Source: Verrucomicrobiota bacterium (GTDB lineage: Bacteria; Verrucomicrobiota; Kiritimatiellia; UBA8416). Taken from it: a DNA stretch of 35,195 bases. The stretch is taken from assembly GCA_018645275.1 (NCBI GenBank), contig JABGOW010000511.1, positions 5,175-40,369 on the forward strand, in the 5' to 3' direction. Positions within the stretch are counted from its first letter, which is position 1. Each line of letters opens with the position of its first letter. Positions 1 to 35,195 of the stretch are shown in pieces. Made by a program: the position numbers and the translations under genes. Below the pieces are notes generated by a model. That model made no database searches. It saw only the letters and a program-made list of their open reading frames with translations, and had not been told where the DNA came from.

Positions 1-2
1 TG

Positions 3-119
3 CACCTTCTAGCAGCCTGCCACATGAATGGATGCCTTCTCTGGACAAGAGACAAACGGCTGCGCACCATAACTGACGAAATGAACATCGGATTCTGCCA
101 ACATCCGGGTGCACGCTAG
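3..119 (+). CDS. PIN-domain (VapC-like) toxin, C-terminal fragment cut by window edge
   Basis: An open frame enters from the left edge and ends at TAG (117-119), giving 38 residues. It contains the stretch HLLAACHMNG followed by LLWTRDKRL. This matches the C-terminal part of PIN-domain ribonuclease toxins, where a hydrophobic strand precedes a T-R-D/N motif carrying an active-site acid. The frame is too short for the ORF track and its start lies outside the window. The last residues are encoded by the left arm of the attC-like site at 96-167, which is common for genes carried on integron cassettes. If right, the gene is a VapC-type RNase whose antitoxin lies to the left. The family call rests on one short motif, so it is moderate. 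Confidence 0.55.
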   Translation, partial: HLLAACHMNGCLLWTRDKRLRTITDEMNIGFCQHPGAR

Positions 120-167
120 TTTTCACCGCGCGGACGCGGTGAAAACAGCGTGACCCAAGCGTTCGAT
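96..167 (+). other. attC-like recombination site 1 (integron cassette boundary)
   Basis: The single strand folds into a long imperfect hairpin. A perfect 12-bp stem (119-130 with 135-146, loop CGGA) continues, after one unpaired A at 118, into CACGCT/AGCGTG. After one unpaired G at 111 it continues into GGGT/ACCC (107-110 with 153-156). Both unpaired bases lie on the same strand, as in attC sites. R''-like TGCCAAC (96-102) and R'-like GTTCGAT (161-167) each sit 4 nt outside the stem. The R' sequence is the exact reverse complement of ATCGAAC at 786-792, as expected for the start and end of one cassette. TGCCAAC deviates from the RYYYAAC consensus. Confidence 0.65.
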
Positions 168-198
168 TTACAGAGGAATGACGGCGTGAGACGGGGCC

Positions 199-227
199 TT
201 GACGTCGTAGCCCATACGGGCTATCCT
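199..227 (+). promoter_or_regulatory. Promoter with palindromic operator for the toxin-antitoxin pair
   Basis: TTGACG (199-204) and TATCCT (222-227) are spaced by 17 bp, a good sigma70-type promoter 27 bp upstream of the antitoxin start at 254. The spacer and the first bases of the -10 hold the inverted repeat TAGCCC-ATAC-GGGCTA (208-223). Its position is right for autorepression by the RelB/DinJ-type antitoxin. The elements are visible; the regulatory role is inferred. Confidence 0.5.
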
Positions 228-253
228 ATTCAGCAGAAATGGAGGGTGTTGAG

Positions 254-517
254 ATGAACCGGACAGCAACCGTCAGAGCAAGAGTTGAACCGGACCTAAA
301 GGCAGATGTTGAAAAACTTCTTCACAGGCTAGGCGTTACGACCACCGAGGCCATCACGATGTTCTATAGCCAGATACGCCTCCGGCAGGGACTTCCCTTT
401 CCCGTAGAAGTCCCCAGTGCAATCACCGAAAAGACGTTTAAGGCCACCGACCGCGGTGAGGACCTCCATACATTCGACTCTCTAGACGAGATGTTTGAGG
501 CACTCGACAAATGCTGA
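254..517 (+). CDS. RelB/DinJ-family antitoxin
   Basis: This is the likely antitoxin that neutralises the overlapping YafQ-like toxin and represses the pair. The 87-residue protein starts MNRTATVRARVEP, the N-terminal ribbon-helix-helix pattern of RelB/DinJ proteins, followed by a helix with TTTEAITMFYSQI. The C-terminal part is acidic, as expected for the toxin-binding segment. The ORF track starts 15 nt earlier at 239, but GGAGGG (241-246) is correctly spaced for ATG 254, so that start is preferred. Its stop overlaps the toxin start (ATGCTGA), which couples translation. The pair lies between two attC-like sites, as do many toxin-antitoxin pairs that stabilise cassette arrays. Confidence 0.85.
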   Translation: MNRTATVRARVEPDLKADVEKLLHRLGVTTTEAITMFYSQIRLRQGLPFPVEVPSAITEKTFKATDRGEDLHTFDSLDEMFEALDKC

Positions 518-783
518 CGCTCAGGACGACCGGGCGATTTCAGAAAGACTACAAGAAATCCGTCAAGTCCGGCCAGGACATGGCAAGGCTCAAGCAAGTC
601 ATGACGTGGATCGCCGAGGAGCAGGCTCTGCCTCCAGCACTGCGCGATCACAAGTTGATAGGAAACTATCACGGCAGACGCGAGTGCCACCTGGCTGGCG
701 ATTGGCTGCTCATTTACAAACTCGAAAAGGGCACGGTGGTCTTTGAGCGCACGGGCTCTCACTCTGAGTTGCTGAAGAAATAG
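511..783 (+). CDS. YafQ/RelE-family mRNA interferase toxin
   Basis: This is a 90-residue ribosome-dependent endoribonuclease toxin. Positions matching the YafQ catalytic set are visible: H47 (RDHKL), H60, D64 and W65 (ECHLAGDW), R80 and H84 (ERTGSH). YafQ ends with a Phe four residues after the last His; here that position is Leu. Length is normal for the family. The start overlaps the antitoxin stop by 7 nt. The TAG stop is 2 bp before the R'' core of the second attC-like site, the compact layout of cassette genes. The residues were compared from memory of the E. coli YafQ sequence, not by alignment. Confidence 0.85.
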   Translation: MLTLRTTGRFQKDYKKSVKSGQDMARLKQVMTWIAEEQALPPALRDHKLIGNYHGRRECHLAGDWLLIYKLEKGTVVFERTGSHSELLKK

Positions 784-785
784 GA

Positions 786-869
786 ATCGAACAAGCCGGG
801 TGCATACGTACCGCTGGAAGTCGCGCTACGCACGACTCCCAGCGTCCGGTGACCCGCAGACGTCTGGGC
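786..869 (+). other. attC-like recombination site 2
   Basis: R'' core ATCGAAC (786-792) is the reverse complement of GTTCGAT at 161-167. The arm GGGT-(G)-CA (798-804) pairs with TG-ACCC (850-855), leaving an unpaired G at 802, the same design as site 1. An inner hairpin follows: CGCTGG, AGTCG and GC (812-826) pair with GC, CGACT and CCAGCG (830-844) around two single mismatches and a TAC loop. The R' end is degenerate: TCTGGGC (863-869) matches 5 of 7 bases of GTTGGGC, the complement of the next R'' (1229-1235). Sites 1 and 2 also share CCGGGTGCA. Confidence 0.6.
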
Positions 870-881
870 TGGAGATAAGAG

Positions 882-1226
882 ATGACAACTTGGGGTACAT
901 TTGGGCTCATCGTATGCGCGTTCATCATCCCGCCGATCATTTTGCTGAATCGCAGTTCGATCGCATCGCGGCGGGTGTGGATCATCGCCATTCCTGTGGT
1001 CGCTGTGACAACGTATCTCGGCATCTTTCTTGGGCCTGTTATCTTCACCGGCATGCTTGGGCATCCCGAATGGCCTTCCGCTTCCAGTCACCGGATCATG
1101 CTTGGCTGCAGCCTTGTGTTTTCGCTGTGGATGGCCGCTACGCTTTTTGTCGTGAAACGCCGAAGCGAGAAGGACGAAGCAAAAGGAAGGGATGGGCACG
1201 GGCCATACGGAACCCCAATGCCCTGA
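882..1226 (+). CDS. Small integral membrane protein of unknown function
   Basis: A 114-residue protein with three predicted membrane helices: roughly residues 3-22 (FGLIVCAFIIPPIILL), 31-53 (VWIIAIPVVAVTTYLGIFLG) and 74-92 (MLGCSLVFSLWMAATLFVV). A charged, probably cytoplasmic tail follows. I do not recognise the family. GGAG at 871-874 supports the ATG at 882. The TGA stop lies 2 bp before GCCCAAC (1229-1235), an R''-like half site, so the gene sits like the payload of a second cassette starting near 864. Small membrane proteins of no known family are common in integron arrays. Confidence 0.65.
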   Translation: MTTWGTFGLIVCAFIIPPIILLNRSSIASRRVWIIAIPVVAVTTYLGIFLGPVIFTGMLGHPEWPSASSHRIMLGCSLVFSLWMAATLFVVKRRSEKDEAKGRDGHGPYGTPMP

Positions 1227-1228
1227 CA

Positions 1229-1245
1229 GCCCAACAAAGGTGTGG
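1229..1245 (+). other. Truncated attC-like half site at cassette end
   Basis: GCCCAAC (1229-1235) fits the RYYYAAC R'' core and is followed by AAAGGTGTGG. No complementary L'/R' half is seen downstream. Instead the AT-rich methyltransferase gene begins at once, so the site looks broken at this junction. One 7-bp core alone could arise by chance; its 2-bp distance from the preceding stop, the same as at site 2, is the main support. Confidence 0.35.
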
Positions 1246-2051
1246 ATAGCATGACTATATGTCCAATATGTTCTTCTCGTGATACTCAACTTTTTATTGT
1301 TGTCAAAAACTATGATTACTTTGCCTGCAATTCATGTAGGGCTGTGTATTTGGGAGTCATTGACGACAATGAACAAGTTGAACGACACACTAGTTCTGAG
1401 TACAAGCAATCGCGTATCCGAGCAGACAGTCTAAACACTAATCACAACAAATGGCTTGCTGCCATGATTGCTCGTATTAAGAGATCTGGTTCTGTGCTCG
1501 ATGTAGGTAGCGGAGCTGGATACTTTGTAAAAACCATGCGTGACTTCGGATATGATGCAGTCGGTCTCGATTTAGGAGAGGAGAACGTAGTATTTGCCCG
1601 TGACAATCTATCAGTGGCCGTCCTAAATCAAGATTTCTTAACCATGACAGGAAAGTATGACATCATTACTTTCAATCAATTGATAGAGCATGTATCGAAT
1701 CCTAACGCTTTCATTTCAAAAGCTAGATCTATGCTGCGTGAGCATGGACTAATAATTATCAGCACGCCAAATCTATATTTGGCAAGGATACTTGCAAAAT
1801 TGCCAAGACCGATATTGGGCGATGCGCTTGGCCATCCACCAAATCATTGTATTCTTTTTGAACCAAAGACGATTCGTTGGATGCTTGAGCAAAATGGATT
1901 TGAAGTAACATCTATCCGAAACAACCCAACTGGACTAAAAGGAAATTCAAAGATTCGCCACATTGCCGACACTATAATGAATGCAGCGAAAGTGATTGGT
2001 CCAAATATGATTATATCCGCAGAAGTAAAGACCGGACATACAACCACCTAA
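1242..2051 (+). CDS. Class I SAM-dependent methyltransferase with N-terminal zinc ribbon
   Basis: A 269-residue protein with a four-Cys N-terminal knuckle (C7, C10, C29, C32; CPIC and CNSC) and a Rossmann-type methyltransferase core. SAM motif I is VLDVGSGAGYF (about residues 85-95), followed by an acidic strand end (GLDLGEENV) and the motif IITFNQLIEHV. This is the Methyltransf_23 type often found in polysaccharide or natural-product gene sets; the substrate cannot be told. The start may be GTG 1242 or ATG 1251. Base composition is clearly AT-richer than all flanking genes, with many A/T-ending codons, so recent transfer is likely. Two hairpins follow the stop directly. Confidence 0.85.
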   Translation: MDSMTICPICSSRDTQLFIVVKNYDYFACNSCRAVYLGVIDDNEQVERHTSSEYKQSRIRADSLNTNHNKWLAAMIARIKRSGSVLDVGSGAGYFVKTMRDFGYDAVGLDLGEENVVFARDNLSVAVLNQDFLTMTGKYDIITFNQLIEHVSNPNAFISKARSMLREHGLIIISTPNLYLARILAKLPRPILGDALGHPPNHCILFEPKTIRWMLEQNGFEVTSIRNNPTGLKGNSKIRHIADTIMNAAKVIGPNMIISAEVKTGHTTT

Positions 2052-2086
2052 CAAGATAGGGATTAGGTCCGACTCGTAGAGTCGGA
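2046..2086 (+). other. Two adjacent small hairpins after the methyltransferase
   Basis: ACCTAA (2046-2051, overlapping the stop) pairs with TTAGGT (2063-2068). A perfect 8-bp stem TCCGACTC-GTA-GAGTCGGA (2068-2086) follows at once. No T-tract follows, so this is not a standard intrinsic terminator. It may mark the downstream edge of the transferred segment or protect the transcript end. Confidence 0.4.
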
Positions 2087-2126
2087 TCTGGATAGCGACG
2101 TTTCTGCTGTATAGAGAAAAGAGCTC

Positions 2127-3530
2127 ATGAGTCATATGGAAGACAAGACAACGAAGCCAAACATAATCCTGATCAATTGCGATGACCTTGGCTATGGCGA
2201 CCTGGCCTGCTATGGCTCCGAGCGAAATGACACGCCGCATCTGGACCAGCTTGCGACGGAGGGAGTACGGTTTACCGATTTCTACATGGCCTCCCCTGTG
2301 TGCTCCGCTTCACGTGCAGCGATGCTGACCGGTTGCTATTCGCAGCGAATCGGATTTGCCGACTACCAGGTGCTCTTCCCGGGCCAGGCGCAGGGCCTGA
2401 ACACGAAGGAGTCAACCATTGCCAAACAGTTGAAACGGGTAGGCTATGACACAAAGATTATTGGCAAATGGCACTGCGGTGATCAGCCGGAGTTCCTCCC
2501 GACCAACCACGGCTTTGACGAGTACTTCGGAATTCCATTCAGCAATGACATGGGCCGCCAGGCGAATGCCCTTGAACGTCCCCCATTGCCGCTTCTGCGA
2601 AACGATGAGGTCATTCAGGAACAGCCTGATCAGCGTGGTATTACCGAGCGGTATGTAGATGAATCTCTGCAATTTATGCGCCGCGACCGAAAGAACCCCT
2701 TCTTTCTCTATTTGGCGCACATGTACGTCCATGTGCCGTTGTTCATTCCGAAGCCGTTTCTTGACACCTCGCGCAATGGCGCATACGGAGGGGCTGTCGC
2801 TTGCATTGACTGGGCAATGGGCATGATCGAGGCGGAACTGAGCCGCTTGGGCATCAAGGACGACACGCTGGTCATTTTCACTTCTGATAACGGTTCTCGG
2901 GCTCGGGGTGAGGGCGGCAGCAACGCGCCGCTGCGCGGCACCAAAGCACAAACCTGGGAGGGCGGACAAAGGGTTCCATGCATCATGCGCTGGCCCGGGA
3001 GGATCGCGGCGGGAACCACCTGCGAAGGGATCGCCTCCGCCACCGACCTTTTTGCCACCTTGGCTGAGCTCACCGGCGCACCGCTACCGGCAGACAGGAC
3101 TCTCGACAGCATCTCGCTATCTGAGGCCATCCTCGAAGGAAGGCCCACGAAACGCAGTGTCTTCGCCTACTACAAGGGACCCAACCTTGAGGCCGTGCGC
3201 AAGGACGACTGGAAACTGCATTTCTGCAAGACCGGATGGTCTCCGGTCGGCGACGAAAAGGAGGTGTCTTTGGAACTTTATAATCTGCGTGATGATGTTG
3301 GCGAAACCAACAATGTCTACGACACGCATCCAGAAATCGTCGCTGAGATTGAAGCGGAAGCTGAGGGATTTCGACGGGCCTTCGGTGATCGTCGGCGGGG
3401 GTGCGTAGGGACGGAAATCCGGGAGGCGGGGGTGTGCGATGACCCCAAACCACTAACCGAGTACGACGAGGGTCATCCCTACATGATCGCCTACTACGAT
3501 CTGGCCGACATGCCGACAATGTCAGGCTAG
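2127..3530 (+). CDS. Sulfatase, Cys-type, formylglycine-dependent
   Basis: A 467-residue type I sulfatase that hydrolyses sulfate esters, probably from sulfated glycans. Metal ligands are visible in the N-terminal NCDDLGYGD motif and in FTSDNGS (about residues 250-256). The nucleophile motif is CSASRAAMLTG, a C-x-A-x-R variant of the core that maturation enzymes convert to formylglycine. KIIGKWHCG, HVPL and the later Lys of RGTKAQTWEGG complete the active site. No maturation enzyme is encoded in the window. Oddly, no signal peptide is seen: the protein starts MSHMEDKTTKPNII and goes straight into the first strand, whereas most family members are exported. It stands alone, not in an operon. 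Confidence 0.9.
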   Translation: MSHMEDKTTKPNIILINCDDLGYGDLACYGSERNDTPHLDQLATEGVRFTDFYMASPVCSASRAAMLTGCYSQRIGFADYQVLFPGQAQGLNTKESTIAKQLKRVGYDTKIIGKWHCGDQPEFLPTNHGFDEYFGIPFSNDMGRQANALERPPLPLLRNDEVIQEQPDQRGITERYVDESLQFMRRDRKNPFFLYLAHMYVHVPLFIPKPFLDTSRNGAYGGAVACIDWAMGMIEAELSRLGIKDDTLVIFTSDNGSRARGEGGSNAPLRGTKAQTWEGGQRVPCIMRWPGRIAAGTTCEGIASATDLFATLAELTGAPLPADRTLDSISLSEAILEGRPTKRSVFAYYKGPNLEAVRKDDWKLHFCKTGWSPVGDEKEVSLELYNLRDDVGETNNVYDTHPEIVAEIEAEAEGFRRAFGDRRRGCVGTEIREAGVCDDPKPLTEYDEGHPYMIAYYDLADMPTMSG

Positions 3531-3673
3531 ACGGGGACGAGGGAAACAGGATTGATGTGTCGACAATGCGCCCCGCCATCATCTGCAAGCGGCGCGCTTC
3601 CGGGCAGGAAGAGTCGCTGAGGATCTGCGCTTATGAATTGAAGCGCACGTGTCGGGTCTGCTAGCCTGCAACC

Positions 3674-4768
3674 ATGTTCGCAAGATGCCACATCATACGC
3701 TGGACCGTTCCGCTGTTGTTCCTGCTGTGCGGAGGAACGCTGGCTGCACCCCCCGACCACTCGGGGCAATCCGCAGAAGACGTGCTTGCCGACCAACTCA
3801 TCGGGTTGGGCGCCCAGATTGTACGTGATGTTTCTGGCGGCCAAGTCCATCTGGATGAAGCGCTGTTGAAGTCGCCAGAAATGAAGGCCATGTACCGTCG
3901 CCTCTACAGTGCGCTGCAACAGGTCGATATGGAACGCCTCGGGGAGCTGACGCCGCTCTTGGTTCAAGCGCTTCCGATGCTCCATCGCATCAAGGGGGGA
4001 AGAGCCTATGCAGACTGGTTGCGACAGCGCATTGACTACGCAGATGTAGCCCGCATTGTGATGGAGGCATATCCGTATGCGCAGCATACGGCGAGTACCA
4101 CCCGACAGCCTTCGACAACCACACCCCCTAGGCAGTCACCGCGACAGGGAGCACCCCCCCCTCGGAGCACCCCTCCCACTTCCTACACGAAGCCACCCCC
4201 GTCACCGAGCCGCCCAGCGGTCCAGGCTCAACGGAAGCGCACAAGCGGCGATGTTGAAGTGTGGCAGCGCAAGCTTGCAAAGCGGCCCGCGCCCTCTGGT
4301 GCAGATGCCCTTCTGCCCGAAATGAAATCAATCTTTGCATCTGAAGGAGTTCCCTCCGAGCTGGCCTGGCTCGCAGAAGTGGAATCCTCGTTCAACCCAA
4401 ACGCCCGTAGTCCCGTCGGAGCCGTCGGTCTCTATCAGTTTATGCCGGCAACCGCGCAGAGCCTTGGACTCCAACTGAAGCCCCGCGACGATCGCGAAGA
4501 TCCCGCCAAGAGCGCCCGCGCTGCCGCGATCTACCTGAAACGGCTGCACGGCCGCTTCGATTCCTGGCCGCTGGCTCTGGCCGCCTACAACGCCGGCGAA
4601 GGGCGAGTCAACAAACTGCTGCGCGAACACGATGCCAACGACTTCGATGGCATCAGCGACCACCTGCCATCAGAGACGCGTATGTACGTTCCAAAGCTCG
4701 ACGCCGTGCTTCGCCTACGCGAGGGCAAAACCCTAGCCTCTCTGCAGCCCCCCTCAAGCTCCGGATAG
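3674..4768 (+). CDS. Secreted lytic transglycosylase (SLT/MltD-like domain)
   Basis: A 364-residue exported murein lytic transglycosylase that cleaves the MurNAc-GlcNAc bond with 1,6-anhydro product formation. A signal peptide (about residues 1-24, WTVPLLFLLCGGTLAA) precedes a helical region of unknown role. A Pro/Ser/Thr-rich linker follows at about 140-190. The SLT domain spans about 215-345, with the catalytic Glu in ESSFNP (E237), the GAVGLYQFMPATA motif and AAYNAGEG. The linker probably spans the periplasm so that the C-terminal domain reaches peptidoglycan. No LysM repeats are present, unlike full MltD. The gene ends 33 bp before the next start. Confidence 0.9.
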   Translation: MFARCHIIRWTVPLLFLLCGGTLAAPPDHSGQSAEDVLADQLIGLGAQIVRDVSGGQVHLDEALLKSPEMKAMYRRLYSALQQVDMERLGELTPLLVQALPMLHRIKGGRAYADWLRQRIDYADVARIVMEAYPYAQHTASTTRQPSTTTPPRQSPRQGAPPPRSTPPTSYTKPPPSPSRPAVQAQRKRTSGDVEVWQRKLAKRPAPSGADALLPEMKSIFASEGVPSELAWLAEVESSFNPNARSPVGAVGLYQFMPATAQSLGLQLKPRDDREDPAKSARAAAIYLKRLHGRFDSWPLALAAYNAGEGRVNKLLREHDANDFDGISDHLPSETRMYVPKLDAVLRLREGKTLASLQPPSSSG

Positions 4769-4801
4769 GTTGCTGATTATTGGATATTGCGTAGGGAGCC
4801 C

Positions 4802-5110
4802 ATGAAACGGAAGCAGGAACAAGACACGGTATGCGCCATGATCCGACTGTACTGTCGAGGGCGGCATGGTGCGGACGAACTCTGTTCAGACTGTTCTGCG
4901 CTCTTGGACTATGCGAATCAACGCCTCTCAGCATGTCCGTACGGCGACGAAAAGCCCAAGTGCAGGGTCTGCCCTATTCACTGCTACGCTCCGGAAATGC
5001 GAGAGCGGATAGCCGAAGTCATGCGCTACGCCGGCCCCCGCATGATGATCCAGCATCCCGTTATGGGGCTTCGTCATCTGCTCAATCGGAGCAAGCCGGA
5101 AAAGCCATAG
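4802..5110 (+). CDS. Small Cys-rich protein of the 'nitrous oxide-stimulated promoter' family
   Basis: A 102-residue cytosolic protein with the spaced Cys pattern LYCRGRH, LCSDCSALLDYA, CPYG, CRVCPIHCY and the C-terminal VMRYAGPRMMIQHP. This matches the conserved family named for nitrous oxide-stimulated promoter proteins (PF11756 by memory). Its function is not established; the six or more Cys suggest metal binding. ATG 4802 with AGGGAG close upstream is preferred over the TTG 4787 start of the track, although the spacing is short. It converges on the giant minus-strand gene, leaving a single base between the two stop codons. Confidence 0.75.
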   Translation: MKRKQEQDTVCAMIRLYCRGRHGADELCSDCSALLDYANQRLSACPYGDEKPKCRVCPIHCYAPEMRERIAEVMRYAGPRMMIQHPVMGLRHLLNRSKPEKP

Positions 5111-5111
5111 A

Positions 5112-8100
5112 TTACTGCTGAATGATAACTTCAGTTGTTTCCAGCGCCAAAACGGAGAACGTCGTACGCGCCGCTTCACCCTTCAGTGAGGCGGCGTAGG
5201 TTCCGGGCGCAAGGCCTTTGATTGTGGTTGAACCCGCGCTGTTCAGTGCCGTGTTGCAGGCTGCAGACCAGTATCCCACCATTGCCCACGCTTCATTATG
5301 GCAGCGCTCAACACGTGCGCCCTCTTTGGTGTGCACTTCAATATACTTCCCAGTGACCGGGTTTCCAGAGGCGTCTTTCACGCTGATTATAACTTCGCCA
5401 CCCGGTTCCAATTTGGGGCTCCACGTTGTGTCTTCGGTCAAGGTGATGCGCTGTGTTTTGATGTCATAGCCATCCTTGAATGCAAGGAGGAGGCAGGCCC
5501 CCTCCGGGAGTGGAGATTGGATTGTGTAGTCACCAGCAGCATCGGCGATCCCAAACCCCATTGTTTCCTCGGTGTCTGGGGAGAGAACGACAATCGCAGC
5601 CTGTGGAAGCGTATTACCTTCCGGATTTGTGATCTGGCCTCTGAGGGTGAAGCCATCGGACAGGGTGATGTCATGTGTCACATTACGGTCTGCAACCTCA
5701 ATAAATGCAACACTCGGACTGAATTCTGCTGTCTGTGTGCGCAATTTATAGCTTCCCGGTTGTAAGCATTTCAAGGCGTATTTCCCCTCATCATCCGTGA
5801 CTGTGTTCCGACCTTGTGTGTATTCCTGCCATCCCTTCGCCGTCCTTGATGTGAGGTGCATTCGAATTCCCTCCTTCGGGGTTCCGCCTGCTGTGACAAC
5901 CCCCGACAGGGTCTTTCCATCAATGGCAAGCGTGAGGGCTTGGTCACCTTCCTCAACGGTGAACGTTCCCGTCAGAGCTGGAGCCATCCACCCGGATTGC
6001 GGTTCTTCTGGCTTCGTGGGGTCAGTGATTCTGTAGGTGTATTCGCCAGGTTCTAACCCTGTGATCGAAAACGCCCCCTTCTCGTCAATGTCCGCTTGCT
6101 TGACGCCCCCCATCATACGCATGGCCATGGCCATCTGGTTGCTGCGGTCTTCTGTTTTGGGGGCGGCTTGAAAGACGATCTTCCCACCTGGCTGAGGTGT
6201 GCCATTTACGGTGATGATTCCTGCTCGTGAGGTTTCATTGCTGCCTCCGGATTTCTGGCGGAGCGAGAGTGTCGTTGTCTCTCCCTCCTTCACAATGGCC
6301 TGGGTGGCAACCATCTTTGCCATGATGCTGGTGTAGTCTGTGCTATCGGCGTCATCATTCATAGGCGTTGCATATACCTGGTATGTTCCAGCTGGCACGC
6401 CTGCGAATAAAAATGAGCCATCCTCATCCACTTGGGTGTTCTGCATGCCTCGCGGATTAGATGTGTTTTGGAGCATGACCGATGCGCTCGACACGGGATC
6501 GCCGTCCGCCGTTATGAAGACGCCTTCTATTCTACCTGTTGTTGGCAATTCGATCTTCACTCCGTCCAGTTCATCTGCTTCAACGAGCACACGCTTTTGC
6601 GTCAGAACCTGACGTTGACCATCAGTGTTAGAGCAGGCCATGAGTTCTACGACCCCTTTAGCAACACCCTCTATCTTAAACGCGCCAGTTGAGTCCGTTG
6701 TTTCTACTGTATCGCGGTTGCCTTGCATCATGCCCATGCCGCCAAACCAACCCCCGGTTCCCGGGCGTACCTCTATGCCTGCGACCGGAGCGCCGCTGGC
6801 TTGGTCAACAACCGTTCCGCGGATCGTTGCGCCCTCTTTGAGCGTCATTTCAATGACCGCGTTATCAAAACTGGCGGGGGTGGATAGATCAACCGTGCTG
6901 TTGCCTGGTAGATAAGGAGACAGGGATGCCGTTATGCGATAGGGCGACCCTTCTCTGACTGTGACGCTGAACATGCCATTGCTGTCTGTCTCAATGTCGC
7001 TTTGCCTAGCTCCGGAAGACCCGAAACGCGCGCTGCCCTCTCTCTGTCTTGCCGTGCCAACGCCAACCCCCGAGAGCGGATTGCCTTCTGCATCAACGAC
7101 GCGTCCCGTTACTGAGTGTTGTGCACCCAGCGAGACGAAGATGTCGTCCGTACCGGCCTCGATGTCAGAAAGCGTTGAAACGGTATCGCGACCGTCTTGG
7201 ATATTGATGGTATACCGCCCTTCGCTCAAGCCCCCAATCTCAAAGGATCCATCGGCGTCTACCTCTTCGCGCTTCCATACGCGTTCTGTTCCTGATGCGT
7301 TCTTTGGGCCGTTTGCTGTGACGCGAATGCCATCTGATAGCTCACCCTTTGATTCCTGCACCATGCCCGAAATCGAAAGCCCGGCGGCCAACTCGATATT
7401 GGATAACGTGTTGCTGCCGGATGTGACGGTGACCTCTTGCTTGAGCTCGCAATAGTCATCATGCTTGATTTCCAGAACGTAATCCCCTGCGGCCAGTCCG
7501 TTTATGGAAAAATGCCCGTCATCGTCACTCTCTCCGCGTTCTCTATGTCGACGTGATGTGCTCGTTCTCCCCTGGCTGTTTTTCGATTTTACTTCTTCGA
7601 TTACGGTGAGCTTTGCGCCAGCAATGGCCGCTCCATTAGTGCCAACTATGGCGCCTGTGATTGAGCACGCATCCTCAAGAACGAGGTGAATCTCCTGCTC
7701 TGCCTCGTTTGTGATTTCCAGCTCTAATGATGTATCGACGTAGTCCTTATGCTTGCCCTCGATTTTCGCGCTTACTGGGGTAATGCCCGTGATAACGAAT
7801 GCACCCGTCTCGTCCGTCGTTGCTTTTCCCTGTTGGTGCGATGACGAATATGAACCGCCTGTGGGCGTTTTGGTTTTTGCAACACCGTAAAGAGAGACTG
7901 ACGCCTTTGCTATGGGGTCGCCATTGGAATCGGACACGCTGCCATTAACGGTGACGGTTTTCTTGACCGGTAGGGATAGCTCTACTATCTCGCCGGCTGT
8001 GAGCTGAACGCCGTTTGTGTTGAACCACACGCCATCCCCGTGAACATGTAGGGAATAGGTTCCTGAGCGCAATCCCGTGCAGGTTACGCTTTCGTCGGCT

Positions 8101-9074
8101 AATGTCTTTTTAAACGTGTGTTGATTTTTCCAGCCGTCTTTGCCGCGAAGCTGGACCGTGACGCTAGAGGGCATTTCTGAAGCCTGCTCCTGAGTAAACG
8201 CAAGGCGGAGCGTGGCTGCGGGTTCGACCTCAAAGTCGCGAGTGACGGTTATCCCGCTCTTGAACTCCACCCGGGTTTTTGCCCCGGCAGCCAGCGCATA
8301 ACTGTCGGAGTCGATGGACACCGTCGTGCTGCGTTTTTCAAGACCGGAAAGGGAGTAGTGGCCTTGTGCATCTGTCGTTGCCTGCCGGGAACGGCTTGTT
8401 TTTACAATAATGCCCGGTGCCGGCTTTTTATCCGTTGTGTGTATGATGCCTTCAATGGTGCATCCCAGTTCGGCAAGCAGTTCGAGATAGGCGAAGTCAT
8501 CTTGGATCTCAACATCCTGGCGCTTTGGCGCGTAGCGCTTATCATCAATGAAGCAGCGGTAGGTGCCCGGGCTGAGGGATGCAAAGGCAAAAGCGCCCTC
8601 TGCATCGGTTTTTGTGCGGGCCGCTTCCGAATAGTGCTTGCAGCTGGTTTTGCGAAGACGCATCTCGGCAACTACACTCACCCCGACAAGCGGCTTATTA
8701 GCCTCGCGCACGATTCCGGTGCATTCGCCAAGCAGCGAGAGCTTGAGCGTCTTCAGGTCGGTATCTTCATCAATGTGTGTGAATCCATCCCTGAGTCGGC
8801 CGTCAGCGTCCCGGACCAGGATGGTGTAATCCTTCTTGCCACTGGGCAGCGACAGTGAAAAGTCCCCATCATCGCCTGTTTGGGTTGTGGCTTCGAAAGG
8901 CGGTGTTGTCCCCGTTTTGTCGGCATGCAGATGCGTGGCGGAAATGACAAGTCCCACAAGTGGTTTCTCTGTCTCTGCATCGACGGTCCTTCCCGTAATC
9001 GTGATGTCAGCCCGTGCGGATAGCGTGTGCAGCGCGATGAGGGTTGCGAGAAGGTGTAGAATACGAGTGCGCAT
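5112..9074 (-). CDS. Giant exported protein with about 14 carboxypeptidase-regulatory-like repeats
   Basis: A 1320-residue exported protein. AAGGAG sits 5 nt before the ATG at 9074, which opens a clear signal peptide (MRTRILHLLATLIALHTLSARA), so the track start at 9101 is too early. After the signal almost the whole chain is a tandem series of about 14 beta-sandwich units. Each has a G.V.D..G.P..G..V strand pattern, then T.A.G.F.I.GL..G.Y, as in carboxypeptidase-regulatory-like and Cna-B-like domains. No catalytic domain, TM helix or LPXTG-like anchor is seen, so the protein is probably secreted or periplasmic and structural or adhesive. The repeats are divergent, which points to old duplication. 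One unit (about residues 510-530 of the chain) carries a basic, Ser/Arg-rich insertion. Confidence 0.85.
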   Translation of the reverse strand: MRTRILHLLATLIALHTLSARADITITGRTVDAETEKPLVGLVISATHLHADKTGTTPPFEATTQTGDDGDFSLSLPSGKKDYTILVRDADGRLRDGFTHIDEDTDLKTLKLSLLGECTGIVREANKPLVGVSVVAEMRLRKTSCKHYSEAARTKTDAEGAFAFASLSPGTYRCFIDDKRYAPKRQDVEIQDDFAYLELLAELGCTIEGIIHTTDKKPAPGIIVKTSRSRQATTDAQGHYSLSGLEKRSTTVSIDSDSYALAAGAKTRVEFKSGITVTRDFEVEPAATLRLAFTQEQASEMPSSVTVQLRGKDGWKNQHTFKKTLADESVTCTGLRSGTYSLHVHGDGVWFNTNGVQLTAGEIVELSLPVKKTVTVNGSVSDSNGDPIAKASVSLYGVAKTKTPTGGSYSSSHQQGKATTDETGAFVITGITPVSAKIEGKHKDYVDTSLELEITNEAEQEIHLVLEDACSITGAIVGTNGAAIAGAKLTVIEEVKSKNSQGRTSTSRRHRERGESDDDGHFSINGLAAGDYVLEIKHDDYCELKQEVTVTSGSNTLSNIELAAGLSISGMVQESKGELSDGIRVTANGPKNASGTERVWKREEVDADGSFEIGGLSEGRYTINIQDGRDTVSTLSDIEAGTDDIFVSLGAQHSVTGRVVDAEGNPLSGVGVGTARQREGSARFGSSGARQSDIETDSNGMFSVTVREGSPYRITASLSPYLPGNSTVDLSTPASFDNAVIEMTLKEGATIRGTVVDQASGAPVAGIEVRPGTGGWFGGMGMMQGNRDTVETTDSTGAFKIEGVAKGVVELMACSNTDGQRQVLTQKRVLVEADELDGVKIELPTTGRIEGVFITADGDPVSSASVMLQNTSNPRGMQNTQVDEDGSFLFAGVPAGTYQVYATPMNDDADSTDYTSIMAKMVATQAIVKEGETTTLSLRQKSGGSNETSRAGIITVNGTPQPGGKIVFQAAPKTEDRSNQMAMAMRMMGGVKQADIDEKGAFSITGLEPGEYTYRITDPTKPEEPQSGWMAPALTGTFTVEEGDQALTLAIDGKTLSGVVTAGGTPKEGIRMHLTSRTAKGWQEYTQGRNTVTDDEGKYALKCLQPGSYKLRTQTAEFSPSVAFIEVADRNVTHDITLSDGFTLRGQITNPEGNTLPQAAIVVLSPDTEETMGFGIADAAGDYTIQSPLPEGACLLLAFKDGYDIKTQRITLTEDTTWSPKLEPGGEVIISVKDASGNPVTGKYIEVHTKEGARVERCHNEAWAMVGYWSAACNTALNSAGSTTIKGLAPGTYAASLKGEAARTTFSVLALETTEVIIQQ

Positions 9075-9361
9075 GGGGTCTCCTTGTTCGTTAGACCCCA
9101 TCCGAAAAGGGTCTTTGCCCTGAAAGGGCTTGATATACTAGCCCAGGGCAACGCCCTGGGAATCGAAGAAAAAGATGAACCAGCCCTGAAAGGGCGAGAT
9201 ACATCAAAGCTTCTGATGGTACGACCATATATCCCGCCCTTTCAGGGCTAAATTTGTTTCGTGGTCACACCCAGGGCGTTGCCCTGGGCTAGAATATCTC
9301 GCCCCGCTGGGGCTTTTCGGACAACGTCTAGTTACAGATGATGTGCCGATTGGTGTGCGGC
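9075..9361. repeat. Cluster of palindromic intergenic repeats (family A)
   Basis: No gene is seen here. The stretch holds GCCCTGAAAGGGC at 9117-9129 and 9183-9195, the same unit inverted at 9236-9248, CCCAGGGC-AAC-GCCCTGGG at 9142-9160 and its mirror CCCAGGGC-GTT-GCCCTGGG at 9270-9288. A related GCCCCGCTGGGGC lies at 9300-9312. Units are joined by GATATA or GAATATCTC linkers and can fold into nested hairpins on either strand. The 21-mer around the second unit recurs exactly at 25671-25691. These resemble REP/BIME-type elements mobilised in trans by RAYT transposases, none of which is encoded in the window. Confidence 0.75.
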
Positions 9362-9949
9362 TCAGCGATAGCGGTAGACCGCTATCGTCGCAGTCCACCG
9401 TTTACTTTCGGCGTCGTAAATGCTGTCGGAAATCTGTCCCACGGTTGCGCCCTTGTCGAGTGGAAGGGGGATGAGCTGGCGCTTGCCGAATGTCAGAATG
9501 TGTGGCGCTTCTCCCGTTGTCTCCTCTATGGCGTTTTCAAGCTCTGGATCACGAGCGACGCAGACGAGAAACACAGAGGAACGGCCCTGCCCGTGGCGCA
9601 CCATATATGCACTCACATCAACGGCACTCAGAAGTTCTGCGAGCAGTTCGGCGCGTGACTGCTGATCGCCTTTTTTCGCTGCCAGCGCACGGCTGGGAGC
9701 AATTACGCAACGACCGCCTCAACCATAGGTCGTTTTGGTTTGTTTGATCTCGTCCTGCACAAACTGGTGCATAGAGAGAATGCGGTGGACCTGAGATTCG
9801 GTCTGCTGTGAGAGCTCCTGCGCTCTTGCAGCAATAGCGTCGGGATCATTCTTCTGAGTTGCAGCTGTGACGACCCATCCCAACGAAAGGGCGCTTGCGA
9901 GTGCGACTACCACCGTCTGTACTCTCGACATCATGTCTGCATCTTGCAC
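9362..9949 (-). pseudogene. Exported hypothetical protein interrupted by an in-frame TGA
   Basis: Two ORF-track entries (9719-9949 and 9362-9616) are parts of one continuous frame of 195 codons broken only by TGA at 9721-9719 (codon 77). The first part begins at GTG 9949 or ATG 9934 and has a signal-anchor-like segment (VVVALASALSLGWVVTA) followed by a helical, Gln-rich region. The second part reads from GGRCVIAPSR with no further stop to VYRYR. I do not recognise a family. A single nonsense change (a broken gene), a sequencing error or TGA recoding would all fit. No strong ribosome binding site is visible. Confidence 0.5.
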
Positions 9950-10092
9950 GATGACGGAATATTCTGCAAGGAGGGATTGCGACAGGGAGGATTCGACACA
10001 CCCAGGACTGTATCCAGGGTCATTAAGTCCTCAATCGTAACATGCTTTGGTTCACTCGATTACGCTGCATGTTGCAATACCCGTCGGGCCCA

Positions 10093-10167
10093 TGTCATCC
10101 TGAGCTTGCCGAAGGATCTCGTGCTTATCGGTGGCCCTTGAGATCCTTCGACAAGCTCAGGATGACA
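10093..10167. repeat. Hairpin repeat family B, copy 1
   Basis: Left arm TGTCATCCTGAGCTTGCC continues to GAAGGATCTC; right arm GAGATCCTTCGACAAGC continues to TCAGGATGACA. The arms of about 28 bp pair with one mismatch around a 19-nt spacer (GTGCTTATCGGTGGCCCTT). A second copy with the same arms but a different spacer lies at 21361-21434. This is a short non-coding inverted-repeat element, like palindromic elements scattered in many genomes. Confidence 0.85.
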
Positions 10168-10287
10168 CTGAAGGAACCGCAGGAACACCAACCAATACAA
10201 GTATGTCCTGTTTCTGGGAAGTGAAACTGACGAATGCCTGTCCGCTCGAGAGGCAAACGGCCTCCTTTTCCTGAAGAATATCCCACC

Positions 10288-10301
10288 GGCAGACGTCTGC
10301 C
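10288..10301. promoter_or_regulatory. Perfect palindrome GGCAGACGTCTGCC, possible operator
   Basis: This 14-bp perfect palindrome lies directly before the leader hairpin of the sigma operon. Its core CAGACGTCTG also occurs at 857-866 and 34053-34062, with a one-base variant at 10413-10422. A role as a binding site for a dimeric regulator is inferred only from symmetry and position. Confidence 0.3.
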
Positions 10302-10303
10302 TC

Positions 10304-10394
10304 ATGAAGAACGGGTGTTGGGGGCGGCATAGCGCGCTGCTGACCCTTTGTGTTTGCCGTCCCCACCTCGTTCTTCATTTTTCTTTCTTTTTTT
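10304..10394 (+). terminator. Leader hairpin with T-tract (terminator or attenuator) before the sigma factor
   Basis: ATGAAGAACG (10304-10313) pairs with CGTTCTTCAT (10369-10378). Inside, GGGG.CGGCA pairs with TGCCG.CCCC, giving an imperfect stem of about 20 pairs. A T-rich run (10378-10394, TTTTTCTTTC then TTTTTTT) follows at once. That is the form of an intrinsic terminator on the + strand, about 33 nt before ATG 10427. With no + strand gene upstream, it may act as an attenuator in the operon leader. Confidence 0.55.
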
Positions 10395-10426
10395 GGAAGA
10401 ATGCCATCGTGGCAGACGTCTACAGG

Positions 10427-11017
10427 ATGCAGACGGACTATGAACGAGGGTCAGACGTGGTCGGAACTCAAAAGCCTGGACAACGTAAAGCGCGTGATCG
10501 GACAGCAACCATGGAGAAGATTGTGTCCCAACACGAAACAGCACTACTACGCTATGCTGCGCGTTTGGTAAACAGCCCAACCGCCGCTCAGGATGTCGTT
10601 CAGAATGTGTTCATCAAGCTCTTCAAGAACTGGGATGGGCATTCGCAACCCTCAGACAAACTCAAGAGTTGGCTCTTCCGCGTCACCCACAATGAGGCCG
10701 TCGATCTCATCCGCCGCGAATCCCGACTGAAGGTACTGCACGAGAAACACGCCGAGGAACGGCGGGAGGACACCTGTCCGGATGGACACAACTGCCCCCC
10801 CAGTCACGAAGAGAGGAAAGCCACCGTTTTAACACATCTGAAGCGACTCCATCCGCGTGAACAGCAGATTGTCCTTCTGCGACTGGAACAGGGACTCTCC
10901 TATCGCGACATTTCTGAGATTACCGGCCGAAGCGAAGGCAACGTTGGCAACATTCTACACCACGCCATTCGCAAACTATCAACAGTCCTACAACAGGAGG
11001 GGGTGATTCAGTCATGA
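10427..11017 (+). CDS. ECF-type RNA polymerase sigma factor
   Basis: A 196-residue sigma70-family factor with only regions 2 and 4. Region 2 covers LLRYAARLVNSPTAAQDVVQNVFIK and KSWLFRVTHNEAVDLIRRESR. Region 4 covers LHPREQQIVLLRLEQGLSYRDISEITGRSEGNVGNILHHA, a helix-turn-helix that reads the -35 element. The track ORF starts at 10304, but those residues come from the leader hairpin. ATG 10427 is preferred and ATG 10511 is also possible; neither has a strong ribosome site. A linker with HNCPPSH and several Cys/His between the regions could bind metal. The TGA stop overlaps the next ATG, so the sigma factor and its fused anti-sigma partner are co-translated. Confidence 0.88.
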   Translation: MQTDYERGSDVVGTQKPGQRKARDRTATMEKIVSQHETALLRYAARLVNSPTAAQDVVQNVFIKLFKNWDGHSQPSDKLKSWLFRVTHNEAVDLIRRESRLKVLHEKHAEERREDTCPDGHNCPPSHEERKATVLTHLKRLHPREQQIVLLRLEQGLSYRDISEITGRSEGNVGNILHHAIRKLSTVLQQEGVIQS

Positions 11018-14000
11018 ATTGTGAGCAAATCCATCCTCTACTCACGCAGTATCTTCTCGCCGAGCTGGACCCGAAAACAGCAGACTCGATCAAAGCACAT
11101 CTCGAGACCTGCCCGGTCTGCCAGGCTGAACTTGCGCTCCTCGAGCCAACGTTGGCCCTCCTGTCAGACGCCCTGGCAGAACCCGCAACGGCACAGAAGC
11201 GCCTGGAGTCCACACGGCGAAAGCGGGTTCTACATCCCAGCCGCCTGGGGCGGACATTCCACTGGGTTGGAACGTCTCACCCCAGAATGGCCATGGCTGC
11301 CGGCGTCATGTTCGTTGCCGGGTTCTTGTGGTTTTTGGTAACGCCTGCAGCAATGCACAGCGCCAAGAAAGCGCGGGCATCGCGAGTGCGCTTTGGCCTC
11401 GATCTTGAGATGCCGCCTCCACAACGGGGTGTCACCGTCACGGTTGTTGAGCCCGAACCCATGGAAGCGCTTGAGGATATCGAAGAGCCGCTTGCTGAGA
11501 GCCCCGCCCCCAAGCTCCTCCCAGACCCCCTAATGCCCCCGCATCCCATAGAGGTGGACTTCACGCCCGCAGCAACGCTGCCGGCTCTGGAGGTGGCAGC
11601 TCCTTCGCAGGATGTTAGCGTGCAGCCCGCCGAATTTGACAGCGTCGCCATGGTGAAGAGCCCGGTTGTCATGAAGGGCATCTACGCTGGCCGGACACCG
11701 GCTGGCCGCGCCGAGGCGTTGAGGCGCTTTGGCGGGAGCGGTGGTGGCTCTACGGGGGGCGATGGCGACGACCTGGGCATCGTAGTCGCAGACGTGAGCC
11801 GGGAGCGACCCTCAGAGCTCATTAATCTTGCGTTTGCCGACAGTGACGCTGATAGCCTTCCAGACGGTTGGGAGACGGCAGATCGCAGCGGTGCCTCGGT
11901 ACCAGCCAAGGAGACGGTGCCTATCCTGGGCGATACTCCTATCGCGGGCCGGCTGTTTAGGAAGACCACAAAGACGTCCGGCACCCCCGGAAGCCTGAGA
12001 TTTAAAGCGCTCCCAAAACCCGATGACAATAACAGGGATCAGCCGACTGATTGGTTTCTGGGTGATGCAGCCGAGGTTGCGGACTCCGAGACCGTTGAGA
12101 GCCGCTCAGAACTCAATGGCACCGTTGTTCCGAGCTCTGGCAGCACGGAGACTCGAGCGGCCTCATCTCAAGAACGGAGAAGAAGCTTCTACTATTCCCT
12201 GGTCTCCGAATCCAAACCGACCGGGGGCAAGGTCGCTTCTCCCCCTCGTCCGAGGCCTGCCACTCGGGGCGTGGCGGCTACTGCTAAGCCTGCTGATACC
12301 CTTGCGACACTCGAGGCCAACGTCTCTGCTGCAGTGGACGACCTTGTTGAGCATAACCGTCTTCACAGCATCAGCCGCGTTGAGGCGCGAGGGTCAATGA
12401 AAGGGCGATATGCAGAAGCACTGGGGGAGCGGCGAAATCAACTCACAACAGAACTGATGTTACTTGAGGCATCACATCCAGCGTTGCAGGGCGCCAAAGC
12501 CGAAGTGATTCGCGAGGTGGGACAACTGACACAGGCGACAGGTGAAGTCAGCGCAGATCCAGAGCTGAAAGAGAAATCTGAGAGTGAAGAACTCCTGGCA
12601 TGTCAAGATCAGCCTGTGGAGCTTGCAAAGCTGAAGAGGGAGGAGAAGAGTCTGGCTGGCAATCTGCAACCGGATCACCTAGAGCTGAGGGACGTCCGCA
12701 GCAAGATTTCTGGCATTGAAAAGAAACTGTCCGTTGCGGCTGAAGTAGAAATGCAGAAGCTCAAGGGTCGACACAAGGCGCTAACGATACAGCTAGATGC
12801 AATTGAGACTGCTGAATACAAGTGGCAGGTAAAGAGGCAGCTGGCAGAGGCACGCGAGGCAGAGCACAAACGTCTCGACCAGCGCCTTAAGACGGCCGAG
12901 GAGAAACTTGAGCTTGCCCAAGAGACTGAGGAGAAGCGGCTGCAAGAGGAGCGCGAGAGTGAAGCGCGCGAGGACCCTGCTCGGTTCAAGGCATTTGGGG
13001 TGAATCCGTTCGTGGCGGTCGCCGACCAGGCGTTCTCGACGTTCGCGATTGATGTGGACACCGCGGCCTACACACTGGGACGGAACTACCTGAAACAGGG
13101 TTATCTGCCGCCGGCGGAATCCGTGCGTACCGAGGAATATGTGAACTTCTTTGACTATGCCTACAAAGCCCCCGCTCGCGACACATTCACGGTCTATACC
13201 GACGTCGCGCCTTCCACGTTTGGGCGTGGGCAGCATCTGCTCAAGATTGGCGTGAAGGGACGTCGGTTGGGGCGCGAAGAACAACGTCAGGCGTCGCTGA
13301 CATTCCTGATTGATACGTCGGGCTCCATGAACCAGACCGATCGTCTCGGATTGGTTCAGAAGTCGCTCGGGTTGCTCGTCAACGAAATGAATGCTGATGA
13401 CCGCGTTGCCATTGTTCAGTACGGCTCGCATGCACGACTTGTTCTCGAACACACGCCGATCTCAGACAAGGAAGCCATCCTGAAGGCGATCAACAGCTTG
13501 CAGTGTGGCGGCTCGACCAACCTCGAAGAGGGCATGCACCGCGCATACGCGCTAGCCGCAGCCAACTTTGTTCCAAAGGGAGAGAACCGCGTGCTGCTGC
13601 TCTCCGATGGTGTTGCCAACCTCGGGAGCGGGGCGGCAGAGGATATTCTGGAAAAGGTTGATGCATTCCGCCGCCAGGGCATTACCTGTTCCGTCTTCGG
13701 GTTCGGCATGGGCACCTATGACGACGTCATGCTCGAGACACTGGCCAACAAGGGCGATGGGGCTTACGCCTTTATCGACTCTGAAAGCGAAGCTCGACGC
13801 GTCTTCATTGACGACCTATCGGCGACGCTCAATACGATCGCAGCAGACGTAAAGATCCAGGTGGAATACAACCCGGCCTTCGTGGCGCGCTATCGGCAGC
13901 TTGGGTACGAGAACCGTCAGCTCAGGAAAGAGGACTTCCGCAACGACGCTGTCGATGCCGGTGAAGTTGGATCCGGACAGTCGGTGACTGCACTCTACGA

Positions 14001-14364
14001 ACTGGAGCTGGCCTCCGCGATGAAGGCTCCGCGGCGTCATTCTGGCGTTGCAACCGATGTGATTGCGACGGTGCGGGTGCGCTACCGCCGCATCGACACG
14101 GGAGCGGTCGAGGAGATCGAGCACCGCGTGCGCCAGCAAAATGTGCTCCCACGCTTCGCGGATGCCTCCCCCCGTTTCAAACTGGCCGCCGGCGTGGCGG
14201 AGTTCTCAGAGATTCTGCGTGGCAGTCCATTTGCAAAGGGGTCCACCCCAGAAGACGTTGCCAACATGATCCGTCCAGCAGCATTAGAGCTGACGCTGGA
14301 TCATCACGTTCAGGAATTTCTACGACTTGTTCAGGGCGCCTCAGGCATGAGCCGGGGACGGTGA
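11014..14364 (+). CDS. Anti-sigma (zf-HC2) / membrane / VWA-YfbK-like fusion protein
   Basis: A 1116-residue protein, probably the membrane anti-sigma factor of the upstream ECF sigma. Residues 1-40 form a zf-HC2-like domain with H29, C33 and C36 (AHLETCPVC). One TM helix lies at about 92-110 (GVMFVAGFLWFLV). The outside part has a Pro-rich stretch, a calcium-loop-like motif DSDADSLPDGWE (about 275), a charged coiled coil (about 440-670), and a YfbK-type VWA region. The VWA region comprises the N-terminal block AAYTLGRNYLKQGYLPP (about 680), the MIDAS motif DTSGSMN (D767), the SLQCGGSTNLEEG loop and a C-terminal DUF3520-like part. The VWA should bind a partner through Mg2+. It overlaps the sigma stop by 4 nt (ATGA). 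Confidence 0.85.
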   Translation: MNCEQIHPLLTQYLLAELDPKTADSIKAHLETCPVCQAELALLEPTLALLSDALAEPATAQKRLESTRRKRVLHPSRLGRTFHWVGTSHPRMAMAAGVMFVAGFLWFLVTPAAMHSAKKARASRVRFGLDLEMPPPQRGVTVTVVEPEPMEALEDIEEPLAESPAPKLLPDPLMPPHPIEVDFTPAATLPALEVAAPSQDVSVQPAEFDSVAMVKSPVVMKGIYAGRTPAGRAEALRRFGGSGGGSTGGDGDDLGIVVADVSRERPSELINLAFADSDADSLPDGWETADRSGASVPAKETVPILGDTPIAGRLFRKTTKTSGTPGSLRFKALPKPDDNNRDQPTDWFLGDAAEVADSETVESRSELNGTVVPSSGSTETRAASSQERRRSFYYSLVSESKPTGGKVASPPRPRPATRGVAATAKPADTLATLEANVSAAVDDLVEHNRLHSISRVEARGSMKGRYAEALGERRNQLTTELMLLEASHPALQGAKAEVIREVGQLTQATGEVSADPELKEKSESEELLACQDQPVELAKLKREEKSLAGNLQPDHLELRDVRSKISGIEKKLSVAAEVEMQKLKGRHKALTIQLDAIETAEYKWQVKRQLAEAREAEHKRLDQRLKTAEEKLELAQETEEKRLQEERESEAREDPARFKAFGVNPFVAVADQAFSTFAIDVDTAAYTLGRNYLKQGYLPPAESVRTEEYVNFFDYAYKAPARDTFTVYTDVAPSTFGRGQHLLKIGVKGRRLGREEQRQASLTFLIDTSGSMNQTDRLGLVQKSLGLLVNEMNADDRVAIVQYGSHARLVLEHTPISDKEAILKAINSLQCGGSTNLEEGMHRAYALAAANFVPKGENRVLLLSDGVANLGSGAAEDILEKVDAFRRQGITCSVFGFGMGTYDDVMLETLANKGDGAYAFIDSESEARRVFIDDLSATLNTIAADVKIQVEYNPAFVARYRQLGYENRQLRKEDFRNDAVDAGEVGSGQSVTALYELELASAMKAPRRHSGVATDVIATVRVRYRRIDTGAVEEIEHRVRQQNVLPRFADASPRFKLAAGVAEFSEILRGSPFAKGSTPEDVANMIRPAALELTLDHHVQEFLRLVQGASGMSRGR

Positions 14365-14695
14365 CATGAGCGCGGCAAAGGCATTGTTGCGAAGATGGAG
14401 GCGGCCCGCCCCCGGGCCGCATTTCCAGGGCGAGGGCGCCCCGGCTCCATGGTTGCGGCGTTTCCGGGGCGGAGTCGCTCCATGGTTGCACCACGGGGAA
14501 GTAGATCGGCTCTCCAGAGCTGATCAAGCAAAGAGCAGGCCATATGAACGTGCGGCGGGTGCTACAGCTCTGGAGAGCCGTAGCTACTGTGGTGGAACCT
14601 GACCACTACATTTTTCTTACATCCCTTTTACGGGTATCTGACCAGAGGAGTCTTCGGATGTGGTGCAATCAAACAAAACAACAAGGGGGATCATG
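14365..14695. other. Repeat-bearing gap between the VWA protein and the giant membrane protein
   Basis: No gene is supported in these 331 bp. It contains GCGGCCCG-CCCC-CGGGCCGC (14401-14420) and a family-C-like unit (about 14421-14452), both inverted relatives of sequence at 24433-24541. It also holds a 16-bp perfect inverted repeat CGGCTCTCCAGAGCTG / CAGCTCTGGAGAGCCG (14507-14522 and 14565-14580). AAGGGGGA (14683-14690) is the ribosome site of the next gene. An internal promoter is possible in the AT-richer part (14600-14640), but none is clear. Confidence 0.6.
14394..14452 (-). repeat. Repeat family C, inverted copy
   Basis: On the minus strand this reads GGAGCCGGGGCGCCCTCGCC, then GCGGCCCGGGGGCGGGCC and GCCTCCATC. 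The same blocks occur on the plus strand at 24433-24489 with few changes. The block with GCGGCCCG is itself a perfect 8-bp hairpin. Confidence 0.6.
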
Positions 14696-17600
14696 ATGAA
14701 AAAGTGGTTTGCGATGGTGTGGGTGTCTTTGGTGACAGGGATGACGGCTTTCGGGGCATCGTCGGAGGTGACCGTTTCGGACCTCGTCCTGAGGGGGGAG
14801 ATTGAAGGGGAGAACATCGTCTTCGAGCTGTCGCTCGACGTGAGCGCAGCGGGCAAGGATTGCTCGCTTCCCCTCGTGGTTGGGGATGTTGCGTACTTGG
14901 ATGGCAAGTTACCGAAAGGCGCCGAGATCGTTCGAAGCGGGGACCGGTATCTACTGAAGATGGGGCGCAGTGGGTGGGGTCGCTCCAGCAAGAAGTCGGT
15001 GCGGTTCAAGTTTGCGAGCCGGGCCGTTGAAAAAGGCGAATGGCGAAACACGAGCTTCTCCATTCCAGCCGCGAGCATTCGCCGCATCTCTGTGGTCTGT
15101 GACCGCGATGATCTCGAAGTCCGTTTTCCTGGCGCCCTCAACATTGAACGCCAGAAGCTGGCGGATTCCAAGAGCGAGGTCACGGCCTACCTCGGCATCA
15201 CGGACCGTTTTCAAGTTCAATGGAAACCCGAGGTCAAGAAGCTCGATTCCGAACTCGTGGTTTCGTGCGAGGCGAACGCAATTGCCACCGCCAGCGTCGG
15301 CGCGATGCGTCTCGACACCATCTTCACCTACCGCGTGATCCAGGGCGCACTCAAAGAGTTGGAGCTGGACCTCCCCGACGTGAGTGTCACGCAGGTTACG
15401 GGAGATGACATTCAGGGGTGGCGCATTGATCGAACAGATGCGGACCACCCACGGTTGATTGTGTCGCTCAGTCGCGCCAAGGAGGATCTGTATCGCCTCC
15501 GCGTCGAAAGCGAAATGGCTCTCCCGAAATTCCCATCGAGCTCCACGCTTCCCGTACTCGCTCCGCGCCACGTCATCCGTAATAGCGGGTTTCTCCAAAT
15601 CGGTACTGACAGCGCGATCAAGCTCCAGGTTGCGAAAGCCGCGGGCCTCACCCAAGTTGATCTGGCGGCTTTCCCAACGGTGACGCTCAGCGGCGATGCC
15701 TCCTCGCGCCCAACACCTGCGCGAAGTCTCTATGCCTACCAGTATGCCGGAACCCCCTACACGCTTGATATCACGGCTGATGATATTGTGACCACCTTTA
15801 CGGTGGACAGCCAGTTGGTGCTCACACTTGCAGACAACGAATTGTCGCTCGATGCCTCTGTCGAGATTGACGTGAAGGATGCCCCGGCGCGGGAGATTCG
15901 GATTGAAACAGATGCCGACGCCGAATGGACCGTCACCAGCATCACGGGGCAGCACGTTTCCGAGGCGGACGCAGATGTGCGGGACGAAGACGGCAAACGC
16001 ATCATCTATGTCCCTTTTCGGCAGGCGGTACATGGGGCCGCCCTCGTGACCATTCGCATGGAGCGCTCTCTTAAGCGCGATTCTGTGATGTTCGCCGCTC
16101 CCAAGTTCACCGTTCTGGGAGCCAAGTCGGAACGTGGCTACCTTGTGATGGCGGCCGAGAAGGGCATTCGGCTGAAAGCAAAGGCCTCCACCGCACTGCA
16201 AGAGGTGCATACGGGATCAGCACCCATGCGAATTGCGGGCGCTCAACAAGCCTTCCGATTCAAGACGGGCGAGTGGTCGCTCGGCATGACGATCGAACGC
16301 ACGCTCGCATCCATTGATACGGAGGTGTTTCACCTCGTCTCGCTGGGAGAAGGCGTGATGTACTGCAGCGCGGCGATTACCTACCACATCAGCGGTGCAC
16401 CGGTTCAGGAGTTTCGCGTGCGCGTGCCGGAGTCCATCGAAACGGTGGAATTCACAGGCGCCGATATCGAAGGGTGGCAACGCGAAGGCGAGATCTGCAT
16501 GGTCCGCCTGCAAGCTAAGGTCATGGGGGACTACACGCTGCTGGTGACCTATGACAAGCAATTCGACTACGAGGGCGCCGTCATTGAGGCGGGCGGTATT
16601 GAAACACTCGACACCGACAGCGAGGTCGGATACATCGCAACAGCAAGTTCGGCCAGTCTCGAGCTCACCGAATCGGAGACACTTCCGGGGGCGATTATTC
16701 GAATCGACCGCGACGAGATCCCCAGCGCCTATGCCTCCCCGGTAAATGACCCCATCATCAAGTCCTACAAGTACGTCAAGAATCCGCACACGGTCTCAAT
16801 GCGTATTGATCCTTTCGATACAGAACCCCTATTGGGTCAGATTGCCGACTACGTCAAGCTTGAGACGCTTCTCAGCAAGAAGGGCGGCGCCGTCACAACG
16901 GGAACCTACTATATCAAGAACGCCTCCCGGCAGTACCTTGTCGTGAATGTCCCGAAAGGCGTTGATCTGTGGACCATCAAGGTCGTCGATGAGAATGGCA
17001 AGAAGACGGATGTTCTCTCTCAGGAGAAGGACGACGCAGTTCTGATTCCAGTCAACCGCCCGCAGAATCCCAATACGGCAATTGCGATTGAGCTGGTCTA
17101 CGCACAATCGCTTGGTGCCCTGGGGTTCTGGCGAAGCGGCGTTCTCGGGGTGCGGCTGGATGCGCCGACTTTGAGCGATACGCATGCAACGTTTGCGAGC
17201 TGGCAGGTGACCGTTCCTGATGAGATGTCGATTGCAACCACAGGTGGAAACATGACGCCCGAGGCGAGCGTTCGCCGCCCCGGCATCAGCGGCGCCCTGA
17301 AGAAGGTATGGCGCCTTGGCCGTGCCATGCGCTCACGCCGCTACACCATCCGCCGTGCGCTGTCGGGTGGCTGCGGAGGCGGTCGCTCTCAGGAGTTCAT
17401 CCGGTCGGTCAATCTTGCCGACGAGCGGCCCTTGAGCATACGCCTCTCCGTGGTGCCCACCGCGATGGGGGCGGCAAGCTCTGCACGGCTCATGCTGGGT
17501 GGCGTGATTCTCGGTCTCGCCTTGCTATGCGGGAGCGTAGTGACGCGCAGGCCACGACTGGTTATTGCGTTGGGGATCACCGCCGTCGTGCTTGGTGCTG

Positions 17601-20600
17601 CTCAGTGTGCGGCCGGGCGCTCCGTCGTGGCCGTCTGCGTCTGGATTCTGATCGCATTTCTGTTCGCACGCTATGGAATTGGATTTGCTTGGAAACTGGT
17701 TGCCCTTGCAGGTAGCGGCCTCATGCGGGTGCTGCGGCAAGTATGGAGACTGATCCGTTTCGTGGCCACGGCAAGCTATGCCGTTTTGGGGGCGGGCTGG
17801 GTCGCGTGGCGCGAGCACCGTGCACGCGTGTACCAGCGGAAGTTGGAACTGACGCGGGCCTCGCAGTCGGCCTATGACATTGCGCCGTTCGAATCGACTC
17901 CCCCGCCAAAGCCGCCACCCTCGCCAGAGAGCCCGGAAAGCGGTTTTGCGCTCATGCAGTGGCTGGCTGTGGTTGCTGCGGTGAGCATGTTGGCCCTGAG
18001 CGGCGTGATGGCGAGTGCCTCTGAACAAGTCACGAAACAACAGGAGCCTCCCGTTCCGGCACCAAGCGTTCCCGTGATGGATCTCATCACCATCAATATG
18101 ATCGGTCCGACTTCGGATCGTGACGCCGAGCAGAGCGCCGCAGTCAACATGACGCTGGAATTCGAAACGGAGGGATCCACTTCTTTTGTGGTGGTTCCCA
18201 GCGCGTGCGTTCTGATGGAGTACGACCTGAACTCGCGCCATGCAGCCATCGAGAGCAGCGACAAAGGATATGTGCTGAACGTCAAGAAGTCCGGCGAGTA
18301 CCGCATCGTGTTGAACTTCAGGACGCCTGTAACGGAACAGGAAGGGAGATGGATCGCCTCGGTCCCGCTGCTTGAGAACATGCGCAATCGCCTGACGCTG
18401 GAGCTCCCCGAGAATGGGATGGACATACGGGCGGATCTGGCTGTGCTCTTCCGCAGCGACGAAGATGCCTCCAAGACCACTGCTGAAGCCGTCTTTGGTC
18501 CGGCAAACGCGGCAACGCTGTCATGGCGGCCACGTGTCCGCAAAACCATGTTGGAAGCGGTCGTCTTCTTCAGCGAGGTGAAGACGTTGGCTTCACTGCT
18601 CTCCGGAGTCGTCGATCTCACTCACGTGGTGCGGTACCAGATTGCCCAAGGCGAGATGAAGGAGCTCAAGATACTCATGCCTGCCGGTATGAGCGTAACG
18701 TCGGTCAAGGCGCCGTTGTTGGCCACATGGAGTTTCGACCCCGAAACCCGGTTGCTCGAAGCCGTTCTAAGACAAGCCGTCACAGGCGATTTCACGCTAA
18801 ACCTACAGACTCAGATGCCGAGCGAGGGCCTCCCCTACGATGCCGTTCTGGGTGCGTTGGATATCCAGGGCAGCGCGCGGCAGCGGGGAGCGATGGCCAT
18901 CTCTGCACCCGACGCCGTTCAGATACGGGTGGAGGGTTCAGAAACCACAAGCCCAATGAACATCGAGGATTTCTCTTCCAAGGCAATCAGGGCTGCCTGG
19001 GGTGGCTGCAAGCGCCGGCCTCTCGCCATACGTCGCGCGTTCCGCTACAACGAGCCCGGCAGCGTCGCGATCGCCATTCATGCTGAACGCGTCTTTCCTG
19101 AAATCCGCGTTCGGGAGCTCGGGTCGCTCTCCGTCGCCGACGAACGTATCGTACTCTCGACGAAGATCGCCCTCGCGATTGCCAAGTCCGGCATCTTCTC
19201 CGTGCGCCTCGGCATTCCCGCTGACTTTGATGTCGAGACGCTGTCCGGCAAAGATGTAAGCCATTGGGATGAGATAGCCCCCGGCGATGTCGGTACGGAA
19301 GACATCGGCGGTGGACGCGGGGTTACGGTGCATTTCAATCGCCATGTCAACGACGCCACAGAGATCAATCTTGTGGTTGCCCGGATGGAGAAGGGCATTG
19401 AGTCGCAAATCTCCGTGCCGCGCGTGTATGTGGCAGAAGCGCGCAAGCATGCCGGTCGGCTGACGGTTGCTGGCGAGCGAGGGGTTCGCATGATGGTGGA
19501 GAGCCACCGCGGCGTAGACATCAAAAAGGCCAGCGAAGCGGGCATCACGCAGTCCGGCGTCCTCGTTTTTGATATTCTCAGGCCCACCTGGGCGATCGTA
19601 CTCAAGACCGAAATCATGGAACCGGTCATAAAGCCGGAGGTTCTGCAGTGGGTTGACCTGACCGAGGGCATGCTCAAGTGCCAGGCCTTTGTGAACTATG
19701 AGATTGAGAATGCCGGTGTGAAGACCTTCCGACTGCAGAGCCCCCTACCCCATGTCGCGCTTGCCGTCACCGGCAACAACATCGCCCGCGTACATGAGAT
19801 TGATCCCGAGCAGGGCGTCTGGCAGGTGGAGCTGCACGGCAAGGTCGAGAACCAGTTCGCGATGACGGTTGGATTCCAGGTTCCGTTCAACCATGAGGAG
19901 CGGCGTGTCAGCGTACGCCCCCTCAAGACGGTCGATACCGAGGGACAGCGCGGCTACGTGGTGGTGACTTGCGGCGGTCGCGTGCAAGTGGTACCGGATG
20001 AAGGACTTGAAGGACTCAAAGGAGAGGACCCGCGGAGCATTCCATCCAGCTTTGGGGCGGGAGACCTTTCTGATGCCATTCTCTGCTACCGAACCGTTCG
20101 CTCGGACTACGAACTGCCGCTATCGGTCGTGCGTCACGAATCCGCCAGCGTCCTGCCGGCCAGTATCAGCCAGGTTCGGATGACATCGGTGGTTTCAGGA
20201 AACCGCAAGCTCCTGACACGGCTCGCTATTCAGCTTGCCGTAGGCGATCTGCGCTTCCTGCGGATGTCGCTGCCGGACCCGAAGGACGCCCTCTGGACCG
20301 TGCTCGTCAATGGCCGCGAAGTCTCCACGTCGCGCGATGGTGAGCGCTACTGCATCCCGCTCGAAGAGCAAGAGGGCTCCGAAGTCTCCTCCGTCGAAGT
20401 CGTCTACGCCGGGTCCATCGGGGGGGGCGGCTTGCTGCGCGAACACAAAGTTGTTGCTCCGTCTTTCGAGGGGTTGCCCCTTAACGATATTGAGTGGTCG
20501 TTCTTCGTCCTCCCGCAGGCACAGTACTACGGCTTCGGGGGCACCATGGACCTCAAGCCGGACGAAGCCATTGCAAAGGTCTTCGATACCGACTCCTACA

Positions 20601-21226
20601 TGGACTACAACAGGAAGCAGCGCGAAGCGACATGGAAGAAGGCTCGCGATGTGCTGAGCGCGGGAGAACAGATGGCCAAGGTTGGCCGGCAGAAGGAGGC
20701 GCGCAACGCATTCCAGCAGGCGTTGAGCTACTCCGCAGGAAAGAAGGATCTGAGCGAAGATGCGCGGGTTCAGCTGCGCAACTTGACCAAGCAGCAATTC
20801 AAGATGGGGCTTGTCAACCGCCGTGGTGCCGTGCGCTTCCGCAACAACATCATCGACGAGCAGGAGATCCAGCAGATGGAGGGGTTCCAGGGCGGCAACT
20901 TCACCCAGGAATATGCCGCAAGCGTCGAACAGCAACTCTCCTCCAGTGACAACGATGCACTGGACGTGGTCGCCGAGAAGATGCTCGATCAGCAGGCCGC
21001 TGCAGCCGGTGTCGTGAAAGCTATCCGCATTGTCATGCCGGAACACGGCAGAGAGCTACGCTTTGCGCGAGCCCTACAGGTTGATCCCGCCGGTGAACTG
21101 AGCGTCTCATTCAAGGTCAGTCGTGGCACGCCACTTCGGGGTCTTGGAGACCTCTGGTCGGCGCTCTTCGTCTTCCTCGCTGCATTTGGCCTGACCGCGC
21201 TCGTCGCACGCCCGAAAACGGCATAA
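14696..21226 (+). CDS. Giant duplicated membrane protein downstream of the sigma/anti-sigma pair
   Basis: A 2176-residue membrane protein of no family I recognise. ATG 14696 follows AAGGGGGA by 5 nt and opens a signal peptide (MKKWFAMVWVSLVTGMTAFGA); the track start is too early. Residues up to about 920 are beta-rich and periplasmic. A block of about five TM helices follows (about 927-1040), then a Pro-rich loop. Another hydrophobic segment (M1087, QWLAVVAAVSMLALSGVMA) looks like a second signal peptide, before a second beta-rich region (to about 2145) and a final TM helix (about 2150-2170). The two halves share patterns such as W+P..+, a Y.I..G..+EL motif and W..D......L. A helical, TPR-like stretch lies near 1980-2080. 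The order suggests a partner or target of the VWA protein. Confidence 0.8.
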   Translation: MKKWFAMVWVSLVTGMTAFGASSEVTVSDLVLRGEIEGENIVFELSLDVSAAGKDCSLPLVVGDVAYLDGKLPKGAEIVRSGDRYLLKMGRSGWGRSSKKSVRFKFASRAVEKGEWRNTSFSIPAASIRRISVVCDRDDLEVRFPGALNIERQKLADSKSEVTAYLGITDRFQVQWKPEVKKLDSELVVSCEANAIATASVGAMRLDTIFTYRVIQGALKELELDLPDVSVTQVTGDDIQGWRIDRTDADHPRLIVSLSRAKEDLYRLRVESEMALPKFPSSSTLPVLAPRHVIRNSGFLQIGTDSAIKLQVAKAAGLTQVDLAAFPTVTLSGDASSRPTPARSLYAYQYAGTPYTLDITADDIVTTFTVDSQLVLTLADNELSLDASVEIDVKDAPAREIRIETDADAEWTVTSITGQHVSEADADVRDEDGKRIIYVPFRQAVHGAALVTIRMERSLKRDSVMFAAPKFTVLGAKSERGYLVMAAEKGIRLKAKASTALQEVHTGSAPMRIAGAQQAFRFKTGEWSLGMTIERTLASIDTEVFHLVSLGEGVMYCSAAITYHISGAPVQEFRVRVPESIETVEFTGADIEGWQREGEICMVRLQAKVMGDYTLLVTYDKQFDYEGAVIEAGGIETLDTDSEVGYIATASSASLELTESETLPGAIIRIDRDEIPSAYASPVNDPIIKSYKYVKNPHTVSMRIDPFDTEPLLGQIADYVKLETLLSKKGGAVTTGTYYIKNASRQYLVVNVPKGVDLWTIKVVDENGKKTDVLSQEKDDAVLIPVNRPQNPNTAIAIELVYAQSLGALGFWRSGVLGVRLDAPTLSDTHATFASWQVTVPDEMSIATTGGNMTPEASVRRPGISGALKKVWRLGRAMRSRRYTIRRALSGGCGGGRSQEFIRSVNLADERPLSIRLSVVPTAMGAASSARLMLGGVILGLALLCGSVVTRRPRLVIALGITAVVLGAAQCAAGRSVVAVCVWILIAFLFARYGIGFAWKLVALAGSGLMRVLRQVWRLIRFVATASYAVLGAGWVAWREHRARVYQRKLELTRASQSAYDIAPFESTPPPKPPPSPESPESGFALMQWLAVVAAVSMLALSGVMASASEQVTKQQEPPVPAPSVPVMDLITINMIGPTSDRDAEQSAAVNMTLEFETEGSTSFVVVPSACVLMEYDLNSRHAAIESSDKGYVLNVKKSGEYRIVLNFRTPVTEQEGRWIASVPLLENMRNRLTLELPENGMDIRADLAVLFRSDEDASKTTAEAVFGPANAATLSWRPRVRKTMLEAVVFFSEVKTLASLLSGVVDLTHVVRYQIAQGEMKELKILMPAGMSVTSVKAPLLATWSFDPETRLLEAVLRQAVTGDFTLNLQTQMPSEGLPYDAVLGALDIQGSARQRGAMAISAPDAVQIRVEGSETTSPMNIEDFSSKAIRAAWGGCKRRPLAIRRAFRYNEPGSVAIAIHAERVFPEIRVRELGSLSVADERIVLSTKIALAIAKSGIFSVRLGIPADFDVETLSGKDVSHWDEIAPGDVGTEDIGGGRGVTVHFNRHVNDATEINLVVARMEKGIESQISVPRVYVAEARKHAGRLTVAGERGVRMMVESHRGVDIKKASEAGITQSGVLVFDILRPTWAIVLKTEIMEPVIKPEVLQWVDLTEGMLKCQAFVNYEIENAGVKTFRLQSPLPHVALAVTGNNIARVHEIDPEQGVWQVELHGKVENQFAMTVGFQVPFNHEERRVSVRPLKTVDTEGQRGYVVVTCGGRVQVVPDEGLEGLKGEDPRSIPSSFGAGDLSDAILCYRTVRSDYELPLSVVRHESASVLPASISQVRMTSVVSGNRKLLTRLAIQLAVGDLRFLRMSLPDPKDALWTVLVNGREVSTSRDGERYCIPLEEQEGSEVSSVEVVYAGSIGGGGLLREHKVVAPSFEGLPLNDIEWSFFVLPQAQYYGFGGTMDLKPDEAIAKVFDTDSYMDYNRKQREATWKKARDVLSAGEQMAKVGRQKEARNAFQQALSYSAGKKDLSEDARVQLRNLTKQQFKMGLVNRRGAVRFRNNIIDEQEIQQMEGFQGGNFTQEYAASVEQQLSSSDNDALDVVAEKMLDQQAAAAGVVKAIRIVMPEHGRELRFARALQVDPAGELSVSFKVSRGTPLRGLGDLWSALFVFLAAFGLTALVARPKTA

Positions 21227-21360
21227 CGTTCAGCCCGCGCCCGGCGGAAACGTTGCCCCCCCCCAACGACCTTGCGTCGTTGGAGGGAGCGATTGGTAGC
21301 AGACGCCAGCCAATCATCATGTCATGCCATCGGCCCAACGGGTCGATCTCAACGTATGCT

Positions 21361-21434
21361 TGTCATCCTGAGCTTGCCGAAGGATCTCACGTACTCAACA
21401 CGCGTTGAGATCCTTCGGCAAGCTCAGGAAGACA
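21361..21434. repeat. Hairpin repeat family B, copy 2
   Basis: TGTCATCCTGAGCTTGCC continuing to GAAGGATCTCA pairs with TGAGATCCTTCGGCAAGC continuing to TCAGGAAGACA, with one mismatch across a 16-nt spacer. The left arm is identical to copy 1 (10093-10167) over 28 nt, while the spacers differ. Confidence 0.85.
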
Positions 21435-21469
21435 GACCTGTGGTACGATGTGAGGTATAACGAGGCCCT

Positions 21470-21498
21470 CCCGACATGCGTCGGGACTCAAGCGCTTT
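21470..21498. repeat. Repeat family D, copy 1
   Basis: CCCGAC-ATGC-GTCGGG (21470-21485) followed by ACTCAAGCGCTT. A near-identical unit lies at 30132-30160. It is a small hairpin with a conserved 3' tail in intergenic DNA. Confidence 0.6.
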
Positions 21499-21567
21499 GG
21501 GGCCAACAGAGCTTCTCCGGCCTGCCATTAATATGAGATCCGGGGTTGCTTTTCCTGCAGCCTCACA

Positions 21568-22449
21568 CTACCCGTGCACCTTGTGCCGCTGGCGATATTC
21601 CGTTGCGGGTATACCCATGAGCCGGGAGAAACGCCGAGAGAAGTAGAGTGGATCGTCAAACCGAAGCTGATCTGCGATCTCAGCAATCGTGAAGTCCGTC
21701 TCCACGAGCAGGCGACACGCTTCTCGAATCCGTAGACTCATCACGTAGCGCGAGGGGGGCGCATGGACATACCGTGCCCAATAGCGACGAAATGTGGAAG
21801 GAGACAAGCCATAGTCCCGGGCAAGCGCATCAAAATCATGGTGCTCAAGGTAGTGCGTCCGCACACGCTCACGGATCTGACGGATGATAGACTCGTCTCG
21901 CCCCAGTGGCGGACGGGACTCCCCCAGGCGACTCTCAACCACCAATAGCTCACACGCGCGATCAATGCGGTCGACTCGGCCATGCTCATGAGGGCTTTGA
22001 AGCAGACTCATCAGGTGATCCACCTGTTCCCTCATAGGAATTTCGCGTCGGACGTTCCAAAGCGGCTTGCGGAGCAATGCCAGATTTCGCTTGCGCAGCT
22101 CATCCAGTTGGTCGGCCGGATAGATAAGCGACAACTCCTCCCAGGTCTCCCACGGACTGCAGGGGCCATAGTCCATCAGCTCGCCCGGCCACTGGATGAA
22201 TACGCACGGAGCCTTAACGGCTATCGACTCTCCTCTGAATCTGAAGATGCCGCCACCAGATAGAATGAATGAGAAATTGAACGTTTCAAAGGTGCGGTGC
22301 TCACGCCGCGTCTTGTGGCCGTTGTACGCGATAGACTCCAACGCCAATCCCGATGGCAACCGACGGGGCAATGGCGCCAAGTGCATAAAAAAATCGTCCA
22401 TATGAAAGATAATATACTCCATTGGCATTAAGTCAATCGCGACGTACAC
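21568..22449 (-). CDS. AraC-family transcriptional regulator
   Basis: A 293-residue activator-type regulator. The N-terminal half is a cupin-like effector domain (SFILSGGGIFRFRGESIAVKAPCVFIQWPGE, read in parts). The C-terminal 100 residues carry two helix-turn-helix units: FDALARDYGLSPSTFRRYWARY and FTIAEIADQLRFDDPLYFSRRF, followed by the family signature G.P..YR. It is transcribed divergently from the ThuA operon with an 84-bp gap and probably controls it in response to a sugar. The GTG at 22449 is the longest start; ATG 22422 or 22401 are possible and no clear ribosome site decides. The effector is unknown. Confidence 0.88.
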   Translation of the reverse strand: MYVAIDLMPMEYIIFHMDDFFMHLAPLPRRLPSGLALESIAYNGHKTRREHRTFETFNFSFILSGGGIFRFRGESIAVKAPCVFIQWPGELMDYGPCSPWETWEELSLIYPADQLDELRKRNLALLRKPLWNVRREIPMREQVDHLMSLLQSPHEHGRVDRIDRACELLVVESRLGESRPPLGRDESIIRQIRERVRTHYLEHHDFDALARDYGLSPSTFRRYWARYVHAPPSRYVMSLRIREACRLLVETDFTIAEIADQLRFDDPLYFSRRFSRLMGIPATEYRQRHKVHG

Positions 22450-22533
22450 TGACCAGAATTAACATTGTCCCGATTCTACCCGTGGAGATATTGAGGCGGG
22501 GTTGAGGCACCACTAACAGAGGACAGAGAAGCC

Positions 22534-23268
22534 ATGGCAGCCAAGAAGAAGAGAGCAACGAGCAGCAAGACAAAGTCCGGAAAACGCAAATCGGTGCTGG
22601 TGGTCTGGGGCGGTTGGAGCGGACACACGCCGGAAGCGTGCGCCGACGTGGTTGCGCCCTGGCTCAAATCCAAAGGCTACCGGGTGGTGGTGTCAGACTC
22701 GATGGAGATCTACGCCAACAAGCGCAGAATGCGGAACTTCGATCTGATCGTGCCAATCTGGACCATGGGCGAGATCACGGGCGAACAGTGGGCCGGCCTG
22801 AATGACGCCGTGCTGAACGGCGCAGCCGTGGCGGGATGGCATGGTGGGATGTGCGACGCCTTCCGGAATAACACGGGATACCAATTCATGACCGGCGGTC
22901 AGTGGGTTGACCATCCCGGAGGCATCATCCGCTACAAGGTCAACATCACCGACGACAGAGACCCCATCACGCGAGGCCTCAAGGACTTCTGGATGAAGTC
23001 GGAGCAGTACTATATGCATACCGACCCCGGTAACGACGTGCTGGCGACCACAACCTTCAGCGGACGTCACGGCGACATCCCGTGGATCAAGGGCACGGTC
23101 ATGCCTGTGATCTGGAAACGCAAGTACGGCAAGTCACGCATCTTCTACTCCTCTCTCGGCCATGTCGCCGATGAGTTTACCCAAGTGCCTGAGGTGTTTG
23201 AGATCGTGAAGCGCGGCATTATGTGGGCCATGGGCGAGAAGATTGTTCCTGAATATCAGTCACAGTAG
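22534..23268 (+). CDS. ThuA-domain protein
   Basis: A 244-residue protein of the ThuA (trehalose utilisation) family with a class I glutamine-amidotransferase-like fold. It has a Lys-rich N-terminus, then [16 protein letters not shown], the helix-strand repeat around [14 protein letters not shown], the characteristic [13 protein letters not shown] and GGQWVDHPG segments, and a C-terminal [11 protein letters not shown]. In trehalose catabolism ThuA works with the dehydrogenase ThuB, which makes a 3-keto sugar; its exact reaction is not settled. It is the first gene of the operon, divergent from the AraC regulator and 16 bp before the first dehydrogenase. No signal peptide is seen, so it is cytosolic. 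Confidence 0.88.
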
Positions 23269-23284
23269 ATTGGACATAGAAATA

Positions 23285-24388
23285 ATGAAGAAGACGAATG
23301 TTGCAATTGTCGGGTGCGGGAATATTAGCGGGATCTACTTTGAGAATCTCTGTAAGGTTTTCAAAAACGTCACTGTGAAGGCATGTGCGGATCTGGATCC
23401 TGAACGCACGGCCGCGAAGGTTGAGAAGTATCCTGACGTTCAGGTGGCGACGCTGGAGGCAATTCTGGCCGATCCTGAAATCGAGATCATCGTCAACCTG
23501 ACAACACCGCAGGGACACTTCCCCGTCGCGATGCAAGCCATTGAGGCCGGCAAGAGCGTCCACAACGAGAAGCCAGTCGTGTTGACACGCGACGAGGGCA
23601 AACAGCTTCTCGCAGCAGCAACAACCAAAGGCGTGCGGGTCGGCAGCGCACCTGACACGTTCATGGGGGGCGGCATACAGACTTGCCGAAAACTCATCGA
23701 CGACGGGTGGATCGGCGACCCCATAGGAGCCCAGGCCTTCATGCTCTGCCACGGACACGAGAGCTGGCACCCGGACCCCGAGTTCTACTACAAGGTTGGC
23801 GGCGGTCCTATGTTTGACATGGGCCCCTATTACGTGACGGCGCTGGTGTCGTTACTTGGTCCCGTGAAGCGGGTCTCGGGCTCCACGCGCATCACCTTCC
23901 CACAGCGAACGATTACAAGCGCGAAGAAGTACGGCAATAAAGTTGATGTCGATGTGCCCACACACGTGACTGGTATCATGGATTTTGCCAGCGGCGCCAT
24001 CGGCACAATCACAACCAGCTTTGACGTCTGGGGAAGCGATACGCCGTGCATAGAGATTTTCGGGACCGAGGGCTCCTTGAGCGTGCCCGACCCCAACACC
24101 TTTGGTGGCGTTCCAAGAGTCAAACGTATGGGAGCCGACGCGTGGAGCGACCTGCCCCTGACGCACGGCTATGCTGAGAATGCACGCGGAATTGGCCCCG
24201 CCGACATGGCGGCCGCTATTGAGAATGACCGCCCACATCGTGCCAACGGGGAGCTTGCCTACCATGTGCTCGACATCATGCACGCCGTGCATGATTCATC
24301 TGATCAGGGACAGCGTATCGAATTGGAAAGCACCTGTGAACGCCCTGCACCACTGCCGGCAGGATTGCTGAAGGGCATGTTGGACTAA
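23285..24388 (+). CDS. Gfo/Idh/MocA-family NAD(P)-dependent oxidoreductase 1
   Basis: A 367-residue sugar dehydrogenase or dehydratase type enzyme. The N-terminal Rossmann fold carries [11 protein letters not shown], the NEKPV motif holds the catalytic-region Lys (about residue 97), and the C-terminal domain forms the family beta-sheet ([13 protein letters not shown]). The track start at 23243 lies inside ThuA; ATG 23285 begins directly with [10 protein letters not shown], so it is chosen, although the ribosome site is weak. It resembles family members annotated as virulence-factor or inositol dehydrogenase-like, and the substrate is unknown. It is followed by 232 bp containing family-C repeats before the next dehydrogenase. 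Confidence 0.88.
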
Positions 24389-24620
24389 ATCTGACCGGCG
24401 GGACGGAGAGCGCGCCGGCCTCCAGGAGATTCTGGAGCCGGGACGCCCTCGTCCCGGGAGCAGCGGCCCGGGGGCGGGCCACCTCCATCTCGCCAACAGA
24501 ACTCTCTCTGCAAAACTGGAGCCGGGACGCCCTCGTCCCGGAGATTGTATACACCCGAGACTTGTGCACGAAACCAGGAAGATTCTAGAATCCTCCTTGA
24601 TCCAAAACAGAAAGCATATC
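24389..24620. repeat. Repeat family C cluster inside the sugar operon
   Basis: TGGAGCCGGGACGCCCTCGT-CCCGG occurs twice as identical 25-bp units (24433-24457 and 24517-24541). Each holds a near-palindrome CCGGGAC..GTCCCGG. Between them is GCGGCCCGGGGGCGGGCC-ACCTCCATC (24463-24489), the mirror of 14394-14420. No gene is seen here. The block interrupts an otherwise tightly spaced operon and could act as a transcript-processing or partial termination point. Confidence 0.75.
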
Positions 24621-25649
24621 ATGCCAACAAGACCAAGAGTAGTCCTGACTGGCTGCGGGGGTATCGCCGAGGCCTGGCTGGGAACGACCCCGGTTCAGAA
24701 GCAAGTCGAGATCGTTGGGCTCGTCGATATCAACGGGGCCGCCGCGGCGGGGAAAGCAGAGCAATTTGAACTGACCAAGGCTGCCACCGGAACCGACTTG
24801 GCCGCAGTGCTAAAGAAGGTGCAGCCAGATGCCGTATTTGATTGCAGCATCCCTGAAGCCCATTGCGAGGTCACGCTGACGGCATTGCGGCATGGGTGCC
24901 ACGTCCTGGGCGAGAAACCTATGGCAGACACCATGCCGAACGCGCGCAAGATGCTACGCGCGGCTGAAAAGGCCAACAAGCTTTACGCCATCATGCAGAA
25001 TCGCCGCTACCAGCCCGAGATTCGCCGTCTACGGCGATTCCTGGATTCCGGTGCCATCGGCAAAGTCACTACGGTACAGAGCAATTTCTTCATCGGTGCC
25101 CACTTCGGAGGCTTCCGTGACGAAATGCAGCATGTGCTGATTCTCGATATGGCAATTCATTCCTTTGATCAGGCCCGCTTGATCACCGGTCAGGACGCCG
25201 AAGCCGTCTACTGTCACGAGTGGAATCCGTCAGGATCGTGGTACAAGCATGGCGCATCGGCGGTGGCCACATTTGAGATGACAGACGAGGTGGTCTACAC
25301 CTATCAAGGAAGCTGGTGCAGCGAAGGCTGCAACACCTCATGGGAATGCGACTGGCATATCATCGGAGAGAAGGGCTCCGTCCACTGGGACGGTGGTGAC
25401 GGCTTCAAATGCGAAGTCGTGCAGGCCAAGACCGGCTTCATTCGCAAACAGCGAGAACGCCAGATTCCGAAGGCCTGCCCAAAACGTTTGACAGGAGGGC
25501 ATGCTGGCTGCATTGCTGAGTTCATCAGATGCCTACGCGATGACACCGCGCCCGAGACGATCTGCAGTGATAATGTCAAGAGCCTGGCAATGGTGCACAG
25601 CGCCGTGCGCAGCGCCAACCAGAAACGACGCATCGCCGTGACACTGTAA
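24621..25649 (+). CDS. Gfo/Idh/MocA-family oxidoreductase 2
   Basis: A 342-residue NAD(P)-dependent oxidoreductase. RVVLTGCGGIAEAWLG is the Rossmann glycine motif (about residues 5-20) and LGEKPMADT the conserved E-K-P motif (about 94-97). NRRYQPEIRRLR and the segment around VLILDMAIHSFDQARL (about residue 173 on), with its D..IH.FD pattern, are typical of the C-terminal half. ATG 24621 is chosen because residues before it in the track ORF lie in repeat DNA; the ribosome site is weak. It differs clearly from the other two dehydrogenases here, so the three probably act on different intermediates or bonds. The substrate is unknown. Confidence 0.88.
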   Translation: MPTRPRVVLTGCGGIAEAWLGTTPVQKQVEIVGLVDINGAAAAGKAEQFELTKAATGTDLAAVLKKVQPDAVFDCSIPEAHCEVTLTALRHGCHVLGEKPMADTMPNARKMLRAAEKANKLYAIMQNRRYQPEIRRLRRFLDSGAIGKVTTVQSNFFIGAHFGGFRDEMQHVLILDMAIHSFDQARLITGQDAEAVYCHEWNPSGSWYKHGASAVATFEMTDEVVYTYQGSWCSEGCNTSWECDWHIIGEKGSVHWDGGDGFKCEVVQAKTGFIRKQRERQIPKACPKRLTGGHAGCIAEFIRCLRDDTAPETICSDNVKSLAMVHSAVRSANQKRRIAVTL

Positions 25650-25670
25650 CGAGCAAGGCAGCAATAACAG

Positions 25671-25691
25671 CAGCCCTGAAAGGGCGAGATA
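25671..25691. repeat. Repeat family A, single copy
   Basis: CAGCCCTGAAAGGGCGAGATA is identical over 21 nt to 9181-9201. The palindrome GCCCTGAAAGGGC (25673-25685) sits in the 67-bp gap between two operon genes, upstream of the AGGAG ribosome site of the next gene. Confidence 0.75.
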
Positions 25692-25716
25692 TAGGAATCC
25701 AACCAGGAGACACACC

Positions 25717-26667
25717 ATGCCCAAACCAAAGACACCCCCCATCGACATTCGCATCGGCACGCTCGTGAGCAGTGGCGCCAAAGCGCCCGACTACATCCGC
25801 CAGATTCTACCCCATGGATTCGAGTCATTCAGCCTGACCTTCTGGCAAACCTGCGAAGGCATCAACTTCAGGAAGCTGGCCAAGGAAGTGAATGCCGTCC
25901 TCGAAGGCAGCAATGCGGTTATCTCGTCGCTTGGCATCTTCGGCAATCCTCTGGAGTCGGAAGCAAAAGACAAAGAGACGCTCAAAGGCTGGCGCAAGTG
26001 CATTGACCATGCGCACCTATTCAACTGCGATGTCGTCGCCGGTTTCACTGGTCGCGTGCGGGGAAAACGCATCGACGAGAGCATGAAGACCTTCAAGAAG
26101 GTTTGGACGCCACTGTCCAAGCGCGCCGCCGATAAGGGAGTTCGGATTGCTTTCGAAAACTGCGACATGGGCGGCACCTGGGCCTCCGGTGATTGGAATA
26201 TTGCCCACAACCCCACCGCATGGCAGATGATGTTTGATGCCGTACCCGCCGACAACATGGGTCTGGAATGGGAGCCCTGCCACCAGATGGTGAGCTTGAT
26301 CGACCCGATGCCACAGCTTCGCGAGTGGGCTGGCAAGATTTTCCACGTGCACGGCAAGGACGCCACCGTCCATTGGGATGTGGTTCGCAAGTACGGCGTA
26401 CACTCCTCTATGCATGGTGACATTGCCCTGCCGGGGGCCACGCAATCCGTGCCGCCATTTGCCTACCACCGCACGCCAGGTTACGGCGACAGCAATTGGA
26501 CGGACATCATTTCTGATTTGCGTATGTCCGGATTTCAAGGCAGCATCGACATTGAGGGCTGGCACGATCCCGTCATGAATGGCGACCTTGAAATGACGGG
26601 GCAAGTGCGCGCACTGAACTATCTCAAAAATTGTCGTGGCGATTTCGTCGCGAATCCGAAGATGTAA
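25717..26667 (+). CDS. TIM-barrel sugar phosphate isomerase/epimerase-like protein 1
   Basis: A 316-residue member of the xylose-isomerase-like TIM-barrel (AP endonuclease 2) superfamily. Likely metal ligands are E in IAFENCD, the E/H pair in LEWEPCHQM, H in FHVHGKD and the late E in DIEGWHDP, a full set. AGGAG 8 nt upstream supports ATG 25717. Family members isomerise or epimerise sugars, and some act on 3-keto-glycosides. The neighbouring ThuA and dehydrogenases make a role in a keto-sugar route likely; this is inference. It ends 11 bp before the third dehydrogenase. No signal peptide is seen. Confidence 0.87.
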   Translation: MPKPKTPPIDIRIGTLVSSGAKAPDYIRQILPHGFESFSLTFWQTCEGINFRKLAKEVNAVLEGSNAVISSLGIFGNPLESEAKDKETLKGWRKCIDHAHLFNCDVVAGFTGRVRGKRIDESMKTFKKVWTPLSKRAADKGVRIAFENCDMGGTWASGDWNIAHNPTAWQMMFDAVPADNMGLEWEPCHQMVSLIDPMPQLREWAGKIFHVHGKDATVHWDVVRKYGVHSSMHGDIALPGATQSVPPFAYHRTPGYGDSNWTDIISDLRMSGFQGSIDIEGWHDPVMNGDLEMTGQVRALNYLKNCRGDFVANPKM

Positions 26668-26678
26668 AGGAGGCTACA

Positions 26679-27833
26679 ATGAATCGAAAACTGCGGATGG
26701 GAATGGTTGGCGGGGGCCCTGGTGCCTTTATTGGTGATGTGCATCGCAAAGCGGCACGCATGGATGGCGGCATCGAGCTGGTGGCAGGCGCGTTTGATAT
26801 CAATCCTCGCAAGAGCAAGGAAATGGGCCGCGAGCAATGCATCGACCCAAAGCGAGCCTACAAGGACTACCAGTCCATGATCGAAGGCGAGCTGAAACTG
26901 CCGGAGGACGAACGGATCGACTTTGTCTCCATCACCGTGCCGAATAACTGGCACTTCCCCATTGCTCGGGACTTCCTGCAGGCTGGCTTCCATGTTATGT
27001 GCGAGAAGCCTATGACCATGACGGTCAAAGAGGCGCTCGAGTTGGAAAAGATCGTCAAGGAATCGAAGAAAGTCTTCGGCCTGATGCACAACTATACGGG
27101 CTATCCCATGGTCAAGCTTGCGCGCGATATGGTGAAGCAAGGCGATCTGGGCAAGATCTACAAGATCGTCGTGCAGTATCCCCAAGGCTGGCTGGTCCGC
27201 CCGATTGAGCGTGAGGGACAGCAGCAGGCCTCGTGGCGCACGGATCCCAAGCAGAGCGGTGCCGCCGGCTGCATGGGCGATATCGGCACCCATGCCGAGA
27301 ATCTCGCAGAGTACATCTCTGGACTGAAGCTGAAAGAGATCTGCGCAGAGCTGACCACCTTCATTAAGGGGCGCAAGCTGGAAGACGATGGCAACTGCCT
27401 CTTGCGATTCAACAAAGGAGCCAAGGGCATTCTGCACGCCAGCCAGATCTCGATCGGCGAGGAGAACAATCTGGCCATCTGGGTCTATGGTGAGAACCGC
27501 AGTTTGGAATGGCACCAGGAGCACCCGAACTATCTCTACGTGAATCAGATTGATGGACCCCAGGAAGTCTGGAAGCGCGGCAACGACTATGTTGCAGCGA
27601 AGAGCGCTGCTGCAGGACGCAACACGCGCTTGCCCTTCGGTCATCCCGAAGCGTTTCTTGAGGCTTTCGCCAACAACTACTGTAACTTTGCTGATACCGT
27701 ACGCGCAAAGATCGAGCGCAAGAAAGCAGACCCGCTGGCGCTCGATTTCCCGAGCGTGAAAGACGGTATTCGCGGCATGGCGTTCATAGACGCAGTTGTC
27801 AGAAGCAAAGGGCGCTGGATCAAACTCAAATAG
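26679..27833 (+). CDS. Gfo/Idh/MocA-family oxidoreductase 3
   Basis: A 384-residue NAD(P)-dependent oxidoreductase. The start MNRKLRMGMVGGGPGAFIGD follows a strong AGGAGG site 8 nt upstream; the longer track ORF begins inside the previous gene. The CEKPMTMTVKE motif (about residues 106-109), HNYTGYPMVKLARDM and the GDIGTHAENLAEYISG helix (about 200) place it in the subgroup with a long C-terminal domain, often found in PVC and Bacteroidetes sugar clusters. It is tightly linked to genes on both sides (11 and 12 bp). The 407-residue antisense frame over the gene is a shadow. Confidence 0.9.
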   Translation: MNRKLRMGMVGGGPGAFIGDVHRKAARMDGGIELVAGAFDINPRKSKEMGREQCIDPKRAYKDYQSMIEGELKLPEDERIDFVSITVPNNWHFPIARDFLQAGFHVMCEKPMTMTVKEALELEKIVKESKKVFGLMHNYTGYPMVKLARDMVKQGDLGKIYKIVVQYPQGWLVRPIEREGQQQASWRTDPKQSGAAGCMGDIGTHAENLAEYISGLKLKEICAELTTFIKGRKLEDDGNCLLRFNKGAKGILHASQISIGEENNLAIWVYGENRSLEWHQEHPNYLYVNQIDGPQEVWKRGNDYVAAKSAAAGRNTRLPFGHPEAFLEAFANNYCNFADTVRAKIERKKADPLALDFPSVKDGIRGMAFIDAVVRSKGRWIKLK

Positions 27834-27845
27834 AGGAGACATACA

Positions 27846-28838
27846 ATGGCACGACCCGTAACACTATTCACAGGACAATGGGCAGACCTCCCACTCGAAG
27901 AACTCGCCAAGATGGCGGCAGACTGGGGCTATGACGGCCTTGAACTCGCCTGTTGGGGAGATCACTTTGACCCGGAGTTAGGCGCGAGAAGCAAACGCTA
28001 CTGCGATGATCGCCACGCACTGCTTGAGAAGTACGACCTGAAGTGCTGGTCGATCTCGCATCATCTTGCGGGGCAGTTGGTGTGCGACAACATCGATGCA
28101 CGCCACTACCAGTTCACGCCGCCAGGCGTGAAGAAGAACCCGGCAGCGGCGCGCGCTTGGGCAGTGAAGACCATGAAGCAGACGGCTCGGGCGGCGGCCA
28201 ACATGAAGCTCAAGGTCGTCAATGGATTCACGGGGTCCTCCATCTGGCATCTCCTCTACTCATTCCCCCCTGCCCTGCCAGGGCAGATTGATGCGGGATA
28301 CGAGGACTTCGCCAAACGGTGGACACCCATTCTCGATGTCTTCGCCGACAAGGGCGTACGCTTTGCTCTCGAAGTGCATCCGACAGAGATCGCCTTCGAC
28401 ATCGCGTCAGCGGAACGTGCTCTGAAGGCGGTCAAGAACCACAAGGCATTTGGATTCAACTACGATCCCTCGCACCTTGGCTATCAGGGGGTCGACTATG
28501 TTGAGTTTATCCGCCGCTTCAAAGACCGCATCTTCCACGTCCATATGAAGGACGCCTGGTGGGGGCATGGCGATGGAAGCGTCGGCGTGTTTGGCGGCCA
28601 CACAGACTTTGCGGACCCACGCCGCTTCTGGGACTTCCGTTCACTCGGGCACGGCGATATTGAGTTCGAAGACATCATCGTTGCACTGAACGACATCGGC
28701 TACAAAGGCCCGCTGTCCGTCGAGTGGGAGGACTCGCGCATGGACCGTTGCCACGGGGCAGAAGAGGCCTGCGACTTCGTGAAGGCAGTCGATTTTCCGT
28801 CCAGCAATATTGCCTTCGACGCGCAGTTTGAAAAATAG
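27846..28838 (+). CDS. TIM-barrel sugar phosphate isomerase/epimerase-like protein 2
   Basis: A 330-residue TIM-barrel protein, last gene of the operon. Metal-site residues are visible in [32 protein letters not shown] and [10 protein letters not shown], with [10 protein letters not shown] between them. GAGGAG 8 nt before ATG 27846 gives a strong start. It is only distantly like the isomerase at 25717, so the two probably handle different substrates or steps. Its N-terminus ([19 protein letters not shown]) is typical of the sugar phosphate isomerase/epimerase family. A strong terminator follows 30 bp after the stop and closes the operon. Confidence 0.9.
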
Positions 28839-28868
28839 TGGCGGTGGCCGCGCCAAGCAGAAAGTCAG

Positions 28869-28905
28869 GGGAGAAGTGGCAGTGCTGCCGCTTCTCCCTT
28901 TTTCT
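28869..28905 (+). terminator. Intrinsic terminator of the sugar operon
   Basis: GGGAGAAGTGGCA-GTGC-TGCCGCTTCTCCC (28869-28898) forms a 13-bp stem with one G-T pair and a 4-nt loop, followed at once by TTTTTCT. It lies 30 bp after the last gene of the operon and is the clearest terminator in the window. Confidence 0.9.
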
Positions 28906-28978
28906 ATCCTCGCTGTACGTGTCGTGAGAAAAGCGCTATCGTGACCTCAAATTGATGTCCAGAAAGGGAGTGTCTACC

Positions 28979-30073
28979 ATGAATATGTGTCGCCTGTTCG
29001 TTCTTTGCCTGCTCATGGGCTCCGCCCTTTCTGTCGAAGCAAATGCACCCGCTAAGAAGCCCACCCCCAAGCGAACGCCAAAAGCCAAAAAGGTCGTCGA
29101 TCCAAAGCAGGCTGCCGAAGATGCTCGCTTCACGGGAACGAAGAAATCCCTCCGCCCAGCGCTGCTCGAGTTGGACGCGATTAACAAGAAACTCGTGGAC
29201 GCGTGGGTAGAACTCCGCGATGCCCAACTCGATGGCACGCGGCTGGATTTAGTCTGGGGGGTCAGAGCCAGGCGCGATGCCGAAAAACGCAAAGCCTCGC
29301 TGAGCAGCTTGATTCCCCGTCTCGAGAGAGACCTCACCGTTCTCAGTGAGAAGCAGGAGAAGCGGTTCGATCGGGAGCTTGTGAAGCTCCGCAAAACCAT
29401 CTCAAAACTCGCAGATCGCCCGCGCTCTTCTAGCGAGCGGTTGAATGAGATCCAGGCAAAGGAGCTTGCGGGCGTGAAAGCTGAGGAGGAGAAGTACGAG
29501 AACCTGATTTCGGCAATAGACGCGATGGTAGATCAGGTCAGCGGATACAAGCCTGGCGGCAGTACCGACCGACTGACTCAGATCGGCGTGGACTCACACG
29601 ACAAAGAGCTTCGCACCGTGCTCAGCAGGCATAAGTCTCTCGTCGATACCGCCTATGACGTTAAGGATCTCAAAGCAGATATCGCTGCTCTCAAGAAGCG
29701 ACAGGCGGCCAAAACAGACTGGACATCAAGGGACGACAGCACCCTCAGAACAGTTGGTGGGCGCCTGGAGATGGCGGGAAGGAAAATCGAGAAACTCGTC
29801 GAGCGAGAGCGGAAGAAACTCAAGCGCGATATCGACAAAGCTGAGGATGCCATCAAGCGGCTTGATGCGCGGCTCTCAGGACTATCCGATGAAAGCAGAT
29901 CCTACGAGCGCTACACAAACGAGAAGTGGGATATCGAATCCGAGCTACTCGGTCTAAAGAACCTGGATGGATGCTTCGCCAAGCTGGCCGACTGGAAGGA
30001 ACCAGTGAAGAAACCTGCGGCAGCAGCCAAGAAACCTGCCAAGAAACCTGCTAAGAAAAAAGCCGGACACTGA
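28979..30073 (+). CDS. Exported coiled-coil protein with Lys/Ala/Pro-rich tail
   Basis: A 364-residue protein of no family I recognise. ATG 28979 with AGGGAG upstream gives a signal peptide (MNMCRLFVLCLLMGSALSVEA); the track start is earlier. A basic Lys/Pro segment (about 24-45) is followed by long charged helices with heptad-like spacing (about 50-335), such as LIPRLERDLTVLSEKQEK and the span from KLVERERKKLKRD to AIKRLDARL. The end is a Lys/Ala/Pro repeat (AKKPAKKPAKKKAG) like histone H1-type tails or cell-wall-binding tails. It probably lies in the periplasm, where the basic tail could bind polyanions such as peptidoglycan, LPS or nucleic acid. It stands alone between a terminator and repeats. 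Confidence 0.7.
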   Translation: MNMCRLFVLCLLMGSALSVEANAPAKKPTPKRTPKAKKVVDPKQAAEDARFTGTKKSLRPALLELDAINKKLVDAWVELRDAQLDGTRLDLVWGVRARRDAEKRKASLSSLIPRLERDLTVLSEKQEKRFDRELVKLRKTISKLADRPRSSSERLNEIQAKELAGVKAEEEKYENLISAIDAMVDQVSGYKPGGSTDRLTQIGVDSHDKELRTVLSRHKSLVDTAYDVKDLKADIAALKKRQAAKTDWTSRDDSTLRTVGGRLEMAGRKIEKLVERERKKLKRDIDKAEDAIKRLDARLSGLSDESRSYERYTNEKWDIESELLGLKNLDGCFAKLADWKEPVKKPAAAAKKPAKKPAKKKAGH

Positions 30074-30131
30074 CCGCCTCAAAACGCGCGCCCGTATAAA
30101 AGTGGGCCTGCCCCACCCATTATGGCTCCCC

Positions 30132-30160
30132 CCCCGACGTGCGTCGGGGCTCAAGCGCTT
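30132..30160. repeat. Repeat family D, copy 2
   Basis: CCCCGAC-GT-GCGTCGGGGC followed by TCAAGCGCTT matches 21470-21498 over nearly its whole length, including the non-palindromic tail. It lies between the coiled-coil gene and the ars promoter. Confidence 0.6.
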
Positions 30161-30243
30161 CGTTTCGCCTTCTTATAGGTCTATGTTGCAGAAGAGGTTA
30201 TCAACGTCCAACATCCAAGTTGAATACCTGGCCATTTTCTATG

Positions 30244-30272
30244 TTGACACTTCGCATCATAATCCTCATATT
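30244..30272 (+). promoter_or_regulatory. Likely promoter of the arsenic operon
   Basis: A perfect TTGACA (30244-30249) is followed 17 bp later by CATATT (30267-30272), 30 bp before the arsR start. An imperfect inverted repeat TATCAAC...GTTGAATA lies just upstream (about 30199-30225) and could be an ArsR operator. Sites were found by eye. Confidence 0.5.
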
Positions 30273-30301
30273 TCGCCACATAACGAACTAACGGGGTTGT
30301 G

Positions 30302-30670
30302 ATGTTTGAGTTTATGTCCATCATGAAAGCACTGGCGGATCCGAATCGGGTTCGCATCGTCTGCGCACTTGAGGCCGGTGAGCTCTGTGTCTGTCAGATC
30401 GTGGAGATGCTGGGGCTGGCACCATCAACGGTGTCCAAGCACCTCTCCATCCTCCGCCAGGCACGCCTTATCGTAGATCGCAAGGAGGGTCGATGGATGT
30501 ACTACCGGCTTCCCGAGGAGACATCAACTGAAGCTCAGGGCGCGCTGGCGCTGCTGAGATCCTCGCTCGCCTCTGATAGCCAGATTCTGGCAGACGCAGT
30601 GCGTGTGGCAGAAATCCAATGTTTGGACAGGGAGGCGCTATGTCGCACACAGACGAAGCAAAACGCTTGA
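30302..30670 (+). CDS. arsR: ArsR-family arsenic-responsive repressor
   Basis: A 122-residue winged-helix repressor, the first gene of the ars operon. The metal-sensing motif ELCVCQ (C29 and C31) sits at the start of the recognition-helix region, the classic ArsR arsenite site. It is followed by the DNA-reading helix LAPSTVSKHLSILRQARLI and the wing RKEGRWMYYRL. Arsenite binding to the Cys pair would release the promoter just upstream. The start is ATG 30302 (a GTG lies one codon earlier). Its 3' end overlaps arsC by 31 nt, so the two are co-translated. Confidence 0.92.
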   Translation: MFEFMSIMKALADPNRVRIVCALEAGELCVCQIVEMLGLAPSTVSKHLSILRQARLIVDRKEGRWMYYRLPEETSTEAQGALALLRSSLASDSQILADAVRVAEIQCLDREALCRTQTKQNA

Positions 30671-31086
30671 AGGTCATGTTCCTTTGCACAGGGAACTCCT
30701 GCCGCAGCCAGATAGCGGAAGGGTGGGCTCGGGCGTTGAAGGGCAACGGCATCGACGCCTATTCCGCGGGTATTGAAACCCACGGCCTCAACCCCAATGC
30801 CGTCCGCGTCATGGCAGAAGCCGGTGTCGATATTTCGGCGCATATCTCAAAATGTGTGGACGACCTCGCCGACGTAGACTTTGACATCGTGGTTACCGTC
30901 TGCGGTCACGCCCATGAGACCTGCCCCCTCTTTTCCGGCAAGACGCGCGTCGTTCATGTTGGCTTCGATGATCCCCCAAAGCTTGCCGCGGCGGCCTCAA
31001 CGGAGGAAGAGGCGCTTAACTGCTATCGTCGCGTCCGGGACGAAATCAAAGCGTTCATTAAAGGAATGCCCGAGAACCTTATGTAG
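30640..31086 (+). CDS. arsC: Arsenate reductase, thioredoxin-linked low-molecular-weight phosphatase type
   Basis: A 148-residue arsenate reductase. The N-terminal phosphatase-like loop is CTGNSCRSQ (C16-x5-R22), which binds arsenate. VCGHAHETCP supplies the two further Cys that relay the disulfide to thioredoxin. It reduces As(V) to As(III), which the downstream ACR3 pump exports. GGGAGG before ATG 30640 fixes the start inside the arsR 3' end; the track start seven codons earlier is less likely. A small hairpin GTTGGCC-GTCTC-GGCCAAC (31088-31106) lies directly after the stop, before acr3. Confidence 0.93.
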   Translation: MSHTDEAKRLKVMFLCTGNSCRSQIAEGWARALKGNGIDAYSAGIETHGLNPNAVRVMAEAGVDISAHISKCVDDLADVDFDIVVTVCGHAHETCPLFSGKTRVVHVGFDDPPKLAAAASTEEEALNCYRRVRDEIKAFIKGMPENLM

Positions 31087-31087
31087 C

Positions 31088-31106
31088 GTTGGCCGTCTCG
31101 GCCAAC
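31088..31106 (+). other. Intra-operon hairpin between arsC and acr3
   Basis: GTTGGCC-GTCTC-GGCCAAC forms a perfect 7-bp stem with a 5-nt loop and no T-tract. It starts 2 nt after the arsC stop and ends 10 nt before the AAAGGA ribosome site of the permease gene. It may adjust transcript stability or relative expression. Confidence 0.45.
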
Positions 31107-31128
31107 ACAAGCACGCAAAGGAAACAAC

Positions 31129-32295
31129 ATGAGCACAGCGACAAAAAGTACAATGAGTATATTCGAACGCTACCTTACCGTATGGGTCGGACTCTGCATC
31201 GTTGGGGGCATTGCACTGGGCAAACTTGCCCCCAACTTAGCCAAGGCTCTTGATGGCATGGCCATTTCAGTCAATGGTGCACCGGTCGTCTCGATTCCCA
31301 TTGCCGTCTGCCTCTTCTTCATGATGTACCCCATCATGGTGAAGATCGACTTTGCTGAAGTCATTAAGGCAGGCAAGAGCGTCAAACCGGTTGGACTGAC
31401 ACTCATCATCAACTGGGCCATCAAGCCCTTCACCATGTTTGCCATCAGTTATCTCTTTCTCGGCATTCTGTTTCGTGGATTCATCGGCACGGAAGCGGTT
31501 GACTTGGTGAAGCTGCCATTCGGTCTCGATCTAGCCGTTGGCGAGGTCTATGGATCTGGGATTGTCGTGCTGCAAGAGGGCGTAAAGATGCTGCAAGTGC
31601 CCTTGTGGCGTAGCTACTTCGCGGGTTGCATCCTGTTGGGAATTGCCCCGTGTACAGCAATGGTGCTTGTTTGGGGTGCCCTCGCCAAAGGAAATGCCGG
31701 CCACACCCTCGTCATGGTCGCCATCAATTCCCTTGCCATGCTGCTGCTATACGGCGTTCTGGGAGGCTTTTTGCTTGGTGTTGGAAAGCTGCCCGTACCG
31801 TGGCAAGCACTCCTGCTCTCGATCAGTGTCTACGTTGCACTTCCTCTTGTTGCCGGCTTCTTCACCCGCCGCTGGATCGTTGCACACAAAGGCCTGAAGT
31901 GGTTCAAAGAAACGTTTCTGCACGTACTGACACCCATCACGATTGGGGCGCTCTTGCTCACACTTGTGCTGCTATTCTCCTTCAAGGGTGACGTCATCCT
32001 CTCAAATCCGCTCACAATTCTGTGGATCGCCGTTCCACTCACGATTCAGACCTGTCTGATTTTCCTGCTGGGCTATGTGGCCGCCAGACGGCTCAAGCTA
32101 TCCTATGCAGATGCCGCGCCTTCTGCCATGATCGGAGCATCAAACCACTTCGAAGTGGCCATCGCTACGGCCACGATGCTCTTCGGGCTCTCTTCGGGGG
32201 CGGCCCTGGCAACCGTAGTGGGTGTTCTGATTGAGGTGCCGCTCATGTTATTGCTCGTGCGCATCTGCCTCAGGACACAAGACCGTTTCGAATAG
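31129..32295 (+). CDS. ACR3-type arsenite efflux permease
   Basis: A 388-residue inner-membrane protein with about ten hydrophobic helices. It belongs to the ACR3 (BASS-superfamily) arsenite exporters: the N-terminal [16 protein letters not shown] segment, [15 protein letters not shown], the conserved Cys motif [13 protein letters not shown] in TM4, and the late motif around [13 protein letters not shown] are all family hallmarks. It pumps As(III) out using the proton-motive force. It follows arsC by 42 bp, with AAAGGA upstream of ATG 31129, and completes the ArsR-ArsC-ACR3 detoxification set. Confidence 0.93.
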
Positions 32296-32327
32296 GAAGG
32301 ACTGTAGCGAAAACAGGAGATTCCCCA

Positions 32328-32843
32328 ATGAACCCGAAACTCGACCCCATTTTCGCGCGGCGTAGCGTGCGCACCTTTGGCAACCAACCTGTTGAGGATG
32401 GACAGATTCGTGATCTGCTCGAAGCAGCAATGGCGGCCCCTTCCGCCGTTGCCAAAGACCCTTGGCATTTCCACGTGATTCGGGAGCAGACAGAAAGAGA
32501 GCGTCTGGCGGATGCGCTGCCCAGCGGGCAGATGCTTCGGCAGGCCCCTGTCGCGATCATCGTTGTCGGCGATCTTGAGTTGGCTCACGACAATCTGCTC
32601 TCCTACATGATCCAGGACTGCAGTGCCGCGATAGAGAATCTGCTGCTCGCGGCGTCGATCCTGGGCTTGGGAGCCTGCTGGCTGGGGGTCCACCCGCGGG
32701 AGGATCGTGTGGCCGCCTTGCGCGAGCAGTTCGATTTGCCAAGTTCGCAGATCCCGGTCTCCGCTATTGCACTGGGGTGGCCGGAACAACAGCCCGCCCC
32801 GCGAACGCGCTACCAGGAATCCCGCGTACATGGCATAGGGTAA
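32328..32843 (+). CDS. Nitroreductase-family FMN-dependent oxidoreductase
   Basis: A 171-residue short nitroreductase. FMN-contact motifs are visible: FARRSVRTFGNQPV (about residues 10-23), AAMAAPSAVAKDPWHF (about 33-48) and the C-terminal GWPEQQPAPRTRY. Such proteins reduce nitro groups, quinones or other electron acceptors with NAD(P)H. AGGAG 9 nt upstream fixes the start. It lies 32 bp after the arsenite pump and 3 bp before the glyoxalase II-like gene, so it is probably part of the ars transcript. Its substrate is unknown; a role in arsenic stress is inferred from position only. Confidence 0.87.
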   Translation: MNPKLDPIFARRSVRTFGNQPVEDGQIRDLLEAAMAAPSAVAKDPWHFHVIREQTERERLADALPSGQMLRQAPVAIIVVGDLELAHDNLLSYMIQDCSAAIENLLLAASILGLGACWLGVHPREDRVAALREQFDLPSSQIPVSAIALGWPEQQPAPRTRYQESRVHGIG

Positions 32844-32846
32844 TCC

Positions 32847-33590
32847 ATGGAAGTCGAAACGCTGCTCCATGGAGACAACTACATTTACCTGTTGATTGAT
32901 GGGGACGAGGCCGTCGTAGTGGATCCCGGTGCTGCTCCTCCTGTTCTCGAGGCACTCGATCAGCATCGCGCCTCCCTCAAGCTCATCCTGCTCACCCACT
33001 ATCATGGTGATCACACAGGGGGCTGCATCCCCCTAAAGCAGGCAAGTCGCTGCAGGGTCCTTGGATCTGCCGGTGGGCCAATTCCCCTCGACGAGGAGGT
33101 CTCAGAAAGCCGCACGATCACCTTTGCCGGACTCAGCATCTCCGTCTTCTCTGTACCCGGGCACACGTCCCACGATGTTGCCTACTACGTTCCCCAGGCG
33201 AAGTTGCTCTTCACAGGAGATACCCTCTTCGCGGGGGGGTGCGGCCGACTCTTCACGAACGATCCGGAGCGGCTGTGGTCCTCCCTCTCTCGCCTACGCG
33301 CACTTCCCGGCGATACCCGCGTCTATGGTGGGCACGACTACGCCCGCGACAACCTGGAATTTGCCGCCGCCCTGGAGCCAGAGAACACTGCGATCCGTCA
33401 GCGCTTGAACGGCCTCATCAAGCGAGAGCGTATGGGACCCCCCCATCCCCCTTCTACGCTTGCGGAGGAATGCAAGACGAACCCCTTCCTGCGTTGTGAC
33501 TCGCCCGAAGTGAGGGTGGCGGTCAACCTTCCAGAGGGTTCCGCAGTAGCCGTCTTTGCTGAGCTGCGGCGCCGCAAGGACCACTGGTAG
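32847..33590 (+). CDS. Metallo-beta-lactamase-fold hydrolase, glyoxalase II-like
   Basis: A 247-residue protein with the binuclear metal motif THYHGDHTGG (about residues 51-60), then PGHTSHDVAYYV, FTGDTLFAGGCGRLF and GGHDYARDNLEFA, the metal and substrate loops of hydroxyacylglutathione hydrolase (GloB). The C-terminal NPFLRCDSPEVR fits the family's glutathione-binding end. It would hydrolyse S-lactoylglutathione or another thioester in methylglyoxal detoxification. It begins 3 bp after the nitroreductase stop. Whether this organism makes glutathione cannot be seen, so another thiol is possible. Confidence 0.87.
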   Translation: MEVETLLHGDNYIYLLIDGDEAVVVDPGAAPPVLEALDQHRASLKLILLTHYHGDHTGGCIPLKQASRCRVLGSAGGPIPLDEEVSESRTITFAGLSISVFSVPGHTSHDVAYYVPQAKLLFTGDTLFAGGCGRLFTNDPERLWSSLSRLRALPGDTRVYGGHDYARDNLEFAAALEPENTAIRQRLNGLIKRERMGPPHPPSTLAEECKTNPFLRCDSPEVRVAVNLPEGSAVAVFAELRRRKDHW

Positions 33591-33776
33591 ATAAACGTCA
33601 TCTCCCCAACGGGGCAGATATGGTGAAGTTGACAACGTTCAAATGTTGATGCCTCTACGTCCAGGCATCAACATCTCGCACGAATCCGATTTCGTGCTTG
33701 GGTATCCTCGCTTTGATCACTAGATTGTTCATCACACTCAGCAACAGAATAGCCCACCCATAGAGGAGAAACTGCG
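33591..33776. other. Intergenic region with a family-A-like unit and an 11-bp hairpin
   Basis: CTCCCC-AAC-GGGGCAGATAT (33602-33621) resembles the GCCCCGCTGGGGC and GATATA units of repeat family A. ATGTTGATGCC (33643-33653) pairs perfectly with GGCATCAACAT (33664-33674). The stem has no T-tract. It may end the ars transcript or regulate the LysM gene. GAGGAGA (33761-33767) is the ribosome site of the next gene. Confidence 0.5.
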
Positions 33777-34310
33777 ATGCAAAAGTTGGCCCTTGTTCTA
33801 CTCGGTGTCGTTGTGGTTTGCAGCGGCTGCGAAACGCTCTCGGCACAGCAACGGCGGCAGGGAGAAATGCGGCGTTACAACGAAATGGCCAATCTCAGAG
33901 CCTCCGTGCAGCGGATTGAACAGCGACTGGATGGTATTGAGGCTGGCAGGGAGGACCTCTATGCGCAGATTTCTGATTTGCGTGAGACGCAAGCGCGGGA
34001 CGCAGCGCAACACGACACGGACCTCCAAGCCATTGAGATCAAACTCACAGCACAGACGTCTGCCCAGGAGAGTATGCGAAAAGGACTGGTCTCTGAGCTG
34101 AGTCGCAAGATGGCGACAATCATCAAGACACAGGCCCCTGCACCCGCGCGCCACTCCGAGTCCGGCTACGAGCATGTGGTCAAGCCCGGGCAAACGCTCT
34201 CCGAGATTGCCAAAGCCTATGGCGTTAGCATCAGTGTGGTCACGAGGGCGAACAAGCTGAAGAACCCGGATGATCTGCGCGTCGGTCAGACGCTCTTTAT
34301 TCCGGAATAA
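33777..34310 (+). CDS. LysM-domain lipoprotein with coiled coil
   Basis: A 177-residue exported protein. The signal peptide ends in a lipobox-like VCSGC (Cys at about 19; the Cys at -3 is unusual), so it is probably an outer-membrane or periplasmic lipoprotein. A coiled-coil region (about 35-115) follows. A C-terminal LysM domain (about 130-176: HVVKPGQTLSEIAKAYGVS, NKLKNPDDLRVGQTLFIP) binds the glycan chains of peptidoglycan. GAGGAGA 9 nt upstream supports ATG 33777. It converges on the minus-strand membrane gene, and the two coding regions overlap by exactly one 14-bp palindrome. A role in tethering the envelope to peptidoglycan is likely. Confidence 0.87.
   Translation: MQKLALVLLGVVVVCSGCETLSAQQRRQGEMRRYNEMANLRASVQRIEQRLDGIEAGREDLYAQISDLRETQARDAAQHDTDLQAIEIKLTAQTSAQESMRKGLVSELSRKMATIIKTQAPAPARHSESGYEHVVKPGQTLSEIAKAYGVSISVVTRANKLKNPDDLRVGQTLFIPE
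34297..34310. other. 14-bp palindrome shared by two convergent stop regions
   Basis: TTATTCCGGAATAA is a perfect palindrome. Read on either strand it gives ATT CCG GAA TAA, so both the LysM gene and the minus-strand gene end in Ile-Pro-Glu-stop from the same 14 base pairs. Confidence 0.9.
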
Positions 34311-35076
34311 CCGGCAGCCGCCAGCGGAGACCGAGCGCCTCCCCCGGGGGCACGATCGTCAGTGCAACAAGCGAAGGCGGTTCGACCGCAGGCTTCACCA
34401 CAGGGGCGGCAACAGCGGCAGCAAGTTCGGCCAAAGGTTTGGCGGAAGGTTCTGGTGCGCCCCTCCTCCGTTTCGCGGGCGTGTTCAATTCCTGCAGCTC
34501 ACGAACCTGCTGAGCAACGGTCGGCCAGTCCTTCATGACGCGGTCCAGATCCTCTTTGAGTGCCGTATTCTCACTCGCCAGACGATCCAACACCTCTTGC
34601 ATCGTCGCCATGCTCTCCCCGCCCTTCGTCACCTGCTCCGCAACCGCAGCGTGCTCGCTAGCCAGCTTATCGTGGCGGTCGAGGATGCTCTTGCGATCCG
34701 TGCCGAACCGGGTCTCAAGTGTGGACAAAGAGGCTCGTGTGGCTTCGTTCTCGGTCGCGATCTTCCTGTCGAGGGCCTCGGTCTCCGTCACAACGGCATC
34801 ATAGTCGACTGCCATCCGCTGCATCTGCCAGTAGACCAGGCCCGTCCCTGCCGCCGCAGTGACCAGAAGCAGGATCACGAACACCGCCGTAAGCGCTAGC
34901 AGCCGCCGGCGCGCCTTCTTTCGCTCGTTATCCAGAAAATCCTGGAAGGCTTCCAGCACAGGCAGCGAGCCCGGGGCGCGCTGAATTCCCGAGAAGCGGT
35001 TTCGTTCAATCTGCTTGAGATTGTTATCCAACCGAACAAGCTGTGTCTTCAATGTCTTTGGGGGTAGATTTTCCAT
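34297..35076 (-). CDS. Single-pass membrane protein with periplasmic coiled coil
   Basis: A 259-residue protein of no family I recognise. About 58 cytoplasmic N-terminal residues are followed by a basic stretch (ERKKARRR) and one TM helix at about 60-83 (LLALTAVFVILLLVTAAAGTGLVYW). A long Ala/Glu/Lys-rich coiled coil follows (about 85-195), then a Pro/Ala-rich tail (about 200-259). The ATG at 35076 lies 2 nt after the stop of an upstream minus-strand gene, so the two form an operon. It converges with the LysM lipoprotein, and both have coiled coils that could meet in the periplasm. An envelope-structural role is inferred only from this layout. Confidence 0.7.
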   Translation of the reverse strand: MENLPPKTLKTQLVRLDNNLKQIERNRFSGIQRAPGSLPVLEAFQDFLDNERKKARRRLLALTAVFVILLLVTAAAGTGLVYWQMQRMAVDYDAVVTETEALDRKIATENEATRASLSTLETRFGTDRKSILDRHDKLASEHAAVAEQVTKGGESMATMQEVLDRLASENTALKEDLDRVMKDWPTVAQQVRELQELNTPAKRRRGAPEPSAKPLAELAAAVAAPVVKPAVEPPSLVALTIVPPGEALGLRWRLPVIPE

Positions 35077-35078
35077 TA

Positions 35079-35195
35079 CTATTTCTGCAATCGCATCCAG
35101 GGCTTCATTTTAAACATAGACTTCGGAGGGGGACCAGAGGGGGCGGTTGAGGCAGCGCGACGTGGAGATTCCGGTGCGGGAGCAGGCTCTTCCGG
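35079..35195 (-). CDS. C-terminal tail of an upstream gene cut by the window edge
   Basis: A minus-strand frame enters at the right edge and ends at TAG (35081-35079), giving 38 residues. It opens with a Pro/Ala-rich linker (EEPAPAPESPRRAAS) and ends basic and hydrophobic (MFKMKPWMRLQK). Its stop lies 2 nt before the ATG of the membrane coiled-coil gene, which suggests one operon. It is too short to name. Confidence 0.5.
   Translation of the reverse strand, partial: PEEPAPAPESPRRAASTAPSGPPPKSMFKMKPWMRLQK

Follow-up and report, generated by a model that had tools for sequence, protein, structure and literature searches.

The window (the whole 35,195-nt stretch of DNA analyzed here) carries on its minus strand a reading frame of 195 codons, from position 9949 to 9362, that is interrupted by a single internal stop, a TGA. 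This is codon 77 when counted from the GTG at 9949, and residue 72 when counted from the likely start, an ATG at 9934 (or the one at 9931). Behind it, 118 codons remain open up to the terminal stop, also a TGA (9362 to 9364). All these coordinates and counts agree with those of a preliminary description of the DNA. The gene, called here the Sec gene for the selenocysteine (Sec) that it is proposed to encode, is followed downstream by a much longer gene (the partner), with a palindrome-rich insert between them (Table 1).

Table 1. Features of the putative selenoprotein locus, in window coordinates
Feature	Position	Strand	Description
Putative Sec gene	9362..9934	minus	190 aa, Sec = residue 72; 9 homologous genes share the TGA column
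Putative Sec-encoding UGA (Sec72, motif YGUGGR)	9719..9721	minus	TGA at alignment column 80, 9/9 genes
Hydrophobic signal-peptide-like N-terminal segment	9860..9934	minus	Hydrophobic run in 9/9 members; low-confidence helix in the model
SECIS-like stem-loop	9676..9702	minus	7-bp stem, 9692-9698 with 9680-9686; loop CGUGC, 9687-9691
D90-Q91	9662..9667	minus	Gln where transglutaminase-like relatives have the catalytic Cys (GVC), from a profile alignment to GVCRDKA relatives
Palindrome-rich insert		9092..9330		none	Terminal inverted arms 9092-9109 / 9313-9330; between Sec gene and partner
Partner gene	5112..9074	minus	1320-1329 aa; alternative start 9101; next downstream gene in 7/8 genomes
Partner CxHY motif (C145, H147, Y148 from ATG 9074)	8631..8642	minus	Sole invariant Cys column, 7/7 partners

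A search of 144 relatives, using the protein with an X at the stop position as the query, retrieved eight genes in seven genomes (the window included), each with one in-frame stop that was always a TGA. A class-wide profile search (346 genomes) added one further full-length member, also with a single TGA, while a sample of 388 genomes of the phylum provided no additional one. In total, the family comprises nine genes in eight genomes, all of them separately assembled MAGs, and the other eight genes are 30 to 39% identical to that of the window. An alignment-based scan of the contigs of named genomes found the same genes in MAGs from several projects, labeled Kiritimatiellae, Lentisphaerae, PVC group, and Victivallis, whereas a single-sequence scan of the same set gave no relative.

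When the homologues were compared across codon 77, as the preliminary description had proposed, all had TGA and none a sense codon, and no member contained any other in-frame TGA. The same description had put forward, as a refutation, homologues that end at this stop, and none of them did; all continue as a conserved protein. In fact, the flanks of the TGA are the best-conserved part of the family (D-E-I-R-Q...Y/W-G-U-G-G-R...P-S-R-A-L...G-D-Q-Q-A-R-A-E-L-L). On both sides of it, third codon positions change most and second positions least, and dN is well below dS, indicating that the region past the TGA is translated in frame and under selection. Chance does not account for this pattern, as eight further genes, 30 to 39% identical, retain the open frame, the TGA at its column, and the downstream hairpin. 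A recent nonsense mutation, a pseudogene, or a sequencing error, which is what a lone stop in an open frame looks like in one genome and what the preliminary description preferred, can be discarded for practical purposes, given a TGA common to 9/9 genes of such divergence in eight separately assembled MAGs and purifying selection on either side. Judging from these sequences, the gene with its internal TGA is almost certainly intact.

The window's genome, a 4.69-Mb MAG with 95% completeness, contains selC (tRNA-Sec, anticodon UCA), selA, selB, and selD together on contig C527, that is, the three genes that had been suggested for a check plus selD. At this locus (L070, G000:C527), selC lies on the strand opposite to selA-selB-selD, and SelD has extra Cys-rich N-terminal residues (CVCDPRQPCPCDLFKAKDICSCAG), like the SelD of another genome, G081. 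A Sec-containing formate dehydrogenase was looked for in the window's genome as a second Sec client and was not found. Both selA and selB were present in 8/8 of the family-bearing genomes, compared to 26/346 genomes with selA in the class; this co-occurrence of selA and the family has a hypergeometric p of 3.3e-10, computed ignoring phylogeny.

Some bacteria read TGA as tryptophan, and by that precedent the internal stop could be translated as Trp, or by general suppression as some other residue. We regard this as highly improbable, because the window gene and the members in loci L002 and L005 themselves terminate in TGA, members lack any second in-frame TGA, and selA and selB accompany the family in all eight genomes while selA is rare in the class. 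The terminal TGA of the Sec gene itself indicates that TGA is a normal stop in the window's genome. We consider with very high confidence that the internal TGA encodes selenocysteine and that the locus is a selenoprotein gene. Selenocysteine had been named in the preliminary description as a remote option; the sel genes and the homologues favor that reading, and its ranking below a nonsense change was wrong.

The hairpin described earlier (GCT-C-CCAGC-CGTGC-GCTGG-C-AGC) indeed starts 18 nt past the TGA, with one C.C mismatch. In the aligned RNA past the UGA, the family shares a 7-bp helix capped by a 5-nt loop (CGUGC, CGGGC, or CGGGU); the stem-loop lies 24 to 27 nt after the TGA, and the UGA-to-loop spacing is 27 nt. 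Standard pairing was found in 93.7% of the paired cells of the alignment, with two-sided changes in three pairs, and the covariation score was 0.385, compared to ≤0.159 for slid versions and reached by 0/500 shuffles. The published bSECIS limits (PMC13188914) are a loop of 3 to 9 nt, a G within the first two nucleotides of the loop, a distance of 16 to 37 nt from the UGA, and an MFE of ≤-7.5; the values of the stem-loop are within them, with an MFE of -14.8 kcal/mol for the region in the window. In most members, the single-sequence minimum energies were not clearly below those of shuffled sequences, and for this reason the case for the RNA rests on conservation and covariation.

Termination always competes with the decoding of UGA as Sec, which leaves room for a regulated stop (or readthrough) that yields two functional products of different length, and the short one, of 71 aa, would still be secreted. 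Nevertheless, the best-conserved block spans the UGA and the following helix, and the truncated protein would lack the fold, so we consider this alternative very unlikely.

All members of the family have a signal-peptide-like start. An AlphaFold model built from the nine-row alignment had a mean pLDDT of 86, and its best Foldseek matches among solved structures were transglutaminase-like proteins and cysteine proteases (3isr, 3kd4, CPR-C4, and LapG), with a best E value of 2e-3 at a probability of 1.00 and no match below 1e-3. Weak matches to Pfam Transglut_core (PF01841) appeared in 6/9 members (best E, 0.0016), the window protein scoring 15.3 bits, below the gathering score of 23; a sequence search of the PDB gave chance matches only. 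The model assigns the protein to the transglutaminase-like superfamily (PF01841; DUF3857-type, LapG, TgpA, 3isr, and 3kd4), with which it shares the predicted fold and distant sequence similarity along residues ca. 25 to 112. However, the Cys-His-Asp triad of the superfamily was not found: the position of the catalytic Cys is occupied by Gln91 (Ser in L032), and no His is conserved after the core helix in the nine-member alignment. The Sec sits 19 residues upstream of that position, in what is predicted to be a tight glycine-rich turn joining two short strands. We had contemplated Sec as a swap for the catalytic Cys of transglutaminases and dropped it, that column being Gln or, in L032, Ser. 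An intramolecular UxxxC pair with C76 of the window protein was also abandoned, as C76 is not conserved. There are no conserved Cys columns in the family, and in two members the Sec is the sole Cys/Sec residue.

Distant relatives without the stop are domains of ca. 1,270-residue proteins. Some keep the normal triad (GVCRDKA...FNHA...LMD) and others are degenerate (GNTTDRA), and in neither type is the Sec column a Cys, while the selenoprotein has Gln (Ser in one member) at the catalytic-Cys position. We infer that the Sec probably did not originate by the usual Cys-to-Sec exchange. Loci L033 to L054 contain such proteins, with intact (GVC...FNHA) or degenerate domains, across the class. These domains are a plausible source of the scaffold of the selenoprotein. 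No Cys form at the Sec column was detected in the 346 genomes of the class, in the 388 of the phylum, or by a pattern scan of the named-genome contigs.

The partner, a protein with CarboxypepD_reg/Ig-like repeats and a signal peptide, is encoded directly downstream on the same strand in 7/8 genomes. A profile built from the two domains at the start of the partner matched exactly those seven genomes and none of the other 339 of the 346 searched. Where complete or nearly so, the partners have 1,034 to 1,331 residues, and they are 24 to 36% identical; along with the Cys of the CxHY motif, they have an invariant upstream His (H100). The repeats and the predicted fold, which resembles pilin and adhesin Ig domains, recall the CarboxypepD_reg/SpaA-type Ig-repeat surface proteins (PF13620), but in the class searched the N-terminal domains with CxHY appear only beside the Sec gene. 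Counting against the link between both genes, one genome (G016) has two tandem TGA-bearing copies and no partner. At that locus (L072, G016:C1:64000-80000), the tandem copies precede a serS-like gene. In G081 (L071, G081:C9:84000-97600), the Sec gene, the CxHY partner, selA, selB, and selD are found on one strand within ca. 12 kb, together with genes for a secreted protein of 154 aa and a NapH/MauN-like ferredoxin membrane protein, as well as an ORF that contains CGNC, a neighborhood that suggests a redox setting.

Considering all the evidence, the explanation that we favor with good confidence is an intact selenoprotein gene, whose product would carry out selenol chemistry in the cell envelope with a co-encoded partner. 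According to established knowledge, SelB and tRNA-Sec(UCA) would bind the stem-loop and insert Sec at UGA72. The product would be an exported protein of ca. 19 kDa with a transglutaminase-like fold, devoid of the usual Cys-His-Asp site, and would display the Sec at the apex of a glycine-rich turn. In the envelope, the selenol might perform redox (or metal/thiol) chemistry together with the giant Ig-repeat partner. With no Cys conserved in the selenoprotein itself, the CxHY Cys of the partner would be the most natural residue for forming or receiving a Se-S bond. We advance this redox pairing of the two proteins tentatively. Equally tentative is the broader proposal of a Sec-only family, in which Sec would have arisen not by Cys-to-Sec replacement but on a degenerate transglutaminase-like scaffold already lacking its catalytic Cys, and which would form, with the giant Ig-repeat protein, a dedicated two-protein envelope system acting through the invariant CxHY Cys.

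Two other functions have to be weighed against redox chemistry. The Sec could act as a nucleophilic selenol in acyl transfer or proteolysis, at a relocated transglutaminase/protease site, and might, for instance, cross-link the Ig-repeat partner, in line with the transglutaminase-like/cysteine-protease fold and from the resemblance of the partner to pilin and adhesin Ig domains, a class often covalently cross-linked. We deem this unlikely given the loss of the Cys-His-Asp site (Q91, or Ser in L032, and no conserved catalytic His); besides, known selenoproteins are mostly redox proteins (PMC13188914). Somewhat less unlikely, the Sec and the His and Cys-x-His of the partner could bind a metal for sensing, sequestration, or electron transfer, with no Se-S exchange. 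H100, C145, and H147 of the partner, all invariant, look like ligands, and the G081 locus includes the NapH-like ferredoxin neighbor, although no known metal motif was matched. Redox chemistry with the partner remains, of the three functions, the one that we prefer.

The family shares with bacterial selenoproteins the in-frame UGA, a SECIS-like stem-loop just after it, and a genomic background in which all carriers have selA and selB, and differs from them in that no Cys homologue was found here and in a fold that is not thioredoxin-like. No transglutaminase-like family is listed among the 119 families and subfamilies of prokaryotic selenoproteins in Table 1 of the 2026 inventory (PMC13188914), no selenoprotein model of NCBIfam (June 2026) matched any of the nine members at E values up to 10, and we found nothing relevant in the literature on transglutaminase-like or Kiritimatiell- selenoproteins. 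In a comparison that covers the families of that table, the unlisted candidates of a groundwater MAG survey cited in the same paper falling outside it, this is almost certainly an unlisted family of bacterial selenoproteins. The closest motif is that of "Hypothetical protein DG" (NF049953, GUxG; PMC12013277), in which glycines also flank the Sec and which GUGG fits, but 0/9 members match NF049953 and DG has Cys homologues. Cys homologues now seem to exist for every known selenoprotein, and families without them may, according to its authors, be missed by the deep-Sep method (PMC12013277). Current selenoprotein finders depend on such homologues, and a family with none in the genomes searched would exemplify the kind that is overlooked, its genes being mis-annotated as broken or as two short ORFs. 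It would also place Sec on a non-thioredoxin fold and in a new position. Because the partner is defined and offers a single candidate residue for the reaction, the function is directly testable.

A scan of the whole window against Rfam gave no match. The gap between the Sec gene and the partner is longer in the window than in its relatives because of the palindrome-rich insert, which looks like a small noncoding mobile or REP-type element. Its terminal arms are TAGACCCCATCCGAAAAG and CTTTTCGGACAACGTCTA, and within them there are nested repeats, CCCTGAAAGGGC and CCCAGGGC-GCCCTGGG. The DNA upstream of the Sec gene (10093 to 10167) contains an almost perfect inverted repeat of 28 nt (TGTCATCCTGAGCTTGCCGAAGGATCTC) around a 19-nt loop, which resembles widespread intergenic hairpin repeats.
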